DNA from: an uncultured Nesterenkonia sp. | Lineage (GTDB): Bacteria; Actinomycetota; Actinomycetes; Actinomycetales; Micrococcaceae | NCBI GenBank assembly: GCA_947494195.1 | Contig: CANLUC010000001.1 | Span: 62,001 to 126,000, forward strand | Direction of reading: 5' to 3' | DNA: 64,000 bases | Shown: positions 1 through 64,000 of the stretch, one piece after another | Layout of the letters: each line of letters opens with the position of its first letter | How positions within the stretch are numbered: position 1 is the first letter of the stretch | Notes under the pieces: generated by a model | Seen by the model: the letters and a program-made list of their open reading frames with translations, nothing else | Databases searched by the model: none | Told to the model about the DNA's origin: nothing | Translations under genes and position numbers: made by a program

Positions 1-141
1 CAGGTCATCGCCGATGTCCTGGACTCCTACGAGCGTCACCTCACGTTCCTCACCATGAGCGAAGAGGGTGGCCAGTCAGCCTCCCTGCACACCGACAGCA
101 ACATCCCGGATGACTGGGATCACGACCGCACGCACGGATAA
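1..141 (+). CDS. 3' end of an upstream gene, possibly a BCCT choline transporter
   Basis: An open frame enters from the left edge and stops at TAA (139-141), leaving 46 codons. The visible tail is hydrophilic and acidic (ends NIPDDWDHDRTHG) and contains VLDSYERHLTFL. The stop overlaps the AAGGAG ribosome site of betB, so the two genes are almost certainly co-transcribed. Long soluble C-terminal tails of this kind are known in BetT-type choline transporters, and a transporter ahead of betB-betA is a common arrangement. Too little is present to prove the family; a regulator is the main alternative. Confidence 0.5.
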   Translation, partial: QVIADVLDSYERHLTFLTMSEEGGQSASLHTDSNIPDDWDHDRTHG

Positions 142-150
142 GGAGCACGA

Positions 151-1644
151 ATGAGCACAGCAGAGCAGGTCTCAACGCTGTTCATCGACGGTAAATGGGT
201 TCCAGCCCAGTCCGGCGAGACGCGCACGATCTATTGCCCAGCAGACGGCTCCGAAGTCGATGTGGTCTCCGAGGCCGGCGAGGCGGACACCATTGCCGCC
301 ATCGCCGCCGCCCGCAAGGCCTTCGACTCCCATGTCTGGGCCGACACCCCTGCCGCCGAGCGCGGCGCCTTCGTGACCGCGGTGGCTGACGCCATCGAGG
401 ATCGCAAGGACGAGTTCGCCCGCGCCGAGGCCCTGGACACCGGCAAGCGGTTCGTCGAGGCGCAGATCGACATGGACGACATCATCGCCTGCTACCGGCA
501 CTTCGGGAAGCTGGCCGACGCCGAGTCCGGTCGCCTGATCGACGCCGGGGACCCCACGGTCCTCTCCCGCGTCGTGTACGAGCCGGTCGGCGTCGTCGGG
601 ATGATCACCCCGTGGAACTACCCGCTGCTGCAGGCGGCCTGGAAGATGGCACCTGCCCTGGCGGCAGGCAACAGCTTCATCCTCAAGCCCGCCGAGCTGA
701 CCCCGCACACCGGGATGCTGATCATGGACGTCTATGACTCGCTGGGCCTTCCCGCGGGCGTGGCGAACCTGATCACCGGCGCCGGCGCCACGGCAGGCGC
801 CCCGCTGTCCTCGCACCCCGATGTGGACATGGTCTCCTTCACCGGAGGCGTGGTCACCGGGCGCAAGATTGCCGCCACCGCGGCAGAGACGGTCAAGAAG
901 GTCGCGCTGGAGCTCGGCGGCAAGAACCCCAATGTGGTCTTCGCCGACGCCGACTTCGACGCCGCCGTGGACAACGCGCTCAACGCCGGCTTCGTCGACT
1001 CCGGGCTGGTCTGCTCCGCAGGCACCCGGCTGATCATCGAGGAGTCCATCAAGGAGAAGTTCGTCACCGAACTGGTCCGCCGCGCTGAGCACATCCGGAT
1101 GGGCGGACCCTTCGAGGAGTCCGCCGAGACCGGTCCGCTGATCTCGGCCGAGCACCGCCAGAAGGTGTATGACTACACCCAGCGCGGCATCGAGGAGGGC
1201 GCGACCCTGCGGACCGGGCACCACTTCGGCGGCGAGGAGCACCGCAACGGGTACTTCTACGCGCCCACCGTGCTCGATGACGTCAAGCGCGGCATGTCAG
1301 TGGTAGTCGAGGAAGGCTTCGGCCCGGTCATCACCGTGGAGACCTTCACCACCGAGGCGGAGGCCATCGAGACGGCCAATGACACGATCTACGGCTTGGC
1401 CGGCGCCGTGTGGACCTCCAACCGCGGCACCGCCCACCGGGTCTCCTCGCGGTTGCGCCACGGCACCATCTGGATCAACGACTACCACCCCTACGTGCCG
1501 CAGGCCGAGTGGGGCGGCTTCAAGCAGTCCGGCGTCGGACGCGAGCTGGGCCATATGGGACTGGACGAGTACCGCGAGTCCAAGCACATCTACGAGAACA
1601 CGGAGCCCGCCGTCACCGGCTGGTTCAGCATGCCGGAGAAATAA
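151..1644 (+). CDS. betB: Betaine-aldehyde dehydrogenase
   Basis: NAD(P)-dependent aldehyde dehydrogenase of 497 residues, the usual family length. It should oxidise betaine aldehyde to glycine betaine, the second step of making this osmoprotectant from choline, in the cytoplasm. Visible family marks are TPWNYP (153-158), KPAE (179-182), the general-base glutamate in LELGGKNP (E254) and the catalytic cysteine in GLVCSAGTR (C288). The start is ATG 8 nt behind AAGGAG. betA follows 9 bp later in the same direction, and this neighbour is the main reason for choosing betaine aldehyde over other aldehydes. Other ALDH substrates cannot be excluded from sequence alone. Confidence 0.88.
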   Translation: MSTAEQVSTLFIDGKWVPAQSGETRTIYCPADGSEVDVVSEAGEADTIAAIAAARKAFDSHVWADTPAAERGAFVTAVADAIEDRKDEFARAEALDTGKRFVEAQIDMDDIIACYRHFGKLADAESGRLIDAGDPTVLSRVVYEPVGVVGMITPWNYPLLQAAWKMAPALAAGNSFILKPAELTPHTGMLIMDVYDSLGLPAGVANLITGAGATAGAPLSSHPDVDMVSFTGGVVTGRKIAATAAETVKKVALELGGKNPNVVFADADFDAAVDNALNAGFVDSGLVCSAGTRLIIEESIKEKFVTELVRRAEHIRMGGPFEESAETGPLISAEHRQKVYDYTQRGIEEGATLRTGHHFGGEEHRNGYFYAPTVLDDVKRGMSVVVEEGFGPVITVETFTTEAEAIETANDTIYGLAGAVWTSNRGTAHRVSSRLRHGTIWINDYHPYVPQAEWGGFKQSGVGRELGHMGLDEYRESKHIYENTEPAVTGWFSMPEK

Positions 1645-1653
1645 GGAGACCCC

Positions 1654-3210
1654 GTGGAGAACACCAGTTTCGACTACGTCGTCATCGGCGGCGGCTCTGG
1701 CGGCGCCGCCGTCGCCGCCCGCCTGTCCGAGGACCCGAACGTGACCGTGGCGCTGCTCGAGGCAGGCCCGACCGACGCCGACAAGCCAGAGGTGCTGCAG
1801 CTCAATCGCTGGATGGAGCTGCTGGAGTCCGGCTACGACTGGGACTACCTCATCGAGCCCCAGGAGAACGGCAACTCCTTCATGCGTCACGCCCGTGCCA
1901 AGGTGCTCGGCGGCTGCTCCTCACACAACTCCTGCATCGCCTTCTGGGCGCTGCGCGAGGACATGGATTCCTGGGAGGCACAGGGTGCGGTCGGCTGGAA
2001 CGCCGAGACGACCTATCCGCTGTTCCAGCGGCTGGAGACCAACGACGCCCCGGGCGAGCACCACGGCCGCAGCGGCCCGGTGAACCTGATGACCATCCCG
2101 CCGCGGGACCCCTGCGGCGTGGCGCTGCTCGATGCCTGCGAGCAGCAGGGCATCCCCCGGGTGCAGTTCAACACCGGGGAGACCGTGCTGAAGGGTGCGA
2201 ACTTCTTCCAGGTCAACCGCAGGGAGGACGGGACGCGCTCCTCCTCCTCAGTGTCCTATCTGCACCCGATCCTGGAGCGGGCGAACCTGACGATCCTCAC
2301 CGACACCTGGGTGCGCGAGATCGTCTTCGAGGGTGACCGCGCGGTGGCGGTGGACGGCGTGAACAACGCCTTCGGCCGGTCCCAGCGGATCAGCGCGAAG
2401 AAAGAGATCGTGCTCTCCGCGGGAGCCATCGACTCGCCGAAGCTGCTGATGCTCTCCGGGATCGGCCCGGCCGAGCACCTGGCGGAGTTCGGCATCGAGG
2501 CCCGCGTGGACTCCCCCGGCGTGGGCGAGCACCTGCAGGACCACCCGGAGGCGGTCATCGCGTGGGACGCCAAGCAGCCCATGGTGGAGGACTCCTACCA
2601 GTGGTGGGAGATCGGGATCTTCTCGGCCACCCGCGAGGGACTGGACCGCCCGGACCTGATGATGCACTACGGCTCGGTGCCCTTCGACATGCACACGCTG
2701 CGTCAGGGCTACCCCACCTCGGAGAACACCTTCTGCCTGACCCCCAACGTCACCCACGCGAAGTCCCGCGGCACCGTGCGGCTCCGCTCCAAGGACTACC
2801 GGGACAAGCCGAAGGTCGATCCGCGGTACTTCACCGACCCGGAGGGTCATGACATGCGCGTGGCGGTGGAGGGCATCAAGCTCGCCCGCGAGATCGCCGC
2901 GCAGCCTGCCATGGCCGAATGGGCCGGCGAGGAGCTCTTCCCCGGCAAGGGCACGCAGTCCGATGAGGAGCTCGCGGACTACGTCACCCGCACGCACAAC
3001 ACCGTCTACCACCCGGCAGGCTCCGTGCGGATGGGCGCCGATGACGATGCCATGTCACCGGTGGACTCCCAGCTGCGGGTCAAGGGCGTCAAGGGTCTGC
3101 GCGTGGCCGACGCCTCGGTGATGCCGGAGCTGACCACGGTCAACCCGAACATCACCACCATGATGATCGGTGAGCGCTGCGCGGACCTGATCAAGGCGGA
3201 CCACGCCTAG
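1654..3210 (+). CDS. betA: Choline dehydrogenase-type GMC oxidoreductase
   Basis: FAD enzyme of the GMC family, 518 residues, expected to oxidise choline to betaine aldehyde. The FAD-binding loop is VIGGGSGGAAVAARL near residues 10-24. The first GMC signature (KVLGGCSSHNSC) lies near 83-94 and the second (GAIDSPKLLMLSGIGP) near 257-272. The catalytic His and Asn positions are in HPAGSVRMG (about 455) and TVNPNITT (about 497). The start is GTG at 1654, placed by AAGGAG 5 nt upstream; it lies 9 bp after betB. It is slightly shorter than E. coli BetA (about 556 residues), and GMC substrate prediction is weak, so the choline call rests mainly on betB. Confidence 0.82.
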   Translation: MENTSFDYVVIGGGSGGAAVAARLSEDPNVTVALLEAGPTDADKPEVLQLNRWMELLESGYDWDYLIEPQENGNSFMRHARAKVLGGCSSHNSCIAFWALREDMDSWEAQGAVGWNAETTYPLFQRLETNDAPGEHHGRSGPVNLMTIPPRDPCGVALLDACEQQGIPRVQFNTGETVLKGANFFQVNRREDGTRSSSSVSYLHPILERANLTILTDTWVREIVFEGDRAVAVDGVNNAFGRSQRISAKKEIVLSAGAIDSPKLLMLSGIGPAEHLAEFGIEARVDSPGVGEHLQDHPEAVIAWDAKQPMVEDSYQWWEIGIFSATREGLDRPDLMMHYGSVPFDMHTLRQGYPTSENTFCLTPNVTHAKSRGTVRLRSKDYRDKPKVDPRYFTDPEGHDMRVAVEGIKLAREIAAQPAMAEWAGEELFPGKGTQSDEELADYVTRTHNTVYHPAGSVRMGADDDAMSPVDSQLRVKGVKGLRVADASVMPELTTVNPNITTMMIGERCADLIKADHA

Positions 3211-3227
3211 ATCTCCCCGCCCCACAT

Positions 3228-3294
3228 CGAGTGGGCGATTTTCGTGAGTTTTCCTCCCCTGCGGCGTGTGAAACTCCCGAAAATCGCCCACTCG
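3228..3294. repeat. Large intergenic palindrome (family C)
   Basis: Arms 3228-3252 and 3270-3294 form a nearly perfect stem of about 25 bp. The first 17 bp pair without mismatch (CGAGTGGGCGATTTTCG), and the loop is about 17 nt. It sits between the convergent ends of betA and the phosphatase gene, where a two-way terminator would be expected. There is no U tract, and the stem is longer than a normal terminator. It resembles in size and core (GGCGATTTTCG) the other palindromes at 41-52 kb and 60-61 kb. Confidence 0.75.
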
Positions 3295-3316
3295 TGTGTG
3301 TTTGTAGGGAAACCGC

Positions 3317-4078
3317 TCAGATGGCGGGGGTGCTCAGCTCGGGGTTCTGCAGCTCCGGGGAGAGGTTGATCAGCCGCAGCCGCGCGTGATCGGCGATCTG
3401 CGCATCGGTGAGCTCGCGGATCGCACGGGCCTCGGCGTCGTCGTCGTGCTCCTCGTCCAGCCCGGCGTTCGGCAGCGAGGAGGAGACCGAGCCCGAGGTC
3501 AGCGGGATGTCGAGCACCGTGACCGCGGCCGGGGTGAGCGGGATGAACTGGCGCCGATCCAGCAGCCCGAGCCCCTCGAAGAGCACCCGCAGCGCAGCAC
3601 CATGAGAGACGACGACGGCGGTGCGCACCTCGAAGCTGAGATCCGCTGAGGCGGTGGGCGCGATCTCCGCGGTGGAGCGCACGATGTCGCTGAAGGCGCG
3701 CGTCATCCGGGCCTGCAGATCCGCATGCGACTCTCCCCCGGCCGGGGTGTAGCTCCCGGCGCGCCAGCCCTCGAAGTTCTCCGGCTCGGCGTCGCGGATC
3801 TCCGCGGCGAAGGCGCCCTCCCATTCACCGAGGCTCTGCTCGCGCAGCTCGTCCCAGATCTGCGGCTGCAGCTCGAGCCCGAACTCGGCGAAGGTCTGCT
3901 GGGTCCGCACCAGGCTGGAGACATAGGCCTTCGCCGGGTTCTGCGCGCGCACGAAGGCTCCCGTGGTGCGCGCCTGCAGCCTCCCTGATTCGGCCAGCGA
4001 GATGTCTGAATGCCCTTGCAGGCGGTGGGTCTTGTTCCAGTCGGTCTCGCCGTGGCGGACAAGCAGGATTCGAATCAT
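3317..4078 (-). CDS. Histidine phosphatase (phosphoglycerate-mutase superfamily)
   Basis: Protein of 253 residues. The phosphohistidine motif is VRHGETDWN near residues 7-15 and the second catalytic histidine is in VVVSHGAALRVL. This fold covers cofactor-dependent phosphoglycerate mutases and many broad phosphatases. Length, the single domain and an acidic stretch near the C-terminus (GLDEEHDDDAEARA) fit a phosphatase of unknown substrate better than glycolytic GpmA. The start is the ATG at 4078, preceded by GAGGAG; a longer in-frame extension upstream has no support. It diverges from rmuC, and the 189 bp between them show no clear feature beyond room for two promoters. Confidence 0.8.
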   Translation of the reverse strand: MIRILLVRHGETDWNKTHRLQGHSDISLAESGRLQARTTGAFVRAQNPAKAYVSSLVRTQQTFAEFGLELQPQIWDELREQSLGEWEGAFAAEIRDAEPENFEGWRAGSYTPAGGESHADLQARMTRAFSDIVRSTAEIAPTASADLSFEVRTAVVVSHGAALRVLFEGLGLLDRRQFIPLTPAAVTVLDIPLTSGSVSSSLPNAGLDEEHDDDAEARAIRELTDAQIADHARLRLINLSPELQNPELSTPAI

Positions 4079-4267
4079 GGGGCTCCTCGGGTTCTGACGG
4101 ACGGCGCCATGGGTGGCGCGGCTTCTCTGCTGCAAGCCTATGCCAGCGGGCACGTGGGGTGCGCATGCCCTCCTGCGTGGCACCGCACGGTCGCCCGTCA
4201 GATCAGACCCCATGTCCCCCTCCTCAGGTCACACTCCATGTCAGTCCCCGGTGGCATGCTGGGTGGC

Positions 4268-5479
4268 ATGACCCTCGTGTACTTCCTCAGCGGACTTCTC
4301 CTCGGCGTGCTGGCCAGCTGGCTGGTGCTGTATCTGTTGCGCCGCGGCACCGATGACGCCAGTCAGCTCCGTGGCCAGCTGGAGAGCAGGCAGACCGAGC
4401 TGAGCCTCGCCCAGACGGAGCTTGCCGGGACCCAGCAGGAGCTCAGCCTGGCGAAGGGTCGGCTGTGGGAGCTGGAGCGACGCCGTGAGGAGGACGCCGA
4501 TGCCGCACGGGAGCGCGAGACCCTCGTGGAGATGCTGCATCCGGTGCGCCAGGGCGTCACCGAGATGCAGCGCCGGGTCCAGGAGTTGGAGACCGAGCGG
4601 GCCGCCCAGCATTCCCGGCTGAGCCAGCAGCTGACCGCCGCGGCGGAGACCGATGCGCGGATCATGGAATCCACCCAGGCGCTGCTCGGGAGCCTGCATT
4701 CGAACTCCGCGCGCGGACACTGGGGCGAGGTGCAGCTGCGCCGAGTCGTGGAGGCCGCCGGGATGATCCCGCATGTGGACTTCACCGAACAGCACAGCTC
4801 CCGCGGCGCCGACGGCCAGCTGCTCATCCCGGACATGGTGGTGCACCTCCCCGGCGGGCGTCAGCTGGTCCTCGATGCCAAGGCGCCGCTGAATGCCACG
4901 AATCCCACGCTGCAGGCCAAGGCGCTGCGCTCTCGCGTGGACGAGCTGGCCAAGAAGCGGTACTGGGAGGCGGTGGACCTCTCCCCCGATGTGGTGTTCT
5001 GCTTCGTGCCGGCGGAATCGCTGCTCTCCGCCGCCATGGAGGCGGACCCCAACCTGCTCGACGACGCCCTCTCCAAGGGCGTGACACTGGTCTCACCCGC
5101 TTCGCTGCTGGCCTCGCTGAAGGCAGTCTCCGCCGCCTGGCGGCAGGAGCGGCTGGCGCAGAACATCCGCGAGGTGGTGGACCACTCGCGGGATCTCTAC
5201 CGGCGCCTGGCCAAGATGAGCGAACACCTGGCGCGCACCGGGGATCGGCTGCGCCAGGCGGTCACGGCGTACAACGGGCTGATCGGCAACATCGAACGCC
5301 AGGTGCTGCCGAAGGTGGAGGCGATGAGTCGGCTGGAAGTGGGCGAACCCTCCGCGGAGTCAGCGTCCGCCGAGCCCCTGCTGGAGGACCTCGGCGAGAC
5401 GCTGAGCGCGACGGCGGTGAGCACCGAGGTCAATCCGTTGGGCCCCCGGCTGGAGGCCGAACGGTCGAGTTCGGAGTGA
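4268..5479 (+). CDS. rmuC: RmuC-family DNA recombination protein
   Basis: Protein of about 403 residues. One N-terminal membrane segment (FLSGLLLGVLASWLVLYLL) is followed by a long coiled coil rich in Glu, Gln and Arg to about residue 135. The RmuC core then carries NSARGHWGEVQLRRVVE, LIPDMVVHLPGG and VLDAKAPL. RmuC proteins have a restriction-enzyme-like (PD-(D/E)xK) core and limit DNA inversions at short repeats in E. coli; the biochemical role is not settled. The start at 4268 puts the membrane helix at the N-terminus. ATGs at 4238 and 4256 are also in frame, and none has a clear ribosome site. Confidence 0.85.
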   Translation: MTLVYFLSGLLLGVLASWLVLYLLRRGTDDASQLRGQLESRQTELSLAQTELAGTQQELSLAKGRLWELERRREEDADAARERETLVEMLHPVRQGVTEMQRRVQELETERAAQHSRLSQQLTAAAETDARIMESTQALLGSLHSNSARGHWGEVQLRRVVEAAGMIPHVDFTEQHSSRGADGQLLIPDMVVHLPGGRQLVLDAKAPLNATNPTLQAKALRSRVDELAKKRYWEAVDLSPDVVFCFVPAESLLSAAMEADPNLLDDALSKGVTLVSPASLLASLKAVSAAWRQERLAQNIREVVDHSRDLYRRLAKMSEHLARTGDRLRQAVTAYNGLIGNIERQVLPKVEAMSRLEVGEPSAESASAEPLLEDLGETLSATAVSTEVNPLGPRLEAERSSSE

Positions 5480-5483
5480 GGCC

Positions 5484-5521
5484 GGGGCTGAGCGCTGCCT
5501 CCGGGTCTGAGCGCTAGATGC
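5484..5521. repeat. 19-bp tandem duplication across a stop codon
   Basis: Units 5484-5502 and 5503-5521 share GGG, CTGAGCGCT and neighbouring bases at a 19-bp offset. The second unit contains the TAG stop of the minus-strand carboxylate carrier (5514-5516). One of several short tandem duplications at gene ends in this window. Confidence 0.5.
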
Positions 5522-7172
5522 TGAGCCCGAAGACCCAGACCAGGATGGTCATGGACACGATCGTGATGCAGATGACCCCGGCCACGTTGAGCCAGATGCC
5601 GCCCTTGATCATCTGCCCGATCGTTACGTATCCCGACCCGTAGGCGATGGCGTTCGGCGGAGTCGCGACGGGCAGCATGAACGCACAGGTCGCGGCCAGC
5701 GCCACCGGCGCGGCGAGGATCAGCGGATCCAGGCCCGTGCCCAATGCCACACCGGAGGCCACCGGAAGGAAGGTGGCCGCCGTCGCCGTGTTGGAGGTCA
5801 TCTCGGTGAGCAGCAGGATGCCCACGGTGGCGACCAGCACGAGCACCCAGACCGGGATGCCGGAGAGTCCCTCGACCTGCTCGCCGAGCCAGGTGGAGAG
5901 TCCCGAGTCGCCGAACTGTCCGGAGAGCGCCAGGCCGCCGCCGAAGAGCAGCAGCACGCCCCAGGGCAGCTTCGCGGCGTATTCCCAGTCCAGCAGGCGC
6001 ACGCCCTTGGCGGCGCCGCCGGGGAGCAGGAACAGGAGCAGTCCGACCACCATGGCGATGCCGGCGTCGGAGATGAAGGGGTCCTCCATGCCGAGCAGGT
6101 TCGTGGAGATCAGCGGGATCGAGACCCAGGACAGTGCCGCGAGGATGAAGATGATCAGCACGCGCGTCTCACCGGCGGCCATCGGGCCGAGCTTGCGCAG
6201 CTCGTCGCGGATGAGGTCGCTGCCGCCGGGGATGTCGTCGATCTCGGGCTTGAAGAGCACCTTGGTCAGCAGCACCCAGGTGATGATGAGCATGACCACG
6301 GAGATCGGCACGCCGACCAGCATCCACTGACCGAATCCGATGGTGACGTCGTGGTTCTCGGACATGTGGCCGACCAGCAGCGCATTCGGCGGGGTGCCGA
6401 TGATGGTGCCCAGCGAACCGACCGAGGCCGCATAGGCGATGCCGAGCATCAGCGCGGTCCCGAAGTTGGATTTCAGCGCGTTGTTGGTCTCGTCCTCGCC
6501 GGCGGACTTGGCGGTCTCCGGATCCTCGCCCTTGATGATCTTGTTCACCAGCATCAGCACCGAGACGCCGATGGGCAGCATCATCACGGCGGTGGCGGTG
6601 TTGGAGACCCACATGGACAGGAAGCCGGTGGCGATCATGAATCCGGCGATCAGGTTCGCCGGCTTGGAGCCCATGGCCCGCAGGGTCAGCAGCGCGATCC
6701 GGCGGTGCAGGTTCCAGCGCTGCATCGCCAGGGCGAGCATGAAGCCGCCCATGAACAGGAAGATGATGTTGTTGCCGTAGCTGGCACCCACATCATCCAC
6801 GGAGACTCCGCCCACAGCCTCCTCGGCGCTGCCGAAGTCACCGGAGGGCACCAGCAGCGGGAAGATGATCAGCGGGAGCAGCGCGGTGGCCGGGATCGGG
6901 ATCGCCTCGGTCATCCACCAGATGGCCATCAGAACGGCGGTGGCCGCGGTCAGCCGGGGCCAGACCTCGAGGTCACCCGGCATCACCAGGTAGACCAGCA
7001 GCGCGAGGACCACTCCGCCCACCAGGCCGACCATCCGGCGGATCAGCGCCGGACGCTCCAGCCCTTCAGCGCGAGCACCGACCGACTGTTCCTCGGCCTC
7101 GGCCTCCGACTGTGTTCGGGGGTCATATTTCTTCAGATGGTCGCCCGATACACGGGACCGCGGAGGCGTCAT
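5514..7172 (-). CDS. DASS/SLC13-family anion (dicarboxylate) symporter
   Basis: Integral membrane protein of 552 residues with a hydrophilic N-terminal tail of about 45 residues and roughly 11-12 membrane segments. The two inverted-repeat substrate and sodium loops of the DASS family are visible as SNTATAVMMLPIG and SNTATAATFLPV. The N-terminal half also has ATALLPLIIFPLL. Family members import di- and tricarboxylates, sulfate or similar anions with sodium; the substrate cannot be read here. The start ATG at 7172 has CAGGAG 9 nt upstream. It stands alone, convergent with rmuC. The 165 bp between it and the MFS gene contain nothing I recognise. Confidence 0.85.
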   Translation of the reverse strand: MTPPRSRVSGDHLKKYDPRTQSEAEAEEQSVGARAEGLERPALIRRMVGLVGGVVLALLVYLVMPGDLEVWPRLTAATAVLMAIWWMTEAIPIPATALLPLIIFPLLVPSGDFGSAEEAVGGVSVDDVGASYGNNIIFLFMGGFMLALAMQRWNLHRRIALLTLRAMGSKPANLIAGFMIATGFLSMWVSNTATAVMMLPIGVSVLMLVNKIIKGEDPETAKSAGEDETNNALKSNFGTALMLGIAYAASVGSLGTIIGTPPNALLVGHMSENHDVTIGFGQWMLVGVPISVVMLIITWVLLTKVLFKPEIDDIPGGSDLIRDELRKLGPMAAGETRVLIIFILAALSWVSIPLISTNLLGMEDPFISDAGIAMVVGLLLFLLPGGAAKGVRLLDWEYAAKLPWGVLLLFGGGLALSGQFGDSGLSTWLGEQVEGLSGIPVWVLVLVATVGILLLTEMTSNTATAATFLPVASGVALGTGLDPLILAAPVALAATCAFMLPVATPPNAIAYGSGYVTIGQMIKGGIWLNVAGVICITIVSMTILVWVFGLSI

Positions 7173-7337
7173 TGCCGATACTCCTGCTGGTGGCTGGACA
7201 GGTGTGCGCTATCTCGTGACAGGGCTCACAGAGTCTACGCGGACCGCGCGATGGTTGCCACTGGGAACGGCCTTGACGAGCCAATGCGGCGCGTCCGGAA
7301 CGCTCGGTGCCTCCCCGGCCGGAAGGCTTTGGGGTGC

Positions 7338-8552
7338 CTAGTTCCTCGGGAGCACGATGGCTGCCAGCAGGGTCGCCAGCCCCGCCAGCGCGAGCACCAT
7401 CGCCACGGTCCCCGGCCAGCCGGCCAGATGCAGCGCCGTGCCGCCGAGGTAGCCGAAGAGCGAGGAGCCGCCGTAGTAGCCCAGGTTGTACAGCGAGGCC
7501 GACTGCGCCCGGCCGGCCGTGGCTGCGGCGCCCACCCACCCCGAGGCCACCGCGTGCGCGGCGAAGAAGCCCCCGGTCAGCACCACGGTGCCGAGGATGA
7601 CCACCCAGAGATGTGGGATCAGCGTGAGCCCCACCCCCAGCATCATGATCAGGTTGCCCGTCAGCAGCACCGGCTTGCGGGAGTAGCGCGCCGCCAGCCT
7701 GCCCGCGCGTGGGGAGGACCAGGTGCCCGCGAGGTAGGCGAGGAAGACGAAGGAGGCGATTCCCAGCGGGATGGAGAACGGGGGCGCGGTGAGGTGGAAG
7801 CCGAGGAAGTTGTACATGGCGACGAAGCCGCCCATGGTCAGAAAACCCTGGAGGTAGAGGACCCGCAGCGTGGGTGAACCCAGGTTCCCGGTGAGTGAGC
7901 GCAGAGCCTCCCCCGGCCGGACCCGGGCAGGTGTGAAGTTCTGCGCGGCTGGCGCCAGCCGCAGGAAGACCAGCACGCAGATTGCCGCGATCACCGTGAC
8001 GAGCAGCATCCCGATCTTCCAGCCCAGCTGCTCCCCCACCGGCGCGGCCACGATGCGCCCGGTCAGCCCGCCCAGTGAGGTGCCCGAGATGTAGGTGCCC
8101 GCCGCGGCCACAGCGATCTTCGGACTGACCTCTTCATTGAGGTAGGCCACGGCCAGCGCCGGCACGCCGCCGAGCATGAAGCCCTCGATCAGCCGCAGCA
8201 CCAAGGCCAGCTCGAAGCCGAACTCCGCTGAGACTCCGGGCATCAGCACAGCCAGTCCGCCGAAGAGACAGGCCAGGCTGATCGCCCAGACCATGGCTGG
8301 TTTCCGGCCGTGCGCGTCTCCGATATAGGACCACGGGATGACGCCCACGGCCAGGCCGAGCGTGGCGGCGGAGATCATCAGTGCCGCCCGATCCGCGGAG
8401 ATCTGCTGCTCGGCGGCGATGAGTGGGAGCAGCCCCTGCGGGGAGTAGAGCTGCGCAAAGGTGGCCACGCCGATGAAGAAGAGTGCGATCAGCAGGCGTC
8501 GGCTGTGTGGGGTGTCCTGCCCGTCGCGCCCGGTCCGGCCGCGTGGCGTCAC
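7338..8552 (-). CDS. MFS efflux transporter (YnfM/AraJ-like)
   Basis: Protein of 404 residues with about 12 membrane segments. The opening helix carries FAQLYSPQGLLPLIA and the loop between helices 2 and 3 has GDAHGRKPA, the MFS signature. Both are typical of the drug/sugar efflux MFS group that includes YnfM. The start codon overlaps the stop of the TauE/SafE gene by 4 bp (ATGA), so the two are translationally coupled and probably act on related exported compounds. Substrate unknown. Confidence 0.85.
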   Translation of the reverse strand: MTPRGRTGRDGQDTPHSRRLLIALFFIGVATFAQLYSPQGLLPLIAAEQQISADRAALMISAATLGLAVGVIPWSYIGDAHGRKPAMVWAISLACLFGGLAVLMPGVSAEFGFELALVLRLIEGFMLGGVPALAVAYLNEEVSPKIAVAAAGTYISGTSLGGLTGRIVAAPVGEQLGWKIGMLLVTVIAAICVLVFLRLAPAAQNFTPARVRPGEALRSLTGNLGSPTLRVLYLQGFLTMGGFVAMYNFLGFHLTAPPFSIPLGIASFVFLAYLAGTWSSPRAGRLAARYSRKPVLLTGNLIMMLGVGLTLIPHLWVVILGTVVLTGGFFAAHAVASGWVGAAATAGRAQSASLYNLGYYGGSSLFGYLGGTALHLAGWPGTVAMVLALAGLATLLAAIVLPRN

Positions 8553-9313
8553 GCGAGCACCTCAAGGGTGCCGCGGATGATCGCCCCCGCACCACCGAGT
8601 CCAGCCAGTGTCATCGCCAGCTTTCGGGCGGCGGGGATGGAGACGCGTTTGGCCAGCTGGGTGCCGATCAGGATTCCGAGCACCACGGTCCCCACGATGA
8701 CCGGGAAGAGCCAGCCCAGCGAGGGACCCGAGTGACCGCCCAGGTCCACCGAGCCGAGCAGCAGCTTGGCCAGCACGGAGACTGCCCCCATGGTCATGAA
8801 GATGGGCTGCAGCGTGGCGGCGAAGCTGCGCTGGTCCCAGCGCGAGAGCCGGGAGTAGATGGCCATGACCGGGGCGGCCACGCCGGAGGCCGCGTTGAAG
8901 AACCCGCCGAGGACGCCCGCCACCAGTCCGGCGCCGCGGCCGGGCAGATGGGGCAGCCGGGGCAGCGTCACGGTCACGAGCAGCGCGAAGACCACGATCG
9001 CGCCCACGATGATCGAGAGCCACCCAGCGCTGAGCTGTCCCACCAGCCAGGCGCCGGGGAACGCTCCGATCACCGCGGCGGGCATGATCAGCCAGAAGTG
9101 ACGCCAGCTGACCTGCGACCACACCGCGATCATGATCAGGCAGCCGGAGACGAAGGTGGTCATGTTGGTGACCAGCACGCCGAAGGCCGGTCCCAGAAGG
9201 ATCGAGAGCACCGGGGCCACCACGAGGCCCACCCCGGTGCCGGAGACGCGCTGAAGGATCGTGCCGATCAGCACCGCGGCGGCGATCACCGCCGTCATGC
9301 CCAGCACCGTCAT
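8549..9313 (-). CDS. TauE/SafE-family membrane exporter
   Basis: Protein of 254 residues with about eight membrane segments. The two related halves typical of the TauE/SafE (DUF81) family begin with GTILQRVSGTGVGLVVAPVL. Members export sulfite, sulfoacetate and similar small organic anions. It is the first gene of a two-gene operon with an MFS carrier. Its ATG lies 6 nt after a TACGAT -10 box with no ribosome site, suggesting a leaderless mRNA. The substrate cannot be assigned. Confidence 0.85.
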   Translation of the reverse strand: MTVLGMTAVIAAAVLIGTILQRVSGTGVGLVVAPVLSILLGPAFGVLVTNMTTFVSGCLIMIAVWSQVSWRHFWLIMPAAVIGAFPGAWLVGQLSAGWLSIIVGAIVVFALLVTVTLPRLPHLPGRGAGLVAGVLGGFFNAASGVAAPVMAIYSRLSRWDQRSFAATLQPIFMTMGAVSVLAKLLLGSVDLGGHSGPSLGWLFPVIVGTVVLGILIGTQLAKRVSIPAARKLAMTLAGLGGAGAIIRGTLEVLA

Positions 9314-9319
9314 GCGTTC

Positions 9320-9325
9320 ATCGTA
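9320..9325 (-). promoter_or_regulatory. -10 box of a leaderless promoter (TauE/SafE gene)
   Basis: TACGAT on the minus strand, then 6 nt, then ATG (9313). The predicted transcript would begin at or next to the start codon. No Shine-Dalgarno sequence is present. Confidence 0.5.
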
Positions 9326-9354
9326 TGCCAGCCTCGGGCCTGCGATTCACGCGC

Positions 9355-9426
9355 TGTCGCATGCCTGTGCCATGTCCCATCCCTTTGGACGGATATAACC
9401 CTGGGACATGGCACAGCGATGCGACA
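9355..9426. repeat. 25-bp intergenic palindrome downstream of ispH
   Basis: Arms 9355-9379 and 9402-9426 pair at 23 of 25 positions (outer TGTCGCAT, inner CTGTGCCATGTCCCA), with a 22-nt loop. It lies downstream of ispH and upstream of the TauE gene, both on the minus strand. It could end ispH transcription, but no U tract follows and the stem is far longer than needed. Its sequence does not match the other palindromes in the window. Confidence 0.7.
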
Positions 9427-9483
9427 CATGGAAAAGAAGACGCCAGCGAGGCCGCTCGCCGCGTGGGGCAGTCCGGAGAGGGA

Positions 9484-10593
9484 TCAGGTGCGCTTGCGGC
9501 CGCCGCGGCCGACGTCCTCGTGTCCGGCCTGGGTGAGCGCCTGGCGGATCTCCTTGGGGAGCGAGAACACGATGTCCTCCTCCGCCGTGACGACCTCTTC
9601 GACCTGGCCGTAGCCGTAGTCGGCGAGCAGGCGCAGCACGTCGTCGACGAGGACCTCGGGGACCGAGGCGCCCGAGGTCACACCGATCGTGGCCGCGTCC
9701 TGGAACCAGGCCTCATCGACCTGATTGGCGTAGTCCACCCGCTCGGCGCGGGCAGCACCGTACTCCTTGGCGACCTCTTTGAGCCGCACGGAGTTCGAGG
9801 AGTTCTCGGAGCCCACCACGATCACCAGGTCCGAGTCCGGCGCGACCTTCTTGATGGCCGCCTGTCGGTTGGAGGTGGCGTAGCAGATGTCATCCGAGGG
9901 CGGATCCTGCAGGTTCGGGAAGCGTTCCCGCAGCTTCTGCACGGTCTCCATGGTCTCGTCCACCGAGAGCGTGGTCTGCGAGAGCCAGATCAGACGGTCG
10001 GGGTTGCGCACCTGGAGATCGTCGACCTCCCAGGGACCGTTGACGATGGTCGTGTTGTCCGGCGCCTCGCCGTAGGTCCCTTCGACCTCCTCATGGCCTT
10101 CGTGGCCGATGAGCAGGATCTCGTAGTCGTCCTTGGCGAAGCGCACCGACTCGCGGTGCACCTTGGTCACCAGCGGGCAGGTCGCATCGATGGTCTGCAG
10201 GTTGCGCGTCTCGGCCAGATCTTTGACTGCCGGGGAGACGCCGTGTGCGGAGAAGACGAGCAGCGCGCCCTCGGGCACCTCGTCGGCTTCCTCCACGAAG
10301 ATGACGCCCTTCTCCTGCAGCGTCTCGACCACATGGCGGTTGTGCACGATCTCCTTGCGCACGTAGACCGGGGCGCCGTAGGTGTCCAGCGCCTTCTCCA
10401 CTGCGACCACGGCGCGGTCCACTCCGGCGCAGTAGCCGCGCGGGGCCGCCAGCAGGACCTTGCGCGGGCCCTCGAAGGTGGACTCGGCGGCCACCTCCTC
10501 GGGGCTGCGGCGCTTGCGGGGCACCATCGGCATCGGGACCGCGATGTGCTGGCGCCGGGCCGGAGCGTCGGGGGCGGTGGCGGTGGAAGTCAT
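9484..10593 (-). CDS. ispH: 4-hydroxy-3-methylbut-2-enyl diphosphate reductase
   Basis: Iron-sulfur enzyme of the last step of the MEP isoprenoid pathway, giving IPP and DMAPP. All three cluster cysteines are present: C55 in [13 protein letters not shown]139 in DATCPLVTK and C237 in [10 protein letters not shown]. The substrate-binding segments IVHNRHVVE and FSAHGVSP are also intact. At 369 residues it is longer than E. coli IspH (316) because of an N-terminal extension of about 43 residues, common in actinobacteria. The start follows a TAGACT -10 box by 6 nt and lacks a ribosome site, suggesting leaderless translation. ispE of the same pathway lies at 56.7 kb. Confidence 0.96.
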
Positions 10594-10599
10594 GCCAAG

Positions 10600-10605
10600 A
10601 GTCTA
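10600..10605 (-). promoter_or_regulatory. -10 box of a leaderless promoter (ispH)
   Basis: TAGACT on the minus strand, 6 nt before the ispH ATG (10593). No Shine-Dalgarno sequence is present. Confidence 0.5.
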
Positions 10606-10632
10606 CCGGCGGGGGCTTGGCCGGGTCACACT

Positions 10633-10664
10633 GCGTCGCTGTATGTGGCAACGTGCAGCGACGC
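10633..10664 (-). terminator. Hairpin between the 10.7-kb membrane gene and ispH
   Basis: A perfect 9-bp stem (GCGTCGCTG, 10633-10641, with CAGCGACGC, 10656-10664) and a 14-nt loop lie just beyond the stop of the membrane-protein gene and before the ispH promoter. The position fits a terminator or attenuator, but there is no run of U, so this is tentative. Confidence 0.4.
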
Positions 10665-10679
10665 TCCGCTGGAAGGCGG

Positions 10680-11585
10680 TCAGGCCCGTCTGCTGCGAGG
10701 CATGAGACTGCCCAGCAGACCCACGACGACGACGGCGCCCGCCGCGCCGCTGAAGATCCACCAGGGCGGCTGAGCCCACCCGGTGTAGCGCTCCTGGACA
10801 TGGTCCACCAGGGACTGGGCGGCGTCATCGGGAAGCGGTCCGAAGTCCGGTGCGGCCACGGTCAGCGCGATCCAGAGTCCGAGCCCCAGGGCGAGGAGTC
10901 CGCCCACGGTCAGTGCCACCCAGCGGCTGCGCCCCGGGCCCAGCAGCAGGCCCAGCAGGGCCACGACCCCGGCCGCGATGGCGATGACCAGCCAGTGCTC
11001 GCTCGCGGCGGCGAGCAGCGCCCAGGTGTAGGGATCAGCACCGTCCTGGAGCGTGGCCTCCACATCGATCGTCACCTCGGGCGCGAGGAACTCGAAGCTC
11101 GAGGTGTCCAGGAAGGGCAGCCAGCCCAGCGCCGAATCCAGGCCCTCGCGCAGCGGCTCCGTCATCGCCTCGGTCATCGGACTCAGGTCCACCGCGAGAT
11201 CAAGATCACTGGCATCTCCCGTGGTTCCCTCTGAGAAGACACGTTCCAGCTGTGCGGTGTAGTCGCTGCGGGTCTGCTGCAGCGTGTCATCCCAGGCGAC
11301 GGACACCTGCTCGTTCTCCAGCATCGATCCCACGAGATCATCCACCAGTCCATCGGCGCGATCGCCGACCAGTGTGGAGACCATGCTGGGCAGCTCCGCG
11401 TCCATCCGCTCCAGCAGCTCCGCAGAGATGATCTCGCTGAACGCCTCCTGCTCGAGCAGGTCGCCCGCGATCTCGCGGATGGGCTGCTCCTCGCGCAGCA
11501 GCTGGTTGATCTGGAACCCGGCCAGGGAGGCGGCGGCAAGCACCGCGGCGAGCAGCAGGGCGATCACGCTGAAGACCTGACGCAT
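10680..11585 (-). CDS. Integral membrane protein of unknown function
   Basis: Protein of 301 residues. It begins with a membrane or signal segment (VFSVIALLLAAVLAAASLAG). A predominantly acidic extracytoplasmic region of about 160 residues follows, rich in Leu/Glu helices (LLEQEAFSEIISAELLERM). Three C-terminal membrane segments then occur (near HWLVIAIAAGVVALLGLLL, ALTVGGLLALGLGLWI and WIFSGAAGAVVVVGLLG), ending in a basic tail. The start ATG at 11585 has GGAG 7 nt upstream; a much longer open frame running into xseA is spurious. It diverges from xseA. I do not recognise a family. Confidence 0.75.
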   Translation of the reverse strand: MRQVFSVIALLLAAVLAAASLAGFQINQLLREEQPIREIAGDLLEQEAFSEIISAELLERMDAELPSMVSTLVGDRADGLVDDLVGSMLENEQVSVAWDDTLQQTRSDYTAQLERVFSEGTTGDASDLDLAVDLSPMTEAMTEPLREGLDSALGWLPFLDTSSFEFLAPEVTIDVEATLQDGADPYTWALLAAASEHWLVIAIAAGVVALLGLLLGPGRSRWVALTVGGLLALGLGLWIALTVAAPDFGPLPDDAAQSLVDHVQERYTGWAQPPWWIFSGAAGAVVVVGLLGSLMPRSRRA

Positions 11586-11699
11586 GGGGATAACTCCTTC
11601 AGGCGTGTCAGAGAGGTGGCATAGGCTGTAGAGCACCTTACAGAACCTTCCGGGTGAGACCGTCGAGGGGAAGCATTCTTCGATGAGCAGGAGCAGCGC

Positions 11700-12977
11700 A
11701 TGAGCCAGCCGGCACAGGCCCAGGACACCTCCGCGGAGACGCCGTGGCCGCTGAGCACCTATTCCAGCAAGCTCAAGGCCCATATCGAGATGGCCCCGCC
11801 CACCTGGGTCGAAGGGCAGCTGGTCGAGTTCAACCTGCGCAACGGCAACGCCTGGATGACCCTGCGAGACCTGGAGCAGGAGGTCTCCTTCTCCACCGTG
11901 GCGTGGCGCACCGTGGCGGGCGGACTCAACGGGACCGTCTCCCCCGGGTCGCGGGTGGTGGCCCTGGTCAAGCCGAACCTCTATGAGAAGTCCGGTCGGC
12001 TCTCGCTGGTCGCCCAGCAGATGAAGCCCGTGGGGCTCGGAGACCTGCTGGCCCGGATCGAACAGCTCAAACAGAAGCTGGCCGCCGAAGGACTCTTCCG
12101 GGCCGAGCTGAAGCAGCCACTCCCGGTGCTGCCGCTGCGCATCGGATTGATCACGGGACGCAATTCCGACGCCAAGAAGGACATCCTGCGGAACACCCAC
12201 GCCCGCTGGGCGGCCGCCGAGTTCGAGATCCGCGAGGTGGCGACCCAGGGACCCACGGCTCCCCAGGAGGTGGCCGCGGCCCTGGCAGAGCTCGACGCCG
12301 ACACGTCCGTGGAGGTGATCGTGATCGCCCGCGGTGGAGGCGCCCTGGAGGAGGTCGTCCTGCCCTTCTCCGATGAGCGGCTGATCCGCGCCGTGGCGGC
12401 AGCACGCACCCCGGTGGTCTCTGCCATCGGGCACGAAGCGGACCGGCCGCTGCTCGACGAGGTCGCCGATATGCGCGCTTCGACCCCCACCGGAGCGGCG
12501 AAGCTGCTCGTGGTCGATGAGGCCCAGGAGCGGGAGAACCTCAGCCAGGCACGGGAACGGATGTCCTCGGGTGTGGAGCGGCTGCTCCGCCGGGAGACCG
12601 ACTGGCTGCAGGCCGTGCGCTCGCGCCCGGTGCTGGCCCAGCCTCAGGACATGCTCTCCGTACGCTCCCAAGAGCTGGCGGGACTGCGCCGTCGCGCGCT
12701 CTTCGGCATGGAGTCCGCGCTGGCCCGCGGCACCGACTGGGTGGCCCATACCCGCGCCCGGGTCCGTTCCCTGTCTCCGCAGTCCACGCTGGACCGTGGC
12801 TACGCGGTCGTCCAGGCCCAGCGGGAAGCCGGCTGGGAAGTTCTGCGCGAGGCCGGGACGCTGACGCGTGGCGATCAGCTCAGCATCATGGTGGCCTCCG
12901 GGGAGCTCACCGCCCGCGCCGAAGAGATCTACCCCCAGGACCAGAACACTCCCCAGAATCGAAAGGCAGCACAGTGA
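11700..12977 (+). CDS. xseA: Exodeoxyribonuclease VII large subunit
   Basis: Protein of 425 residues, subunit of a nuclease that degrades single-stranded DNA from both ends. An N-terminal OB domain (IEMAPPTWVEGQLVEFNLR) is followed by the catalytic core with LPLRIGLITGRNSDAKKD, VIVIARGGGALEEV and PVVSAIGHEADRPLLDEVAD. A coiled-coil C-terminal half follows, and the terminal STLDRGYAVVQ motif is typical of XseA. CAGGAG precedes the ATG by 6 nt. The stop overlaps the xseB GTG by 4 bp, so the two subunits are coupled. Confidence 0.95.
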   Translation: MSQPAQAQDTSAETPWPLSTYSSKLKAHIEMAPPTWVEGQLVEFNLRNGNAWMTLRDLEQEVSFSTVAWRTVAGGLNGTVSPGSRVVALVKPNLYEKSGRLSLVAQQMKPVGLGDLLARIEQLKQKLAAEGLFRAELKQPLPVLPLRIGLITGRNSDAKKDILRNTHARWAAAEFEIREVATQGPTAPQEVAAALAELDADTSVEVIVIARGGGALEEVVLPFSDERLIRAVAAARTPVVSAIGHEADRPLLDEVADMRASTPTGAAKLLVVDEAQERENLSQARERMSSGVERLLRRETDWLQAVRSRPVLAQPQDMLSVRSQELAGLRRRALFGMESALARGTDWVAHTRARVRSLSPQSTLDRGYAVVQAQREAGWEVLREAGTLTRGDQLSIMVASGELTARAEEIYPQDQNTPQNRKAAQ

Positions 12978-13255
12978 CCGAAGCACCCCACGCCGAAGAG
13001 TCCGCCGGCACCGGCTCCACCGCGAGCGAGTTTGCCGCGGCGCAGACCCAGGACATCGAGTCCATGAGCTACGAGCGAGCCCGCGAGGAACTCGTCGCCG
13101 TGGTCACCAAGCTGGAGACCGGCGGTGCTCCGTTGGAGGAGTCACTGGCTCTGTGGCAGCGCGGTGAGGCACTGGCCGACCGCTGTGAACGCTGGCTCGA
13201 CGGCGCACGTACCCGCCTGGAAGAGGTCCGCGCGGAGCTGACCGAGGACAGCTGA
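12974..13255 (+). CDS. xseB: Exodeoxyribonuclease VII small subunit
   Basis: Protein of 93 residues. The family core is SYERAREELVAVVTKLETGG followed by PLEESLALWQRGEALADRCERWL, preceded by a low-complexity N-terminal tail of about 30 residues. It starts with GTG inside the xseA stop (GTGA overlap), which fixes the start. The small subunit binds the coiled coil of XseA in several copies. Its end faces the aminotransferase gene tail to tail, with 27 bp between. Confidence 0.93.
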   Translation: MTEAPHAEESAGTGSTASEFAAAQTQDIESMSYERAREELVAVVTKLETGGAPLEESLALWQRGEALADRCERWLDGARTRLEEVRAELTEDS

Positions 13256-13282
13256 GGCGAGCGCAGCTGAACCCAGCGCGGA

Positions 13283-14521
13283 TCAGGCGCGGGCTGCCGC
13301 GTCCCGGTACTCGGCGAGGAACTCTGCGATCCCGGCGATGGCATGCTCGAGGTCCTCGACTGCAGGCAGCGTCACCAGCCGGAAATGGTTGTCGTCGATC
13401 CAGTTGAACGCGCGGCCGTGGGAGACCAGGATCTTCTGCTGGCGCAGCAGCTCGATGACGAACTGCTCGTCGTTCTCGATCGGGTAGATCTCCGGATCAA
13501 GCCGCGGGAACAGGTATAGCGCGCCGTCGGCCTGGTGGACCTCCACCCCTTCGATCTCGCGCAGGAGTCGGTAAGCGGTCTCGCGCTGTTCGAACAGCCG
13601 CCCACCCGGGTCGATCAGGTCCTCGATGGACTGGTGTCCTCCGAGTGCGGCCTGGATGGCATGCTGGGCCGGCACATTGGCGCACATGCGCATGTTCATC
13701 AGCAGGGTCAGGCCCTCGAGGTAGTTCTTGCCGCGGTGGGTCGGTCCGGAGACGTAGATCCAGCCCGAGCGGAACCCGGCCACGCGCCAGGTCTTGGAGA
13801 GCCCGGAGAAGGTGATCGTGAAGACATCGTCGGAGAGTGTGCACGCGTTGACCATCTCGGCGCCTTCGAAGGTGATGTTCTCGTAGATCTCGTCCGAGAG
13901 CAGCATCAGATTGTGCCGCCGGCAGATGTCGACCATCGCCTCGAGGATCTCCCGCGGGTAGACCGCCCCGGTGGGGTTGTTCGGATTGATGATCACCAGC
14001 GCCTTGGTCCGGTCGGTGACCTTGGACTCGATCTCCTCAGGATCCGGCCACCAGCTGTTGTCCTCGTCGCAGATGTAGTGCACCGCTTTCCCACCGGCCA
14101 GGGTGGTGGCACCGGTCCACAGCGGGTAGTCCGGGGCGGGGATCAGCACCTCGTCGCCGGGGGCGAGCATCGCCTGGAGCACCATCGAGATCAGCTCGGA
14201 GACCCCGTTGCCCAGGTAGATGTCGGACGGGTCGGCTTCAGTCATCCCGCGCGCCTGGTAGTACTGCGCCACCGCGATCCGCGCCGAGTAGATGCCCTGC
14301 GAGTCTGAATACCCCTGGGCGTCGTGGAGATTGCTGATCATCGCCATCCGGATGGAGTCCGGGGCTTCGAAGCCGAAGGGCGCGGGATTGCCGATGTTCA
14401 GCCGCGTGATCGCGTGCCCTTCGCGCTCCAGCCTGGCGGCCTCCTGCGCGATCGGACCACGCACGTCGTACCTGACGTCTTGGAGCTTGGGCGACTGGGT
14501 GAAGTCGTCGAATTCCTGCAT
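13283..14521 (-). CDS. AlaA-like aminotransferase, copy 1
   Basis: Fold-type I PLP aminotransferase of about 412 residues, most like glutamate-pyruvate (alanine) aminotransferases of the AlaA type. The PLP lysine is in SGLSKTWRVAGFRSGW (about residue 233). APDYPLWTG, INPNNPTGAVYP and SDEIYENITF surround the cofactor, and the C-terminal arginine region is HFRLVTLPAV. A paralogue lies immediately upstream on the same strand, about 80% alike by eye over its whole length. Start choice is uncertain: in-frame GTGs at 14551 and 14536 would add up to 10 residues; 14521 matches the paralogue. No good ribosome site is visible. Confidence 0.85.
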   Translation of the reverse strand: MQEFDDFTQSPKLQDVRYDVRGPIAQEAARLEREGHAITRLNIGNPAPFGFEAPDSIRMAMISNLHDAQGYSDSQGIYSARIAVAQYYQARGMTEADPSDIYLGNGVSELISMVLQAMLAPGDEVLIPAPDYPLWTGATTLAGGKAVHYICDEDNSWWPDPEEIESKVTDRTKALVIINPNNPTGAVYPREILEAMVDICRRHNLMLLSDEIYENITFEGAEMVNACTLSDDVFTITFSGLSKTWRVAGFRSGWIYVSGPTHRGKNYLEGLTLLMNMRMCANVPAQHAIQAALGGHQSIEDLIDPGGRLFEQRETAYRLLREIEGVEVHQADGALYLFPRLDPEIYPIENDEQFVIELLRQQKILVSHGRAFNWIDDNHFRLVTLPAVEDLEHAIAGIAEFLAEYRDAAARA

Positions 14522-14634
14522 CCTGAGGTTGCGCACTGTTCTATCCTGCACCTTTCCGAGTGGAAGAGCCCCTGTGATTTCCTATGCTGAGCGTCTCATA
14601 CACCAGCGTTCAGCACCCGGTCGTGGTGGCCGGG

Positions 14635-15873
14635 TCAGGAACGCGCGAACGCGTCCCGGTACGAGGCCAGGAAGTCCGCGATGCCCGCGATGGCCTCCTC
14701 GAGCTCCTCCACCGGGGGCAGCGAGACCAGCCGGAAATGGTTGTCGTCGATCCAGTTGAAGGCACGTCCATGGGAGACCAGGATCTTCTGCTGACGCAGC
14801 AGCTCCATCACGAAGGCCTCGTCGTTCTGGATCGGGTAGATCTTCGGATCCAGCCGTGGGAACAGATACAGCGCGCCGTCGGCCTGGTGCACATCCACAC
14901 CCTCGATCTCCGAGAGCAGCTGATGCGCGACGTTGCGCTGCTCGTAGATCCTGCCGCCGGGCCGGATGAACTCCTCCACGGACTGGTAGCCGCCCAGCGC
15001 CGTCTGAATGGCGTGCTGGGCGGGAACATTGGGACACATCCGAAGATTCGACATCAGGTTCAGGCCCTCGATGTAGTTCTTCGCCCGATGCTTGGGTCCG
15101 GACATGTAGAGCCAGCCGGAGCGGAACCCCGCCACGCGCCAGGTCTTGGAGAGCCCGGAGAAGGTGATCGTGAAGACGTCATCGGCGAGGGTGCAGGCGT
15201 TGATCATCTCCGCGTCGTCGAAGGTGATCTTCTCGTAGATCTCGTCCGAGAGCAGCATCAGATTGTGCCGCCGGGCGATGTCCACCATGGCTTCGAGGAT
15301 CTCGCGCGGGTAGACCGCCCCGGTGGGGTTGTTCGGGTTGATCAGCACCAGCGCCTTGGTCCGGTCGGTGATCTTGGACTCCACCTCTTCGGGGTCCGGC
15401 CACCAGTGGTTCTCCTCATCACAGATGTAGTGCACGGCGCGTCCGCCGCACAGGGTGGTGATGCCGGTCCACAGCGGGTAGTCCGGGGCGGGGATGAGCA
15501 CCTCGTCGCCGGGATTGATCATCGCCTGCAGGACCATCGTGATCAGCTCGGAGACGCCGTTGCCCAGGATCACGTCCGAGACTTCGGCGTCGCGCATGCC
15601 GCGGGACTGGTAGTACTGGGCCACCGCGGTGCGCGCCGAGTAGATGCCCTGAGACTCCGAATACCCCTGTGACGTGGGGAGATTCTTGATCATGTCGACC
15701 AGGATCGCGTCCGGTGCATCGAAGCCGAAGGGCGCCATATTGCCGATGTTCAGCTTGGTGATGCGATGCCCGGCACGTTCAAGTCGCGCGGCTTCTACAG
15801 CGATCGGGCCACGTACGTCGTAACGCACGTTGCGGAGCTTCTGAGCCTGAGTGAAGTCCTCGAATTCCTCCAT
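14635..15873 (-). CDS. AlaA-like aminotransferase, copy 2
   Basis: PLP aminotransferase of 412 residues, tandem paralogue of the gene downstream. It has LNIGNMAPFGFDAPDA near the N-terminus, APDYPLWTGITTL, INPNNPTGAVYP, the PLP lysine in SGLSKTWRVAG (K233) and HFRLVSLPPVEEL near the end. This is the copy closer to other AlaA proteins at the N-terminus (MEEFEDFTQAQKLRNVRYDV). It should interconvert alanine/2-oxoglutarate and pyruvate/glutamate; two copies could differ in substrate or regulation. A CACAAT box 6 nt before the ATG and no ribosome site hint at a leaderless start. Confidence 0.87.
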   Translation of the reverse strand: MEEFEDFTQAQKLRNVRYDVRGPIAVEAARLERAGHRITKLNIGNMAPFGFDAPDAILVDMIKNLPTSQGYSESQGIYSARTAVAQYYQSRGMRDAEVSDVILGNGVSELITMVLQAMINPGDEVLIPAPDYPLWTGITTLCGGRAVHYICDEENHWWPDPEEVESKITDRTKALVLINPNNPTGAVYPREILEAMVDIARRHNLMLLSDEIYEKITFDDAEMINACTLADDVFTITFSGLSKTWRVAGFRSGWLYMSGPKHRAKNYIEGLNLMSNLRMCPNVPAQHAIQTALGGYQSVEEFIRPGGRIYEQRNVAHQLLSEIEGVDVHQADGALYLFPRLDPKIYPIQNDEAFVMELLRQQKILVSHGRAFNWIDDNHFRLVSLPPVEELEEAIAGIADFLASYRDAFARS

Positions 15874-15952
15874 GAACAGATTGTGCCCTATACGCAGGCC
15901 TCAAGCGGGACATGACGTCCACCGGCAAGTCTCCTCGGCGACGCGCAGCCGG

Positions 15953-16915
15953 TCAGCCCCAGTCCTCGGGCTCGGCGATGAACCCCTCCTGGACCAGCCA
16001 GTACTCCGCAGCCTCCTGGGGGCTCAGCCCCTGATCACCGTCGGTGAGGCGGCGCAGAGTGACCAGGGCGTCGTCGTCGAGGGCCTGCGCCAGCTCTGCG
16101 GTGACCTCCGGCACCTCCTCGGCGACCTCGGCAGAGACCACCGGGAGGAACTGCTCCTGCGGGAAGGCCCGCTCGGCATCGGTGAGCGCCACCAGCGCCT
16201 GTTCCTCGATGCTGGGATGTGACGCAGTGAGGATGGCGGCGTCCAGGCGTGCCGTGATGACACCTTCGACCAGATCAGCTTCGCCTGCCACGGAGATCGC
16301 GGCGGGCTCGCAGTCATAGACCTCCGCCAGCAGCGGCGCCGGGTCCGGCAGGTCCGGTCGCACCCCGATGCGCAGCTCATCGCAGGCATCGGCGAACTCC
16401 GGATCGGTCACCTCGCCGGCCGTGGAGATCTCGCGCTCCTCGGCGGTGATGGAGGTGATGACCAGTGCGCTGTCCAGCACTGCCGCCGAGGGGTCTAGGA
16501 GCTCGGCCTCATCGTCCAGCCCACCCTCGATGAGTGCCACCAGATCGGCGGAGCCGGGCTGGTCCAGCCGAGCCCAGCCGTCCTGGTCCAGCTGCTGGGC
16601 CAGAGCCATGGTTCGTCCGATGACCAGGTCAGCCTCGCCCTCGGTCACCAGAGCGCCGGTGGCCTGCTCTCGGGGCTCCACCACGGTGGGGGACTCCCGG
16701 GAGGTCAGCGCCAGCGCGTAGACATTGGCGATGGTCTGGTCCAGCTCGTGCTCCCCCACGGCGATGGTCCATGCCCGCTCGGCGGCGCTCCCGGTGGGCT
16801 CCTCGGCCGGCGGCGGCGAGGAGCATCCGCTCAGCAGCAGCACGCCGGCGGCGGCGAAGGAGGTCAGCCCGGCAGCGCTGCGAACACGCCGAGGCGCAGG
16901 GGGGCTGAAAGTCAT
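15953..16915 (-). CDS. Lipoprotein resembling a glycine-betaine/choline ABC receptor
   Basis: Protein of about 320 residues with a lipoprotein signal peptide (AGVLLLSGCSS lipobox). Two lobes of a periplasmic-binding-protein fold appear to follow. The second half (LRIGVRPDLPDPAPLLAEVYDC, then AILTASHPSIEEQALVALTD, LPVVSAEVAEEVPEVTAELA and a terminal EAAEYWLVQEGFI) reads like the OpuAC/ProX family. No permease or ATPase gene is nearby, so it either serves a transporter elsewhere or has another role. The start at 16915 is chosen because TAGAAT lies 7 nt upstream; an ATG at 16924 is also in frame. Family assignment is by pattern only. Confidence 0.6.
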   Translation of the reverse strand: MTFSPPAPRRVRSAAGLTSFAAAGVLLLSGCSSPPPAEEPTGSAAERAWTIAVGEHELDQTIANVYALALTSRESPTVVEPREQATGALVTEGEADLVIGRTMALAQQLDQDGWARLDQPGSADLVALIEGGLDDEAELLDPSAAVLDSALVITSITAEEREISTAGEVTDPEFADACDELRIGVRPDLPDPAPLLAEVYDCEPAAISVAGEADLVEGVITARLDAAILTASHPSIEEQALVALTDAERAFPQEQFLPVVSAEVAEEVPEVTAELAQALDDDALVTLRRLTDGDQGLSPQEAAEYWLVQEGFIAEPEDWG

Positions 16916-16922
16916 AGCGGCC

Positions 16923-16928
16923 ATTCTA
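16923..16928 (-). promoter_or_regulatory. -10 box of a leaderless promoter (lipoprotein gene)
   Basis: TAGAAT on the minus strand, 7 nt before ATG 16915. It lies back to back with the TPR-gene -10 box inside a 46-bp intergenic region. Confidence 0.45.
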
Positions 16929-16948
16929 CGGCGGCGCCGGATCGGGGA

Positions 16949-16954
16949 TACTCT
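16949..16954 (+). promoter_or_regulatory. -10 box of a leaderless promoter (TPR gene)
   Basis: TACTCT on the + strand, 7 nt before ATG 16962. No Shine-Dalgarno sequence is present. This supports 16962 over the GTG at 16956 as the start. Confidence 0.45.
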
Positions 16955-16961
16955 GGTGCAG

Positions 16962-18701
16962 ATGACGAGTCCGCTGCTCCCGCGTCTGACGGCCCTGATC
17001 CAGGCCGCCGGGGGGACAGCTGTACCCGCCCACGACGCCCGCGGGTGGCTGGACCTCGCCTACGAGGGCGCCTACGGCGAGCGGTACCGCGGAGCCGCCG
17101 AGGCCGCTGAGGCCGGGCTGCGTTCCCCCGGCGGCGATGACCCGGAGAATCAGCTGATGCTGCTGCGGATCCTCGCCGGCGTCCATGAGATGCGCGGTGA
17201 CTCCGAAGCCTCCGCCCCCTTCTGCGCGCGGCGCATCGAGCTTCTGCGCAGCCTGGGCCGGTCCCGACAGGCCCGGGTCGAGGAGGACCTCGGCCTGATG
17301 CTGCTGCGCGAGCCCGACCGGGTCGAAGGCGAGATCCTCGCCCGCGTCGCCGAGGATCTGCGCGCCGAGGACGACGCCGCCGGAACCGCCTCCGTGGAGC
17401 TTGCCGATGTGCTCTCCTCGCTGGCCGTGCGCCGGCTCCAGGACGAGGGCCCCGAGGCCACGCTGCCGCTGGTCCGCGAGACCTGCACCATCCTGGAGCA
17501 GCTGGACCACCCCGAGGCGCTGGCCGGCGCGCGGATGTTCCTGGCGCATACCCTGCTGCTCTGCGGCGAGCCCGAGGAGTCGCTGAGCACGGCGAAACTG
17601 GTGCTCGCCGCCCCCACGAACCGCGCAGTCCGCGGCGCCATGGCGATGCTCCAGGCCACCATCCACCACCATGAGGACCGCAACGACCAGGCCATCGACG
17701 CCGCGCTGAACTCGGTGGAGCTCTACGCGGCCGCCCAGGTGCGCAAGGGCGCCGCCTCTGCCGCCGCGCTGCTGGGCGGGCTCACCAGCGAAGAGGACGA
17801 CGGCGAGGCCTCAGTTCTCGCCTGGCGGATCGCCGTCCAGCAGGCGGAGCTCGGAGAGTTCAGCGAATCCCGGCTGCTCAGCCTGGCGCTCGGGCAGCAG
17901 CTCCTGGAGCTGGAAGACCACGCGGAGGCCGAGAAGGTGCTCGACGCGCTCTCCGTGCGCCTGGCCGGCACCGACGAGGACCGTTCCACCCGAGCGCGTG
18001 CGCTGATGGGACTCGGCCACGCGGTCACCCAGCTGCGCCGGCCCGTCGAGGCGATGTCGCACTGGAACGAGGCCGCCGAGCTGTTCCTCGAGGTGAAGGA
18101 ATCTGAAGAGGCCGCCCGCGCGCACCTGGCCGCCGGGGCGCTGGCCGCCTCGCTGGAGCGCCTGGACCTGGCGCGCACTCACTACGAGCAGGGGCTGAAG
18201 CTGGTGGAGCGCACCGAGGACATCGACCCGCTGGTGCTCCTGCAGGCGCTGCATTCATTGGGTCACCTGCTGACCCACTCCGAGGACCAGACCGGCATCG
18301 CGCACCTGGACCGGGCACTGGCCCTGGCCGCCGAGCACGGCACCACGTGGCAGCGTGCCGACATCACCGACTCACTCGCCCGCGGGTGGACCGCCCTGGG
18401 CGAGGGCACCAAGGCCGTCGCGGCAGGCCTGGAGGCGGCAGACCTCTTTGTGGAAGCCGGGGATGACGACGCCGCCGGCGACTCCGAGGTCTTCGCCGCC
18501 AAGGTGCTGCTGGAGATGGGACGCGCCGATGAGGCGGAGACCATCTTCCGGATGTCCACCGACGAGCGTGAGGCGAGCCCCTCGCTCATGGCCGATGCGC
18601 TCGAAGGGCAGATCGAGGCCCTCATGCGCCAGGGCAAGGCAGAGGCTGCTGCGGACCTGCGCCGGAAGCTGACTCGGCTGAAGCGCAGGATGCGCAGCTG
18701 A
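16962..18701 (+). CDS. Tetratricopeptide-repeat protein
   Basis: Soluble protein of 579 residues made almost wholly of alpha-helical hairpins rich in Ala, Leu and Glu, with many TPR-like units (for example ALMGLGHAVTQLRRPVEAMS, AHLAAGALAASLERLDLART and ALHSLGHLLTHSEDQTG). No signal peptide or catalytic motif is seen, and the tail is basic (RRKLTRLKRRMRS). TPR proteins act as protein-binding scaffolds. It diverges from the lipoprotein gene with only 46 bp between them, so the two may be co-regulated. The partner is unknown. Confidence 0.75.
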   Translation: MTSPLLPRLTALIQAAGGTAVPAHDARGWLDLAYEGAYGERYRGAAEAAEAGLRSPGGDDPENQLMLLRILAGVHEMRGDSEASAPFCARRIELLRSLGRSRQARVEEDLGLMLLREPDRVEGEILARVAEDLRAEDDAAGTASVELADVLSSLAVRRLQDEGPEATLPLVRETCTILEQLDHPEALAGARMFLAHTLLLCGEPEESLSTAKLVLAAPTNRAVRGAMAMLQATIHHHEDRNDQAIDAALNSVELYAAAQVRKGAASAAALLGGLTSEEDDGEASVLAWRIAVQQAELGEFSESRLLSLALGQQLLELEDHAEAEKVLDALSVRLAGTDEDRSTRARALMGLGHAVTQLRRPVEAMSHWNEAAELFLEVKESEEAARAHLAAGALAASLERLDLARTHYEQGLKLVERTEDIDPLVLLQALHSLGHLLTHSEDQTGIAHLDRALALAAEHGTTWQRADITDSLARGWTALGEGTKAVAAGLEAADLFVEAGDDDAAGDSEVFAAKVLLEMGRADEAETIFRMSTDEREASPSLMADALEGQIEALMRQGKAEAAADLRRKLTRLKRRMRS

Positions 18702-18756
18702 GCCTGGTCTAGAGCGCGGGCTTGAGCTCAGGCCAGCACCTGGTACAGAGCCCCCT

Positions 18757-20043
18757 CTAGAGCTCGGGCCAGGCCGGTAGGTCGACGGTGGGGACACGCA
18801 GTCCCACCACGGCCTCGGCGCAGGCGAGCCGATGCTCCGCGTGCTTCTGCCAGGACTGCCCGCGGGCATCGCGGGCGCCGGCCACCAGAGACAGCGCCAC
18901 CGAGGCGGTGCGCACGCGCAGCGCCCGGGGGTCCACCGTGGCGGCGAACCCGGTCGCGAAGCGCTGGAAGGCCGCAGGCACGTGCACATATCGCGTGTCC
19001 ACTGCGGGCAGCACCGCGAGGTGGCCCAGGAAGCAGGCGAGGTCGTCCACCCGGTGTCCGGGGCCCAGTGAATCGACATCGAGAAGCGCGGAGACCTGCC
19101 CGTCGTGCATGAGCAGGTTGGCCTCATAGAAGTCGCCGTGGGTGGGGACCACCTGGCCCCGGTCGGTCTTGGGAAGCGCTGCGGCGATATGCGAGGCCAG
19201 GGCACGGATCCGGTCAGCCTCCTCCGGCAAGGCCGAGCTGGCCGCTGTGGCGTAGGCCGAGAGTCGGTCGGTCCAGGCGTCCCTGGCGGGCAGGGTCATC
19301 ACCTTGTCCGGGAGCTGGTCGAGAAGCTCGATGAACTGTGCCGGAGAAGTCGTGGCGGCACCATCGGCGAGGAAGTACTCGGCCAGGGACTCTCCCGGCC
19401 CCTCGCGCAGGGCCACCACATCCTGGACGGGCTCCCGCACCGGCACCGCGGTGGGAACCCCGGCGTCGAGCAGCAGCCGGTGACGCGTATGCAGTTGATC
19501 CGCCCGCTTGGCGCGCAGCACCTTCAGGAACAGCCGGGCGCCGTCATCGAACTGGGCCGCGATCACTGCACGGCGCAGCGGACGGTAGCTGATGGTCTCC
19601 AGACTGACCAGCTTCCGGCCGTCTCCCCAGACCCGGCGCACCGACTCAGGGTCGGTGGCCACCCGCAGGCCGGGCAGCGCCGGGTCCAGCGGGTGCTGCC
19701 AGATGGAGAGCCGCCCGAAGGGGCTGTGCGAATGGACCACGCCGTCTGACTCGGCGGAGACGGGCTCCGTGGTCATGCCCACGTAGAGCTCGTCCACGTG
19801 GTCCGAGGTCTCGGTATAGGACCCGGAGGGGCCTCCGCGCGGGACGACCGGACGACCGGTGGCCACACGGTAGATCCCGGTGACGCCTGCGCCGGGGCGG
19901 TGCTGCAGGGATTCCAGGTGCACGCTGGTGGCGTAGACCCCGGTGTGCTGGATGGCCTCGGCCACCGGCGAATGGGCGTCGTAGGACTCCATGAAGGCCA
20001 GCTGCTTGGCTTCCAGCTCCGCTGAGGTCATGCCGTGGGACAT
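18757..20043 (-). CDS. APH-family phosphotransferase (small-molecule kinase)
   Basis: Protein of 428 residues. The C-terminal half has the aminoglycoside/choline-kinase catalytic loop HGDFYEANLL and the metal-binding LLDVDSLGPGHRVDDLACFL. The N-terminal half of about 170 residues is less typical but contains LFLKVLRAKR, the ATP-binding lysine strand. This family phosphorylates small hydroxyl compounds, not only antibiotics; the substrate is unknown. Its ATG overlaps the stop of the upstream membrane-protein gene by one base (TGATG), so it is the last gene of the lpdA operon. Resistance to a drug should not be assumed. Confidence 0.75.
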   Translation of the reverse strand: MSHGMTSAELEAKQLAFMESYDAHSPVAEAIQHTGVYATSVHLESLQHRPGAGVTGIYRVATGRPVVPRGGPSGSYTETSDHVDELYVGMTTEPVSAESDGVVHSHSPFGRLSIWQHPLDPALPGLRVATDPESVRRVWGDGRKLVSLETISYRPLRRAVIAAQFDDGARLFLKVLRAKRADQLHTRHRLLLDAGVPTAVPVREPVQDVVALREGPGESLAEYFLADGAATTSPAQFIELLDQLPDKVMTLPARDAWTDRLSAYATAASSALPEEADRIRALASHIAAALPKTDRGQVVPTHGDFYEANLLMHDGQVSALLDVDSLGPGHRVDDLACFLGHLAVLPAVDTRYVHVPAAFQRFATGFAATVDPRALRVRTASVALSLVAGARDARGQSWQKHAEHRLACAEAVVGLRVPTVDLPAWPEL

Positions 20044-21050
20044 CAGGCGCGCCGGCGCTTGAGCACTTCGTCCAGGTTCAGTGAATCCTCCTGCGGAGCC
20101 GTCTCCTCCGCCGCGGGAGGGGTCTCGACGAATCGACGCTGGGTGAGCTTGGCATCACTGGTGGGTATGGGGTCCTCGACCGGCAGCGGCGTGGGCTCCA
20201 GCCGCTCGGCCTTGTCCAGATCCAGGTACTTCGGACGCGGCACGGCGCGCGGCTGCCAGGGTCCGACCGGCTCTGCGGCTGTGCCCAGCACCGGGCCGGA
20301 ATCTGCATGTTCCGGGCTGAAGGTCCGCTCCAGACCCACCGGGAGCCCGTCCTCGTCGATCTGCTGCAAGGAGTTGGGCCCGCCGGCACCGCGCTCATCG
20401 GCGCTCAGCGCATCGAAGAGACCCTTGCCTGCGGTGGACTCCCCAGGCCGCGCCTGCGGTGGGTTCATGGCTTCGTCGATGGCAGCCTGGACCCGACGAC
20501 GCCGGCTCTTGCGTCGGCGCACCACGGCCATGGTGCGCATGGTCACCAGCGAGAGCAGGAAGACTCCGCCGGATGCGAGCGGCACTGCCGCCGGCAGCGC
20601 GGTCAGCGGCGCAAGAATCCCGGTGACGACGGCGGAGATCAGGGCCAGCACACCCATCAGGGCGACGGTGATCCGGCCCCAGTGCAGATGGAATCCGGTG
20701 CTGGGACGGTCCTTGGACTCGTCGGCCGCCCGGGCGCTCGGGGCGGCGACGGGGCTCGGGCTCTCGTTCACGGCACTCGCGGCGCTCTCGGTGCGACCGG
20801 TGACGGGGGAAGATTCGGTGTTCGCGGACATGTTCGCCCCTCGGTGGATGTGGGGGTGGGCTGCGGTGCTCGGAGCCTCCTCGGAGGAGGCCTGCGCAGC
20901 GGCGGCGTAGCTGCTGTCCTGCCGCTGTCCGCGCAGGACCAGGGTGCCGAGGAAGAGCACAGCGATCAGCGCGATCAGCGCAGAGGACGGGATGGGCAGG
21001 CTCTCCACCGCAGCGAGGAACGCACTCTCGGTGTGTGCAATGCCCAGCAT
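20043..21050 (-). CDS. Membrane protein with disordered tails, unknown function
   Basis: Protein of 335 residues. There is one N-terminal membrane segment (SALIALIAVLFLGTLVL), a low-complexity Ala/Ser/Glu linker of about 75 residues, two membrane segments near residues 130-170 (ITVALMGVLALISAVVTGIL and AVPLASGGVFLLSLVTM), a highly basic stretch (RRRKSRRRRVQ) and a long acidic, disordered cytoplasmic tail. It sits in the minus-strand operon between the GNAT and kinase genes and is coupled to the latter. I do not recognise a family. Confidence 0.65.
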   Translation of the reverse strand: MLGIAHTESAFLAAVESLPIPSSALIALIAVLFLGTLVLRGQRQDSSYAAAAQASSEEAPSTAAHPHIHRGANMSANTESSPVTGRTESAASAVNESPSPVAAPSARAADESKDRPSTGFHLHWGRITVALMGVLALISAVVTGILAPLTALPAAVPLASGGVFLLSLVTMRTMAVVRRRKSRRRRVQAAIDEAMNPPQARPGESTAGKGLFDALSADERGAGGPNSLQQIDEDGLPVGLERTFSPEHADSGPVLGTAAEPVGPWQPRAVPRPKYLDLDKAERLEPTPLPVEDPIPTSDAKLTQRRFVETPPAAEETAPQEDSLNLDEVLKRRRA

Positions 21051-21087
21051 CTCCAGCCCCCTGACCTGTGTGAAGTACAGGGCGAGC

Positions 21088-21744
21088 TTATCCGATGCCG
21101 GATTGTGATCCGCGGCAACGCGCCACGAGTCCGTCGCCTATCTCTTCCTGGGTCAGCGCGAAGCTGCGATGATCGCGCCAGTCGCCATCGATGTGCAGGA
21201 AGCGCAGGCGCATCCCCTCCTCACGGAAGCCGAGCTTCTCCACCACACGCAGGCTGGCGATGTTCTCGGGACGCACGGTGATCTCCACCCGGTGCAGCCC
21301 GCGCTCGAAGAACAGATGATCCGCCGCGAGAGCCACGGCGAAGGTCATCAGACCGCGTCCGGCGTAGCGCTCGTCCAGCCAATAGCCCAGCGAGGTGGTG
21401 CGTGCGGAGCCGCCTATGATCGGGCCCACCGTGAGCTGTCCGATCAGCAGCGGCTGCTCCCCGACCGGGGTGAACCAGATGAGCCAGGGCAGGTGCGTGC
21501 CGGTCTGGGCGCCGCGGAGGAGCGTGCGCGCCATGTCCTTGAAACCCGCAGAGGAGTTGCGCGGGGCCGGGTTCTCCGGAGTGGTCGCATCCCAGGGGGC
21601 GAGCCAGTCGGTGTTGATCACGCGCAGCGCCATGAAGCGGTGCTCGTCTGCCAAGCGCAGCGGGCGCAGCTCAAGGCGGCCCCCCTCCACTTCGAGGGAG
21701 GGGCGTGCGGAGAAGTCTCGGCTTCGGCCGGAGAACAGTCTCAT
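21088..21744 (-). CDS. GNAT acetyltransferase, RimJ/RimL-like
   Basis: Protein of 218 residues with the GNAT fold in RimJ/RimL order: LELRPLRLADEHRFMALR at the start, then IGQLTVGPIIGGSARTTSLG, the acetyl-CoA-binding segment YAGRGLMTFAVALAADHLF, and RVEITVRPENIASLRVVEKL followed by GFREEG near the end. Relatives acetylate N-termini of ribosomal proteins or other amines; the target is not known. Its start overlaps the end of the DUF885 gene by 4 bp (ATGA). Confidence 0.85.
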   Translation of the reverse strand: MRLFSGRSRDFSARPSLEVEGGRLELRPLRLADEHRFMALRVINTDWLAPWDATTPENPAPRNSSAGFKDMARTLLRGAQTGTHLPWLIWFTPVGEQPLLIGQLTVGPIIGGSARTTSLGYWLDERYAGRGLMTFAVALAADHLFFERGLHRVEITVRPENIASLRVVEKLGFREEGMRLRFLHIDGDWRDHRSFALTQEEIGDGLVARCRGSQSGIG

Positions 21745-23456
21745 GGCCGCATCGCGAAACGCAGTGTGTCCAACCCGATCATTCCCAGCTCCAATAGTTC
21801 CGTGTGAAAGGCGCGCAGATCGAAGTGCTCGCCTGCGGCGCGTGCTGCCTCTTCACGTTCCGCGCGGATCTGCCCGAAGACGCGCTGACCGACCTTATAG
21901 GACGGCGCCTGACCCGGCCAGCCGAGGTAGCGGGTGAACTCGAAGTCCAGCTGCGCGTCCGAGATCGGCAGGTGGGCGCGCAGGAACTCCTTCCCCAGCT
22001 CAGGGGTCCAGGCCGTGCCACCCCAGGCATCCGGGGCGTCGAATCCGCAGTGCACGCCGATGTCGAAGATCACACGTGCCGCACGCATGCGCTGCATGTC
22101 ATACATGCCCATCAGGTCACCGGGGTCGGTGACGTAGCCGAGCTCCGCCATGAGCTCCTCGGCGTAGAGCGCCCACCCTTCCGCGAACCCGGAGACGAAG
22201 CTGCCGTGGCGGCGCCAGGAGTTCAACCGGTCCTTCACCAGAGTGGCCGTGGCGATCTGCAGGTGATGGCCGGGGACGCCCTCGTGGTAGACCGTGGTGG
22301 TCTCGGTCCAGGTGCTGAAGCTCTCGTCCTCGGGCGGGACCGACCACCACATCCGTCCGGGTCGGGAGAAGTCGTCGCTGGGGCCGGTGTAGTAGACCCC
22401 TCCGTCCTGGGTCGGGGCGATCAGGCACTCGAGGACGTCCATCGGCGCGGGGATGTCGAAGTGGACATCCTTCAGCCCCGCGACGGCCTCGTCCGAGAGG
22501 CGCTGCATCCATTCCTGCAGCGCCTTGGTCCCGATCAGCTGGCGGGCCGGATCCGCATTCAGGATCTCCTTGGCTTCCTCGATGCTGGCTCCCGGCTTGA
22601 TGACCCCCGCCACCTCCTGCTGGGCCGCGACGAGCCGGTTCAGCTCCTGCAGACCCCAGCGATAGGTCTCTTCGAGATCGAGCTCGGTGCCGGTGAAGTA
22701 TTGGCTGGCGAGTCGATAATGCTCGATGCCCACGGCGTCGGTCTCCTGGGCTTTGGGGAGCAGCTCGCGTTCCAGGCGCTCGGCGAGCAGTCGATAGGCC
22801 TCCTGGGCGGCCGAGGTGCCCGCGGCGGTCGCCGCCTGCGTCGCAGCACTGACCCCTGCGGTCCGGGCGTCTCTCAGGTAGCCGGAGAGCGCGCCGTCGT
22901 ACTCGGAGTAGCTCCTGCACTGCTGGGCCACGGCCTGGACCTGACGGCGGGCCGGGACGTGAGCGCGCCGTGCGGACTCCTGCAGCGACTCCCAGTAGCC
23001 CTCGAGCGCGGCGGGCAGGTTGCTCAGCCGTCCGGCGATGTGCCCGAAGTCGGTCTCCGTCTCGGCGGGCATGAGCTCCAGCACCATCCGCACGCCCTGA
23101 GGCGCAGAGGCCAGGTTGTTCAGCTCGGTGCGACCGGTCTCGTGCAGCGCGACATCCAGGCCGATCCGTTCAGCCATCGCATGCAGCGTGACCTCATCGA
23201 TCGAATCCACCGGCGTCAGCTCGCTGAGCTGGGCCAGCGCTTCGCGCTGCATCTGGGCCATCGCCTCACGGCCAGCCGGGGAGTAGTCCGCGTACTGCGT
23301 CTCCACCCCGGGTCGACCGAGCACGGTGGCCTCTTCCGGGTTCAGCGCCAGCAGCCGCTCGTAATACTGCTCGGCGAAGGCGTCCACCGCTGTCGGGATG
23401 CGCACCTGGCCGGTGCGTGGGGAACGTTCTGGACCGGCGGGTGGGCGGCTGCTCAT
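21741..23456 (-). CDS. DUF885-family protein (putative zinc peptidase)
   Basis: Protein of 571 residues, typical DUF885 length. The likely metal site is TTTVYHEGVPGHHLQIAT (an HExxPGHH motif) followed about 30 residues later by FAEGWALYAEELMAELG, whose glutamates could complete it. No signal peptide is seen, so it is probably cytoplasmic. Family members are annotated as metallopeptidases, but few have known substrates. It starts 7 bp after lpdA and overlaps the GNAT gene, so it is in the lpdA operon. Confidence 0.85.
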   Translation of the reverse strand: MSSRPPAGPERSPRTGQVRIPTAVDAFAEQYYERLLALNPEEATVLGRPGVETQYADYSPAGREAMAQMQREALAQLSELTPVDSIDEVTLHAMAERIGLDVALHETGRTELNNLASAPQGVRMVLELMPAETETDFGHIAGRLSNLPAALEGYWESLQESARRAHVPARRQVQAVAQQCRSYSEYDGALSGYLRDARTAGVSAATQAATAAGTSAAQEAYRLLAERLERELLPKAQETDAVGIEHYRLASQYFTGTELDLEETYRWGLQELNRLVAAQQEVAGVIKPGASIEEAKEILNADPARQLIGTKALQEWMQRLSDEAVAGLKDVHFDIPAPMDVLECLIAPTQDGGVYYTGPSDDFSRPGRMWWSVPPEDESFSTWTETTTVYHEGVPGHHLQIATATLVKDRLNSWRRHGSFVSGFAEGWALYAEELMAELGYVTDPGDLMGMYDMQRMRAARVIFDIGVHCGFDAPDAWGGTAWTPELGKEFLRAHLPISDAQLDFEFTRYLGWPGQAPSYKVGQRVFGQIRAEREEAARAAGEHFDLRAFHTELLELGMIGLDTLRFAMRP

Positions 23457-23463
23457 GCGGGGT

Positions 23464-24912
23464 TCAGTCCTCGGGGTCAGTGACGTGGAGATGGAGGCGG
23501 CGAGCGGCCTCGGAGATCGATCCGGTCAGCGAGGGGTACACCGTGAAGGTGGTGGCCACGTCGTCCACGTGCAGCTTATGGGTGACCGCGAGCGCCAGCG
23601 GGAAGATCAGCTCCGAGGCACGCGGGGCGACCACTACGGCGCCGATCACCGTGCCCGAGCCCTTGCGGGAGAAGATCTTCACGAAGCCTTCGCGGATGTT
23701 CATCATCTTCGCGCGGGCATTGGTGGCGAGGTTCAGCTTGACCACGTCGGCCTGGTACTTGCCCGAATCCACCTGGTCCTGGGTGACGCCGACGGTGGCG
23801 ATCTCCGGAGAGGTGAACACGTTCGAGGCGACCTGGTGCAGCTTCAGCGGCTTCACGCTCTCGCCCTTCATATGGGCGACGGCGACCCGGCCCTGCATCG
23901 CGGCCACCGAGGCCAGCGGCATCACCCCGGTGCAGTCTCCGGCGGCGTAGATGTTGTTGGCGGTGGTCCGCGAGACGGTGTCCACCTGGATATGCCCTGA
24001 CTCGGAGATCTCCACGCCGCAGTCTTCGAGCCCGATGCCGGCGGTGTTGGGGATGCCGCCGACCGCCATCAGGCAGTGCGACCCTTCGAGCACCTCGCCG
24101 TTGGTCAGCGTGACCTCCACGCCGTTCTCGGTGCGCTGCACCGATTCCGCACGGGTCAGCGAAGCGACGTGGACGCCCACGCGCTCGAAGGAATGCTCAA
24201 GGACCTGGGCGGCGTCGGAATCCTCTCCAGGCAGCACCTGCTCGCGGGAGGAGACCAGCGTGACCTCCGCGCCGAGGCGGCGGTACGCCGAGGCGAACTC
24301 GGCGCCGGTGACTCCTGAACCGACCACAATCATGTGCTCCGGGACCTCGATGAGGTTGTACGCCTGGGTCCAGTTGAAGATTCGTTCGCCGTCCGGCTTG
24401 GCGGAGGGCAGCTCACGCGGGTGGGCCCCGGTGGCGACGATGACCGCGTCGGCCTCGATGACCTGGCCCTCGTGGGCGCCTGAGGTGACCTCGATGCTGT
24501 GCGGAGGCATGACCTTCCCGCGTCCGATGACCACGCGCACTCCGTAGGACTCGAGGGTGGAGTGGATATCTCGGGACTGGCTCTTTGCGAGCTTGAGCAG
24601 ACGCTGGTTGACCTTGGAGAAGTCAGCCCAGGCGTGATTCTCATCCCCGTTGCCCTGGCCGAAGCGCACCCCGAAATCGGTGGCGAGGTTGACCCGTCGC
24701 ATGGCGTCCGCGGTGGCGATCAGCGTCTTCGAGGGGACGACGTCGGTGAGCACGGCCGAGCCGCCCATCCCCTTCTCCTCCACGATGGTGACCTCAGCAC
24801 CGGCGTCTGCGGCGACCATGGCGGCCTCGTAGCCGCCTGGCCCCCCGCCCAGAATGGCGATGCGGTCAGGGGCGAAGCGGCTGTGCGAGTTAGTTGGGGT
24901 CACGGCCCCCAT
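23464..24912 (-). CDS. lpdA: NAD(P)H-quinone dehydrogenase of the LpdA type
   Basis: FAD flavoprotein of about 482 residues of the disulfide-reductase superfamily: IAILGGGPGGYEAAMVAADAG, NAD loop IVVGSGVTGAEFASAYRR, and NIYAAGDCTGVMPLAS. Where a true lipoamide dehydrogenase has a C-x4-C pair, this has GMGGSAVLTDVVPSK, with no cysteine. The C-terminal His-Glu motif is altered (YPSLTGSISEAA). Loss of these residues is known in mycobacterial LpdA (Rv3303c), a quinone reductase next to deoD-pmmB, exactly as here. The start could be ATG 24912 (chosen) or 24939. First gene of a five-gene minus-strand operon. Confidence 0.85.
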   Translation of the reverse strand: MGAVTPTNSHSRFAPDRIAILGGGPGGYEAAMVAADAGAEVTIVEEKGMGGSAVLTDVVPSKTLIATADAMRRVNLATDFGVRFGQGNGDENHAWADFSKVNQRLLKLAKSQSRDIHSTLESYGVRVVIGRGKVMPPHSIEVTSGAHEGQVIEADAVIVATGAHPRELPSAKPDGERIFNWTQAYNLIEVPEHMIVVGSGVTGAEFASAYRRLGAEVTLVSSREQVLPGEDSDAAQVLEHSFERVGVHVASLTRAESVQRTENGVEVTLTNGEVLEGSHCLMAVGGIPNTAGIGLEDCGVEISESGHIQVDTVSRTTANNIYAAGDCTGVMPLASVAAMQGRVAVAHMKGESVKPLKLHQVASNVFTSPEIATVGVTQDQVDSGKYQADVVKLNLATNARAKMMNIREGFVKIFSRKGSGTVIGAVVVAPRASELIFPLALAVTHKLHVDDVATTFTVYPSLTGSISEAARRLHLHVTDPED

Positions 24913-25000
24913 TCTGCCGAGTTCCCCCGGCAATGTCATACGCCGCGCGGGTCGGCGGCCGGCCGAGCCGCCCCGCGTGTCCGACCCGGAGGCCCCACGT

Positions 25001-25056
25001 GTCCAGTCCAGCCAGCCCATCCGTCCAGTCCAGCCACCCCATCGGTCCAGTCCAGA
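25001..25056. repeat. 22-bp tandem repeat, 2.5 copies, upstream of the PNP gene
   Basis: Copies start at 25001, 25023 and 25045, each beginning GTCCAGTCCAG. The first two full 22-bp units differ at two positions. The array lies between the divergent lpdA and PNP genes, just upstream of the PNP -10 box. Confidence 0.75.
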
Positions 25057-25059
25057 CGG

Positions 25060-25065
25060 TAGATT
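25060..25065 (+). promoter_or_regulatory. -10 box of a leaderless promoter (PNP gene)
   Basis: TAGATT, 7 nt before GTG 25073; it immediately follows the 22-bp tandem repeats. No ribosome site precedes the GTG. Confidence 0.45.
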
Positions 25066-25072
25066 GGCTCCC

Positions 25073-25969
25073 GTGAGTGATGACATATCCCAGACCCAGC
25101 CCATTGCCCAGACCGGTGAGCATATGGTCGCCCACCCGGAACTGACCGCGACGAACGACCCGACGGCACCGGCGAATCTCCTCGCAGAGGAAGCCGCCCG
25201 GTCCCTGCTGAATCAGGTGGGCGTGGACTCCATCGATCTGGCCTGCACTCTGGGTTCAGGCTGGGGCGAGGCCGCAGCCCAGCTCGGCGAGCTGGTCGCC
25301 GAGGTCGACGCGCAGGACGTACCCGGCTTCCACTCCTCGGGTGTCTCGGGACACAGCGGCACGCTCAAGGTCATCCGCACGGCCTCTGGAGCGCATGTGC
25401 TCGTCATCGGCGCACGCACCCACTACTACGAGGGTCGAGGCGTCGACGCCGTGGCCCATGGTGTCCGCACGGCGGCAGCCGCCGGCGCCAAGACCATGGT
25501 GCTCACCAATGGCTGCGGCGGGCTGAACCCGCAGTGGGCCCCCGGCACCCCGGTGCTGATCGCCGATCATCTAAACCTGACCGGCACCTCGTCGCTGCGC
25601 GGTGCGCACTTCGTGGACATGACGGACCTCTACTCCTCCCGCCTGCGCGGGCTCGCACGGGAGATCGATCCGGAGCTTCCCCAGGGCGTCTACGCACAGT
25701 TCCCCGGCCCGCACTATGAGACTCCCGCCGAGGTCGCGATGGCAGGCGCCATGGGAGCTGACCTGGTCGGCATGTCCACCGCACTCGAGGCCATCGCGGC
25801 GCGTGCCGCGGGCATGGAGGTCTTCGGCATCTCGCTGGTCACCAACCAGGCCGCAGGCATCTCCCCCGAGGCGCTGAGTCACCATGAGGTGCTCGAGGCC
25901 GGCAGGGAAGCCGCCCCGCGGATCTCCTCCCTGCTCGCCAAGATCATAGGGCGGGTTCTCAGCCCCTGA
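25073..25969 (+). CDS. Purine-nucleoside phosphorylase
   Basis: Protein of about 298 residues of the trimeric (mammalian/MtDeoD-type) PNP family, splitting inosine or guanosine to base and ribose-1-phosphate. Marks are LGSGWGEAA, the phosphate-binding GARTHYYEGRG, NGCGGLNPQW, GPHYETPAEVAM, GMSTALEAI and the base-binding LVTNQAAG. The GTG at 25073 fits a leaderless start. The internal ATG at 25124, with GGTGAG upstream, is the alternative and would remove 17 poorly conserved residues. It heads a salvage cluster with the phosphohexomutase and deoC and diverges from lpdA, an order known from mycobacteria. The 3' end lies in a 24-bp repeat. Confidence 0.92.
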   Translation: MSDDISQTQPIAQTGEHMVAHPELTATNDPTAPANLLAEEAARSLLNQVGVDSIDLACTLGSGWGEAAAQLGELVAEVDAQDVPGFHSSGVSGHSGTLKVIRTASGAHVLVIGARTHYYEGRGVDAVAHGVRTAAAAGAKTMVLTNGCGGLNPQWAPGTPVLIADHLNLTGTSSLRGAHFVDMTDLYSSRLRGLAREIDPELPQGVYAQFPGPHYETPAEVAMAGAMGADLVGMSTALEAIAARAAGMEVFGISLVTNQAAGISPEALSHHEVLEAGREAAPRISSLLAKIIGRVLSP

Positions 25970-26022
25970 TCACCGCGGGTTCTCAGCCCCTGATCGCCGC
26001 GGGCCCTCAGCCCCCGATCGCC
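25951..26022. repeat. 24-bp tandem repeat, 3 copies, across the PNP stop codon
   Basis: Units 25951-25974, 25975-25998 and 25999-26022. Units 1 and 2 differ at one base (ATCACC versus ATCGCC); unit 3 differs from unit 2 at three. Unit 1 contains the last codons and TGA stop of the PNP gene; the others fill most of the gap to the next gene. Confidence 0.85.
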
Positions 26023-26072
26023 AGCACCACCAGGAACCACCTAGTCCACCTCTTCAGATGGAGCAGAGCATC

Positions 26073-27953
26073 ATGACCGAGAAGCTGTTCGGCGAAGTTC
26101 GCCGTTGGATCAACGCCGACCCCGACGCCGCCACCCGCGCCACGCTGCAGGACCTGTTGCAGCGCGCCGAGAACTCCGACGCCGACGCGCACCAGGAGCT
26201 GGAGCGTCGCTTCGCGGGCCGACTGGCCTTCGGCACCGCGGGACTGCGCGCAGAGCTCGGGGCAGGACCACTGCGGATGAACCGACTCGTGGTCCGGCAG
26301 ACCGCGGCCGGGATGCTCAGCTACGCCGAGGAGAAGCTCGCCGAGGCCCGTAAGAACGTGGACAACCCGCAGGACGCGCTGCAGACCGCCCGCCGGATCG
26401 TGATCGGCTTCGACGCCCGCCACCAGTCCGATGAGTTCGCGGCCGACACGGCCGAGATCTTCTCCGCCGCCGGCTGGGAGGTTCATCTCTTCGATCGCCC
26501 CGGTCCGACCCCGCTGCTCGCCCGCCAGGTGCTCGTGCTCGACGCCGAGATCGGCGTCATGGTCACCGCCAGCCACAATCCCCCGCAGGACAACGGCTAC
26601 AAGGTCTACCTCGGCGGCGAGCTCTCCCGCTTCCTGGAACCCGACGGCCTCGGTGTCGGCGCGCAGATCGTCCCCCCGGTGGACCGTGAGATCGCCGCGC
26701 GGATCGCCGAGCTGGTGGAGTCCGACGCCGCACAGGACGCTTCCGCGGAGGCCTCCGACGGCGCCGCGGGCGGCGATCAGGGCGCCGCGGCACAGACCGC
26801 ACGGGTCCATCAGGTCACCGATGAGGCTCGCCGCAGCTACGAGACCGAAGCGCTGGAGCTGCTGGACACCGAGAACTACCCGCAGCGTGACCTGCACGTG
26901 GTCTACACCGCGATGCACGGCGTGGGTGGCGAGATGGTGGCCTCCCTGCTCCGCGCGGCCGGCTTCACACTGACTCCGGTGGCCGAGCAGCACAAGCCCG
27001 ACCCGGACTTCCCCACCGCCGCGTTCCCCAACCCCGAGGAGCCCGGCGCCCTGGACCTGGCGCTGAAGACTGCAGAGTCCGAAGCCGCAGACATCGTCCT
27101 GGCCAACGACCCCGACGCCGACCGTCTCTCCGCCGCCGTCTATGACGAGCGCACGGAGAACTGGCGTCAGCTCTCCGGCGATGAGATCGGAGCCCTGCTG
27201 GGGCGCCACCTGCTCGAGCGCGGCCCGCTGCGCCCGCAGGTGCTGAACTCCCCCACACCGGAGCGCACCGAGACTCCCGACGCGGCGCCGGTGCTGGCGA
27301 ACTCCATCGTGTCTTCCCGACTCCTGGAACGCCTGTGCCAGGTGCGCGGGGTCGGACATGCCGCCACGCTGACCGGCTTCAAGTGGCTGGCGCGGGTGCA
27401 GAACATGAGCTTCGGCTATGAGGAGGCCATCGGGTTCAACGTGGACCCGGCCCATGTCAAGGACAAGGACGGCCTCTCCGCGGCGCTGATCTTCGCCGAG
27501 ATGGCCGCCTCACTGAAGTCCCGCGGCGTCAGCCTGATCGATGCGCTCGATGAGATCGCTGCCGAAGCCGGCGTCTTCGTCACCGGCCAGGTCACCATTC
27601 GGGTCAGCGACCTCTCCGAACTCGGCAAGGTCACCTCCGCGCTGCGCGCCGACGCGCCCACCGAGATCGCAGGCTCCCCGGTGGTCGAGTCGCTGGACCT
27701 CACGCGGGATCCGCTGCCAGGCTCCGAGCTGAACGAGGCCACCACGACCGACGCGCTGATCTATCTCACCGAAGCCGGGGATCGGGTGATCGTGCGCCCT
27801 TCCGGCACCGAGCCCAAGGTCAAGTGCTACCTCGAGGCCGTGGCCGAGACCCCCGGGGTCGACGCCGAGGCTGAGGTGATCACCGAGGCCCGCGCCAAGG
27901 CCGGGCAGCGCCTCGATGCGCTGCGCGAGGCCATGGAGGCCATGCTGAGCTGA
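26073..27953 (+). CDS. Phosphomannomutase/phosphoglucomutase (PmmB-like)
   Basis: Alpha-D-phosphohexomutase of about 626 residues. The phosphoserine loop is VMVTASHNPPQDNGYKVYLG (S167 of the chosen start), the metal loop is NDPDADRLS, the sugar loop includes FGYEEAIGFNVD, and the phosphate-binding loop is RPSGTEPKVKCYLE. It has an Ala/Gly-rich insertion of about 30 residues after LVESDAAQD. Between PNP and deoC it could isomerise ribose- or deoxyribose-1-phosphate as well as hexose phosphates (inference). The ATG at 26073 is chosen because GGAG lies 9 nt upstream; an ATG at 26058 has no ribosome site. Confidence 0.88.
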   Translation: MTEKLFGEVRRWINADPDAATRATLQDLLQRAENSDADAHQELERRFAGRLAFGTAGLRAELGAGPLRMNRLVVRQTAAGMLSYAEEKLAEARKNVDNPQDALQTARRIVIGFDARHQSDEFAADTAEIFSAAGWEVHLFDRPGPTPLLARQVLVLDAEIGVMVTASHNPPQDNGYKVYLGGELSRFLEPDGLGVGAQIVPPVDREIAARIAELVESDAAQDASAEASDGAAGGDQGAAAQTARVHQVTDEARRSYETEALELLDTENYPQRDLHVVYTAMHGVGGEMVASLLRAAGFTLTPVAEQHKPDPDFPTAAFPNPEEPGALDLALKTAESEAADIVLANDPDADRLSAAVYDERTENWRQLSGDEIGALLGRHLLERGPLRPQVLNSPTPERTETPDAAPVLANSIVSSRLLERLCQVRGVGHAATLTGFKWLARVQNMSFGYEEAIGFNVDPAHVKDKDGLSAALIFAEMAASLKSRGVSLIDALDEIAAEAGVFVTGQVTIRVSDLSELGKVTSALRADAPTEIAGSPVVESLDLTRDPLPGSELNEATTTDALIYLTEAGDRVIVRPSGTEPKVKCYLEAVAETPGVDAEAEVITEARAKAGQRLDALREAMEAMLS

Positions 27954-28049
27954 ACCTGCTCAGCGCAACGCTCCCCCCGGTGCCCCGAGCAGATTCGGCG
28001 CCGAGACTCCGGGCCGAGACTCCGACCCCTGACTTTGAGGAACAGCGCC

Positions 28050-28754
28050 ATGACCCACACCCCCTCCCCCGCCGAAATGGCACCACTGATCGATCACACG
28101 GCGCTGAAGCCGGACACCGATGAGGCCACCATCCGCCGCATCATCACCGAGGCCAAGACACACTCCTTCGCCGCGGTGTGCATCAACCCGCGCTGGGTGT
28201 CGGTGGTCGCCGCCGAGCTCGCCGGCAGCCCGGTGAAGACCTGCACGGTCGTCGGGTTCCCGCTGGGCGCCACCACCACAGCCTCGAAGCTGGCCGAAAC
28301 TGTGGAGGCCGTGGAACTCGGGGCCGAAGAGGTCGACATGGTCGTGGACATCGCCGCCGCCAATGCCGGGGACAAGGAGTATGTCGAGGCGCAGATCCGC
28401 GCCCTGGCCGATGCCGCCCATGCAGGCGGCGCCATCCTCAAGGTGATCCTGGAGACCGCGCTGCTCACCGAGGCCGCCAAGGAACTGGTCTGCCAGGCTG
28501 CGGAGACCGCCGGAGCCGATTTCGTGAAGACCTCCACCGGGTTCGCCGGCGGAGGAGCCACACTGGTCGACATCGAGCTGATGCATGCCCTCGTCGGTGG
28601 CCGGCTCGGCATCAAGGCCTCCGGCGGCGTGCGCAGCTATGACGACGCCGCCGCCATGGTCGCCGCCGGCGCCACACGGATCGGAGCGAGCTCCTCTCTT
28701 GATATCGTGGGACACAGAGATTCCAGCACATCCGGTGCTGCCGAGAGTTACTGA
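28050..28754 (+). CDS. deoC: Deoxyribose-phosphate aldolase
   Basis: Class I aldolase of 234 residues cleaving 2-deoxyribose-5-phosphate to glyceraldehyde-3-phosphate and acetaldehyde. The Schiff-base lysine is in DFVKTSTGFAGGGATL (K160); the second lysine is in GIKASGGVRSY, and the acidic motif is EEVDMVVDIAA. GAGGAA lies 7 nt before ATG 28050; a TTG 15 bp further upstream is in frame but would overlap the ribosome site. It completes the salvage set with PNP and the mutase. A 13-bp direct duplication (28000-28012 and 28013-28025) lies just upstream. Confidence 0.95.
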   Translation: MTHTPSPAEMAPLIDHTALKPDTDEATIRRIITEAKTHSFAAVCINPRWVSVVAAELAGSPVKTCTVVGFPLGATTTASKLAETVEAVELGAEEVDMVVDIAAANAGDKEYVEAQIRALADAAHAGGAILKVILETALLTEAAKELVCQAAETAGADFVKTSTGFAGGGATLVDIELMHALVGGRLGIKASGGVRSYDDAAAMVAAGATRIGASSSLDIVGHRDSSTSGAAESY

Positions 28755-28797
28755 GAAGACCTCTGGCGCAGTCCGCATCGCATCCTAAGGGGAGCAC

Positions 28798-29118
28798 ATG
28801 ATCAGCAACGGCAAGGTCAAGGCCTACTCGGGCCAGGGCAACTTCGTAGGGAACTTCGCAGGATTCCTCATCGTCTTCTTGATGCTCGTGGGCTCCATCG
28901 TCGCCTTGAACTTCTGGGACCTGGACCAGGTCTGGATCCCCGGCCTGTTCTTCATCGGTCTCTACGGCGGTGCGTTCTTCGTCGCCAAGGAGGTCATCGG
29001 TCGCTCCGACTCGCTGGAGCAGCAGGACCTCCACGGCGAGCACGGCGAGCCGCTGGATGCCATGGAGTCGCGCGCCACCTCCTCGCGTGAGTCGGCTGCG
29101 GAGCCGCACGTCCGCTGA
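28798..29118 (+). CDS. Small two-helix membrane protein
   Basis: Protein of 106 residues with membrane segments near residues 18-37 (FAGFLIVFLMLVGSIVALNF) and 46-64 (IPGLFFIGLYGGAFFVAKEV). The tail is hydrophilic and acidic (SLEQQDLHGEHGEPLDAMES). AGGGGAG precedes the ATG. It lies 43 bp after deoC and 23 bp before the acyltransferase. Function unknown; no family recognised. Confidence 0.7.
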   Translation: MISNGKVKAYSGQGNFVGNFAGFLIVFLMLVGSIVALNFWDLDQVWIPGLFFIGLYGGAFFVAKEVIGRSDSLEQQDLHGEHGEPLDAMESRATSSRESAAEPHVR

Positions 29119-29141
29119 GCATGCGGGACTGACCTGCCGCC

Positions 29142-30230
29142 ATGACCTCTCCGGCTCCCCGTGTCTCCGGCAGTCGGAATCTCGGCATAGACCTGCTACG
29201 GGTGATCTCGGTCGCCGCGGTGGTCATCGGTCACGCCTGGCCAGGGATGCCGGGTGAGGCCTACCTGCAGATCGTCCGGATGCCGCTGTTCTTCTTCCTC
29301 GCCGGATTCTTCTTCTCCACCTCGCGGAGCTTCAGCGCTGAGCTCCGCGTCCGAGGACGCTCCCTCGCGCTGCCCTATGCGGTCTGGCTGGTGCTGCTCA
29401 GCGGCGCCGTGCTCGCCATGGAGCACAGTCCGTGGCCCTTCGAGCCCGGCACGATCCCCGGTGCGCTGATCGGCGGGGCCGAGACCGATATGCCGTTCCT
29501 GGCGTTCTGGTTCATCTCCGTGCTCTTCTTCGCCGCGCTGCTGCTGCGCGTGGTGCTGGCGGCGCCCTGGTGGGTGGGCGTGCTGGTGGGCCTGGGCGGG
29601 CTGACTCTGGTCGAGCTGCCGGACTCCGCGATGGCCTACACCCCGCTGGGCATCGGCCTGGTGCCGGCCTGTATGGCGTTCATGTTCGCCGGGCACTGGT
29701 TCGGCCGCTTCATGCGCACGCCGCGCGGCCATCATCTGCCCGCGAAGCCCTGGATCGGGCTGGTCTGCGCGGCGGTGGGCTTCGGCGGTGTGGTCGCCGG
29801 GGCGCAGACCATGAACTTCAAGTGGTCAGGCTTCGGCACCTTCCTGCTCTCCCCCGCACTGGCCCTGCTGATCAGCATCGGGCTGGTGCTGATCTTCTCC
29901 ACCACCGTGCATGCCCTGCTCGGCGGTGCGAGCCAGGGGCGCACCGGACCCTCCCGTTGGGGGCGCGGCGTCGGCGTCGTCATCTCGGAACTGGTGCGCA
30001 CGGCCACCCTGGTGGTCTTCCTGCATGCCCTGGTGCTCTACCTGCTGCTGCGCCTGGTCGAGCTGGAGAACCCGCCGCTGCGCACCGCGGCGGCGCTGCT
30101 GATCTGCTGGGGCATCGGCGTGCTGGTGAACCGGACGCCGCTGAAGCTCCCGCTCAACGGGCTCGCACTCGCGGCACCCCGGCACCAGAAAGCGCCTCAG
30201 ACTGGCGGGAAGATCGCCTCGAAGACCTGA
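29142..30230 (+). CDS. Acyltransferase-3-family membrane protein
   Basis: Protein of 362 residues with about ten membrane segments. The N-terminus has the acyltransferase-3 pattern: RNLGIDLLRVISVAAVVIGH (Arg and the helix-1 His), then VRMPLFFFLAGFFFS. Relatives (OafA/WecH/fucose O-acetylase types) move acetyl groups onto surface sugars or lipids. The substrate is unknown and no sugar cluster is nearby. Its last 34 bp overlap the 3' end of mfd on the other strand. Confidence 0.8.
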   Translation: MTSPAPRVSGSRNLGIDLLRVISVAAVVIGHAWPGMPGEAYLQIVRMPLFFFLAGFFFSTSRSFSAELRVRGRSLALPYAVWLVLLSGAVLAMEHSPWPFEPGTIPGALIGGAETDMPFLAFWFISVLFFAALLLRVVLAAPWWVGVLVGLGGLTLVELPDSAMAYTPLGIGLVPACMAFMFAGHWFGRFMRTPRGHHLPAKPWIGLVCAAVGFGGVVAGAQTMNFKWSGFGTFLLSPALALLISIGLVLIFSTTVHALLGGASQGRTGPSRWGRGVGVVISELVRTATLVVFLHALVLYLLLRLVELENPPLRTAAALLICWGIGVLVNRTPLKLPLNGLALAAPRHQKAPQTGGKIASKT

Positions 30231-33200
30231 TTCAACCAGGCCAGCAGCTCTCCGTCGGTGAGCTCCACCCCGGTGATCCCGCTGGTCTTGGGCTTCGGGA
30301 TCAGCACCTGCTTCATCGAGACCTTGTGCTGGCTGCCCGGATACATCCGCTCCATGCGCATGGTCTTGGACTCGGCGAGCTCCGCCACGGGACCGAAACG
30401 GATGAACTTGCCCTGGGTGCCGACGTCGTGGATCCCGGCCGCCCGCGCGCGGTTGCGGAACCGGGCCACCTCGATCAGGTTGGTCACCGGATCCGGCAGA
30501 TCCCCATAGCGGTCCTGCCACTCGGTGACGACCTCGGCGATCTTCTCCTCAGCATCGGCAGCCGCCAGCTTGCGGTAGCCCTCGAGGCGGAGCCGCTCGC
30601 CGGGCACATAGTCGTGCGGCAGGTGCGCATTGATGGGCAGCTCGATCTTGACCTCGGTGAAGGTCTCCTCCTCGTCGCCGCGGTAGTCCGCGACCGCCTC
30701 TCCGACCAGACGCAGGTAGAGGTCGAAGCCGACCCCGGCGATATGCCCCGACTGCTCGCCGCCGAGCATGTTGCCCGCGCCGCGGATCTCGAGGTCCTTC
30801 ATGGCCAGCTGCAGGCCGGCACCGAGCTCGTTGTTCGCGGCCACGGCGCGCAGCCGTTCCAGCGCCACCTCGCCCAGCGGCTTCTCGGCCGGGTAGAGGA
30901 AGTACGCGTAGGCGCGTTCCCGGGAGCGGCCCACGCGGCCGCGCAGCTGGTGCAGCTGGGAGAGCCCGTAGGTCGACGCCCGGTCCACGATGAGCGTGTT
31001 GGCGTTGGAGATGTCCAGGCCGGTCTCGATGATCGTGGTGGAGACCAGCACGTCAAAGCGCTTCTCCCAGAAGTCTTGGATGATCTGCTCCAGCCGGGAC
31101 TCGCTCATCTGCCCGTGGGCGACCTCCACGCGCGCCTCGGGGACCAGCTCGCGAACCCTGGCGGCGGTGGCGTCGATGGAGGAGACCCGGTTGTGCACGA
31201 AGAACACCTGACCCTCGCGCATGAGCTCGCGGCGGATCGCGGCGGAGACCTGCTTGTCCGTGTAGGGCCCCACGTAGGTGAGCACCGGGTGGCGCTCCTC
31301 GGGCGGGGTGGCCAGCGTGGAGGTCTCCCGGATCCCGGCCATGGACATCTCCAGGGTGCGCGGGATGGGCGTGGCGGACATCGCCAGCACGTCCACATTG
31401 GTGCGCATCTTCTTGAGCTGTTCCTTGTGCTCGACGCCGAAGCGCTGCTCCTCGTCGATGATCACCAGGCCCAGATCCTTGAACTCCACCTCCTTGGAGA
31501 GCAGCCGGTGGGTGCCGATGACGATGTCGATGCTGCCCTCGCGCAGCCCGGCGAGGTTCTCCTTGGACTCCTTGGCGGTCTGGAATCGGGACAGCGGCGC
31601 CACCCGGACCGGGAACCCGGCGTAGCGCTCGGTGAAGGTCTCGTAGTGCTGAGAGACCAGCAGCGTGGTGGGCACGAGCACCGCGACCTGCTTCCCGTCC
31701 TGGACCGCCTTGAAGGCGGCGCGGATCGCGATCTCGGTCTTGCCGTAGCCCACATCGCCGGAGATCAGCCGGTCCATCGGGATCTCGCGCTGCATGTCCG
31801 CCTTGACCTCGTCGCTGGCGGTGAGCTGATCCGGGGTCTCGGCGTAGGGGAACGCATCCTCGAGCTCACCCTGCCAGGGGGTGTCAGGGCCGAAGGCGTG
31901 TCCGCGGGACGCCATGCGTGCCGCGTAGAGCCTGATCAGCTCACCGGCGATCTCCTTGACGGCCTTCTTCGCCTTGCGCTTGGTCTGCGACCAGTCGCTG
32001 CCGCCCATCTTGGACAGCGACGGCGCCTCCCCGCCCACGTACTGCGAGACCTGGTCGAGCTGGTCGGTGGGCACCATGAGCCGATCCTTGGCGCCGCCGC
32101 GCTTGGAGGCGGCGTACTCGAGCACCAGGTACTCGCGAATCCCGGCGGTGCCTGCCTTGATCGCCTGCGGGGAGCCGACCTTGCGCTGGATGAGCTCCAC
32201 GAACTGCCCGATGCCGTGCTGCTCGTGGACCACGTAGTCCCCCGGCTTCAGCGCCAGCGGGTCCACGACATGACGACGGCGCCGCGCAGGCACCTTCCGT
32301 GCGGAGCCGGAGTCCTGGCGGATGGACCGGCCGAGCATCTCGGACTCGGTCAGCAGCGCCAGCTGCAGCGGGTCCACGGCGAAGCCCTCGGAGACATTCG
32401 CCGTGGAGATCGTGATCCGGCCCGAGCTCGGGGCCTCATCGAGGGTGTCGACCCGGGCGCAGGGGACCTCGTGTTCGGTGAGCAGCTCGAAGACGCGCTG
32501 GGCGGAGCCGGCCGCGGCGGTGGTGACCACCACGGTCCAGTTCGCCTTCGCGCGCTCGGCGAGGAAGGTCATCACGTCTTCGACGCTGCCGCGGTAGCCG
32601 ATGGGCTCGCGGGAGTCGATCGAGACGATGTCGGCGTCCTGCTCGAGCTCCTCGTCCAGGCCCAGCGAGGTCATCGACCACCATCCGGCGCCATGGGCGA
32701 TCGAGGCCTCGCGGGTCTCGGCCAGGCTGGCGAAGGCACCTGCGGAGAGGCCCTGCTGCTCGCTGCCGATCTGCGCACCGCTGACGTCCAGCGGTGCGGC
32801 CGCGCCGTCGGGAGCTGCGGACCAGGCGGCGGCCAGGAACTCCTCATTGGTGGCCGCCAGGTCATGGGCGCGACCACGCGTCTTCTCGGGTTCGATCACC
32901 ACGGTCAGCGAGCCGGCGGGCAGCTGAGAGACGAAGCTGACCATCTCGGGGACCAGCACCGGCGCGAGGGACTCCATGCCCTCGGCGGCGATGCCCTCAG
33001 CAAGCTTGGTGAGCAGATCCGCGGCGTGCGGCATCTGCGAGATGAGCTCCTTGGCGCGGACCTTCACGGCGTCGGTGATCAGCAGCTCCCGGCAGGGCGC
33101 GGCGTCGAGGACGTCGGGGTGTTCGGTGGTCTCGGTGTCCAGGGAGCGCTGGTCGGCCACGGCGAACCAGCGCATCTGCTCGACCTCGTCGCCGAAGAAT

Positions 33201-33826
33201 TCGATGCGCACGGGGTGCGGATCTGTGGGTGCGAACACGTCGAGGATTCCGCCGCGCACGGCGAACTCGCCGCGCCGGGTGACCATGTCCACCCGGGAGT
33301 AGGCGGCGTCGGCCAGCTCCGCCACGGTCTGATCGAAGTCGGCGAACTCCCCGACCTTCAGCCGGACCGGGGCCAGCTCGCCGAGCCCGGCGACCAGCGG
33401 CTGCACCACGGCACGGACCGGGGCGACGACGACGTCGAGCGCTCCTCCGGTCTGCTCCGGGTGGGCGAGCCGGCGCAGCACTCCGAGGCGCCGACCGACC
33501 GTGTCCGAGCGCGGCGAGAGCCGTTCATGCGGCAGGGTCTCCCAGGACGGGAAATGCGCGACGGCGGCCTCGGGAGCGTAAGCGGCCAGCGAGGTGGCCA
33601 GCTCCTCCGCCTCGCGGTCGGTTGCAGTGACGGCCAGCAGCGTGCCGGTGTCACTGGTGCCGCGCAGCTTGGCGGCGATCTCGGCGATCAGCGCGGGACG
33701 CAGCCCCGTGGTCGAGGAGATCTGCAGCTCCTCGGTGCGCTCGGCTGCCGGGTGTGCGGCGGCGGAGGCCACCCGCTTATAGGAGGGGTTCGCCGTCAGT
33801 GCCGTGCGCAGACCGGAAAGAGCCAT
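30197..33826 (-). CDS. mfd: Transcription-repair coupling factor
   Basis: ATP-dependent translocase of 1209 residues that removes stalled RNA polymerase from damaged DNA and recruits UvrA. The N-terminal UvrB-like module has VRIEFFGDEVEQMRWF. The RNA-polymerase-interacting domain begins PGDYVVHEQHGIGQFVELI. Helicase motifs follow: SGDVGYGKTEIAIRAAFK (about residues 686-703), IIDEEQRFGVEHKEQL, SATPIPRTLEMSMAGIR and STTIIETGLDISNANTLIVD. The TRCF C-terminal domain is intact. It lies in the pth-rplY neighbourhood usual for actinobacteria. Its end overlaps the convergent acyltransferase by 34 bp. Confidence 0.97.
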   Translation of the reverse strand: MALSGLRTALTANPSYKRVASAAAHPAAERTEELQISSTTGLRPALIAEIAAKLRGTSDTGTLLAVTATDREAEELATSLAAYAPEAAVAHFPSWETLPHERLSPRSDTVGRRLGVLRRLAHPEQTGGALDVVVAPVRAVVQPLVAGLGELAPVRLKVGEFADFDQTVAELADAAYSRVDMVTRRGEFAVRGGILDVFAPTDPHPVRIEFFGDEVEQMRWFAVADQRSLDTETTEHPDVLDAAPCRELLITDAVKVRAKELISQMPHAADLLTKLAEGIAAEGMESLAPVLVPEMVSFVSQLPAGSLTVVIEPEKTRGRAHDLAATNEEFLAAAWSAAPDGAAAPLDVSGAQIGSEQQGLSAGAFASLAETREASIAHGAGWWSMTSLGLDEELEQDADIVSIDSREPIGYRGSVEDVMTFLAERAKANWTVVVTTAAAGSAQRVFELLTEHEVPCARVDTLDEAPSSGRITISTANVSEGFAVDPLQLALLTESEMLGRSIRQDSGSARKVPARRRRHVVDPLALKPGDYVVHEQHGIGQFVELIQRKVGSPQAIKAGTAGIREYLVLEYAASKRGGAKDRLMVPTDQLDQVSQYVGGEAPSLSKMGGSDWSQTKRKAKKAVKEIAGELIRLYAARMASRGHAFGPDTPWQGELEDAFPYAETPDQLTASDEVKADMQREIPMDRLISGDVGYGKTEIAIRAAFKAVQDGKQVAVLVPTTLLVSQHYETFTERYAGFPVRVAPLSRFQTAKESKENLAGLREGSIDIVIGTHRLLSKEVEFKDLGLVIIDEEQRFGVEHKEQLKKMRTNVDVLAMSATPIPRTLEMSMAGIRETSTLATPPEERHPVLTYVGPYTDKQVSAAIRRELMREGQVFFVHNRVSSIDATAARVRELVPEARVEVAHGQMSESRLEQIIQDFWEKRFDVLVSTTIIETGLDISNANTLIVDRASTYGLSQLHQLRGRVGRSRERAYAYFLYPAEKPLGEVALERLRAVAANNELGAGLQLAMKDLEIRGAGNMLGGEQSGHIAGVGFDLYLRLVGEAVADYRGDEEETFTEVKIELPINAHLPHDYVPGERLRLEGYRKLAAADAEEKIAEVVTEWQDRYGDLPDPVTNLIEVARFRNRARAAGIHDVGTQGKFIRFGPVAELAESKTMRMERMYPGSQHKVSMKQVLIPKPKTSGITGVELTDGELLAWLNQVFEAIFPPV

Positions 33827-33925
33827 GGGAGAGTGACGCCTCGTTTCGCCTACAGATCGATGCAGGAGCAGGTTTTGTATGGGGTGGGAGGGCCCGCAGA
33901 GTCGGCCTCATACAGGATACTCGTT

Positions 33926-33973
33926 GTTGCTCCTCTAGGTGCGGGCGGTGTTGCCCCTCTGGGTGCGGGCGGC
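33926..33973. repeat. 24-bp tandem duplication across the CaCA stop codon
   Basis: Units 33926-33949 and 33950-33973 match at 21 of 24 positions. On the minus strand each encodes Ala-Arg-Thr then Gln or stop: the upstream copy reads CAG where the downstream copy has the TAG stop. The protein therefore ends ARTQRGNT-ART. Confidence 0.8.
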
Positions 33974-35116
33974 CCTGCGGCTGCGCAGCACCCCGACCTC
34001 GTACCCCACCAGGGCTGCGATCCAGAGCGCGGTGATCGGCAGCACGAACCACAGCATCGCAGCGTTGAAGGGTTGCAGCGCATCGTGTCCGGCGGCGTCG
34101 AGCACCAGATAGGTGACGTAGGAGCCATAGAGCAGCACGAGCAGCACGCCCTCCCAGCGTCCGATCACCGCGGCGGTGAAGGCCAGCGGCAGCAGCACCA
34201 GTGCGGTGGCGATCATGACCGGCAGGTCGAAGTGCACCGCCGCGGGGTCTACGTCGATTCCTCCCGGCGCGATGACCGCGGTGAGTCCGAGCACGGCTCC
34301 GATGTTGAAGAGGTTGCTGCCGACCAGGTTTCCCACCGCCATGTCTCGCTCACCGCGCAGGGCTGCGATGACGCTGGTGGCCAGTTCCGGCAGCGACGTG
34401 CCGATGGCCACGATGGTCAGACCGATGATCAGGTCGCTGACGCCCAGCGCCTGCGCGATGGTGGTGGAGGCGCTCACCAGCATCTGCGCCCCTGCGACCA
34501 GCAGCGCGATGCCGACGACGAGCAGCACCAGGTCGATGAGCGTGGAGCGGCGCTTCGAGGTGCGCAGCGTCCGGGTCGGCTTCACCGAATCCCCGGCGCC
34601 CTCGCTAGCGGCAGGCGCGGCGGCGTCGTCCTCGGGTGTCGTCTTGGTCTTTGACCGATGGGTCTGCCGCCGCGCGAGGACGATGGTGACCACCAGGTAG
34701 ACCACGAGCAGTCCGACCAACGTGGACCCTTCCAGCGTGCTGATGGTGCCGTCCAGGCACATCAGCAGCGTGATGACCGAGAGCCCGATCATGATCGGGA
34801 TGTCGATCTTGACCAGCTGCACCTTGACCATCAATGCGCCGAACACGGCGGTCAGGCCCATGACGAAGAGGATGTTGGCGATGTTGCTGCCGACGACGTT
34901 GCCCACCGCCAGGCCCGGGGAGCCGCTCAGCGCGGCACCGGCGCTGACCGCCAGCTCGGGCGCCGAGGTTGCCGAGGAGACCACCGTGAGTCCGATGACG
35001 AGCGAGGAGAGCCCCACGGTCTTGCCGAGCGAGGAGGCGCCGCGGACGAGCGCCTCGCCGCCGGCGACGAGCAGGACGAACCCGCCGAGGAGCAGAAGAA
35101 CAGTCATGAGGGTCAC
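33935..35116 (-). CDS. CaCA-family cation antiporter (YrbG-like)
   Basis: Protein of 393 residues with about ten membrane segments in two inverted halves split by a charged cytoplasmic loop (RQTHRSKTKTTPEDDAAAP). The alpha repeats that bind ions are GLTVVSSATSAPELAVS with GNVVGSNIANI, and GLTIVAIGTSLPELATSV with GNLVGSNLFNIG. The second is canonical (GTSxPE); the first has ATS instead of GTS. Relatives exchange Ca2+ for Na+ or H+. GTG 35116 lies 7 nt after TAAAGT (leaderless); ATG 35107 is an alternative. It diverges from the DUF2505 gene. Confidence 0.87.
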   Translation of the reverse strand: MTLMTVLLLLGGFVLLVAGGEALVRGASSLGKTVGLSSLVIGLTVVSSATSAPELAVSAGAALSGSPGLAVGNVVGSNIANILFVMGLTAVFGALMVKVQLVKIDIPIMIGLSVITLLMCLDGTISTLEGSTLVGLLVVYLVVTIVLARRQTHRSKTKTTPEDDAAAPAASEGAGDSVKPTRTLRTSKRRSTLIDLVLLVVGIALLVAGAQMLVSASTTIAQALGVSDLIIGLTIVAIGTSLPELATSVIAALRGERDMAVGNLVGSNLFNIGAVLGLTAVIAPGGIDVDPAAVHFDLPVMIATALVLLPLAFTAAVIGRWEGVLLVLLYGSYVTYLVLDAAGHDALQPFNAAMLWFVLPITALWIAALVGYEVGVLRSRRAARTQRGNTART

Positions 35117-35123
35117 CGGGGCA

Positions 35124-35133
35124 ACTTTACAAT
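35124..35133. promoter_or_regulatory. Overlapping divergent -10 boxes
   Basis: The ten bases ACTTTACAAT hold TACAAT for the + strand (35128-35133, toward the DUF2505 gene) and TAAAGT for the minus strand (35129-35124, toward the CaCA gene, 7 nt from its GTG). The two boxes share two base pairs, so polymerase could bind in only one direction at a time. Confidence 0.5.
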
Positions 35134-35205
35134 GGGAACGTTGCGCAGCTGATCTCGCGGTACGAGCCGCGAGACAGCTCTTGACCTACCTGAAGGAGAT
35201 TGCCC

Positions 35206-35709
35206 GTGGCACTTGAAACCGAACTCGTGATCCCGCACAGCGCGCAGGACATCATCGAGGCCTATGCCGATCGCGACTTCAACGAGCACCTGTCCAAGAA
35301 GGTCGGGGCGAAGCTGCTGAGCTTCGAGGTCAACGGTCCGCTGGATGGCGCCTTCGAGGTCGTCACGGAACAGTCGATGTCGGCGGACAAGCTGCCGGAC
35401 ATCGCCAAGAAGGTCATCAAGGGCGAGGTCAGCGTGCACGTGACCCACTCGTGGGGCGCACCGGACGCGAGCGGCTCGCGCCGGGCGGACACCCAGGTGA
35501 AGATCTCTTCGGCGCCGGTCTCGGCGACTTCGGCACAGAACCTGCATGCGCGCGGGGAGCAGGAGACGCTCTCCACCGTCCGCGGTGAGGTCAATGTGAA
35601 CATCCCGCTGATCGGCAAGAAGATCAAGGCGGCCGCCGAGCCGTACATGCGCAAGTTCGTGGATCTCCAGGCGCGCGAGGTCAGCGCCTGGATCTCCAGC
35701 GGGGGCTGA
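35206..35709 (+). CDS. DUF2505-family protein
   Basis: Protein of about 167 residues matching the actinobacterial DUF2505 family: ETELVIPHSAQDIIEAYAD at the start, then KVGAKLLSFEVNG, and a C-terminus with PLIGKKIKAAAEPYMRKFV. It is thought to adopt an SRPBCC/START-like lipid-binding fold (by family resemblance); function unknown. GTG 35206 is chosen because AAGGAG lies 8 nt upstream; a TTG at 35200 is too close to that site. It is transcribed away from the CaCA gene and converges on pth. Confidence 0.8.
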   Translation: MALETELVIPHSAQDIIEAYADRDFNEHLSKKVGAKLLSFEVNGPLDGAFEVVTEQSMSADKLPDIAKKVIKGEVSVHVTHSWGAPDASGSRRADTQVKISSAPVSATSAQNLHARGEQETLSTVRGEVNVNIPLIGKKIKAAAEPYMRKFVDLQAREVSAWISSGG

Positions 35710-35784
35710 TCACCGCTGGCCAGGGACGCGGCTGATGCGGCTGGGGCACGGCTGGTCCGCCGGCCCAGGACGCGGGCAGCTGCT

Positions 35785-36363
35785 TCAGTGCACCGCGTTC
35801 TGGGCCGCGGTGAGCCCGTCGGCGACGAGGGTCTCCACGGCATCTGCCAGCCGTGAGATGAACAGCGGAAGCTCCTTCTGCTCCGCGGCGCTGAACTTCT
35901 GCAGCACGTAGTCCGCGGTGTCCATCTGGCCGGGGGGTCGTCCGACGCCTGCACGGACCCGCAGGTAGTCCCGGTCTCCGCCCAGGTGGGTGGTGATCGA
36001 CTTCAGCCCGTTGTGGCCGCCCTCGGAGCCGCCGCGCTTGAGCTTGGCACGGCCGAAGTCCAGGTCGACCTCGTCGTGGACCACGATCAGGTTCTCGGTG
36101 GGCACCGAGAAGTAGTCCATCAGCCCGCGCACGGGCTTGCCCGAGACGTTCATGTATCCCTCGGAGATCGCGAAGACGACCTTCGGCCCGCCGGGGCCCA
36201 GCCGCGCCGCGACGGCCTTGGCGCCGAGCTTGGTGCGCGAGTACTTCGCGTCCATTCGGTCGAGGAGTTCATCGAGCACCATGTGCCCGATATTGTGCCG
36301 GGTATGACGATAGCGGGACCCGGGGTTGCCGAGTCCCGCTATCATCCACGTCTGCGAAGCCAT
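35785..36363 (-). CDS. pth: Peptidyl-tRNA hydrolase
   Basis: Protein of 192 residues that frees tRNA from peptidyl-tRNA dropped by ribosomes. All key residues are visible: N13 in AGLGNPGSRY, catalytic H23 in HTRHNIGHMV, N72 in GYMNVSGKPV, D97 in VVHDEVDLDFG and N118 in GGHNGLKSI. It follows rplY by 35 bp, a conserved pair. It also has its own leaderless-type start: TAGGCT 6 nt before the ATG and no ribosome site. Confidence 0.97.
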   Translation of the reverse strand: MASQTWMIAGLGNPGSRYRHTRHNIGHMVLDELLDRMDAKYSRTKLGAKAVAARLGPGGPKVVFAISEGYMNVSGKPVRGLMDYFSVPTENLIVVHDEVDLDFGRAKLKRGGSEGGHNGLKSITTHLGGDRDYLRVRAGVGRPPGQMDTADYVLQKFSAAEQKELPLFISRLADAVETLVADGLTAAQNAVH

Positions 36364-36369
36364 GCTCCG

Positions 36370-36375
36370 AGCCTA
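36370..36375 (-). promoter_or_regulatory. -10 box of a leaderless promoter (pth)
   Basis: TAGGCT on the minus strand, 6 nt before the pth ATG (36363), inside the rplY-pth spacer. Confidence 0.5.
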
Positions 36376-36398
36376 GTGGAGGTTGTGCGACGAGCCGA

Positions 36399-37049
36399 TC
36401 AGGACTCGTTGCCCTCGGAGTTCTCCTCCGACTCACCCTCGGACTCACCCTCGGTGGACTCGCCCTCGGCGTCCTCACCTTCGGTGGTCTCTTCCTCGTC
36501 GCCCAGGTCCTGCTCGGTGGGCTCGTGGATGGAGACGATCGGGGACTCCATGTCGGACAGCGCCAGAGTCACGCCGTCGGGCAGCTGGATGTGCTCCGGC
36601 AGGGCGTTCTCGTCACGGTCGGTGATGTCCACGATCACGTGCTCGGGCAGGTGGGTCGCCTCGGCCTCGACGGAGACGGTGGCCTGCTCCAGGATCCACT
36701 CGAAGCCGACGGCGGGCTCGCCGGTGACCTCGACGTAGACGTCGACGACGACCTTCTCGCCACGACGCACGGTGAGCAGGTCCATGTGATCGATGTTGCG
36801 CTTGATGATCGCACGCTGGATGGCCTTGGGGATGACCAGCTGCTCGGTGCCTTCGATGTCCAGGGTGATCAGCGCGTTGGGGTTACGCACTGCGAGGTGG
36901 GTCTGGTGTCCCGGGAGCGTCACGTGGATGGGCTCTTCGCCGTGGCCGTAGACCACTGCGGGGATGAGGTCATCGCGACGGGCCTTGCGGGCTGCGCCCT
37001 TGCCGAATTCGGTGCGCTTGGTCGCGGGAATGACGATCTTGTCAGCCAT
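36399..37049 (-). CDS. rplY: 50S ribosomal protein L25 (general stress protein Ctc form)
   Basis: Protein of 216 residues: N-terminal 5S-rRNA-binding L25 domain (RTEFGKGAARKARRDDLIPA, VVYGHGEEPIHVTL) plus the C-terminal Ctc/TL5 beta domain (about 100-185). A strongly acidic tail of about 35 residues consists of repeated Glu-Gly-Glu units (EGEDAEGESTEGESEGESEE). The start at 37049 has AAGGAC upstream; a longer open frame lacks support. Upstream (37050-37270, 221 bp) is a GC-poor patch with TATAGT on the minus strand (37229-37234), a possible -10; nothing else is recognisable. In relatives prs lies directly upstream; here it is 15 kb away. Confidence 0.95.
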   Translation of the reverse strand: MADKIVIPATKRTEFGKGAARKARRDDLIPAVVYGHGEEPIHVTLPGHQTHLAVRNPNALITLDIEGTEQLVIPKAIQRAIIKRNIDHMDLLTVRRGEKVVVDVYVEVTGEPAVGFEWILEQATVSVEAEATHLPEHVIVDITDRDENALPEHIQLPDGVTLALSDMESPIVSIHEPTEQDLGDEEETTEGEDAEGESTEGESEGESEENSEGNES

Positions 37050-37270
37050 GGTATTTGTCCTTCGTTGGTTGGATGCGTATTGATCCAGGCCAACGACAAG
37101 TGAAGTCCAGGCTCTCCGCGCGCTGAGCGGCGGGTATGAAGTCCTGCAGTTCGCCTCGTCGATCACGGGGCTGACATCATCGGAAGCGTTTCCACCGACG
37201 TCGCCCCCTCGCCTGGGCACAGCTGTCAACTATACCAGCAGAATCGCTCCTGCTGGGCGGGCGCAGATGA

Positions 37271-37948
37271 TCAGCCGTTCTCGGCGGGCAGGGTGAGCGG
37301 AAAGTCGAGTCGATCCGCGACCTCGTGGGGGCTCATCCCGTGGGCCTCACGCAGGGTGACCGACGGGCCGTCCTCCCCATGGTCGACCAGAAAGACCCCG
37401 TGGTCGGTATAGACCCGACTCACGCAGGCCAGCCCGGTCAGCGGGTAGGTGCAGTCGGCGACGATCTTCGGCGTTCCGTCTTTGGCGAAGAGGGACATCA
37501 TCACGAAGACCTGCTTGGCGCCGATGGCCAGGTCCATGGCTCCGCCCACGGCGGGGATCGCATCCGGGGCCCCGGTGGACCAGTTGGCGAGGTCTCCTGC
37601 GGCAGAGACCTGGAAGGCGCCGAGCACGCAGACGTCGAGGTGTCCGCCGCGCATGATGGCGAAGGAGTCGGCCTGGTGGAAGTAGCTGGCGCCGGGGCGC
37701 TCGGTCACCGGGATCTTCCCGGCGTTGATCAGCTCCTCGTCGATGTCCTCGCCGTGGGCTTCGGGGCCCATGCCCAGCATGCCGTTCTCGGTGTGCAGGG
37801 TGACCTGCTGGTCGGCGCGGAGGTGGTCCGAGACCTTGGTGGGCTGTCCGATGCCGAGGTTCACATAGGAACCGGGGGCGATGTCAGCGGCGACGAGCCG
37901 GGCGAGGTCCTCGCGAGAGAGGGTGCTGGTGCTGTTCTCGGTGCTCAT
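37271..37948 (-). CDS. pcaJ: 3-oxoacid (3-oxoadipate) CoA-transferase subunit B
   Basis: Protein of 225 residues. The catalytic glutamate of family I CoA-transferases is in TLHTENGMLGMGP, and the fold marks are SYVNLGIGQPTKV and GGAMDLAIGAKQVFVMM. It transfers CoA from succinyl-CoA to 3-oxoadipate (or acetoacetate). The adjoining oxoadipyl thiolase and IclR gene favour oxoadipate, so pcaJ is used rather than scoB. The start overlaps the end of subunit A by 4 bp. Confidence 0.85.
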   Translation of the reverse strand: MSTENSTSTLSREDLARLVAADIAPGSYVNLGIGQPTKVSDHLRADQQVTLHTENGMLGMGPEAHGEDIDEELINAGKIPVTERPGASYFHQADSFAIMRGGHLDVCVLGAFQVSAAGDLANWSTGAPDAIPAVGGAMDLAIGAKQVFVMMSLFAKDGTPKIVADCTYPLTGLACVSRVYTDHGVFLVDHGEDGPSVTLREAHGMSPHEVADRLDFPLTLPAENG

Positions 37949-38664
37949 GCGTGCTTGGCCTCCTGGGGATGGTTCTCCGGCTGGCCTTCCGGCCGGGCGG
38001 GATCTGCGCCGAGCGCGGTGACCGTGTCGACATAGATGCCGGGGGTGACCACGTGTTCCGGGTCGATCGATCCCACGGGCACACGCTGCTGGACCTGGAC
38101 GACCGTGTGCGCGGCCGCGGTGGCCATGACCGGGCCGAAGTTCCTGGCGGTCTTGCGGTAGAGGAGGTTGCCGGCGTCGTCGGCGGTGTGCGCCTTGATC
38201 AGCGCCACGTCCCCGCGGATCGGATGCTCGAGCACGTAGTGGCGTCCGTCGATCTCGCGGGTCTCCTTGCCCTCGGCGAGGGTGGTGCCGTAACCCGTGG
38301 GAGTGAAGAAGGCTCCGATGCCGGCGCCGGCGGCGCGCAGCCGTTCGGCGAGGTTGCCCTGCGGGACGAGTTCGAGCTCGATGTCCCCGGCGCGGTAGGC
38401 CTCGTCGAAATGCCAGGAGTCCGACTGCCGCGGGAAGGAGCAGATCACCTTGCGCACGCGGCGCTCCTTGATCAGCAGCGCGAGACCGCGATCGCCCTGT
38501 CCGGCGTTGTTGCTGACCACGGTGAGCCCGGTGGTCCCGGACTCCAGGAGCGCATCGATGAGCTCCATGGGCTGCCCGGCGTTGCCGAAGCCGCCGAGCA
38601 GCACGGTGGAGCCGTCCTGCACTCTTGCGACGGCCTCGGCGGCCGTGTCGACAAATTCAGTCAT
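37945..38664 (-). CDS. pcaI: 3-oxoacid (3-oxoadipate) CoA-transferase subunit A
   Basis: Protein of 239 residues with the subunit-A glycine loop GSTVLLGGFGNAGQP, then SNNAGQGDRGLALL, RVRKVICSFPRQS, QGNLAERLRAAGAGIGAFFT and the late GDVALIKAHTADDAGNLLYR. It pairs with subunit B in a heterotetramer. A ribosome site (AAGGAT) precedes the ATG. It lies 18 bp downstream of the thiolase gene, so thiolase, A and B form one operon read away from the IclR gene. Substrate assignment rests on these neighbours. Confidence 0.85.
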   Translation of the reverse strand: MTEFVDTAAEAVARVQDGSTVLLGGFGNAGQPMELIDALLESGTTGLTVVSNNAGQGDRGLALLIKERRVRKVICSFPRQSDSWHFDEAYRAGDIELELVPQGNLAERLRAAGAGIGAFFTPTGYGTTLAEGKETREIDGRHYVLEHPIRGDVALIKAHTADDAGNLLYRKTARNFGPVMATAAAHTVVQVQQRVPVGSIDPEHVVTPGIYVDTVTALGADPARPEGQPENHPQEAKHA

Positions 38665-38682
38665 CGGTTCATCCTTCGGTTC

Positions 38683-39909
38683 TCAGCTGGTCTGGGTAGC
38701 CGGTGTTGTCCGGGCTGTGGCGTTCTCCAGGACGACGGCGAGGCCCTGGCCCACGCCGATGCACAGCGTGGCCACGCCCCAGCGTTCTCCGCTGGCTTCC
38801 ATGCGCTGGGCGAGGGTGGCCAGCACGCGGGTCCCGGAGGCGCCCAGCGGGTGACCGATCGCGATAGCACCGCCCCAGGCGTTGACGATCTCGGGGTCGA
38901 TGTCCCAGGCGTCCAGGCAGGCCAGGGACTGGGCGGCGAAGGCTTCGTTGAGCTCCACCGCGCCGACCTCTCCCCAGCCGATGCCGGCGCGCTTGAGCGC
39001 CTTGTTGCTGGCCTCCACCGGGGCGTAGCCGAAGTACTGCGGCTCATTCGCGGCGGCCGCCCAGCCTGCGATGCGCACCTTCGGGGTGAGTCCGAGCTGC
39101 TCGCCGCCGGCGGCGGAGCCGAGCCAGACGGCGGAGGCGCCGTCGTTCATCGGGGAGGCGTTGCCTGCGGTGACGGTCCCGTTCTCCGCGCGGAACACGG
39201 TGCGCAGACCGGCGAGCTTCTCCTCGGTGACTCCGGCGCGGATGGTCTCGTCACGGTCCAGGTCCACCCCGGGCACGCTCACGGTGAGGTCGGCGAAGCG
39301 GCCGTCATCCCAGGCCCGGGCCGCCAGCTCGTGGGAGCGCGCGGCGAAGGCGTCCTGCCGTTCACGGTCGATGCCGTACTTCTCGCGCAGCTGCTCGGTG
39401 GCCTCGCCCAGGGAGATGGTCCATTCGGAGGGCATGCGCTCATTGATCAGCCGCCATCCCAGGGTGGTGTTGGCGAGCTGCAGGTTCGCCATCGGGAAGG
39501 GCCGCTCGGTCTTGGGCAGCACCCACGGGGCGCGGGACATGGATTCCACCCCGCCGGCCAGGATGACGTCGGTCTCGCCGAGCGCGATCTGCCGCGCGCC
39601 GGAGATCGCGGCGTCCAGCGAGGACCCACAGAGCCGGTTGATGGTGGTGGCGGGCACGCTCACCGGCAGCTTCGCCAGCAGCCAGGCCATGCGGGCCACG
39701 TTGCGGTTCTCTTCACCGGCGCCGTTGGCGTTGCCGAAGATGACCTCGCCGACGATCTCCCCGGCGTTCTCGGGATCAAGTCCTGGGGCCTGCTCCACGA
39801 GCGTGGAGATCACCAGTTCGGCCAGGTCATCGGGGCGCTGACCGGCGAGGGCTCCGCCGACTTTGCCGAAGGGGGTGCGTACGCCGCTGTAGACGAAGAC
39901 GTCCTGCAT
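38683..39909 (-). CDS. pcaF: 3-oxoadipyl-CoA thiolase (acetyl-CoA acyltransferase)
   Basis: Thiolase of 408 residues cleaving 3-oxoadipyl-CoA to succinyl-CoA and acetyl-CoA. The nucleophile is C94 in NRLCGSSLDAA; the other catalytic residues are H353 in IAIGHPLGASG and C383 in LCIGVGQG (usually CIGGGQG). The start ATG at 39909 has AGGGAG upstream; the longer open frame is unsupported. The thiolase fold does not give chain specificity; the CoA-transferase genes and IclR regulator point to the beta-ketoadipate pathway. Confidence 0.87.
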   Translation of the reverse strand: MQDVFVYSGVRTPFGKVGGALAGQRPDDLAELVISTLVEQAPGLDPENAGEIVGEVIFGNANGAGEENRNVARMAWLLAKLPVSVPATTINRLCGSSLDAAISGARQIALGETDVILAGGVESMSRAPWVLPKTERPFPMANLQLANTTLGWRLINERMPSEWTISLGEATEQLREKYGIDRERQDAFAARSHELAARAWDDGRFADLTVSVPGVDLDRDETIRAGVTEEKLAGLRTVFRAENGTVTAGNASPMNDGASAVWLGSAAGGEQLGLTPKVRIAGWAAAANEPQYFGYAPVEASNKALKRAGIGWGEVGAVELNEAFAAQSLACLDAWDIDPEIVNAWGGAIAIGHPLGASGTRVLATLAQRMEASGERWGVATLCIGVGQGLAVVLENATARTTPATQTS

Positions 39910-39978
39910 GTGAGCTCCCTGCTGGTGGTGTGATGCCTGCGAAGTCTGGGCGCGCACCTTCTGCCACTGGGGCTTTTT

Positions 39979-40008
39979 TGTTCGCTATGCAAACACTTGT
40001 GCGCTATG
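39979..40008. promoter_or_regulatory. Direct repeat, candidate IclR/PcaR operator
   Basis: TGTTCGCTATG (39979-39989) and TGTGCGCTATG (39998-40008) recur at a 19-bp offset, upstream of the thiolase gene and beside iclR. PcaR/PcaU-type IclR regulators bind repeated 10-bp half sites ahead of pca operons. This is the only such pair seen in the window. Tentative. Confidence 0.45.
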
Positions 40009-40059
40009 TGTACTGAGCATAGTCGCGGCGGAGGAGTTTTTCCAGGGGTGCTGGGGTGA

Positions 40060-40908
40060 CTAGGGGCTCTGCGGCACGGTGAGCCGGCCGACGTCGTCGC
40101 CCAGGGACCGGATCAGGTCCTCCACCGTCTCAGCGCAGCGCAGCAGGTGCGGAAGCGTGCGCTTCACGGATTCCGCTGCGGACTCCCGGCCGGCGGAGAT
40201 CGAGGTGTTCAGCGAGAGCAGGATGGAGCCGTGGGTGTCGCGCACAGGCACCGCCACCGAGCGCAGGCCCTCCTCGAGCTCCTCATCCACCACCGCATAC
40301 CCGTCCGCGCGGACGCCGGTGATGATGCCGTGCAGCTGCTCCGGATCGGTGACCGTGCGCCGGGTGAATGCGGTGCGCGGCATCGCCTGCAGCCGGTGCC
40401 GCAGGGCCTCGTCGTCGAACTCGGCCAGCAGCACCCGTCCCATGGAGGTCACGAAGGCGGGGAGCTTGGTGCCCAGCGCGAGGTCGATGCGCATGATGCG
40501 CCGAGTGTGCACGCGGCAGACGTACATCACCTCATCCCCTACCAGCAGCGCGGCGGAACACGACTCGGCCAGCTGCACCGAGAGCTCCCCGAGGGAGGGC
40601 TGCAGCAGCTCGTGCCAGCCCCTCCCCGACCAATATCCCTGCCCGAGGCCCAGCACCTTCGGCGTCAGCTCGAAGACCCGGCCATCGGTGTAGGCGTATC
40701 CCTCGTGCACCAGGGTCAGCAGCATGCGCCGGGCGGTGGCCCGACTGACGCCGCTGCGCCGTGCCACCTCGGAGAGCGTGAGCTTCGGCTCGGCCGCGGA
40801 GAAGGACTCCAGCACCTTGAGCCCGGTGGACAGCGAGCGCACAAACTCGTTGCGCGTGGCGGCCGGCACGGTCGCCTGCACAGAGTCCTGCTGCTGGTCC
40901 TGATCCAT
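40060..40908 (-). CDS. IclR-family regulator, PcaR/PobR-like
   Basis: Protein of 282 residues: an N-terminal winged helix (LTLSEVARRSGVSRATARR, about 43-61) and a C-terminal effector domain (AESCSAALLVGDEVMYVCRV, VTSMGRVLLAE and GLRSVAVPVRDTHGSILLSL). The effector-domain sequence style is that of the protocatechuate group (PcaR/PcaU/PobR), consistent with the adjoining pcaF-pcaI-pcaJ operon and the divergent quiC. TAGGAT 6 nt before the ATG and no ribosome site suggest a leaderless mRNA. Confidence 0.88.
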   Translation of the reverse strand: MDQDQQQDSVQATVPAATRNEFVRSLSTGLKVLESFSAAEPKLTLSEVARRSGVSRATARRMLLTLVHEGYAYTDGRVFELTPKVLGLGQGYWSGRGWHELLQPSLGELSVQLAESCSAALLVGDEVMYVCRVHTRRIMRIDLALGTKLPAFVTSMGRVLLAEFDDEALRHRLQAMPRTAFTRRTVTDPEQLHGIITGVRADGYAVVDEELEEGLRSVAVPVRDTHGSILLSLNTSISAGRESAAESVKRTLPHLLRCAETVEDLIRSLGDDVGRLTVPQSP

Positions 40909-40914
40909 GGCCCG

Positions 40915-40920
40915 ATCCTA
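40915..40920 (-). promoter_or_regulatory. -10 box of a leaderless promoter (IclR gene)
   Basis: TAGGAT on the minus strand, 6 nt before ATG 40908. Confidence 0.5.
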
Positions 40921-40942
40921 CCGAGTGGCTCACCTCATCCCC

Positions 40943-41014
40943 GTTGAGGGGCGGATTCTCCGAGCATCTGCCGCGGTTTTCGGGCTCAACTGCTCGGAAT
41001 TTCCGCCGCTCAAC
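40943..41014. repeat. Intergenic palindrome, family A copy 1
   Basis: Arms 40943-40966 and 40991-41014 pair at 20 of 24 positions, starting GTTGAGGGGCGGATTCTCCG; the loop is 24 nt. It shares GCGGTTTTCG in the loop and TGCTCGGA in the right arm with copies 2 and 3. Unlike them it lies between divergent genes (iclR and quiC), so it is not simply a terminator. Confidence 0.8.
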
Positions 41015-41063
41015 GTTAAGGGTGGGCCTGGGGGTCGCCGAGGCGCACCAGCCATGGGCCAGG

Positions 41064-41083
41064 AATGTAATGTTTGGTACATT
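41064..41083 (+). promoter_or_regulatory. quiC operator overlapping the -10 box
   Basis: A 20-bp imperfect palindrome, AATGTA-N7-GTACATT. Its right end is TACATT (41078-41083), a -10 box 6 nt before the quiC ATG. It matches the site at the TRAP operon promoter in the pattern AATGTA-N6-GGTACRTT (13 of 20 bases). A bound repressor would cover the -10 box. The TetR protein at 51.2 kb is the best candidate. Confidence 0.6.
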
Positions 41084-41089
41084 GCGAGC

Positions 41090-42877
41090 ATGCGCACCTC
41101 TATCGCGACTGTCTGCCTCTCCGGAAGCCTCACCGACAAACTCCACGCCTGCGCCGATGCAGGCTTCGACGGGGTCGAGATCATGGATGCGGACCTCACC
41201 GTCTCCTACGAGTCCCCCGAGGAGATCCGGGCCCTGTGCCAGCGCCTGGGACTGAGCATCGACCTCTTCCAGCCCTTCCGAGACTTCGAAGGGGTCTCCG
41301 AGGAGCTGCTCGCCGAGAATCTGCGTCGCGCCGAGGCCAAGTTCCAGCTCATGAACCGGCTGGGCGCCGACACCATCCTGGTCTGCAGCAACGCCGGGAC
41401 CGCGACCATCGACGACGACGACGTGGCCGCCGCCCAGCTCGGGGCCCTGGCGGACCTTGCCGCCGGATATGGCATCCGCATCGCCTATGAGGCGCTGGCC
41501 TGGGGACGCTACGTCAATGACTACCGGCACGCGTGGCGACTGGTGCAGCTGGCGGACCGCGCGAATCTCGGCACCTGCCTGGACAGCTTCCACATCCTGG
41601 CGCGCGGACACGACCCCGCCGCGATCGAGGACATCCACGGTGAGAAGATCTTCTTCCTCCAGCTTGCCGATGCGCCCCAGCTCGACATGGACGTCCTTTC
41701 CTGGAGCCGGCACCATCGCCTGTTCCCCGGCGAAGGCTCCTTCGACCTGAGCAGCTTCCTCACCCATGTGCTCAAGGCCGGATACACCGGACCGCTCTCG
41801 CTGGAAGTCTTCAACGACACCTTCCGGCAGACCGATGTCACCGGTACGGCCGCACATGCCCGACGGTCCTTGACCTGGCTGGCGGATCGCACCTCGGAGG
41901 CCAACGGCTGGAGCGACGATCGCCTCCCCGCCGCGCAGGCCCCGCGCAGCGTCGACTTCGTGGAGATCACCGGCAGCGACCTCGGTCAGGCCGACGAGAC
42001 CCTGAACCAGCTCGGCTTCAGCTTCCGCGGCAAGCACCGCACCAAACAGGTCCGGCTCTGGACCATGGGCTCGACCCGGGTCATCCTCAACGAGCAGAGC
42101 CAGCAGCCCGAGCCTCACCTCTCCGCGATCGGGCTGCTGGTCGACGACGCCGGCCAGGCCCTTGCTCGCGGAGCCGCCCTGGGCGCCCCGGTCGTGTTCC
42201 GCCGGACCTACGCCGGGGACCACGAGCTCAAGGCCCTGGGAGCCCCGGATGGCACGGTGATCTATTGGAACGACGCTCCAGCCGAGGACACCTGGGTCAG
42301 CGAATTCCACGGCGGGCAGCCAGCGCTGGACTCCACGCACGCCGTGGACCACATCAACCTCTCCTATCGCTGGCACGAGTTTGAGGAGACGGTGCTCTTC
42401 TTCCACAGCGTGCTGGGGCTCGAGGCGCAGGCCCCGGAGAACGTGCCCAGCCCGCAGGGGCTGATGCGCAGCCAGGTCATGCGCACCGCGGACGGCACGG
42501 TCCGTCTGCCGCTGAACCTTGCACCTCCCACCGCCCCCCTGCCGCCCCGGCATATCGCCGTGACCTGCACCGATATCATCGGACTCGCGCAGGACGCACA
42601 TGACCGAGGGCTGCATTTCCTCAAGATCCCGAACAACTATTACGCCGACCTCGAGGCCCGCTTCGGGCTGGACGCTGAGTATCTGGCACGGCTCAAGGAG
42701 CTCAACCTGCTCTACGACCGCGATGAGCAGGGCGAGTTCATCCACTTCTATACGCCGAGCATTGGCGGACTGTTCCTGGAGATGGTCCAGCGCGTCGGCG
42801 CCTACGACGGCTACGGGGCGGCCAACGCCCCAGTCCGCCTCGCCGCCCAGCGCCGCCAGCCCCAGCTCCTGCGCTAG
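41090..42877 (+). CDS. quiC: 3-dehydroshikimate dehydratase fused to an HPPD-like domain
   Basis: Protein of about 595 residues. Residues 1-275 form an AP-endonuclease-2/xylose-isomerase TIM barrel with metal ligands in IAYEALAWGRYVNDY, GTCLDSFHILARG and LSLEVFND. From about 295 on there is a VOC domain pair like 4-hydroxyphenylpyruvate dioxygenase, with metal ligands in AVDHINLSYRW, FIHFYTPS and LFLEMVQR. This two-part form is known for bacterial QuiC-type dehydratases, which turn 3-dehydroshikimate into protocatechuate. The start at 41090 is the leaderless position behind TACATT; no ribosome site is present. The pca genes and the shikimate dehydrogenase nearby fit this role. Confidence 0.87.
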   Translation: MRTSIATVCLSGSLTDKLHACADAGFDGVEIMDADLTVSYESPEEIRALCQRLGLSIDLFQPFRDFEGVSEELLAENLRRAEAKFQLMNRLGADTILVCSNAGTATIDDDDVAAAQLGALADLAAGYGIRIAYEALAWGRYVNDYRHAWRLVQLADRANLGTCLDSFHILARGHDPAAIEDIHGEKIFFLQLADAPQLDMDVLSWSRHHRLFPGEGSFDLSSFLTHVLKAGYTGPLSLEVFNDTFRQTDVTGTAAHARRSLTWLADRTSEANGWSDDRLPAAQAPRSVDFVEITGSDLGQADETLNQLGFSFRGKHRTKQVRLWTMGSTRVILNEQSQQPEPHLSAIGLLVDDAGQALARGAALGAPVVFRRTYAGDHELKALGAPDGTVIYWNDAPAEDTWVSEFHGGQPALDSTHAVDHINLSYRWHEFEETVLFFHSVLGLEAQAPENVPSPQGLMRSQVMRTADGTVRLPLNLAPPTAPLPPRHIAVTCTDIIGLAQDAHDRGLHFLKIPNNYYADLEARFGLDAEYLARLKELNLLYDRDEQGEFIHFYTPSIGGLFLEMVQRVGAYDGYGAANAPVRLAAQRRQPQLLR

Positions 42878-42902
42878 CCCCCGATGCGTTGAACTCCTCT
42901 GC

Positions 42903-42974
42903 GTTGAGCGGCGGATTCTCCGACTACTTCATGCGGTTTTCGCCTCGAAGTGCTCGTAGATTCCGCCGCTCAAG
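42903..42974. repeat. Intergenic palindrome, family A copy 2
   Basis: Arms 42903-42930 and 42947-42974 pair at 23 of 28 positions (left arm begins GTTGAGCGGCGGATTCTCCG). The 16-nt loop includes GCGGTTTTCG. It lies between quiC and the GltS-type gene, both on the + strand. A stray GCGTTGA just upstream (42886-42892) looks like a partial extra left end. Confidence 0.8.
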
Positions 42975-43102
42975 GCCGGGGGCGGCTCGGGGCGCACGGA
43001 CCTCCAGAGCCCCTCAACCCTGGTGACCCGCGGCTGAAGTGTGGTTTCATTCTCCCCACATGCAGGGCCGCCGGCGCGGCCCACTTCGGAGAGGGGCATC
43101 CG

Positions 43103-44578
43103 ATGAGTCCAGAGGTAGTCGGGTTCGCGATCGTGCTGCTGGCATCGGTGATGCTGCTCGGCAAGTACGTCCGCGTCAAAGTGCCATTCATCCAGAAGCT
43201 GCTCCTGCCCAGCGCCATCATCGCCGGGTTCATCGGCCTCGTCGTCGGCCCGCAGGTGATTGGCCGGCTCGGCGAACCTCTCGGCTGGGCCTGGCTGGAA
43301 GATGGCGGGCTGCTCACCAGCGGGATCGTGGACATCTGGGCGGAGCTGCCCGGTCTGCTGATCTCGGTCGTCTTCGCCACGCTGTTCCTGGGATCGCGGA
43401 TCCCCTCCCCCGTCCGCGTCGCCAAGCTGGTCGGCCCGCAGCTGTCGATCGGCGTGGCCTACGGCTCGGGCCAGTACGTGGTGGGCATCCTGCTGGGCCT
43501 GCTGGTGCTCTCGCCGCTGCTCGGGGTGGATCCCGTATTCGGCGCGCTGATCGAGATCGCCTTCGAGGGCGGACACGGCACGGCCGCGGGCATGCAGCCG
43601 GCCTTCGAGGACATGGGCATCCCCGAGGCCACCGACCTCGCACTGGCCATCGCCACCGTGGGTCTGGTCTCCGGAATCATCATCGGCATCGCGGTGATCA
43701 ACTGGGGCGTGCGCACCGGTCGCACGCGCGTCATCAAGAACGTGTCCGAGCAGTCGAAGTCGGAGCTGCGCGGCCTCTACAGCGACGACGAGCGCGTCTC
43801 CACCGGGCGGATGACCTCACGCCCCGGGTCGATCGAACCGTTGACGCTGCACGTCGCCGTCGTCGGCCTGGCGATCATCATCGGGTGGCTCATCCTCGAG
43901 GGGCTGATCTGGGTCGAGAATCAGCTGTGGGGCCTGCCCGGATCGGTCTGGTCCGAGGAGGGCCTCACGCTGCTCGGCTACGTGCCGCTCTTCCCACTGG
44001 CGATGATCGGTGGCGTGATAATCCAGGTGATCCTCGATCGCACCGGGAACACCAGCCTGCTGGACCACGAGACCATGAAGCGGATCCAGGGGCTGTCGCT
44101 GGACATCCTGATCGTGGCCGCGCTGGCGACGATCTCGCTGGATGTCATCGCCAGCTACTGGGAGACCTTCTTGATCCTCTCGATCGCTGGAATCCTCTTC
44201 TGCGCCACGATCCTGGTGTACTTCACCCCGCGGATCATCCCGGAGTTCTGGCTCGAGCGCGGCATCGCCGACTTCGGCCAGTCGATGGGCGTGACGGCGA
44301 CCGGCCTGGCGCTGCTGCGCGTCGCCGACCCCGACGACGAGTCCCCGGCTCTGGAGGCCTTCGGCTATAAGCAATTGTTCTTCGAGCCGTTCTTCGGCGG
44401 CGGACTGATCACCGCGCTGTCGATCCCGCTGATGGTCGCCACCGGCAGCGTGTACATCGTGCTGATACCCATGGCGGTGCTGTTCATTGCCTCGCTGGTG
44501 GCCGGCAGGATCTACTACAAGGGAGTGCGCTCAGGACGCTGGTCCGGGCCTCCCGCGAAGGTCGATGAGCCCACGTAG
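43103..44578 (+). CDS. GltS-type sodium/glutamate symporter family protein
   Basis: Membrane protein of 491 residues with about 11-12 segments. Family marks are KLLLPSAIIAGFIGLVVGPQ near the N-terminus and FEGGHGTAAGMQPAFEDMG, the glycine-rich loop of GltS carriers. The central hydrophilic loop has SEQSKSELRGLYSDDERVS. E. coli GltS has 401 residues, so this is a longer, actinobacterial form. Glutamate is the family substrate, but its place between quiC and the flavoprotein suggests another carboxylate, perhaps an aromatic or hydroaromatic acid (inference). GGAGAGG precedes the ATG. Confidence 0.8.
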   Translation: MSPEVVGFAIVLLASVMLLGKYVRVKVPFIQKLLLPSAIIAGFIGLVVGPQVIGRLGEPLGWAWLEDGGLLTSGIVDIWAELPGLLISVVFATLFLGSRIPSPVRVAKLVGPQLSIGVAYGSGQYVVGILLGLLVLSPLLGVDPVFGALIEIAFEGGHGTAAGMQPAFEDMGIPEATDLALAIATVGLVSGIIIGIAVINWGVRTGRTRVIKNVSEQSKSELRGLYSDDERVSTGRMTSRPGSIEPLTLHVAVVGLAIIIGWLILEGLIWVENQLWGLPGSVWSEEGLTLLGYVPLFPLAMIGGVIIQVILDRTGNTSLLDHETMKRIQGLSLDILIVAALATISLDVIASYWETFLILSIAGILFCATILVYFTPRIIPEFWLERGIADFGQSMGVTATGLALLRVADPDDESPALEAFGYKQLFFEPFFGGGLITALSIPLMVATGSVYIVLIPMAVLFIASLVAGRIYYKGVRSGRWSGPPAKVDEPT

Positions 44579-44614
44579 ACGGGAGGCCCCCACCCCAGCA
44601 CCCCCCACCCCAGC

Positions 44615-44686
44615 GTTGAGCGGCGGATTCTCCGACTAATTCATGCGGTTTTCGGCCTGAATTGCTCGGATTTTCCGCCCCTCAAC
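44615..44686. repeat. Intergenic palindrome, family A copy 3
   Basis: Arms 44615-44643 and 44658-44686 pair at 23 of 29 positions; the loop is 14 nt (TGCGGTTTTCGGCC). It starts GTTGAGCGGCGGATTCTCCG like copy 2. It lies between the convergent ends of the GltS-type gene and the flavoprotein gene. Confidence 0.85.
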
Positions 44687-44717
44687 GCAGGGTGGTGTGG
44701 CGTCGCAACGCGGTTGC

Positions 44718-46163
44718 TCACACCGGGCGGCCGTAGGTCTCGAGCAGGCGCAGCCAGACCTCGTTGACCGTGGGGAACGCCGGGACCGCGTGCCAGAGCC
44801 GGTCCAGCGGGACCTCGGCCGTGACCGCGATCGTGGCGGCCTGCAGCAGCTCGCTGACCTCGGATCCCACGAAGGTCATGCCGAGGATGACCTTTCGGTC
44901 CTCGTCGACCACCATGCGCGCAGTCCCCGGGTGGGGCTGGGACTTCAGCGCCGTCCCGGCGACGTCGCCCAGCTCGTAGTCCACCACCCGAACCGTGTAG
45001 CCGGCCTCGCGGGCCGCCGCGGAGGTGAGTCCCACGGACGCGACCTCGGGTTCGGTGAAGGTGACCTGCGGGACGGCCGCATGATCGGCGGTGGCCACAT
45101 GAGCTCCCCAGGGCTGGTCCTGCACCGCAGCCCCCTTCGCGCGTGCCACGATCACGTCTCCCGCCGCACGGGCCTGGTACTTGCCCTGGTGGGTCAGCAG
45201 TGCCCGGTGGGTCACATCGCCCACCGCGTAGAGCCAGTCGAAGCCGGGCACCTGCATGGTGTCGTCGGTCTCGATCCAGGTCCCCGGCTCGAGCCCGATG
45301 CTCTCCAGTCCCAGGTCAGCGGTGCGCGGCGAGCGCCCGGTCGCGGCGAGCACCTCCTGAGCCAAGACATCCTCTCCCACCGAGACCTCGATCCGCACGC
45401 CTTCGGCCGAGCGGGAGACTCGTTCGGGAGTGGTGTTCAGGCGCAGCGTGACACCTTGGTCCTCCAACGCCTTGCCGACGAGCTCGCCGGCGAAGGGCTC
45501 CATCCCGCCGAGCAGCCCGCTGCGCGCGATGACCGTGACCTCGGCCCCCAGGGAGGCGTAGGCGCTGGCCATCTCGGCCGCGACCACGCCGCCGCCGATG
45601 ATGGCGAGGCTCTTCGGGATGGCATGCGCGCTGGTGGCTTCGCGGCTGGTCCAGGGGTGAGCCTCGGCCAGTCCTTCGATGGGAGCGATGGCCGCCGCGG
45701 ACCCGGTCGCGAGGGTCACTGCGTGGCGCGCGGTGAGCTGCGTCTGCGATCCGTCCTCGGCGGTGACGGTGACCTGCCTGGGCCCGGTGAGCCGGCCCTG
45801 CCCGCGGATCAGGCTGATCCCGGCGCCGTCGAGCCACTTCGCCTGGCCGTCGTCCTTCCATCCGCTGGTGAAGGAGTCGCGGCGCGCCAGGACGGCCTCG
45901 ACGTCGAGGGTCCCGGTCACCGCTTCGGCCGCGCCGGGCACCGCCTGGGCGGAGCGCAGCGCCTGCGGGGATCGGAGCAGCGCCTTTGAGGGGATGCAGG
46001 CCCAGTAGGAGCATTCACCGCCCACGAGTTCGGCCTCGACGACGACGACGCTCAGCCCGCCCTGGACCGCACGGTCGGCCGCGTTCTCCCCCACGGCTCC
46101 ACCGCCGATCACAATGACGTCGAACTCGGCGCTCTGGGCCGGTGCTTCTGTCTGAGATTCCAT
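44718..46163 (-). CDS. FAD-dependent disulfide oxidoreductase (lipoamide-dehydrogenase-like)
   Basis: Protein of 481 residues: FAD loop DVIVIGGGAVGENAADRAV, redox pair C-x4-C in GGECSYWACIPSKALL, NAD loop LAIIGGGVVAAEMASAYASL, and WLYAVGDVTHRALLTHQGKY. The C-terminal catalytic motif, HPTxxE in true lipoamide dehydrogenases, reads FPTVNE here, so the proton-accepting histidine is missing. It may reduce another disulfide or a quinone. AGGAG precedes ATG 46163; a longer open frame is unsupported. It diverges from the TRAP operon across a shared 206-bp region. Confidence 0.82.
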   Translation of the reverse strand: MESQTEAPAQSAEFDVIVIGGGAVGENAADRAVQGGLSVVVVEAELVGGECSYWACIPSKALLRSPQALRSAQAVPGAAEAVTGTLDVEAVLARRDSFTSGWKDDGQAKWLDGAGISLIRGQGRLTGPRQVTVTAEDGSQTQLTARHAVTLATGSAAAIAPIEGLAEAHPWTSREATSAHAIPKSLAIIGGGVVAAEMASAYASLGAEVTVIARSGLLGGMEPFAGELVGKALEDQGVTLRLNTTPERVSRSAEGVRIEVSVGEDVLAQEVLAATGRSPRTADLGLESIGLEPGTWIETDDTMQVPGFDWLYAVGDVTHRALLTHQGKYQARAAGDVIVARAKGAAVQDQPWGAHVATADHAAVPQVTFTEPEVASVGLTSAAAREAGYTVRVVDYELGDVAGTALKSQPHPGTARMVVDEDRKVILGMTFVGSEVSELLQAATIAVTAEVPLDRLWHAVPAFPTVNEVWLRLLETYGRPV

Positions 46164-46240
46164 TGCTGCTCCTGGTGAATAGGTGAGAAACGTGGACCTG
46201 CCGGGTACAACGTGAGCCACCGCGCAATTGCTTCCCGGGC

Positions 46241-46256
46241 ATCGCGACAGCGCGAT
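46241..46256. promoter_or_regulatory. Short perfect palindrome upstream of the flavoprotein gene
   Basis: ATCGCG-ACAG-CGCGAT, a perfect 6-bp inverted repeat with a 4-nt centre, lies in the divergent region between the flavoprotein gene and the TRAP operon. It could be a second regulator site; GC-rich palindromes of this size also occur by chance. Confidence 0.3.
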
Positions 46257-46289
46257 CAACAGAGACCGCGAGACCCTTGAGGGTGATCT

Positions 46290-46318
46290 TTGACACCTAA
46301 TGTACGAACCGGTACGTT
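46290..46318 (+). promoter_or_regulatory. TRAP operon promoter with operator in spacer and -10
   Basis: A perfect -35 TTGACA (46290-46295), a 17-bp spacer and a -10 TACGTT (46313-46318) lie 51 bp before dctQ. A 20-bp palindrome (46299-46318, AATGTAC-N6-GTACGTT) fills the spacer and the -10 box. It is the partner of the quiC site at 41064. The geometry is that of a simple repressor-occluded promoter. AAAGGA precedes the dctQ GTG. Confidence 0.65.
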
Positions 46319-46369
46319 TATTCCAGTCGTTGTGGCGCACGCCACTTTTATCGTGATCAAAGGAACCCC

Positions 46370-46923
46370 GTGACCCACACCAGGAAACCCCTGAGCCGCC
46401 GAGTGGTGGACGTGCTCACGCGCATCGAGCTCGGCTTCGCCGGCATCATGCTTCTTGTGATCCTCGTCCTGGTCTTCACCCAGGCCGCGCAGCGCTACAC
46501 CCCGTTCGAGGGCCTGGCCTGGACCGGCGAGATCTCTCGTTTCGGCCTGGCCTGGATGACCTTCTCCGTGGCCGGAGTGCTCATCACCCTGCGCGGACAC
46601 ATCGCGCTTGAAGTGGTCGACACGCTTCCCGCGCCGCGGCTCATCCGCGTGGTGCAGGTCGGCTCGCTGCTCCTCGTGGCGCTGATCGCACTGGGCCTGA
46701 GCAACGAGGCCTGGGGGCTGATCCAGACCCAGGGGCCTTGAGCTCCCCCGTGCTGCGCATGCCCATGTCCGTGGTCTACATCCCGGTGCTCACCGGGATG
46801 ATCAGCACCGTCCTGCGTTCACTGGTCGCCGCGTGGATGATCGCCAAGCACGGCCCGATCCTTCCGGCCGCTGACCATGACGCGGCGGAGCTGCGCACCA
46901 ACACCGTGGAGGACCACTCGTGA
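46370..46923 (+). pseudogene. dctQ: TRAP small permease subunit, frameshifted
   Basis: The reading frame gives the first 123 residues of a DctQ protein (four-helix membrane subunit; TRIELGFAGIMLLVILVLVF, EISRFGLAWMTFSVAGVLI, RGHIALEVVD), then stops at TGA 46739-46741. The expected C-terminus continues at once in the -1 frame (SSPVLRMPMSVVYIPVLTG, VLRSLVAAWMI) to 46923, where it overlaps the dctM GTG by 4 bp as an intact gene would. Adding one G to the GGGG run at 46732-46735 restores a 184-residue protein of normal DctQ length. It is either a real mutation, a phase-variable tract or a sequencing error. Translation of the second half from TTG (TTGA overlap) is less likely. Confidence 0.75.
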
Positions 46924-48194
46924 CACTCATCCTTCTGGGCGTTGCCATCGCCCTCCTGCTCATCCTGCGCGTGCCGGTCGCCTTTGCGTTCCTCGGCCCC
47001 TCGCTGGTCTACATGCTCTTAGACGGACAGTCCTCCGGCACCAGCCTGCGCCAGGTGACCAACGCGATCCAGAGCTTCCCGCTGCTGGCGGTGCCGCTGT
47101 TCGTGTTCCTCGGAACCCTCGCCAACCACGCAGGCCTGGCGGATCGACTCTTCCGCTTCGCGATGGCCGCCCTGGCCCGGATTCGCGGCAACCTCGGTTA
47201 TGTGACCGTCGGCGCCAGTGTGGGCTTCTCCTGGATGAGCGGCTCCGCCGTGGCCGATGCGGCCGCGCTGGGCAAGGTGCAGATCCCGGCCATGCTGCGC
47301 AACGGCTACACCCGCCGGTTCGCCACGGGCCTCTCCGCCGCCTCCTCGCTGATCGCCCCGGTCATGCCGCCGAGCATCCCAGCGGTCATCTACGCCGGGC
47401 TCGCCGCCGCCTCCACCGGCGCGCTCTTCGCCGCCTCCGTGGTCCCCGCGCTGCTCATGGCCGTCGGGCTCTGCGTGGTGGTCTGGATCCTGGTGCGGCG
47501 CAACCCCAATCTCACCGCCGGACGCTTCGACCGCCAGGAGCTGATCAGCTCCACCAAGGGCGTGCTGCTGCCCGCCGTGACGCCGGTGATCATCCTCGGG
47601 GGCATCCTGGGCGGGCTGTTCACGCCGACCGAGGCGGCCGCCGTCGCCGTCTTCTGGGTCCTGCTGATCTCGCTGATCCAGCGCTCGCTCTCCTTCAAGG
47701 GCTTCCTTGCCGCCATCCGTGAGACCGCGCTGACCACGGGTGCGATCATGCTGATCGTCGCCTCCGCGGCGCTGCTCGGTCACATCATGGCGCTGGAGCG
47801 TCTGCCGCAGCTGCTGACCGAAACGCTGCTGAGCATCACCGAGAATCCTACGGTGTTCCTGCTGCTGGTCGCGCTGCTGATGCTGATTCTGGGCACCGTC
47901 ATCGACGCCACCGCGATCCTGGTGCTCGTGGTGCCGATCCTGCTGCCGATCTCCATGCAGTATCAGATCGATCCGATCGTGCTCGGCGTGGTGCTGATCA
48001 TCTCGCTGATGATCGGGCTGCTGACTCCCCCGGTGGGCACGGCGCTGTTCGTGACCGCCTCGGTCTCGGACACCCGCGTGGGTGAGGTCTTCAAGGGCGC
48101 TCTGCCCTTCGCGATGCCCGCGGTGATCGTGCTGCTGCTGGTCATCTTCTTCCCCGGCGCGCTGATGTTCTTCCCGGAGGTGCTCGGACTGTGA
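46920..48194 (+). CDS. dctM: TRAP large permease subunit
   Basis: Membrane protein of 424 residues, the standard DctM length, with about 12-13 segments. Typical stretches are SFPLLAVPLFVFLGTLANHA, GFSWMSGSAVADAAALGKV, AASSLIAPVMPPSIPAVIYA, GLFTPTEAAAVAVFW and LLTPPVGTALFVTASVSD. It moves the substrate held by DctP with sodium. The start is GTG overlapping the upstream gene; the stop overlaps the aroE-like GTG by 4 bp, so the genes are tightly coupled. Confidence 0.94.
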   Translation: MTLILLGVAIALLLILRVPVAFAFLGPSLVYMLLDGQSSGTSLRQVTNAIQSFPLLAVPLFVFLGTLANHAGLADRLFRFAMAALARIRGNLGYVTVGASVGFSWMSGSAVADAAALGKVQIPAMLRNGYTRRFATGLSAASSLIAPVMPPSIPAVIYAGLAAASTGALFAASVVPALLMAVGLCVVVWILVRRNPNLTAGRFDRQELISSTKGVLLPAVTPVIILGGILGGLFTPTEAAAVAVFWVLLISLIQRSLSFKGFLAAIRETALTTGAIMLIVASAALLGHIMALERLPQLLTETLLSITENPTVFLLLVALLMLILGTVIDATAILVLVVPILLPISMQYQIDPIVLGVVLIISLMIGLLTPPVGTALFVTASVSDTRVGEVFKGALPFAMPAVIVLLLVIFFPGALMFFPEVLGL

Positions 48195-49108
48195 CCGAGA
48201 CGCCGAGAAGCACCGACACGGGGCGCAGCATCCTGGCTGGCCTCATCGGCCACGGCGTCGGCCCCTCGCTGACCCCCACGATGCATGAGCTCGAGGGCTC
48301 GCGCCACGGGATGCGCTACATCTACCGCAGCATCGAGTTCGCCGGCGGCGAGGGCTCCCAGGGGGAGCTGGGCCGGCTGCTGCAGATGGCCCAGCGACTG
48401 AGTTTCAACGGGCTGAACATCACCTTCCCCGCGAAGCAGTCGGTGGTGCCGCTGCTCGATGAGCTCGGCCCCTCCGCCGCCATGATCGGCGCGGTCAACA
48501 CCGTGGTCTTCACCGACGACGGCGCCGCGGTCGGCCACAACACCGACGTCACCGGCTTCCGAGCCTGCATCGACGACGGCCTGGGCGAGACCGCCTGCGG
48601 CCACGTGGTGCTGGTGGGATCCGGCGGCGCGGGCTCCGCGGTGGCGCATGCGCTGGTCATGCGCGGAGTTTCAAGCCTGAGCCTTGTGGACGTGGATCTC
48701 GAGAAGAGCGCCACCCTGGCTCGCAGCCTGCACACCACGCATGGCTTCACCGCTGAGCGGGCTCAACCCGAGCACCTGCCTCAGCTTCTCCAGCGTGCCG
48801 ACGGCGTGGTCAACGCCACCCCCTTCGGCATGGCCCACCACCCGGGATCACCCTTCGACACCGAGCTGCTGCAGCCTCGGCACTGGGTGGCCGATGTCGT
48901 GTACCGGCCGGTGGACACCGTGCTGCTTCGCGCAGCCGAAGAACGCGGCTGCCTGACGGTCTCGGGACTCGGCATGGCCATGCACCAGGCCGCCGACGCG
49001 TTCGAGATCTTCACCGGGGAGACCGCAGACCGCGTGTCCATGCTCGATGACCTCAATGCCCTGATCGAAGCCGAATCACCACACCCTCGTGCAACGATGC
49101 ACCGATGA
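48191..49108 (+). CDS. aroE: Shikimate/quinate 5-dehydrogenase, catabolic type
   Basis: Protein of 305 residues. The catalytic pair is K82 in NGLNITFPAKQS and D119 in GHNTDVTGF; GAVNTVVF, VNATPFGMA and SGLGMAMHQAADAFEIFTG are the other family marks. The nucleotide loop VLVGSGGAGSAVAHAL is followed by an acidic strand end (SLVDVD), which favours NAD over NADP, as in catabolic quinate/shikimate dehydrogenases. Start GTG overlaps dctM. Its place inside the TRAP operon and near quiC suggests oxidation of shikimate to 3-dehydroshikimate for breakdown, not aromatic synthesis. Confidence 0.88.
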   Translation: MTETPRSTDTGRSILAGLIGHGVGPSLTPTMHELEGSRHGMRYIYRSIEFAGGEGSQGELGRLLQMAQRLSFNGLNITFPAKQSVVPLLDELGPSAAMIGAVNTVVFTDDGAAVGHNTDVTGFRACIDDGLGETACGHVVLVGSGGAGSAVAHALVMRGVSSLSLVDVDLEKSATLARSLHTTHGFTAERAQPEHLPQLLQRADGVVNATPFGMAHHPGSPFDTELLQPRHWVADVVYRPVDTVLLRAAEERGCLTVSGLGMAMHQAADAFEIFTGETADRVSMLDDLNALIEAESPHPRATMHR

Positions 49109-49122
49109 AAGGAACACCCACC

Positions 49123-50154
49123 ATGTCCAAGCGATACAACACCCTGAGCAAGGCCGCCGTCATCGCCGCCCTGCCGATCCTCGGTCTCACTGCCTGCGGC
49201 GGAGGCGACGGGGAAGCCAGCGGCGACGGCGGAGGCAGCGGTGAGTCGATGGAGCTGACCCTGGCGCACAGCTACAACGACGACCAGCCCCAGGCCCGCT
49301 GCGGCGCCGACGTGATCAAGGAAGAGGTCGAGGCCGCCGACGTCGGACTCACCATCGAGATCTTCGGCTCCAGCCAGCTCGGCGGTGACGCCGACCGCAT
49401 CGCCTCCGTCGCCTCCGGGGACGTGGACATCGACATCCAGGGCGCCTCCGCGCTGGGTGCCGTCTACGAACCGATCAGCGTGCTCGACGCCGCCTACGCC
49501 TTCGACGACGCCGATCACCTCGCCCGCTTCATGGAGAGCGAAGAGGGAACCCAGGTCGTGGAGGACTTCGCCGAGTCCGCCGGCATCCAGACCTTGGGCG
49601 CATGGTCGGCAGGCGCCCGCCACTTCACCTCCAACGAGCCCATCAGCTCCCCCGAGGACCTCGAAGGCATGCAGATCCGCTTCCCCGGCTCCCCGCAGTT
49701 CCTGATGAACGCCGAAGCCATGGGTGCCAACGCGGTGGAGGTCGCCTATGAGGAGCTCTACCTGTCGCTCCAGCAGGGCGCCGTGGACGGTCAGGAGAAC
49801 CCGATCACCAACATCGAGTCCGAAAACCTCAATGAGGTCCAGGACTACCTGAACCTCAGCTCGCACCAGCTGAACACCAACCTGGTGATCATGTCCGACA
49901 AGTGGAACGACCTCAACGAGGAGCAGCAGGAGGCGCTGACCAGCGCGGTGGAGTCCGCCGTCACTGAGGTGACCGAATGCGTGGCCACGGATGAGGAAGA
50001 GACGCTGGCCGAATGGCGTGACGGCGGTGAGTGGGAGGTCAACGACGATGTCGACGTCGAGGCGTTCCGCGAGATGACCCTCCCGAACCTCGAGGAGGCC
50101 CTTGAGGGCGACTCGCTGGCGACCTTCGAAGCCATCCGCTCCACGAGCGAGTGA
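49123..50154 (+). CDS. dctP: TRAP substrate-binding lipoprotein
   Basis: Protein of 343 residues with a lipoprotein signal (ALPILGLTACGGG) and a Gly/Ser/Asp linker, then the DctP fold: MELTLAHSYNDDQPQ, EIFGSSQLGGDADRIASVAS, the signature around EDLEGMQIRFPGSPQF (with the carboxylate-binding Arg), and LQQGAVDGQENPITNI. Such receptors bind organic acids. AAAGGA precedes ATG 49123; the ATG at 49105 would place the ribosome site inside the gene. Being lipid-anchored suits a Gram-positive cell. Substrate unknown; shikimate is suggested by context. Confidence 0.92.
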   Translation: MSKRYNTLSKAAVIAALPILGLTACGGGDGEASGDGGGSGESMELTLAHSYNDDQPQARCGADVIKEEVEAADVGLTIEIFGSSQLGGDADRIASVASGDVDIDIQGASALGAVYEPISVLDAAYAFDDADHLARFMESEEGTQVVEDFAESAGIQTLGAWSAGARHFTSNEPISSPEDLEGMQIRFPGSPQFLMNAEAMGANAVEVAYEELYLSLQQGAVDGQENPITNIESENLNEVQDYLNLSSHQLNTNLVIMSDKWNDLNEEQQEALTSAVESAVTEVTECVATDEEETLAEWRDGGEWEVNDDVDVEAFREMTLPNLEEALEGDSLATFEAIRSTSE

Positions 50155-50163
50155 TCTGACCCT

Positions 50164-51135
50164 ATGTCCAGCATGGTCCCCACGCTCACCGGAGAGGTGC
50201 CCGGAGATTCCCTCGGCACCACTCTGGTGCATGAGCACCTGATCGTCAGCGACCCGCAGCTGGATCGCGACCTCCCCCACCCGGAGTGGGACGAGGCCGC
50301 AGTCATGGCACGGGCCGAGGCGCAGCTGCAGACGCTGGCGGAGCTGGGCGTAGACACGATCGTGGACCTCACCGTCCCCGGTCTGGGACGAGACGTGCGG
50401 CGGGTCGCCGAGCTGGCCCGCCGCACCTCGATCCGCATCCTGGTGGCCACCGGCTGGTACACCAGCGACGTGCTGCCGCACTTCTTCCGACTCAACGGGC
50501 CGGGCCGGCTGGTGGAGGGCCCCGATCCGCTGATCGAGCTGTTCCTGCGCGACATCCAGCAGGGGATCTCCCGCACGGACCTGCGCGCGGCCATGCTCAA
50601 GGTCTGCTCCGACAGCGCCGGGATCACCGACGACGTGGCGCATGTCTTCACCGCCGCCGCCCAGGCGCACCGCGACACCGGCGTGCCCATCACCACACAC
50701 TCGGACCCCGCCTCACGCGGAGGACTGGAGCAGCAGCGCCTGCTGGGAAGCCTTGGGGTGGACCTGGAACGGGTCGTCATCGGGCACAGCGGCGACTCCA
50801 CCGATCTGGACTACCTGCGCGAACTCGCCGACGCCGGATCCTTCCTCGGCTTCGACCGCTTCGGGATGAGTCACACCGGCTCCGATGAGGACCGCATCCA
50901 GATGCTGCTGACCCTGCTGGAGCTGGGGTACGCCGAGAAGCTGCTGCTCTCCCACGACGCCGCCATGTTCAGCCGCATCACCCCACCCTCCTGGAGGGCT
51001 GTGCACGCGCCGCAGTGGAGCATGGACCACCTGCACCGTCGCGTCCTGCCGCGGCTGCGCACGTCAGGCCTCGACGCCGCCCTCGAACGGCAGCTCCTGG
51101 TCGAAAACCCCCGACGCCTCCTGACAGGGGCATAA
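50164..51135 (+). CDS. Phosphotriesterase-family metal hydrolase
   Basis: Protein of 323 residues of the PTE branch of the amidohydrolases. The complete binuclear metal set can be seen: H23 and H25 in LVHEHLIV, bridging lysine K146 in AMLKVCSD, H179 in PITTHSD, H208 in VVIGHSGD and D265 in LLSHDAAM. Relatives hydrolyse lactones, carboxylic or phosphate esters. It starts 9 bp after dctP and is part of the TRAP operon. It may free or open a shikimate/quinate-related ester or lactone (inference). No strong ribosome site; translation may be coupled to dctP. Confidence 0.86.
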   Translation: MSSMVPTLTGEVPGDSLGTTLVHEHLIVSDPQLDRDLPHPEWDEAAVMARAEAQLQTLAELGVDTIVDLTVPGLGRDVRRVAELARRTSIRILVATGWYTSDVLPHFFRLNGPGRLVEGPDPLIELFLRDIQQGISRTDLRAAMLKVCSDSAGITDDVAHVFTAAAQAHRDTGVPITTHSDPASRGGLEQQRLLGSLGVDLERVVIGHSGDSTDLDYLRELADAGSFLGFDRFGMSHTGSDEDRIQMLLTLLELGYAEKLLLSHDAAMFSRITPPSWRAVHAPQWSMDHLHRRVLPRLRTSGLDAALERQLLVENPRRLLTGA

Positions 51136-51198
51136 GCCAGCAGGACCCTGCCGAGAGGTGATCTGATACTCTCGCCGCGAAGCCAGGAGGAGAATACT

Positions 51199-51840
51199 GT
51201 GACTGAGACGCCGCCCCGCCAGCGCGACGCCGTACGCACTCGAGCCGAGGTGCTTGCCATAGCCACAGAGGTCTTCGCCGATGATGGCTATTCAGGTGCT
51301 CGGATCGATGAGATCGCGCGCCGCACGCGCACCACCAAGCGGATGATCTACTACTACTTCGGGGGCAAGGAACAGCTGTACCTGGCGGTCCTGGACAACG
51401 CCTACCGCGGGATCCGACAGGCCGAACAGACGCTGCAGGTCGACGAGATGAACCCTGTCGACGCGCTGCGCGAGCTGGCGGAGCTGACCTATGAGCACCA
51501 CCTGCGCCATTCGGCCTTCATCCGGCTGGTCTCCATCGAGAACATCCACCGCGGCAAGTACATCCGCAAGCTGGAATCACTCAGCGATCTGGGCCAGCCC
51601 GCGGTGACGATCCTGGACGGCATCATCACCCAGGGCAAGAAGCAGGGCGCCTTCCACGAGGAGGTCAACCCGCTGGACCTGCACCTGTTGATCAGCTCGT
51701 ACTGCGTCTTCCAGGTGGCCAACCGCTACACGTTCAGCTATCTCTTCGACGCGGACTTCACCACGCAGCCGCGCCAAGACCGGATGCGGGGCTTGATCGG
51801 CGACGTCGTCGTCGCCTGGGCCACCGCTCCCACGCGCTGA
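51199..51840 (+). CDS. TetR-family regulator
   Basis: Protein of 213 residues: N-terminal helix-turn-helix (EVLAIATEVFADDGYSGARI, DEIARRTRTTKRMIYYYFGG) and an all-helical ligand domain (HHLRHSAFIRLVSIENIHRG and VANRYTFSYLF). GTG 51199 follows AGGAGG by 9 nt. It closes the TRAP operon direction and is the best candidate to bind the two AATGTA...GTACRTT palindromes; no such palindrome lies in front of tetR itself. Its stop codon lies in the first unit of a 24/25-bp tandem repeat. Confidence 0.9.
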   Translation: MTETPPRQRDAVRTRAEVLAIATEVFADDGYSGARIDEIARRTRTTKRMIYYYFGGKEQLYLAVLDNAYRGIRQAEQTLQVDEMNPVDALRELAELTYEHHLRHSAFIRLVSIENIHRGKYIRKLESLSDLGQPAVTILDGIITQGKKQGAFHEEVNPLDLHLLISSYCVFQVANRYTFSYLFDADFTTQPRQDRMRGLIGDVVVAWATAPTR

Positions 51841-51906
51841 GGAGCGGACGCCCTTCACGCGCTGAGGGGCGGACCCCATCATGCGTTGACGGGCGGACCC
51901 CATCAT
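51834..51906. repeat. 24/25-bp tandem repeat, 3 copies, across the tetR stop codon
   Basis: Units 51834-51858 (25 bp), 51859-51882 and 51883-51906 (24 bp each) are of the form GCGYTGAGGGGCGGACCCCA. A fourth unit starts at 51907 and continues as the left arm of palindrome A copy 4, so the array looks like repeated partial copies of that arm. Unit 1 contains the tetR TGA. Confidence 0.8.
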
Positions 51907-51908
51907 GC

Positions 51909-51980
51909 GTTGACGGGCGGATTCTCCGGGTATCTGGGCCCTTCTGAGGCCTCAACTGCTCGGAGAATCCGCCCCTCAAC
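51909..51980. repeat. Intergenic palindrome, family A copy 4
   Basis: Arms 51909-51928 and 51961-51980 pair at 19 of 20 positions (GTTGACGGGCGGATTCTCCG); the 32-nt centre has its own GGGCCC/GGCC-rich inner repeat. It lies between the convergent ends of tetR and prs and marks the right edge of the catabolic block. Confidence 0.85.
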
Positions 51981-51994
51981 GGGAAGGGTGAGGC

Positions 51995-52975
51995 TCAGGC
52001 GTCGCCGTCGAAGAGGGAGGTGACCGAACCGTCGGTGAAGACCTCTTTGATGGCCCGGGCAAGGATAGGCGCGATGGAGAGCACCGTCAGCGCCTCGAAG
52101 CGCTTGTCCTCGGGGATCGGCAGCGTATTGGTCACCACGACCTCGCGGGCGCCGCAGTTGGCCAGCCGCTCCGAGGCGGGCTCCGAGAGCACGGCATGGG
52201 TCGCTGCGATGATGACGTCCTTGGCGCCGGCGTCCTTGAGGACCCGCACGGCGCCGGAGATGGTTCCACCGGTGTCGATCATGTCGTCGATGAGCACACA
52301 GGTGCGCCCTTCGACCTGTCCGACGACCTGCTTGGAGGCTGCTTTGTTCGGCTGGGTGACGTCGCGGGTCTTGTGCACGAAGGCCAGCGGCGCGCCACCC
52401 AGGCGATCAGCCCACTGCTCGGCGACCCGGACGCGTCCGGTGTCCGGGGAGACCACGGTGACCTCGTCTTCGGTGACGCGGCTGCGGATGTGATCGGCCA
52501 GCAGTGGGACGGCGAAGAGGTGGTCCACGGGGCCGTCGAAGAAGCCCTGGATCTGCGCGGTGTGCAGGTCCACGCTCATGATCCGGTCGGCGCCGGCGGC
52601 CTTGTAGAGATCGGCCACCAGGCGGGCGGAGATCGGCTCGCGGCCGCGGCCCTTCTTGTCCTGGCGGGCGTAGGGGTAGAACGGGGAGACCACGGTGATC
52701 CGCTTGGCGGAGGCGCGCTTCATGGAGTCCACCATGATCAGCTGCTCCATGAGCCAGTTGTTCAGCGGCGCCGGATGGGACTGCAGCAGGAAGATGTCCT
52801 TGCCGCGGACCGACTCGGAGGAGCGGACATAGAGCTCCCCGTTGGCGAAGTCATAGGCGCTCATCGGCAGCAGCTCGGTGCCGAGCTCCTCGGCGATCTC
52901 CTGGGCCAGCTCCGGATGTGCCCGCCCGGATGCCAGTACTAGGGTCTTTTCCCCGCTCAGCCTGATCTCGTCCAT
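51995..52975 (-). CDS. prs: Ribose-phosphate pyrophosphokinase
   Basis: Protein of 326 residues making PRPP from ribose-5-phosphate and ATP for nucleotide, His and Trp synthesis. Marks are the flexible-loop and ATP region (FYPYARQDKKGRGREPISA), the metal-binding SVDLHTAQIQGFFDGPVDHL and the PRPP loop VLIDDMIDTGGTISGAV. It follows glmU by 52 bp on the same strand, the usual actinobacterial order. rplY, expected next, is displaced by the 15-kb catabolic block. Confidence 0.97.
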   Translation of the reverse strand: MDEIRLSGEKTLVLASGRAHPELAQEIAEELGTELLPMSAYDFANGELYVRSSESVRGKDIFLLQSHPAPLNNWLMEQLIMVDSMKRASAKRITVVSPFYPYARQDKKGRGREPISARLVADLYKAAGADRIMSVDLHTAQIQGFFDGPVDHLFAVPLLADHIRSRVTEDEVTVVSPDTGRVRVAEQWADRLGGAPLAFVHKTRDVTQPNKAASKQVVGQVEGRTCVLIDDMIDTGGTISGAVRVLKDAGAKDVIIAATHAVLSEPASERLANCGAREVVVTNTLPIPEDKRFEALTVLSIAPILARAIKEVFTDGSVTSLFDGDA

Positions 52976-53027
52976 GGGTGTTCTTGCCTCTCGCCGGCGT
53001 TGCAGTGGGTTGGTGCCTGGTGAAACG

Positions 53028-54518
53028 TTACTCGGTGTGCTCGGTGCTCTGCTGGGCGCGCCCGTTCTGTGCGGCGTCGTCCGCGGCGTCGGCAGCTGCG
53101 GAACCGGGCCGCTTGGACTGTACCCAGCCTTCGGCGTTGCGCTGCGGAGCCACCGAGAGCGCGAGCGCCCCCGCCGGCACGTCCTTGCGCACCACTGCCC
53201 CGGCGCCGGTGTACGCGCCGTCGCCCACGGTCACTGGGGCGACGAAGACGGTGTTGGAGCTGGTGCGCACATGCGAACCGATGACGGTGCGGTGCTTGTT
53301 CTCGCCGTCGTAGTTCGCGGTGATGTTGCCGCAGCCGATGTTGGTGAACTCGCCGATCGTCGCGTCCCCGGCGTAACCCAGGTGCGAGAGCTTGCTGCCG
53401 CGGCCGATCGTCACGTTCTTGGTCTCGTAGAAGGCGCCGATCTTGCCCTCTTCACCGAGCACCGTGCCGGGGCGCAGGTAGGTGAACGGTCCGGCGCTGG
53501 CGCCGGCGCCGATCTGCGCGCCTGAGCCGTGCACGCGGGTGACGGTGGCGGCTTCGCCGACGATCACATCGGTCAGCGTGGTGTCGGGTCCGACGACGGC
53601 GTTGCGGCTGATGTGGGTGGTGCCGTGGAGCTGGGTGCCAGGGAGGATCGTGGTGTCCTCCTCCAGGGTGACCGTGGAGTCGATCCAGGTGGTGGCGGGG
53701 TCGATGACCGTGGTGCCGGCGCGCATGGCACGCTCCACGGTGCGGCGATTCATCTCGGCGCCGAGCGCCTGCAGCTGCACGCGGTCGTTGGCTCCCTCGA
53801 CCTGCCAGCGGTCGGCGGTGACCACGGCGGAGACTCGGCCGCCCTCGGCGCGGGCGATGGAGAGCACGTCGGTCAGGTACATCTCGCCCTGCGCGTTCTC
53901 GGTGGTGACCTGGCTCAGCGCGCGGTTGAGCACTGCGGCGTCGAAGGCGTAGATCCCGGAGTTGATCTCGGTGATGCTGCGCTGGGCCTCGGTGGCGTCC
54001 TTGTGCTCCACGATCCCGAGCACGTCCTGCGGGTTCTCCTCGCTGCGCAGGATCCGCCCGTAGCCCGCGGCGTCCTCGAGCACGGCGGAGAGCACGGTGA
54101 CCGCGTTCTCACTGGCCTCGTGGGTGGCGACGAGCTCGGCGAGCATGTCGGAGGTCAGCAGCGGCACATCACCATAGGTGACGACGACGGTGCCGGACTC
54201 GGCGGGTGCGCCCGCGGCGTCGAGCGCCTGCAGGCCGGCCTGCACGGCGCGTCCGGTGCCGGGGACCTCGTCCTGGTCGGCGATGACGGCCTGCGGCTGA
54301 AGCTGGCTGATGTGCGCGGCGACCTTCTCGCGCTGGTGGCGGACGACGGCGACCAGATGCTGTGGGTCCAGGCCCTTCGCGGCGGCCAGCGCATGCCCGA
54401 TCATCGAGACCCCACCCATGGGATGCATGATCTTCGGAGTGGCTGACTTCATCCTGGTCCCGGCTCCGGCCGCGAGCACGATCACGGCGGTGGGGCGAGC
54501 TGGCTGGGGCGTGGTCAC
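53028..54518 (-). CDS. glmU: Bifunctional GlmU (uridyltransferase/acetyltransferase)
   Basis: Protein of 496 residues making UDP-GlcNAc for the cell wall. The N-terminal nucleotidyltransferase has VIVLAAGAGTRMKSATPKIM and VVTYGDVPLL; the left-handed beta-helix acetyltransferase domain follows from about 260, with YLRPGTVLGEEGKIGAFYE, LSHLGYAGDATIGEFTNIGC and NYDGENKHRTVIGS. The C-terminal tail is Ala/Asp-rich and variable. Start is GTG 54518, with GAGGAG 9 nt upstream; the longer open frame runs through the tRNA and is not real. Confidence 0.96.
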   Translation of the reverse strand: MTTPQPARPTAVIVLAAGAGTRMKSATPKIMHPMGGVSMIGHALAAAKGLDPQHLVAVVRHQREKVAAHISQLQPQAVIADQDEVPGTGRAVQAGLQALDAAGAPAESGTVVVTYGDVPLLTSDMLAELVATHEASENAVTVLSAVLEDAAGYGRILRSEENPQDVLGIVEHKDATEAQRSITEINSGIYAFDAAVLNRALSQVTTENAQGEMYLTDVLSIARAEGGRVSAVVTADRWQVEGANDRVQLQALGAEMNRRTVERAMRAGTTVIDPATTWIDSTVTLEEDTTILPGTQLHGTTHISRNAVVGPDTTLTDVIVGEAATVTRVHGSGAQIGAGASAGPFTYLRPGTVLGEEGKIGAFYETKNVTIGRGSKLSHLGYAGDATIGEFTNIGCGNITANYDGENKHRTVIGSHVRTSSNTVFVAPVTVGDGAYTGAGAVVRKDVPAGALALSVAPQRNAEGWVQSKRPGSAAADAADDAAQNGRAQQSTEHTE

Positions 54519-54589
54519 GAAGGCTGCTCCTCGAGGCGGTTCTTGGACCCCTCCAGTGTAGATAGGCCCGGCTGTACAGTTCAGTGCCG

Positions 54590-54661
54590 TTCCGCCTCTA
54601 GGATTCGAACCTAGACTGCACAGCTCCAAAGGCTGGCGTGCTGCCATTACACCAAGGCGGA
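54590..54661 (-). tRNA. tRNA-Gln (anticodon UUG)
   Basis: A 72-nt cloverleaf on the minus strand. The acceptor stem pairs TCCGCCT with AGGCGGA over 7 bp. The D arm is GTGTAATGGCAGCAC, the anticodon loop is CTTTGGA (UUG at positions 34-36), and the T arm is CTAGGTTCGAATCCTAG. The discriminator is A. CCA is not encoded and must be added. It lies between glmU and the ABC-F gene. Confidence 0.95.
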
Positions 54662-54790
54662 GTGCGACGTCGGGCGCATGGATGCTCTGTCTTTCCAAGC
54701 ACACCAGTTCCCGGCCACGCGCTGGTCCATCTTCGCATGCGGCGCGGCGGGAGATGAAACCGCGTGAAACTTCAGCCCGAACCGTGGCAT

Positions 54791-54796
54791 TACCCT
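54791..54796 (+). promoter_or_regulatory. -10 box of a leaderless promoter (ABC-F gene)
   Basis: TACCCT on the + strand, 6 nt before GTG 54803. No Shine-Dalgarno sequence is present. Confidence 0.4.
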
Positions 54797-54802
54797 GGAT
54801 GG

Positions 54803-56632
54803 GTGGCACATCTTCTGGGGGCTGAAGCCCTACACCTCGAATTTCCTACCCGCACCGTCTTTGATTCCGTGACGATCGGCGTCAATGAAGGCGACCGCGT
54901 CGGCGTCGTCGGACGCAACGGTGACGGCAAATCCTCTCTGCTGGGCATGCTGACCGGGCGCCTGGAGCCCGACTCGGGCAAGGTCACTCGGCGCAAGGGC
55001 GTGCAGTTCGGCGTGCTGGATCAGTCCGACGACCTTGATCTTGACCACACGGTCGGCTTCTCGATCGTCGGCGACGCCGACGACCACGAATGGGCCTCGG
55101 ACCCCAAGATCCGCGATGTCATCGCCGGACTGGTCTCCGACATCCCCTGGGAATCCACCATCGCCGACCTCTCCGGCGGGCAGCGCCGCCGCGTGGCGCT
55201 GGCGAAGCTGCTGGTCGGCGAATGGGACATCATCGCCCTCGATGAGCCCACGAACCACCTCGACGTCCAGGGCATCTCCTGGCTCGCGGATCACCTGAAC
55301 CGTCGGTGGCCGCGCACCTCCGGCGGACTGCTGGTGGTCACCCACGATCGCTGGTTCCTCGACGAGATCAGCACCACCACCTGGGAGGTCCATGATCGGG
55401 TGGTGGAACCCTTCGACGGCGGCTACGCGGCCTATGTGCTTCAGCGCGTGGAGCGCGACCGTCAGGCCGCGGCCGTCGAGGCCAAGCGGCAGAACCTGAT
55501 GAAGAAGGAGCTGGCCTGGCTGCGCCGCGGCGCCCCGGCACGCAGCACCAAACCGAAGTTCCGCATCGACGCGGCCAATGAGCTGATCGCCGATGTGCCT
55601 CCCCCGCGCAACACCGTGGAGCTCAAGAAGATGGCCACCGCCCGGCTGGGCAAGGATGTGGTCGACGTCCTGGACGTCTCACTCGCCTTCGGGGAGAAGC
55701 AGATCCTCGACGACGTCACCTGGCGCATCGGCCCCGGGGAGCGCACCGGCATCCTCGGCGCCAACGGTGCCGGCAAGTCCACGCTGCTGAACCTGATCGC
55801 CGGGAAGCTCACGCCCGACGCCGGCCAGGTCAAGCAGGGCAAGACGGTGCGCCTGGCCACTCTGGACCAGCAGTTCTCCCAGCTGGCCGATATCGAGGGC
55901 GACCGTGTCCGCGAGGTGCTGGCCCGCGAGAAGACCCAGGTCGTGGTGGACGGCAAGGAGCACACGCCTGCGCAGCTGCTGGAGCGCCTCGGCTTCTCCA
56001 CCGCGCACCTCTCAGCCCGAGTCGGCGAGCTCTCTGGTGGTCAGCGTCGCCGCCTGCAGCTGCTGATGGTGCTGCTCACCGAGCCCAACGTGATGATCCT
56101 CGATGAGCCCACCAACGACCTGGACATCGACATGCTCGCCGCCATGGAGGACCTGCTGGACTCCTGGCCGGGCACGTTGATCGTGGTCTCCCACGACCGG
56201 TACCTGCTCGAGCGCGTCACCGATCAGCAGTACGCGATCCTCGACGGCAAGTTCCGCCATGTGCCCGGCGGCGTGGAGGAATACCTGCGGCTCACCGCCG
56301 GGGACTCCGGCGCGGCCGAGGGCAAGGGGTCCAAGAACGCCAAGAGCGGCAAGGCCGGAAAGTCAGCGGCTGCGGCCGCCAAGGCCGCGTTCCCGACGCC
56401 TTCGGGGCTCTCCAGCGCCGAGGAGCGCGAGCTGCGCAAGGAGGTCGGCGCGCTGGAGCGCAAGATGCAGAAGCTGACCACGCAGATCGAGAAGAAGCAG
56501 CGGCAGATGGCCGATCATGACCCGACGGATTCCGAGGGTCTGGGCAAGCTCAGCGCCGATGTGCAGCGTCTGCAGGGCGACAACGCGAAGCTCGAAGAGC
56601 GCTGGGTGGAGCTCTACGAGCAGGTGAGCTGA
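54803..56632 (+). CDS. ABC-F ATPase (Uup-like)
   Basis: Soluble protein of about 609 residues with two ATPase domains and no membrane part. Domain 1 has GRNGDGKSSLLGML, LSGGQRRRVALAKLL and ALDEPTNHLDVQ; domain 2 has GANGAGKSTLLNLIAG, LSGGQRRRLQLL and ILDEPTNDLDID. The C-terminal 90 residues form a Lys/Ala linker and a coiled coil (LRKEVGALERKMQKLTTQIE), as in Uup. ABC-F proteins act on ribosomes or DNA intermediates. GTG 54803 is chosen over an upstream ATG (54764) because homology begins there and TACCCT lies 6 nt upstream. It converges on ispE. Confidence 0.92.
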   Translation: MAHLLGAEALHLEFPTRTVFDSVTIGVNEGDRVGVVGRNGDGKSSLLGMLTGRLEPDSGKVTRRKGVQFGVLDQSDDLDLDHTVGFSIVGDADDHEWASDPKIRDVIAGLVSDIPWESTIADLSGGQRRRVALAKLLVGEWDIIALDEPTNHLDVQGISWLADHLNRRWPRTSGGLLVVTHDRWFLDEISTTTWEVHDRVVEPFDGGYAAYVLQRVERDRQAAAVEAKRQNLMKKELAWLRRGAPARSTKPKFRIDAANELIADVPPPRNTVELKKMATARLGKDVVDVLDVSLAFGEKQILDDVTWRIGPGERTGILGANGAGKSTLLNLIAGKLTPDAGQVKQGKTVRLATLDQQFSQLADIEGDRVREVLAREKTQVVVDGKEHTPAQLLERLGFSTAHLSARVGELSGGQRRRLQLLMVLLTEPNVMILDEPTNDLDIDMLAAMEDLLDSWPGTLIVVSHDRYLLERVTDQQYAILDGKFRHVPGGVEEYLRLTAGDSGAAEGKGSKNAKSGKAGKSAAAAAKAAFPTPSGLSSAEERELRKEVGALERKMQKLTTQIEKKQRQMADHDPTDSEGLGKLSADVQRLQGDNAKLEERWVELYEQVS

Positions 56633-56655
56633 CCGACTGCTGGGGCGTCAAAACC

Positions 56656-57657
56656 TCAGTGCTGCTCGCGACCGTTCTCTCGACCGTTGACCAGGCGCGC
56701 TCCATGGGCGGGTCCGGTGACCGGGATGGCCCAGACCTCGGTGCGCTCCTCGAGGCTGGTGGCCAGCTGGTGGGCCGACTCCGCATCCCGGGCCAAGAAG
56801 ACGACCGTGGGCCCCGAGCCCGAGACCATCCCCTGCAGGGCGCCCTCGATCATGCCGATGTCCATCATGTCCTCGAGCGTGGGCAGCTGCGCCACGGCGG
56901 GGGCCTGGAGGTCGTTGGCCATGAGGGAGGCGACCAGCTCGGCGTCGGCGGAGCAGACCGCCCGCACCAGGTCCGGGTCCAGGTCCGGCTTGTCGGCGGT
57001 GATGTTCTCCCGGGCGCGCATCTCATCAAGCGTGGCGTAGATGCTCGGCGTGGAGAGGCCCGTGCTGGCCGGAACGATGACCACGTGCAGCTCTCCGCGG
57101 GTGAGCAGCGGCGACAGCTCGTCGCCGACGCCCTGCCCGACGGCGGCCCCGCCGAGCATGGCGAACGGGACGTCTGCGCCGAGTTCGGCGCCGATCTCAG
57201 CCAGCTGCTCCTTGGAGAGTCCGGCCTCCCACAGCGCCGAACAGGCGACCAGGGCGGCTGCGGCATCGGCCGAGCCTCCGCCCATGCCGCCCGCGACCGG
57301 GACATTCTTCGTGATGGTCAGGTCCACGCCGGTGGTGATGCCCAGCCGGTCACGGAGCTTGGAGGCAGCCTGGTGCACGAGGTTGCGCTCATCCAGCGGG
57401 ATGGCGGCGGCCACGATCTCGCCGGTCTCCGGGTCCTGGGTCTGCACCTCGGTGAACGCCGAGCGCTCACACAGGCTCACCGTGATGGCACTGTCCTCGC
57501 GCGGAGCGGCCGTGACCTCCTCGTAGAGGGAGACGGCGAGATACAGCGTGGCGACCTCGTGGTAGCCGTCCTCACGGAGCGGGCCGACGCGCAGGCTGAC
57601 GTTGATCTTGCCTGGCGCCACGGCCGTCACATGTCCGTAGAATTCACTCTCCCGCAT
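56656..57657 (-). CDS. ispE: 4-diphosphocytidyl-2-C-methyl-D-erythritol kinase
   Basis: GHMP kinase of 333 residues, fourth step of the MEP isoprenoid pathway. VTAVAPGKINVSLRVGPLRE with DGYHEV is at the N-terminus, the ATP-binding loop is PVAGGMGGGSADAAAALVA, and the late GMVSGSGPTVVFLA closes the active site. It follows rsmA in the conserved tatD-rsmA-ispE order. Its ATG lies 6 nt after TAGGGT, whose first three bases are the rsmA stop codon, so it may also be expressed separately. Confidence 0.96.
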   Translation of the reverse strand: MRESEFYGHVTAVAPGKINVSLRVGPLREDGYHEVATLYLAVSLYEEVTAAPREDSAITVSLCERSAFTEVQTQDPETGEIVAAAIPLDERNLVHQAASKLRDRLGITTGVDLTITKNVPVAGGMGGGSADAAAALVACSALWEAGLSKEQLAEIGAELGADVPFAMLGGAAVGQGVGDELSPLLTRGELHVVIVPASTGLSTPSIYATLDEMRARENITADKPDLDPDLVRAVCSADAELVASLMANDLQAPAVAQLPTLEDMMDIGMIEGALQGMVSGSGPTVVFLARDAESAHQLATSLEERTEVWAIPVTGPAHGARLVNGRENGREQH

Positions 57658-57663
57658 ACCCCG

Positions 57664-57669
57664 ACCCTA
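57664..57669 (-). promoter_or_regulatory. -10 box overlapping the rsmA stop codon (ispE)
   Basis: TAGGGT on the minus strand, 6 nt before the ispE ATG. Bases 57669-57667 are the TAG stop of rsmA. Confidence 0.45.
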
Positions 57670-58698
57670 CTGCTCGCCACTGACACGCCGGTCTGCAGCG
57701 GCTGGGCTGGAGCTGGCGGCGCCTTCATCGTCGGCTAGTCCGTGAGCGGGGGTTTGCCTCGGGCCGGTGGCCTGAACGGGACCCAGGTTCGCTTCCGAGG
57801 CGGGGGTGCCCCGCAGCGCGATCGCGATCGCGGTGTAGGCGTGGATGTCCAGGGTCTCTCCGCGGGCGGAGGGATCCACACCCGCGGCGTGCAGCACGGC
57901 CTCGGCGTGGCTCGCGGAGCCCGCGATCCCGGCGAGGCAGGCGCGCAGAGTCTTGCGTCGCTGGGCGAAGGCGGCGTCGATGACCGCGAAGACCTCCTCG
58001 CGGGTGACCTCCTCCGAGGCCACGGCGCGCCGGTCGAAGCGCACGAGCCCGGAGGAGATTCGCGGCTCGGGCCAGAAGACCCGCTTGCCGACCACTCCGG
58101 CCTTGCGCATCTGAGTGTCCCAGGCGGCCTTCACACTGGGCACACCGTAGATCTTGGAGCCGGGTCCCGCGACGAGCCGGTCCGCGACCTCATCCTGGAC
58201 CATGACCAGGCCTTTGCGGAGGGAGGGCAGAATCTGCAGCAGGTGCAGCACCACGGGAACGGCGACGTTATAAGGCAGGTTCGCGACCAGCACCTCAGGT
58301 CCGGTGCCCTTGGTCTGACCTGCGCCGATCTCGGCGAAGGATTCAGGGGTGAGCTTCAGCGCGTCCTGCTGCAGCACGTGCAGGTTCGCGGCGAGTTCCG
58401 GGCGGAACTGCTGGATCGTCTCGGGGAGCTGCCCGGCGAGCTTCGGGTCGATCTCCACGGCGCTGACCAGTGCGGACTCGTCCAGCAGGCCCAGGGTGAG
58501 GGAGCCCAGCCCCGGGCCGACCTCGAGCACGTGTTCGCTGCCGTCGAGGTCCGCGAGGCTGACGATGCGCCGGATCGTGTTGGGGTCGATCACGAAGTTC
58601 TGCCCCCACTGCTTGGTGGGGCGCACACCGAGCTGCTCCGCGAGGGCGCGGACGTGGGTCGCGGAGAGCAGCGGCTGAATGGCGGGGTGATCGCTCAT
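57667..58698 (-). CDS. rsmA: 16S rRNA dimethyladenosine transferase
   Basis: Protein of 343 residues that dimethylates two adjacent adenines near the 3' end of 16S rRNA (KsgA). Marks are [19 protein letters not shown], the SAM loop [15 protein letters not shown], the catalytic [11 protein letters not shown] and [12 protein letters not shown]. It has a disordered Ala/Ser/Pro C-terminal tail of about 45 residues. Start ATG 58698 overlaps the tatD stop by 4 bp and has GGGAGC upstream. Confidence 0.95.
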
Positions 58699-59750
58699 GT
58701 CCAGCTCCCATAGGCCTGCGTGGTGTTGAACATGACCTGCTGGCACAGCGAGTCCAGCTTCGCATCGCGCACCTCGGCCATGAACCGCATGGTCTGCGGG
58801 ATCAGGTAGGGCGCGTTGGGCTGCCCGCGGTAAGGATGTGGCGTCAGGAAGGGAGTGTCGGTCTCCACCAGGATCAGCTGCGGGTCCGCGATCGCGAGGG
58901 CCTCCCGCAGGCCACGGGCGTTCTTGAAGGTGACGGTGCCGGCGAAGGACATGTACCAGCCGTTGGCGTTGCAGATGCGCGCGAGCTCGGCGTCCCCGGA
59001 GAAGCAGTGGAAGACGACGGCGCTGGGCAGGGTGGGGGCGTCCTGGAGCACCTCGACGACCTCGGCGTGGGCTTCACGATCGTGGATCTGCATCGCCATC
59101 CCGGTCTCCACGGCGAGCGCGATGTGATCCTCGAAGCTGCGCTTCTGTGCAGCGATCCCGTCCTGGCCCGTGCGGTAGAAGTCCAGGCCGGTCTCCCCGA
59201 TGGCGACGACCTGATCGTGCCGGGCCAGCTCGGTGATCCGCGCGAAGGCCGTCTCATAGTGGCCCTCGGCGGCGAGCTCTGGCGCGTCATTGGGGTGCAG
59301 CGCCACGGCGGCCTTCAGCCGCGGGTCCTTGCCGGCCGCGTCCACCGAGAACTCTGAGGAGGCCACGTCGTAGCCGACGCAGAGCGCACCCACCACGCCG
59401 ACGGCCTGAGCGGCGTCGAGCGCCTCGCGCACGGTGACGCTGACCTCGCCATCCCGGAAATCGAGGTGGGCGTGGTTGTCGATGACCGGCACAGGCAGCG
59501 GCTCCGGGGCAGGCGGGTACTGCAACCGTCGCTTCTTCCCGGACTTCTCCTCCGCCTTCGCGCGAGCGGGCCCGCCACCGCTGCGAGCCGAATTGGCGGC
59601 GTCGTCGTTCGGAGTTGCCCCGTCGCTGGGAGCCGAATTGGCGTCGTCGTCGTTCTTCGCGGGCGCAGGGCGGTAGGCGCGCGGAACCTCCCCCGTCGTC
59701 ACGGAGGAGCTGGTCTCGGCATCTGCACGGTTTCGCTGCTCTTCACTCAC
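58695..59750 (-). CDS. tatD: TatD-family metal-dependent hydrolase
   Basis: Protein of about 351 residues. The TatD TIM barrel starts near residue 85 with [10 protein letters not shown] (metal HxH) and continues with [41 protein letters not shown] and [15 protein letters not shown]. TatD proteins are 3'-5' exonucleases in DNA quality control. An N-terminal extension of about 80 residues is disordered and contains a short imperfect repeat ([22 protein letters not shown]). GTG 59750 is the likely start, 8 nt after TACAGT. Upstream, where metG often lies in relatives, there is a DUF559-like gene. Confidence 0.9.
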
Positions 59751-59851
59751 GGTGATCCACTGTATCGCCCCACCCTCTGCGCACCCCTCTCCCACCCGGC
59801 TCACGCTCCCTCCAGACCCCTCCCCTCATCCCGATCACATCCCGATCACAT

Positions 59852-59918
59852 CCTTGGGGCGAAAACGGGCGGAATAATCCTCGAATCGGCGCGTATACCG
59901 CCCGTTTGTGCCCCAGGG
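59852..59918. repeat. Intergenic palindrome, family B copy 1
   Basis: Arms 59852-59872 and 59898-59918 pair at 18 of 21 positions (core GGGGCGAAAACGGGCGG), with a 25-nt centre. It lies between tatD and the DUF559-like gene. Copy 2 lies on the other side of that gene, and the left arms share GGGGCGAAAACGGGCGGAAT. Confidence 0.8.
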
Positions 59919-59930
59919 ATGCGGGGATGG

Positions 59931-60857
59931 TCAGCTCTGACGGCGCGCGATGGCCTCACGGACCTGCCGCACGGCGGAGCGGAAGCCCTCGGCATGGTCA
60001 CGCTCGTTGAATCGGAGCACGATCCAGCCGGCTGCCAGGAACTCGTTGTCACGGCGGTGGTCGGCCTTCGCCCGGTCAGGCGTGAAATGCGAAGGACCCT
60101 CGTATTGGATCGCGATCTTCAGGGCCGGGTAGCCGAGGTCCGCGTAGCGCGTCCGACGCTCCTCCGGGTGAAGCGGCACCTGGAGGGCAGGTTCAGGCAG
60201 ACCCCCATCCACGAAGACGAGGCGCAACCGGGTTTCGGCTCCCGAATCAGCTCCTACGCGGACTCGCTCCAACGCAGCCAGCGCACGACGGCGCCCAGGC
60301 ACCCCCGTCACGCGCGTCACAGTCTCGAGGAGCTCACCCAGCCTGGCGTATGGCTCGGACCTGCCCTCGAACCCGAAGTAGGGAGTACGCACCAGATGGT
60401 CGCCGAAGCAGACGAGTTCCATCTCGCTGAGGCTGCACGCGAGATCCACCCAAGTGCGTGCGGGGCTGGTGAGTCGAACACCATTGAGCGTGCGCAGATC
60501 ATCGCGATGGATCGTCTGTCGGTGGCTGGTGACCTCGGGTCGGCGGATGCGTCGCCGCGACTCCCGTGCCTGTGAGAGGTGAATGGTGTCGCCCTCTCCC
60601 ATCCACCGGGGCGGGTCCCACCCGTAGAGGCGGGCGGCCGTGAAGTGCGAGATCCAGCAGTCGGGCAACACCTGGGCAAGCTGAACCGCTGTCTCCAGGG
60701 AATCACCCCCGACGGCCTCGGAAAGAAAAACCCCATGCGACACAGTGCGGATATCGCGACGCTGGACTCGGTCCTCGGCGAGGTCGAGGGCGCGAAGGTC
60801 CGCACGAGTGAAGGCTCGCTGTCGCAGATCGTCTGGGAGCTCACGCGGACGCCGCAT
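59931..60857 (-). CDS. AbiEi/DUF559-like protein with Vsr-type nuclease domain
   Basis: Protein of about 308 residues. The N-terminal half looks like the winged-helix and linker region of AbiEi-type proteins (RTVSHGVFLSEA, WISHFTAARLYGWDPPRW, LTSPARTWVDLA). The C-terminal 110 residues resemble the DUF559/Vsr PD-(D/E)xK fold, with possible active-site residues in SGAETRLRLVF, RYADLGYPALKIAIQYEGPSH and DNEFLAAGWIVLRF. Such genes are frequent, scattered and of unproven role in Micrococcales; defence or DNA repair has been suggested. The start is uncertain (60857, 60866 or GTG 60917). It is boxed by two family-B palindromes. Confidence 0.7.
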   Translation of the reverse strand: MRRPRELPDDLRQRAFTRADLRALDLAEDRVQRRDIRTVSHGVFLSEAVGGDSLETAVQLAQVLPDCWISHFTAARLYGWDPPRWMGEGDTIHLSQARESRRRIRRPEVTSHRQTIHRDDLRTLNGVRLTSPARTWVDLACSLSEMELVCFGDHLVRTPYFGFEGRSEPYARLGELLETVTRVTGVPGRRRALAALERVRVGADSGAETRLRLVFVDGGLPEPALQVPLHPEERRTRYADLGYPALKIAIQYEGPSHFTPDRAKADHRRDNEFLAAGWIVLRFNERDHAEGFRSAVRQVREAIARRQS

Positions 60858-60936
60858 GGGAGACATTTTTCCCGAGATCGAGCCGCACCTAGGCGTTTTC
60901 CCCAGGGACAGCCCCACTCAACCCACACTCACCATC

Positions 60937-61001
60937 GCTGGGGCGAAAACGGGCGGAATAGGTGCCGAAAACTGCGTCATTTCGCCTGTTTTCGCCCCAG
61001 G
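60937..61001. repeat. Intergenic palindrome, family B copy 2
   Basis: Arms 60937-60958 and 60980-61001 pair at 19 of 22 positions; the centre is 21 nt. The left arm and the right outer part (CGCCCCAGGGATG) match copy 1. It lies upstream of the DUF559-like gene and downstream of the acyl-CoA synthetase gene, both on the minus strand. Confidence 0.8.
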
Positions 61002-61080
61002 GATGGGGGCGGGCGCCTCGGGTACGCGGAGGCGCCCCGGGTATGCGGGACGGGCGCCCCAGGGAGCCGGTCAGACCCGA

Positions 61081-62958
61081 TCAGGTCGAGTAGACCGAGT
61101 TGATCACGCCTTCGAAGTCCGCGAGCACCCGGTGCCGCTGCAGCTTCATCGAGGCGGTCATGTGCCCCGAGTGTTCGGAGAGTTCGACGTCGAGCAGCTC
61201 GAACTTCCGGATCGATTCTGCGCGGGAGACCCGGCGGTTGGCGGCCTCCACGGACAACCCGATCTCCTGACGGACCTTGGGGTGCTTCGCGGCATCGATC
61301 AGCGAGAGCTGCCGGAACCCGTTGGTCCGGCACCAGTCGGAGACGGCGTCGGCGTCGAGGGTGATCAGCGCCGCCACATAGGGCCGGTTGTCCCCGATCA
61401 CGATGACTTGAGCCACCAGCGGGTGGGCGCGAATGACCTCTTCCATGGGCATGGGGTAGACGTTCTTGCCCCCGGCGGTCACGATCAGGTCCTTCTTCCG
61501 GCCGGTGAGCGTGAGGAAGCCGTCCTCGTCCAAGTCTCCGAGGTCGCCGGTGCGGAAGAAGCCTTCGGCGTCGAAGGCCTCCGCAGTGGCGTCGGGGTTG
61601 CCGTGGTAGCCGGAGAACACCACCGGGCCCTTGAGCAGGATCTCCCCGTCCTCGGCGATGCGCACCGTGCTGCCAGGCACCGGGATGCCGACGGTGCCGA
61701 TCCGGGTGGCACCGGGAATGTTCAGCGTGATCGGGGCGGTGGTCTCGGTGAGCCCATACCCCTCCTGGACGGGCACACCGATGCCGGTGAAGAAGTGGGC
61801 GATCTCAGGGTTCAGCGACGAGGCCCCGGAGATCATGTAGCGCACGCTGCCGCCCAGCCGGGCGTGCAGCTTGGAGTAGACCAGCCTGGAGAACATCGCC
61901 CGCCGCGCGCGCAGCCGCACCGAGGGACCCGGGCCGGACCCGGTCTCCGCGTCCTGCAGCGCCTGCGAATAGGCGATGGCCGTGAGACGGGCCGTCTCGA
62001 AGACCTTGCCCTTGCCCTCTTCGCGCGCCTTGGCCGCCGCCCCGGCGTAGACCTTCTCGAACACTCGAGGCACCGCCAACAGCCACGTGGGCCGGAAGCT
62101 GGCGAGATCGTCGAGCAGGGTCGAGGAATCGGAGGAGTGCGCGACCTGCACGCCGCGGTGCAGGCACATCAGCTGCACCGCGCGGGCGAGCACATGGGCC
62201 AGCGGCAGGAACAGCAGGGTGCGGGACTCGTTCTCGCCGAGGATCTCCTCGGCGAAGGGCAGGATGTTGGCCGCGCCCTCGGCGAGGTTGCGGTGGGTGA
62301 TCTGGGCGCCCTTGGGCTCTCCGGTGGTGCCGGAGGTATAGACCAGAGTGGCGACGTCGTCGAGGGTGGCGTGGGAGCGCGCGGCTTCGAGCTGCTCATC
62401 GCTGATGTGCTCTCCGGCGGCGGCGAGGTCGTCGAGCTGGCGCAGCTCCCCGATCGGCAGCACGGAGGGCCGGGCGCCGTTGAGCTTGGCTCCGGCGGCG
62501 CGCAGGCGGTCATGCAGCTCAGCGCTTCCGGCGAGCGCCAGCTTCGTCTCGGCGTCCTTGAGCAGGGCGCTCACCTGGTGCGGGGAGCTGGTCTCGTAGA
62601 TCGGCACAGAGATCGCGCCGGCGAACCAGATGGCCTGATCCACCACGGCCCAGCTGTAGCTGGTCGGAGCCATCACGGCCACGCGGTCCCCGGGTTCGAT
62701 CCCGAGCGCGATCAGCCCCTTGCCGACGCCGCGGACCTGGTCCACGAAACTGGTGAGCGAGACGTCCACCCAGCCACCGGTGCCGTTGGGCACCGCGTAG
62801 ACGGGCTGCTGGGGGCGAGCTGCCAGGAGTTCAAGCACCCCATCGGTCGAGTTCGAGTGGGGATCCAGCTGCGCCACCTGCTGGGTCGCGGCCTCGCGGA
62901 TCTGATTGGTGGTGCTGATCTGGGCCGGCTGTTCGCCGCCCCTGCTGTCCTCGCTCAT
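61081..62958 (-). CDS. Long-chain fatty-acid-CoA ligase (AMP-forming)
   Basis: ANL-superfamily enzyme of 625 residues activating a fatty acid to acyl-CoA. It has the AMP-binding P-loop VYTSGTTGEPKGAQITHRN, YGLTETTAPITLN, the hinge RTGDLGDLDEDGFLTLTGRK and the catalytic lysine region near the C-terminus. It is like the FadD15/ACSL group found in actinobacteria. A TAGAAT box on the minus strand (63016-63021) lies about 60 bp upstream and is a plausible -10. It may have been placed between rsmI and tatD together with the DUF559-like gene. Confidence 0.9.
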   Translation of the reverse strand: MSEDSRGGEQPAQISTTNQIREAATQQVAQLDPHSNSTDGVLELLAARPQQPVYAVPNGTGGWVDVSLTSFVDQVRGVGKGLIALGIEPGDRVAVMAPTSYSWAVVDQAIWFAGAISVPIYETSSPHQVSALLKDAETKLALAGSAELHDRLRAAGAKLNGARPSVLPIGELRQLDDLAAAGEHISDEQLEAARSHATLDDVATLVYTSGTTGEPKGAQITHRNLAEGAANILPFAEEILGENESRTLLFLPLAHVLARAVQLMCLHRGVQVAHSSDSSTLLDDLASFRPTWLLAVPRVFEKVYAGAAAKAREEGKGKVFETARLTAIAYSQALQDAETGSGPGPSVRLRARRAMFSRLVYSKLHARLGGSVRYMISGASSLNPEIAHFFTGIGVPVQEGYGLTETTAPITLNIPGATRIGTVGIPVPGSTVRIAEDGEILLKGPVVFSGYHGNPDATAEAFDAEGFFRTGDLGDLDEDGFLTLTGRKKDLIVTAGGKNVYPMPMEEVIRAHPLVAQVIVIGDNRPYVAALITLDADAVSDWCRTNGFRQLSLIDAAKHPKVRQEIGLSVEAANRRVSRAESIRKFELLDVELSEHSGHMTASMKLQRHRVLADFEGVINSVYST

Positions 62959-63025
62959 GGCCCCGCCTGCTCATCGATTCCCCTGCGGTGGAGTCCCTCA
63001 TCCGCTGTGTCGATCATTCTACTGT

Positions 63026-63952
63026 TCAACGGGGCTTTTCCGCGCGCCTCCTGGCCAGCGCCGCGTCATAGATCTCACTGGCCGGAACTGCATGCGCAGC
63101 ACCGACTTCCTTGGCCGCGGTCTTGAGCTTCGTGCCCTCCTCCACCTTCTGCAGCACGACGTCGGCGAGCTCCGGAAGGCTCAGCGCTTCAGCCCCTGCC
63201 CCGCCGGCCACCGCGCCCCCGATCACCAGGACCATCTCGCCGCGAAGATGGCGTTCGGAGGCCGCCGCGGCGAGTTCCCCGAGACCGCCGCGCAGCACCT
63301 CCTCATAGCGTTTCGTGAGCTCCCGGGCCAGCGCGGCCGGGCGGCCCTCGCCCAGCGCGGCGGCGAACTCAGTGAGCGTCGCCGCCACCCGATGCGGGGA
63401 CTCGAAGAGCACCGTCGTCCATTCCTCACCGGCGAGGCGGGCAAGCAGCTTCTTGCGCTCACCCGCCTTGCGCGGGACGAACCCGGCGAAGGTGAAGCGG
63501 TCAGTGGGCAGCCCGGAGAGCGCCAGGGCCGTGGTGACCGCAGAGGCCCCGGGGGCGACGGTGACTCCCACCCCTGCGGCGATGGCCGTCTCCACCAGGC
63601 GGAATCCGGGATCGGAGACCGAGGGCATCCCGGCGTCGGAGACCACCAGGATCCTTGTCCCGTCCGCGGCCTGCGCCACGAGCTCCTCGGACCGCGAGGC
63701 CTCGTTGTGTTCATGCAGGCTGACGAGCCGGGCGTGGGTGCTCACCTGCAGCGCTCGCGCCAGATGCCGGGCGGTGCGGGTGTCCTCGGCGGCGATGATC
63801 TCCGCACTGGCCAGCAGGCGCTTGAGCCGGTCGGTGGCGTCTCCGAGGTTGCCGATAGGCGTCGCCGCCAGCACGATCGGGGTGTCCCACAAGGTGGAGG
63901 CACCGAGCGTCTCGAGACTGTCATCGGATCCATCTGCTGCGCCTGAGTCCAT
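63026..63952 (-). CDS. rsmI: 16S rRNA (cytidine-1402-2'-O)-methyltransferase
   Basis: Tetrapyrrole-methylase-fold enzyme of about 308 residues: IVLAATPIGNLGDATDRLKR, AEDTRTARHLARAL, LVSLHEHNE, VVSDAGMPSVSDPGFRLV, GASAVTTALALSGLP and FESPHRVAATL, all RsmI marks. It methylates C1402 in the ribosomal P site with SAM. ATG 63952 is chosen over an upstream in-frame start (63997) because homology starts about 20 residues later and the extra residues look random. The upstream region continues beyond the window. Confidence 0.94.
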   Translation of the reverse strand: MDSGAADGSDDSLETLGASTLWDTPIVLAATPIGNLGDATDRLKRLLASAEIIAAEDTRTARHLARALQVSTHARLVSLHEHNEASRSEELVAQAADGTRILVVSDAGMPSVSDPGFRLVETAIAAGVGVTVAPGASAVTTALALSGLPTDRFTFAGFVPRKAGERKKLLARLAGEEWTTVLFESPHRVAATLTEFAAALGEGRPAALARELTKRYEEVLRGGLGELAAAASERHLRGEMVLVIGGAVAGGAGAEALSLPELADVVLQKVEEGTKLKTAAKEVGAAHAVPASEIYDAALARRRAEKPR

Positions 63953-64000
63953 GACACGCCTGCCTCTGATTGGGGATCGGCTTGCGCCAAGTAGCATACC

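Follow-up and report, generated by a model that had tools for sequence, protein, structure and literature searches.

A palindrome with a consensus near AATGTAC-N6-GTACRTT lies at two promoters of the window, the whole stretch of 64,000 nucleotides analyzed here. We propose, with a probability of about 0.88, that it serves as operator for the TetR-family product of 51199–51840, a predicted local repressor of shikimate and quinate catabolism that would act by the mechanism outlined below. A small TetR regulon joining uptake and oxidation (TRAP-aroE-PTE) with dehydration (quiC) had been predicted by an earlier sequence-only reading, and it is supported by the conservation of the sites and by their co-occurrence with the TetR gene; a conserved palindrome at the promoters of neighboring genes accompanies the regulator, as in a local TetR regulon. 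We regard this regulon as real, with the binding by TetR as its putative basis.

The two proposed operators and their gene cluster

Operator 1 (41064–41083, + strand; AATGTAATGTTTGGTACATT) lies on the quiC promoter and is an inverted repeat, AATGTA-N8-TACATT, with perfect 6-bp arms. Operator 2 (46299–46318, + strand; AATGTACGAACCGGTACGTT) spans the spacer and −10 region of the TRAP operon and is an inverted repeat of the form AAYGTAC-N6-GTACRTT with one mismatched pair. The window sequence bears out the earlier statement that both sites are inverted repeats and that, by a hand count, they agree at 13 of 20 bases. The whole-genome scan proposed at that time returned exactly two exact matches to AATGTA-N6-GGTACRTT in 2.78 Mb, namely operators 1 and 2, while the reversed control pattern matched nowhere; the sites thus exceed chance. 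Because loosening the pattern to AAYGTAMN5RGTACRTT and allowing as many as two mismatches adds only a single stray two-mismatch place (G000:C6:70848), we rejected a larger regulon in this genome. We also considered a nested palindrome shifted by 2 bp, which would hint at two offset dimers. It is partly present in the TRAP sites and, at the opposite offset, in the aroE sites; the quiC sites lack it, and we therefore make no claim for it.

The genes in question all lie on the + strand, apart from an IclR-type PcaR/PcaU-like regulator (40060–40908) divergent from quiC, whose match to TIGR02431 (PcaR/PcaU/PobR) is just over the cut-off. The quiC gene (41090–42877) encodes a two-domain 3-dehydroshikimate dehydratase with Pfam AP_endonuc_2 and glyoxalase/HPPD-like domains; it matches NCBIfam NF042435 (QuiC) at E = 6.6e-159, yet falls under the curated cut-off. 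The TRAP row begins with the small permease gene dctQ (46370–46741, 123 aa; Pfam DctQ), apparently frameshifted in the window's assembly; in the relatives L029 and L039, dctQ continues without a stop at that position. It proceeds through dctM for the large permease (46920–48194) and dctP for the solute-binding protein (49105–50154), both assigned by profile matches, with an aroE-like shikimate/quinate dehydrogenase between them (48191–49108; NF009201, E = 1.5e-104, exceeding the cut-off). A putative phosphotriesterase-family hydrolase, PTE, follows (50164–51135; PF02126, E = 3.4e-77), and the row closes, as previously noted, with the TetR gene. The probable role of the two gene groups together is the import and degradation of shikimate, a plant acid. 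The regulator genes scanned at the locus are these two, of the TetR and IclR types.

The helix-turn-helix domain and predicted fold place the 213-residue product of 51199–51840 in the TetR family. It scores 48.9 bits against PF00440 (TetR_N; cut-off 24) and 133.6 bits against PF17938 (TetR_C_29; cut-off 26.2), and its AlphaFold model is an all-helical TetR fold of moderate confidence (mean pLDDT 73.1). The best match in a PDB fold search is 3npi_A (TM 0.76), which is DIP1788 from Corynebacterium diphtheriae, a structure whose title names no function; RutR with uracil is also among the matches. Model and fold search speak for family membership and give no clue to the ligand.

At the TRAP operon, the perfect TTGACA (46290–46295) that is its likely −35 box is followed by a 17-nt spacer and by TACGTT (46313–46318), a presumptive −10 box, with the operator filling spacer and −10 just as first described. 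Among 13 TRAP promoters examined in the genus, TTGACA is perfect in nine and has one mismatch in four, and the spacer is 17 nt in 12 and 18 nt in one. At quiC, TACATT (41078–41083) is the right arm of operator 1 and the likely −10 box. Here the start region departs from the earlier description: TGGGCC, which stands 17 nt upstream of TACATT, makes a poor −35 box, and the ATG at 41090 lies 6 nt downstream of the operator. For these two reasons the quiC mRNA is probably leaderless. Both TACGTT and TACATT match the −10 consensus TATAAT only in part. The proposal that the right arm doubles as the −10 box holds up in the genus of the window, as it does in some relatives, but does not extend to Streptomyces loci, where the palindrome, judged by eye, comes after a separate −10-like sequence.

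A second conserved palindrome (46331–46346, + strand; TGTGGCGCACGCCACT), which we take to be a CRP/GlxR-like motif, lies in the TRAP leader just 3′ of operator 2. Of 13 genus TRAP leaders, 12 contain its core, GTGRN6YCAC, exactly and one with a single mismatch; the core is absent from all six leaders of genus g32, and shuffled leaders contained it in 32 of 9500 cases. In the window's genus the motif may subject the TRAP operon, and that operon alone, to an extra carbon-source check.

Co-occurrence of the palindrome with the TetR gene

The pattern follows the TetR gene through the window's genus, which is probably Nesterenkonia. In a set of 30 genomes, 15 with the TetR gene and 15 without, it occurs at up to one mismatch in 14 of the former, at the quiC and/or TRAP promoters, and in one of the latter, as a lone match in a genome without a quiC match; the two TetR-negative genus genomes that have quiC (G326 and G316) reach a completeness of just 65% and 82%. 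Across 395 genomes of the family, all 25 exact matches (hand count) fall in 14 TetR-positive genomes, and there are none in 374 TetR-negative genomes, 205 of which have quiC at E ≤ 1e-80. The set of family TetR orthologs comprises 17 of 21, omitting L030 (internal stop) and L043, L044, and L047 (split).

Conservation is concentrated in the sites themselves. The 20-mer of operator 1 is identical in six relatives (L028–L032 and L034) whose upstream flanks have diverged, and information content is 1.79 bits per column in the site versus 0.51 in the 30 nt upstream for quiC promoters (n = 12) and 1.72 versus 0.74 for TRAP promoters (n = 13). These sets omit L033 (no site), the quiC site of G123 with its degenerate left arm, and G297, whose sites are on another contig, confirmed next to quiC and dctQ; the TRAP set also omits the six g32 loci. 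Relatives that have the TetR gene keep the sites at the quiC and TRAP promoters, so the lack of conservation that the earlier reading named as refuting it was not observed. In g32 (six TetR-positive genomes), only the TRAP promoter carries a site, a weaker one (two mismatches in five genomes, one in the sixth); quiC is elsewhere, and no exact site occurs in the genome. In G276, TetR is retained from residue 14 onward, and TRAP, the 5′ end of quiC, and both sites are lost.

The same palindrome is found in distant actinobacteria, within intergenic regions between TetR and quiC or aroE. We picked these loci by TetR similarity using fixed recognition-helix peptides and counted 79 of the best 80 of the scan, L065 being omitted as the same record as G321; they include many Streptomyces and are thus not independent of one another. 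Their TetR orthologs are 52–69% identical to that of the window, and 72 of these 79 loci contain quiC and/or aroE. Still within these best 80, the palindrome stands in promoters of quiC, aroE, dctQ, or TetR in 30, 47, and 58 of the 79 loci at zero, one, and two mismatches, against maxima of 0, 0, and 2 loci for 95 permuted palindromes. The other 21 have no site at up to two mismatches; several show variants by eye. Three distant loci checked in part encode a class II dehydroquinase (L073 and L078) or an MFS transporter (L078 and L105).

Who binds the palindrome, and how

This co-occurrence bears on whether the operator might instead belong to the adjacent IclR-type regulator, controlling quiC, TRAP, and pca genes. 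That gene and quiC are divergently arranged. In excerpts of one study (PMC8222616), a GTAC...GTAC shape resembling this one is seen in some IclR operators, with Rhodococcus CatR as a tabulated example, and quinate/shikimate genes are named within IclR regulon content. However, the site does not accompany the IclR gene regardless of TetR, as 0 of 10 IclR-positive, TetR-negative genus genomes have it; all three TetR-positive genomes that lack an IclR match at E ≤ 1e-60 (G321, G331, and G218) keep both sites; and IclR matches occur in only five of the 79 distant loci (best 80 of the scan), none with at least 40% identity. The palindrome goes with TetR, not IclR, and we consider the IclR protein a very unlikely binder.

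TetR could also bind the palindrome as an activator or dual regulator. Some TetR-family proteins act as activators, and operator position by itself leaves the sign of regulation unproven, but a site on the spacer and −10, or, by eye, beside a −10-like sequence as in Streptomyces, is placed as one would expect for steric repression. We consider activation or dual regulation very unlikely. Least probable of all is that the 20-mers are conserved merely as RNA polymerase promoter sequence: TTGACA-N17-TACRTT alone would make a plausible promoter, yet the left arm AATGTA is kept in the spacer, where polymerase is not expected to read sequence, the 205 quiC-positive, TetR-negative genomes hold no exact match, and the palindrome of Streptomyces loci, judged by eye, does not overlap the −10-like sequence.

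Under TetR repression, a dimer would, without inducer, cover both spacer and −10 in the TRAP-aroE-dctP-PTE-tetR promoter and likewise the −10 of the probably leaderless quiC promoter, blocking RNA polymerase at both. A pathway compound (shikimate, quinate, dehydroshikimate, protocatechuate, or chorismate) may serve as the release signal, and release would jointly switch on uptake, oxidation to dehydroshikimate, and dehydration to protocatechuate. As the final gene of the TRAP row, tetR would repress itself.

Relation to known systems

We think it likely that the window represents an unnamed, actinobacteria-wide class of TetR shikimate/quinate repressors. Between the window's genus on one side and Mycolicibacterium and Streptomyces on the other, the operator would be near-constant and its surroundings rebuilt: an MFS transporter exchanged for TRAP, one operator between divergent genes turned into two separate ones, a half-site recruited as −10, at quiC in that of a leaderless mRNA, and, in the window's genus, a possible CRP/GlxR-like check added to the TRAP operon. 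A TetR subfamily of many actinobacterial genera is thereby given a concrete putative operator, regulon, and pathway. Constancy of the operator amid changing promoter layouts makes a clear example of promoters being rewired about a single regulator, and the switch, if responsive to the shikimate/quinate pathway, is a candidate biosensor part. Among the matches listed in a search of open literature (titles and starts of abstracts, with subscription papers mostly outside it), we found no TetR regulator of shikimate/quinate catabolism.

The published actinobacterial regulator we met for this pathway, in excerpts of two papers (PMC11258901, PMC7442255), is QsuR of Corynebacterium glutamicum, a LysR-type, chorismate-dependent activator of quinate/shikimate utilization through qsuABCD, which includes the two-domain dehydroshikimate dehydratase QsuB. 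Both systems control the same catabolic steps with a two-domain dehydratase, but QsuR is drawn with three operator sites at one promoter, whereas the window pairs a TetR protein with two promoters that carry one palindrome apiece. The IclR-type PcaU/PcaR regulators of protocatechuate genes serve the same downstream pathway, and such a gene adjoins quiC here; they differ in fold and, in the excerpts of PMC8222616, in operator consensus, and the window site follows TetR. BP1026B_II1561 of Burkholderia pseudomallei, likened to our protein by description only, is a TetR-like regulator tied in a partial text (PMC11358695) to shikimate-pathway genes, of biosynthesis rather than catabolism. TetR control of neighboring genes is itself of a familiar kind, and the palindrome is very probably such a switch: like local TetR repressors generally, the window protein combines TetR_N with a C-terminal domain and has its candidate palindromic operator at the promoter of neighboring catabolic genes, but that domain is TetR_C_29, and the operator and the pathway are different.

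Cluster genes, proposed operators and promoters

The genes of the cluster, checked by Pfam and NCBIfam, are a PcaR/PcaU-type IclR regulator (40060-40908), quiC (41090-42877), a GltS-like symporter, an Lpd/MerA-like oxidoreductase and the row dctQ-dctM-aroE-dctP-PTE-tetR, the TRAP operon, which ends with a 213-residue TetR-family protein (51199-51840). In this assembly, dctQ (46370-46923) has an early stop at 46741 through which two relatives continue, which would be either a frameshift or a sequencing error; the frames of the remaining genes of the row are open. PTE (50164-51135), a phosphotriesterase-family hydrolase, is a frequent companion of TRAP genes and TetR. An intergenic repeat of ~75 nt, starting GGCGGATTCTCCG and with inverted ends by eye, stands between cluster genes (heads at 40950, 42910, 44622 and 51916), and a similar copy lies upstream of quiC in a relative (L033, the locus of genome G276).

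Read directly from the window, both 20-mers, at quiC (41064-41083) and at the TRAP operon (46299-46318), have the sequence given in the sequence-only reading. Its claim that each operator overlaps a -10 box fits the TRAP operon, where TTGACA (46290-46295) is followed after 17 nt by TACGTT (46313-46318) and the operator therefore fills both the spacer and the likely -10. At quiC, the right end of the operator does supply TACATT, ending at 41083, but the promoter has no good -35, with TGGGCC at the 17-nt distance. Because a start ~7 nt after this -10 would land on the ATG at 41090, quiC is probably leaderless.

The small regulon predicted earlier agrees with a genome-wide scan: the 27 contigs of this genome (2.78 Mb, 99.91% complete) hold exactly two places that match AATGTA-N6-GGTACRTT, the two operators, and none that matches the reversed control pattern. 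Relaxing the pattern slightly and allowing two mismatches adds only one place. Judged by sequence, two promoters would make up the regulon here.

The site and its proposed regulator among relatives

Conservation in relatives that keep these genes is likewise found. Among the 30 genomes of the genus, 15 encode TetR and 17 quiC, and the pattern occurs at ≤1 mismatch in 15, of which 14 encode TetR and the other is G209, a genome with a single match and no quiC match. The sole TetR-encoding exception, G276, keeps TetR from residue 14 onward; its locus has lost the TRAP genes, the PTE start, the quiC 5′ end and both operators, and is, as far as its sequence tells, a decaying regulon. G326 and G316, 65% and 82% complete, have quiC with neither a TetR match nor a site. 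In G123 the TRAP site is exact and the left arm of the quiC site degenerate, and in G297 both sites adjoin quiC and dctQ on a different contig from TetR. Among more distant species, the quiC 20-mer stays identical or nearly so while the upstream flanks diverge strongly. Across 12 quiC promoters, conservation is 1.79 bits per column in the site, 0.51 in the preceding 30 nt and 1.11 in the following 30 nt, which are mostly coding; the corresponding values for 13 TRAP promoters are 1.72, 0.74 and 0.78. TTGACA is perfect in nine of these 13 and one base off in four, with a spacer of 17 nt in 12 and 18 nt in one.

Across 395 family genomes, TetR is found in 21 (E ≤ 1e-25) and quiC in 226, including all 21 (E ≤ 1e-80). 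All 25 exact pattern matches fall in 14 genomes of the genus, each with TetR, and none in the 374 genomes lacking it, 205 of which have quiC. At ≤1 mismatch, matches extend to 68 of the 395 genomes, mostly as scattered singles like those from the reversed control. The six TetR-encoding genomes of another genus of the family (g32) carry TRAP-PTE-TetR with aroE and quiC not adjoining, and their TRAP-promoter site is weaker, with two mismatches to AAYGTACN6GTACRTT in five and one in the sixth; here TetR may control uptake only.

A serious rival is that the site belongs to the IclR gene adjoining quiC. According to PMC8222616, IclR operators can look similar and quinate/shikimate genes can belong to IclR regulons. 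However, among the 30 genomes of the genus, 22 of which encode IclR (E ≤ 1e-60), all ten with IclR and no TetR lack the site, whereas three that encode TetR but have no IclR match retain it at both promoters. This co-occurrence argues strongly against IclR as the owner of the site, which follows TetR.

Far relatives

We took the best 80 of the loci listed by one scan of named genomes; with L065 left out as the same record as G321, a genome of the genus, 79 remained, whose TetR is 52-69% identical to that of the window. At ≥40% identity, 72 carry quiC and/or aroE (quiC 68, aroE 63, dctM 9); six, some on short contigs, have none of quiC, aroE and dctM. Counted only within promoter regions of quiC, aroE, dctQ and TetR, the palindrome occurs in 30, 47 and 58 loci at zero, one and two mismatches, compared with at most 0, 0 and 2 for 95 permuted palindromes in the same loci. 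By eye, several loci without a counted site show related variants. At 27 of 37 sites, the gap to the quiC start, extrapolated from alignment, is 6-8 nt. In many loci of Mycolicibacterium, Microbacterium, Gordonia and Aeromicrobium, TetR lies between quiC and aroE and is frequently flanked by sites on both sides; most Streptomyces loci have one site between TetR and aroE-quiC. There the palindrome comes, by eye, after a separate -10-like sequence, and therefore the promoter overlap would have changed while the operator stayed. Three far loci were partly checked; a class II dehydroquinase in two and an MFS transporter in two fit quinate/shikimate catabolism.

Proposed mechanism and known systems

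Most likely, a TetR dimer would sit on the palindrome and block polymerase until a pathway compound lifts the block. The TRAP leader holds a second palindrome, TGTGGCGCACGCCACT (46331-46346), which we take to resemble CRP/GlxR sites. Its GTGRN6YCAC core is exact in 12 of 13 TRAP leaders of the genus, in none of the six g32 leaders and in 32 of 9500 shuffled leaders; at ≤1 mismatch it is kept in all 13 leaders of the genus.

In Corynebacterium glutamicum, as described in PMC11258901, the pathway is controlled by QsuR, a chorismate-dependent LysR-type regulator, unlike the TetR-family protein proposed here. Among the matches listed by searches of the open literature, none is a TetR regulator of shikimate/quinate catabolism. 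Local TetR repressors with palindromic operators are a thoroughly familiar kind of system; a TetR regulon of shikimate/quinate catabolism looks new.
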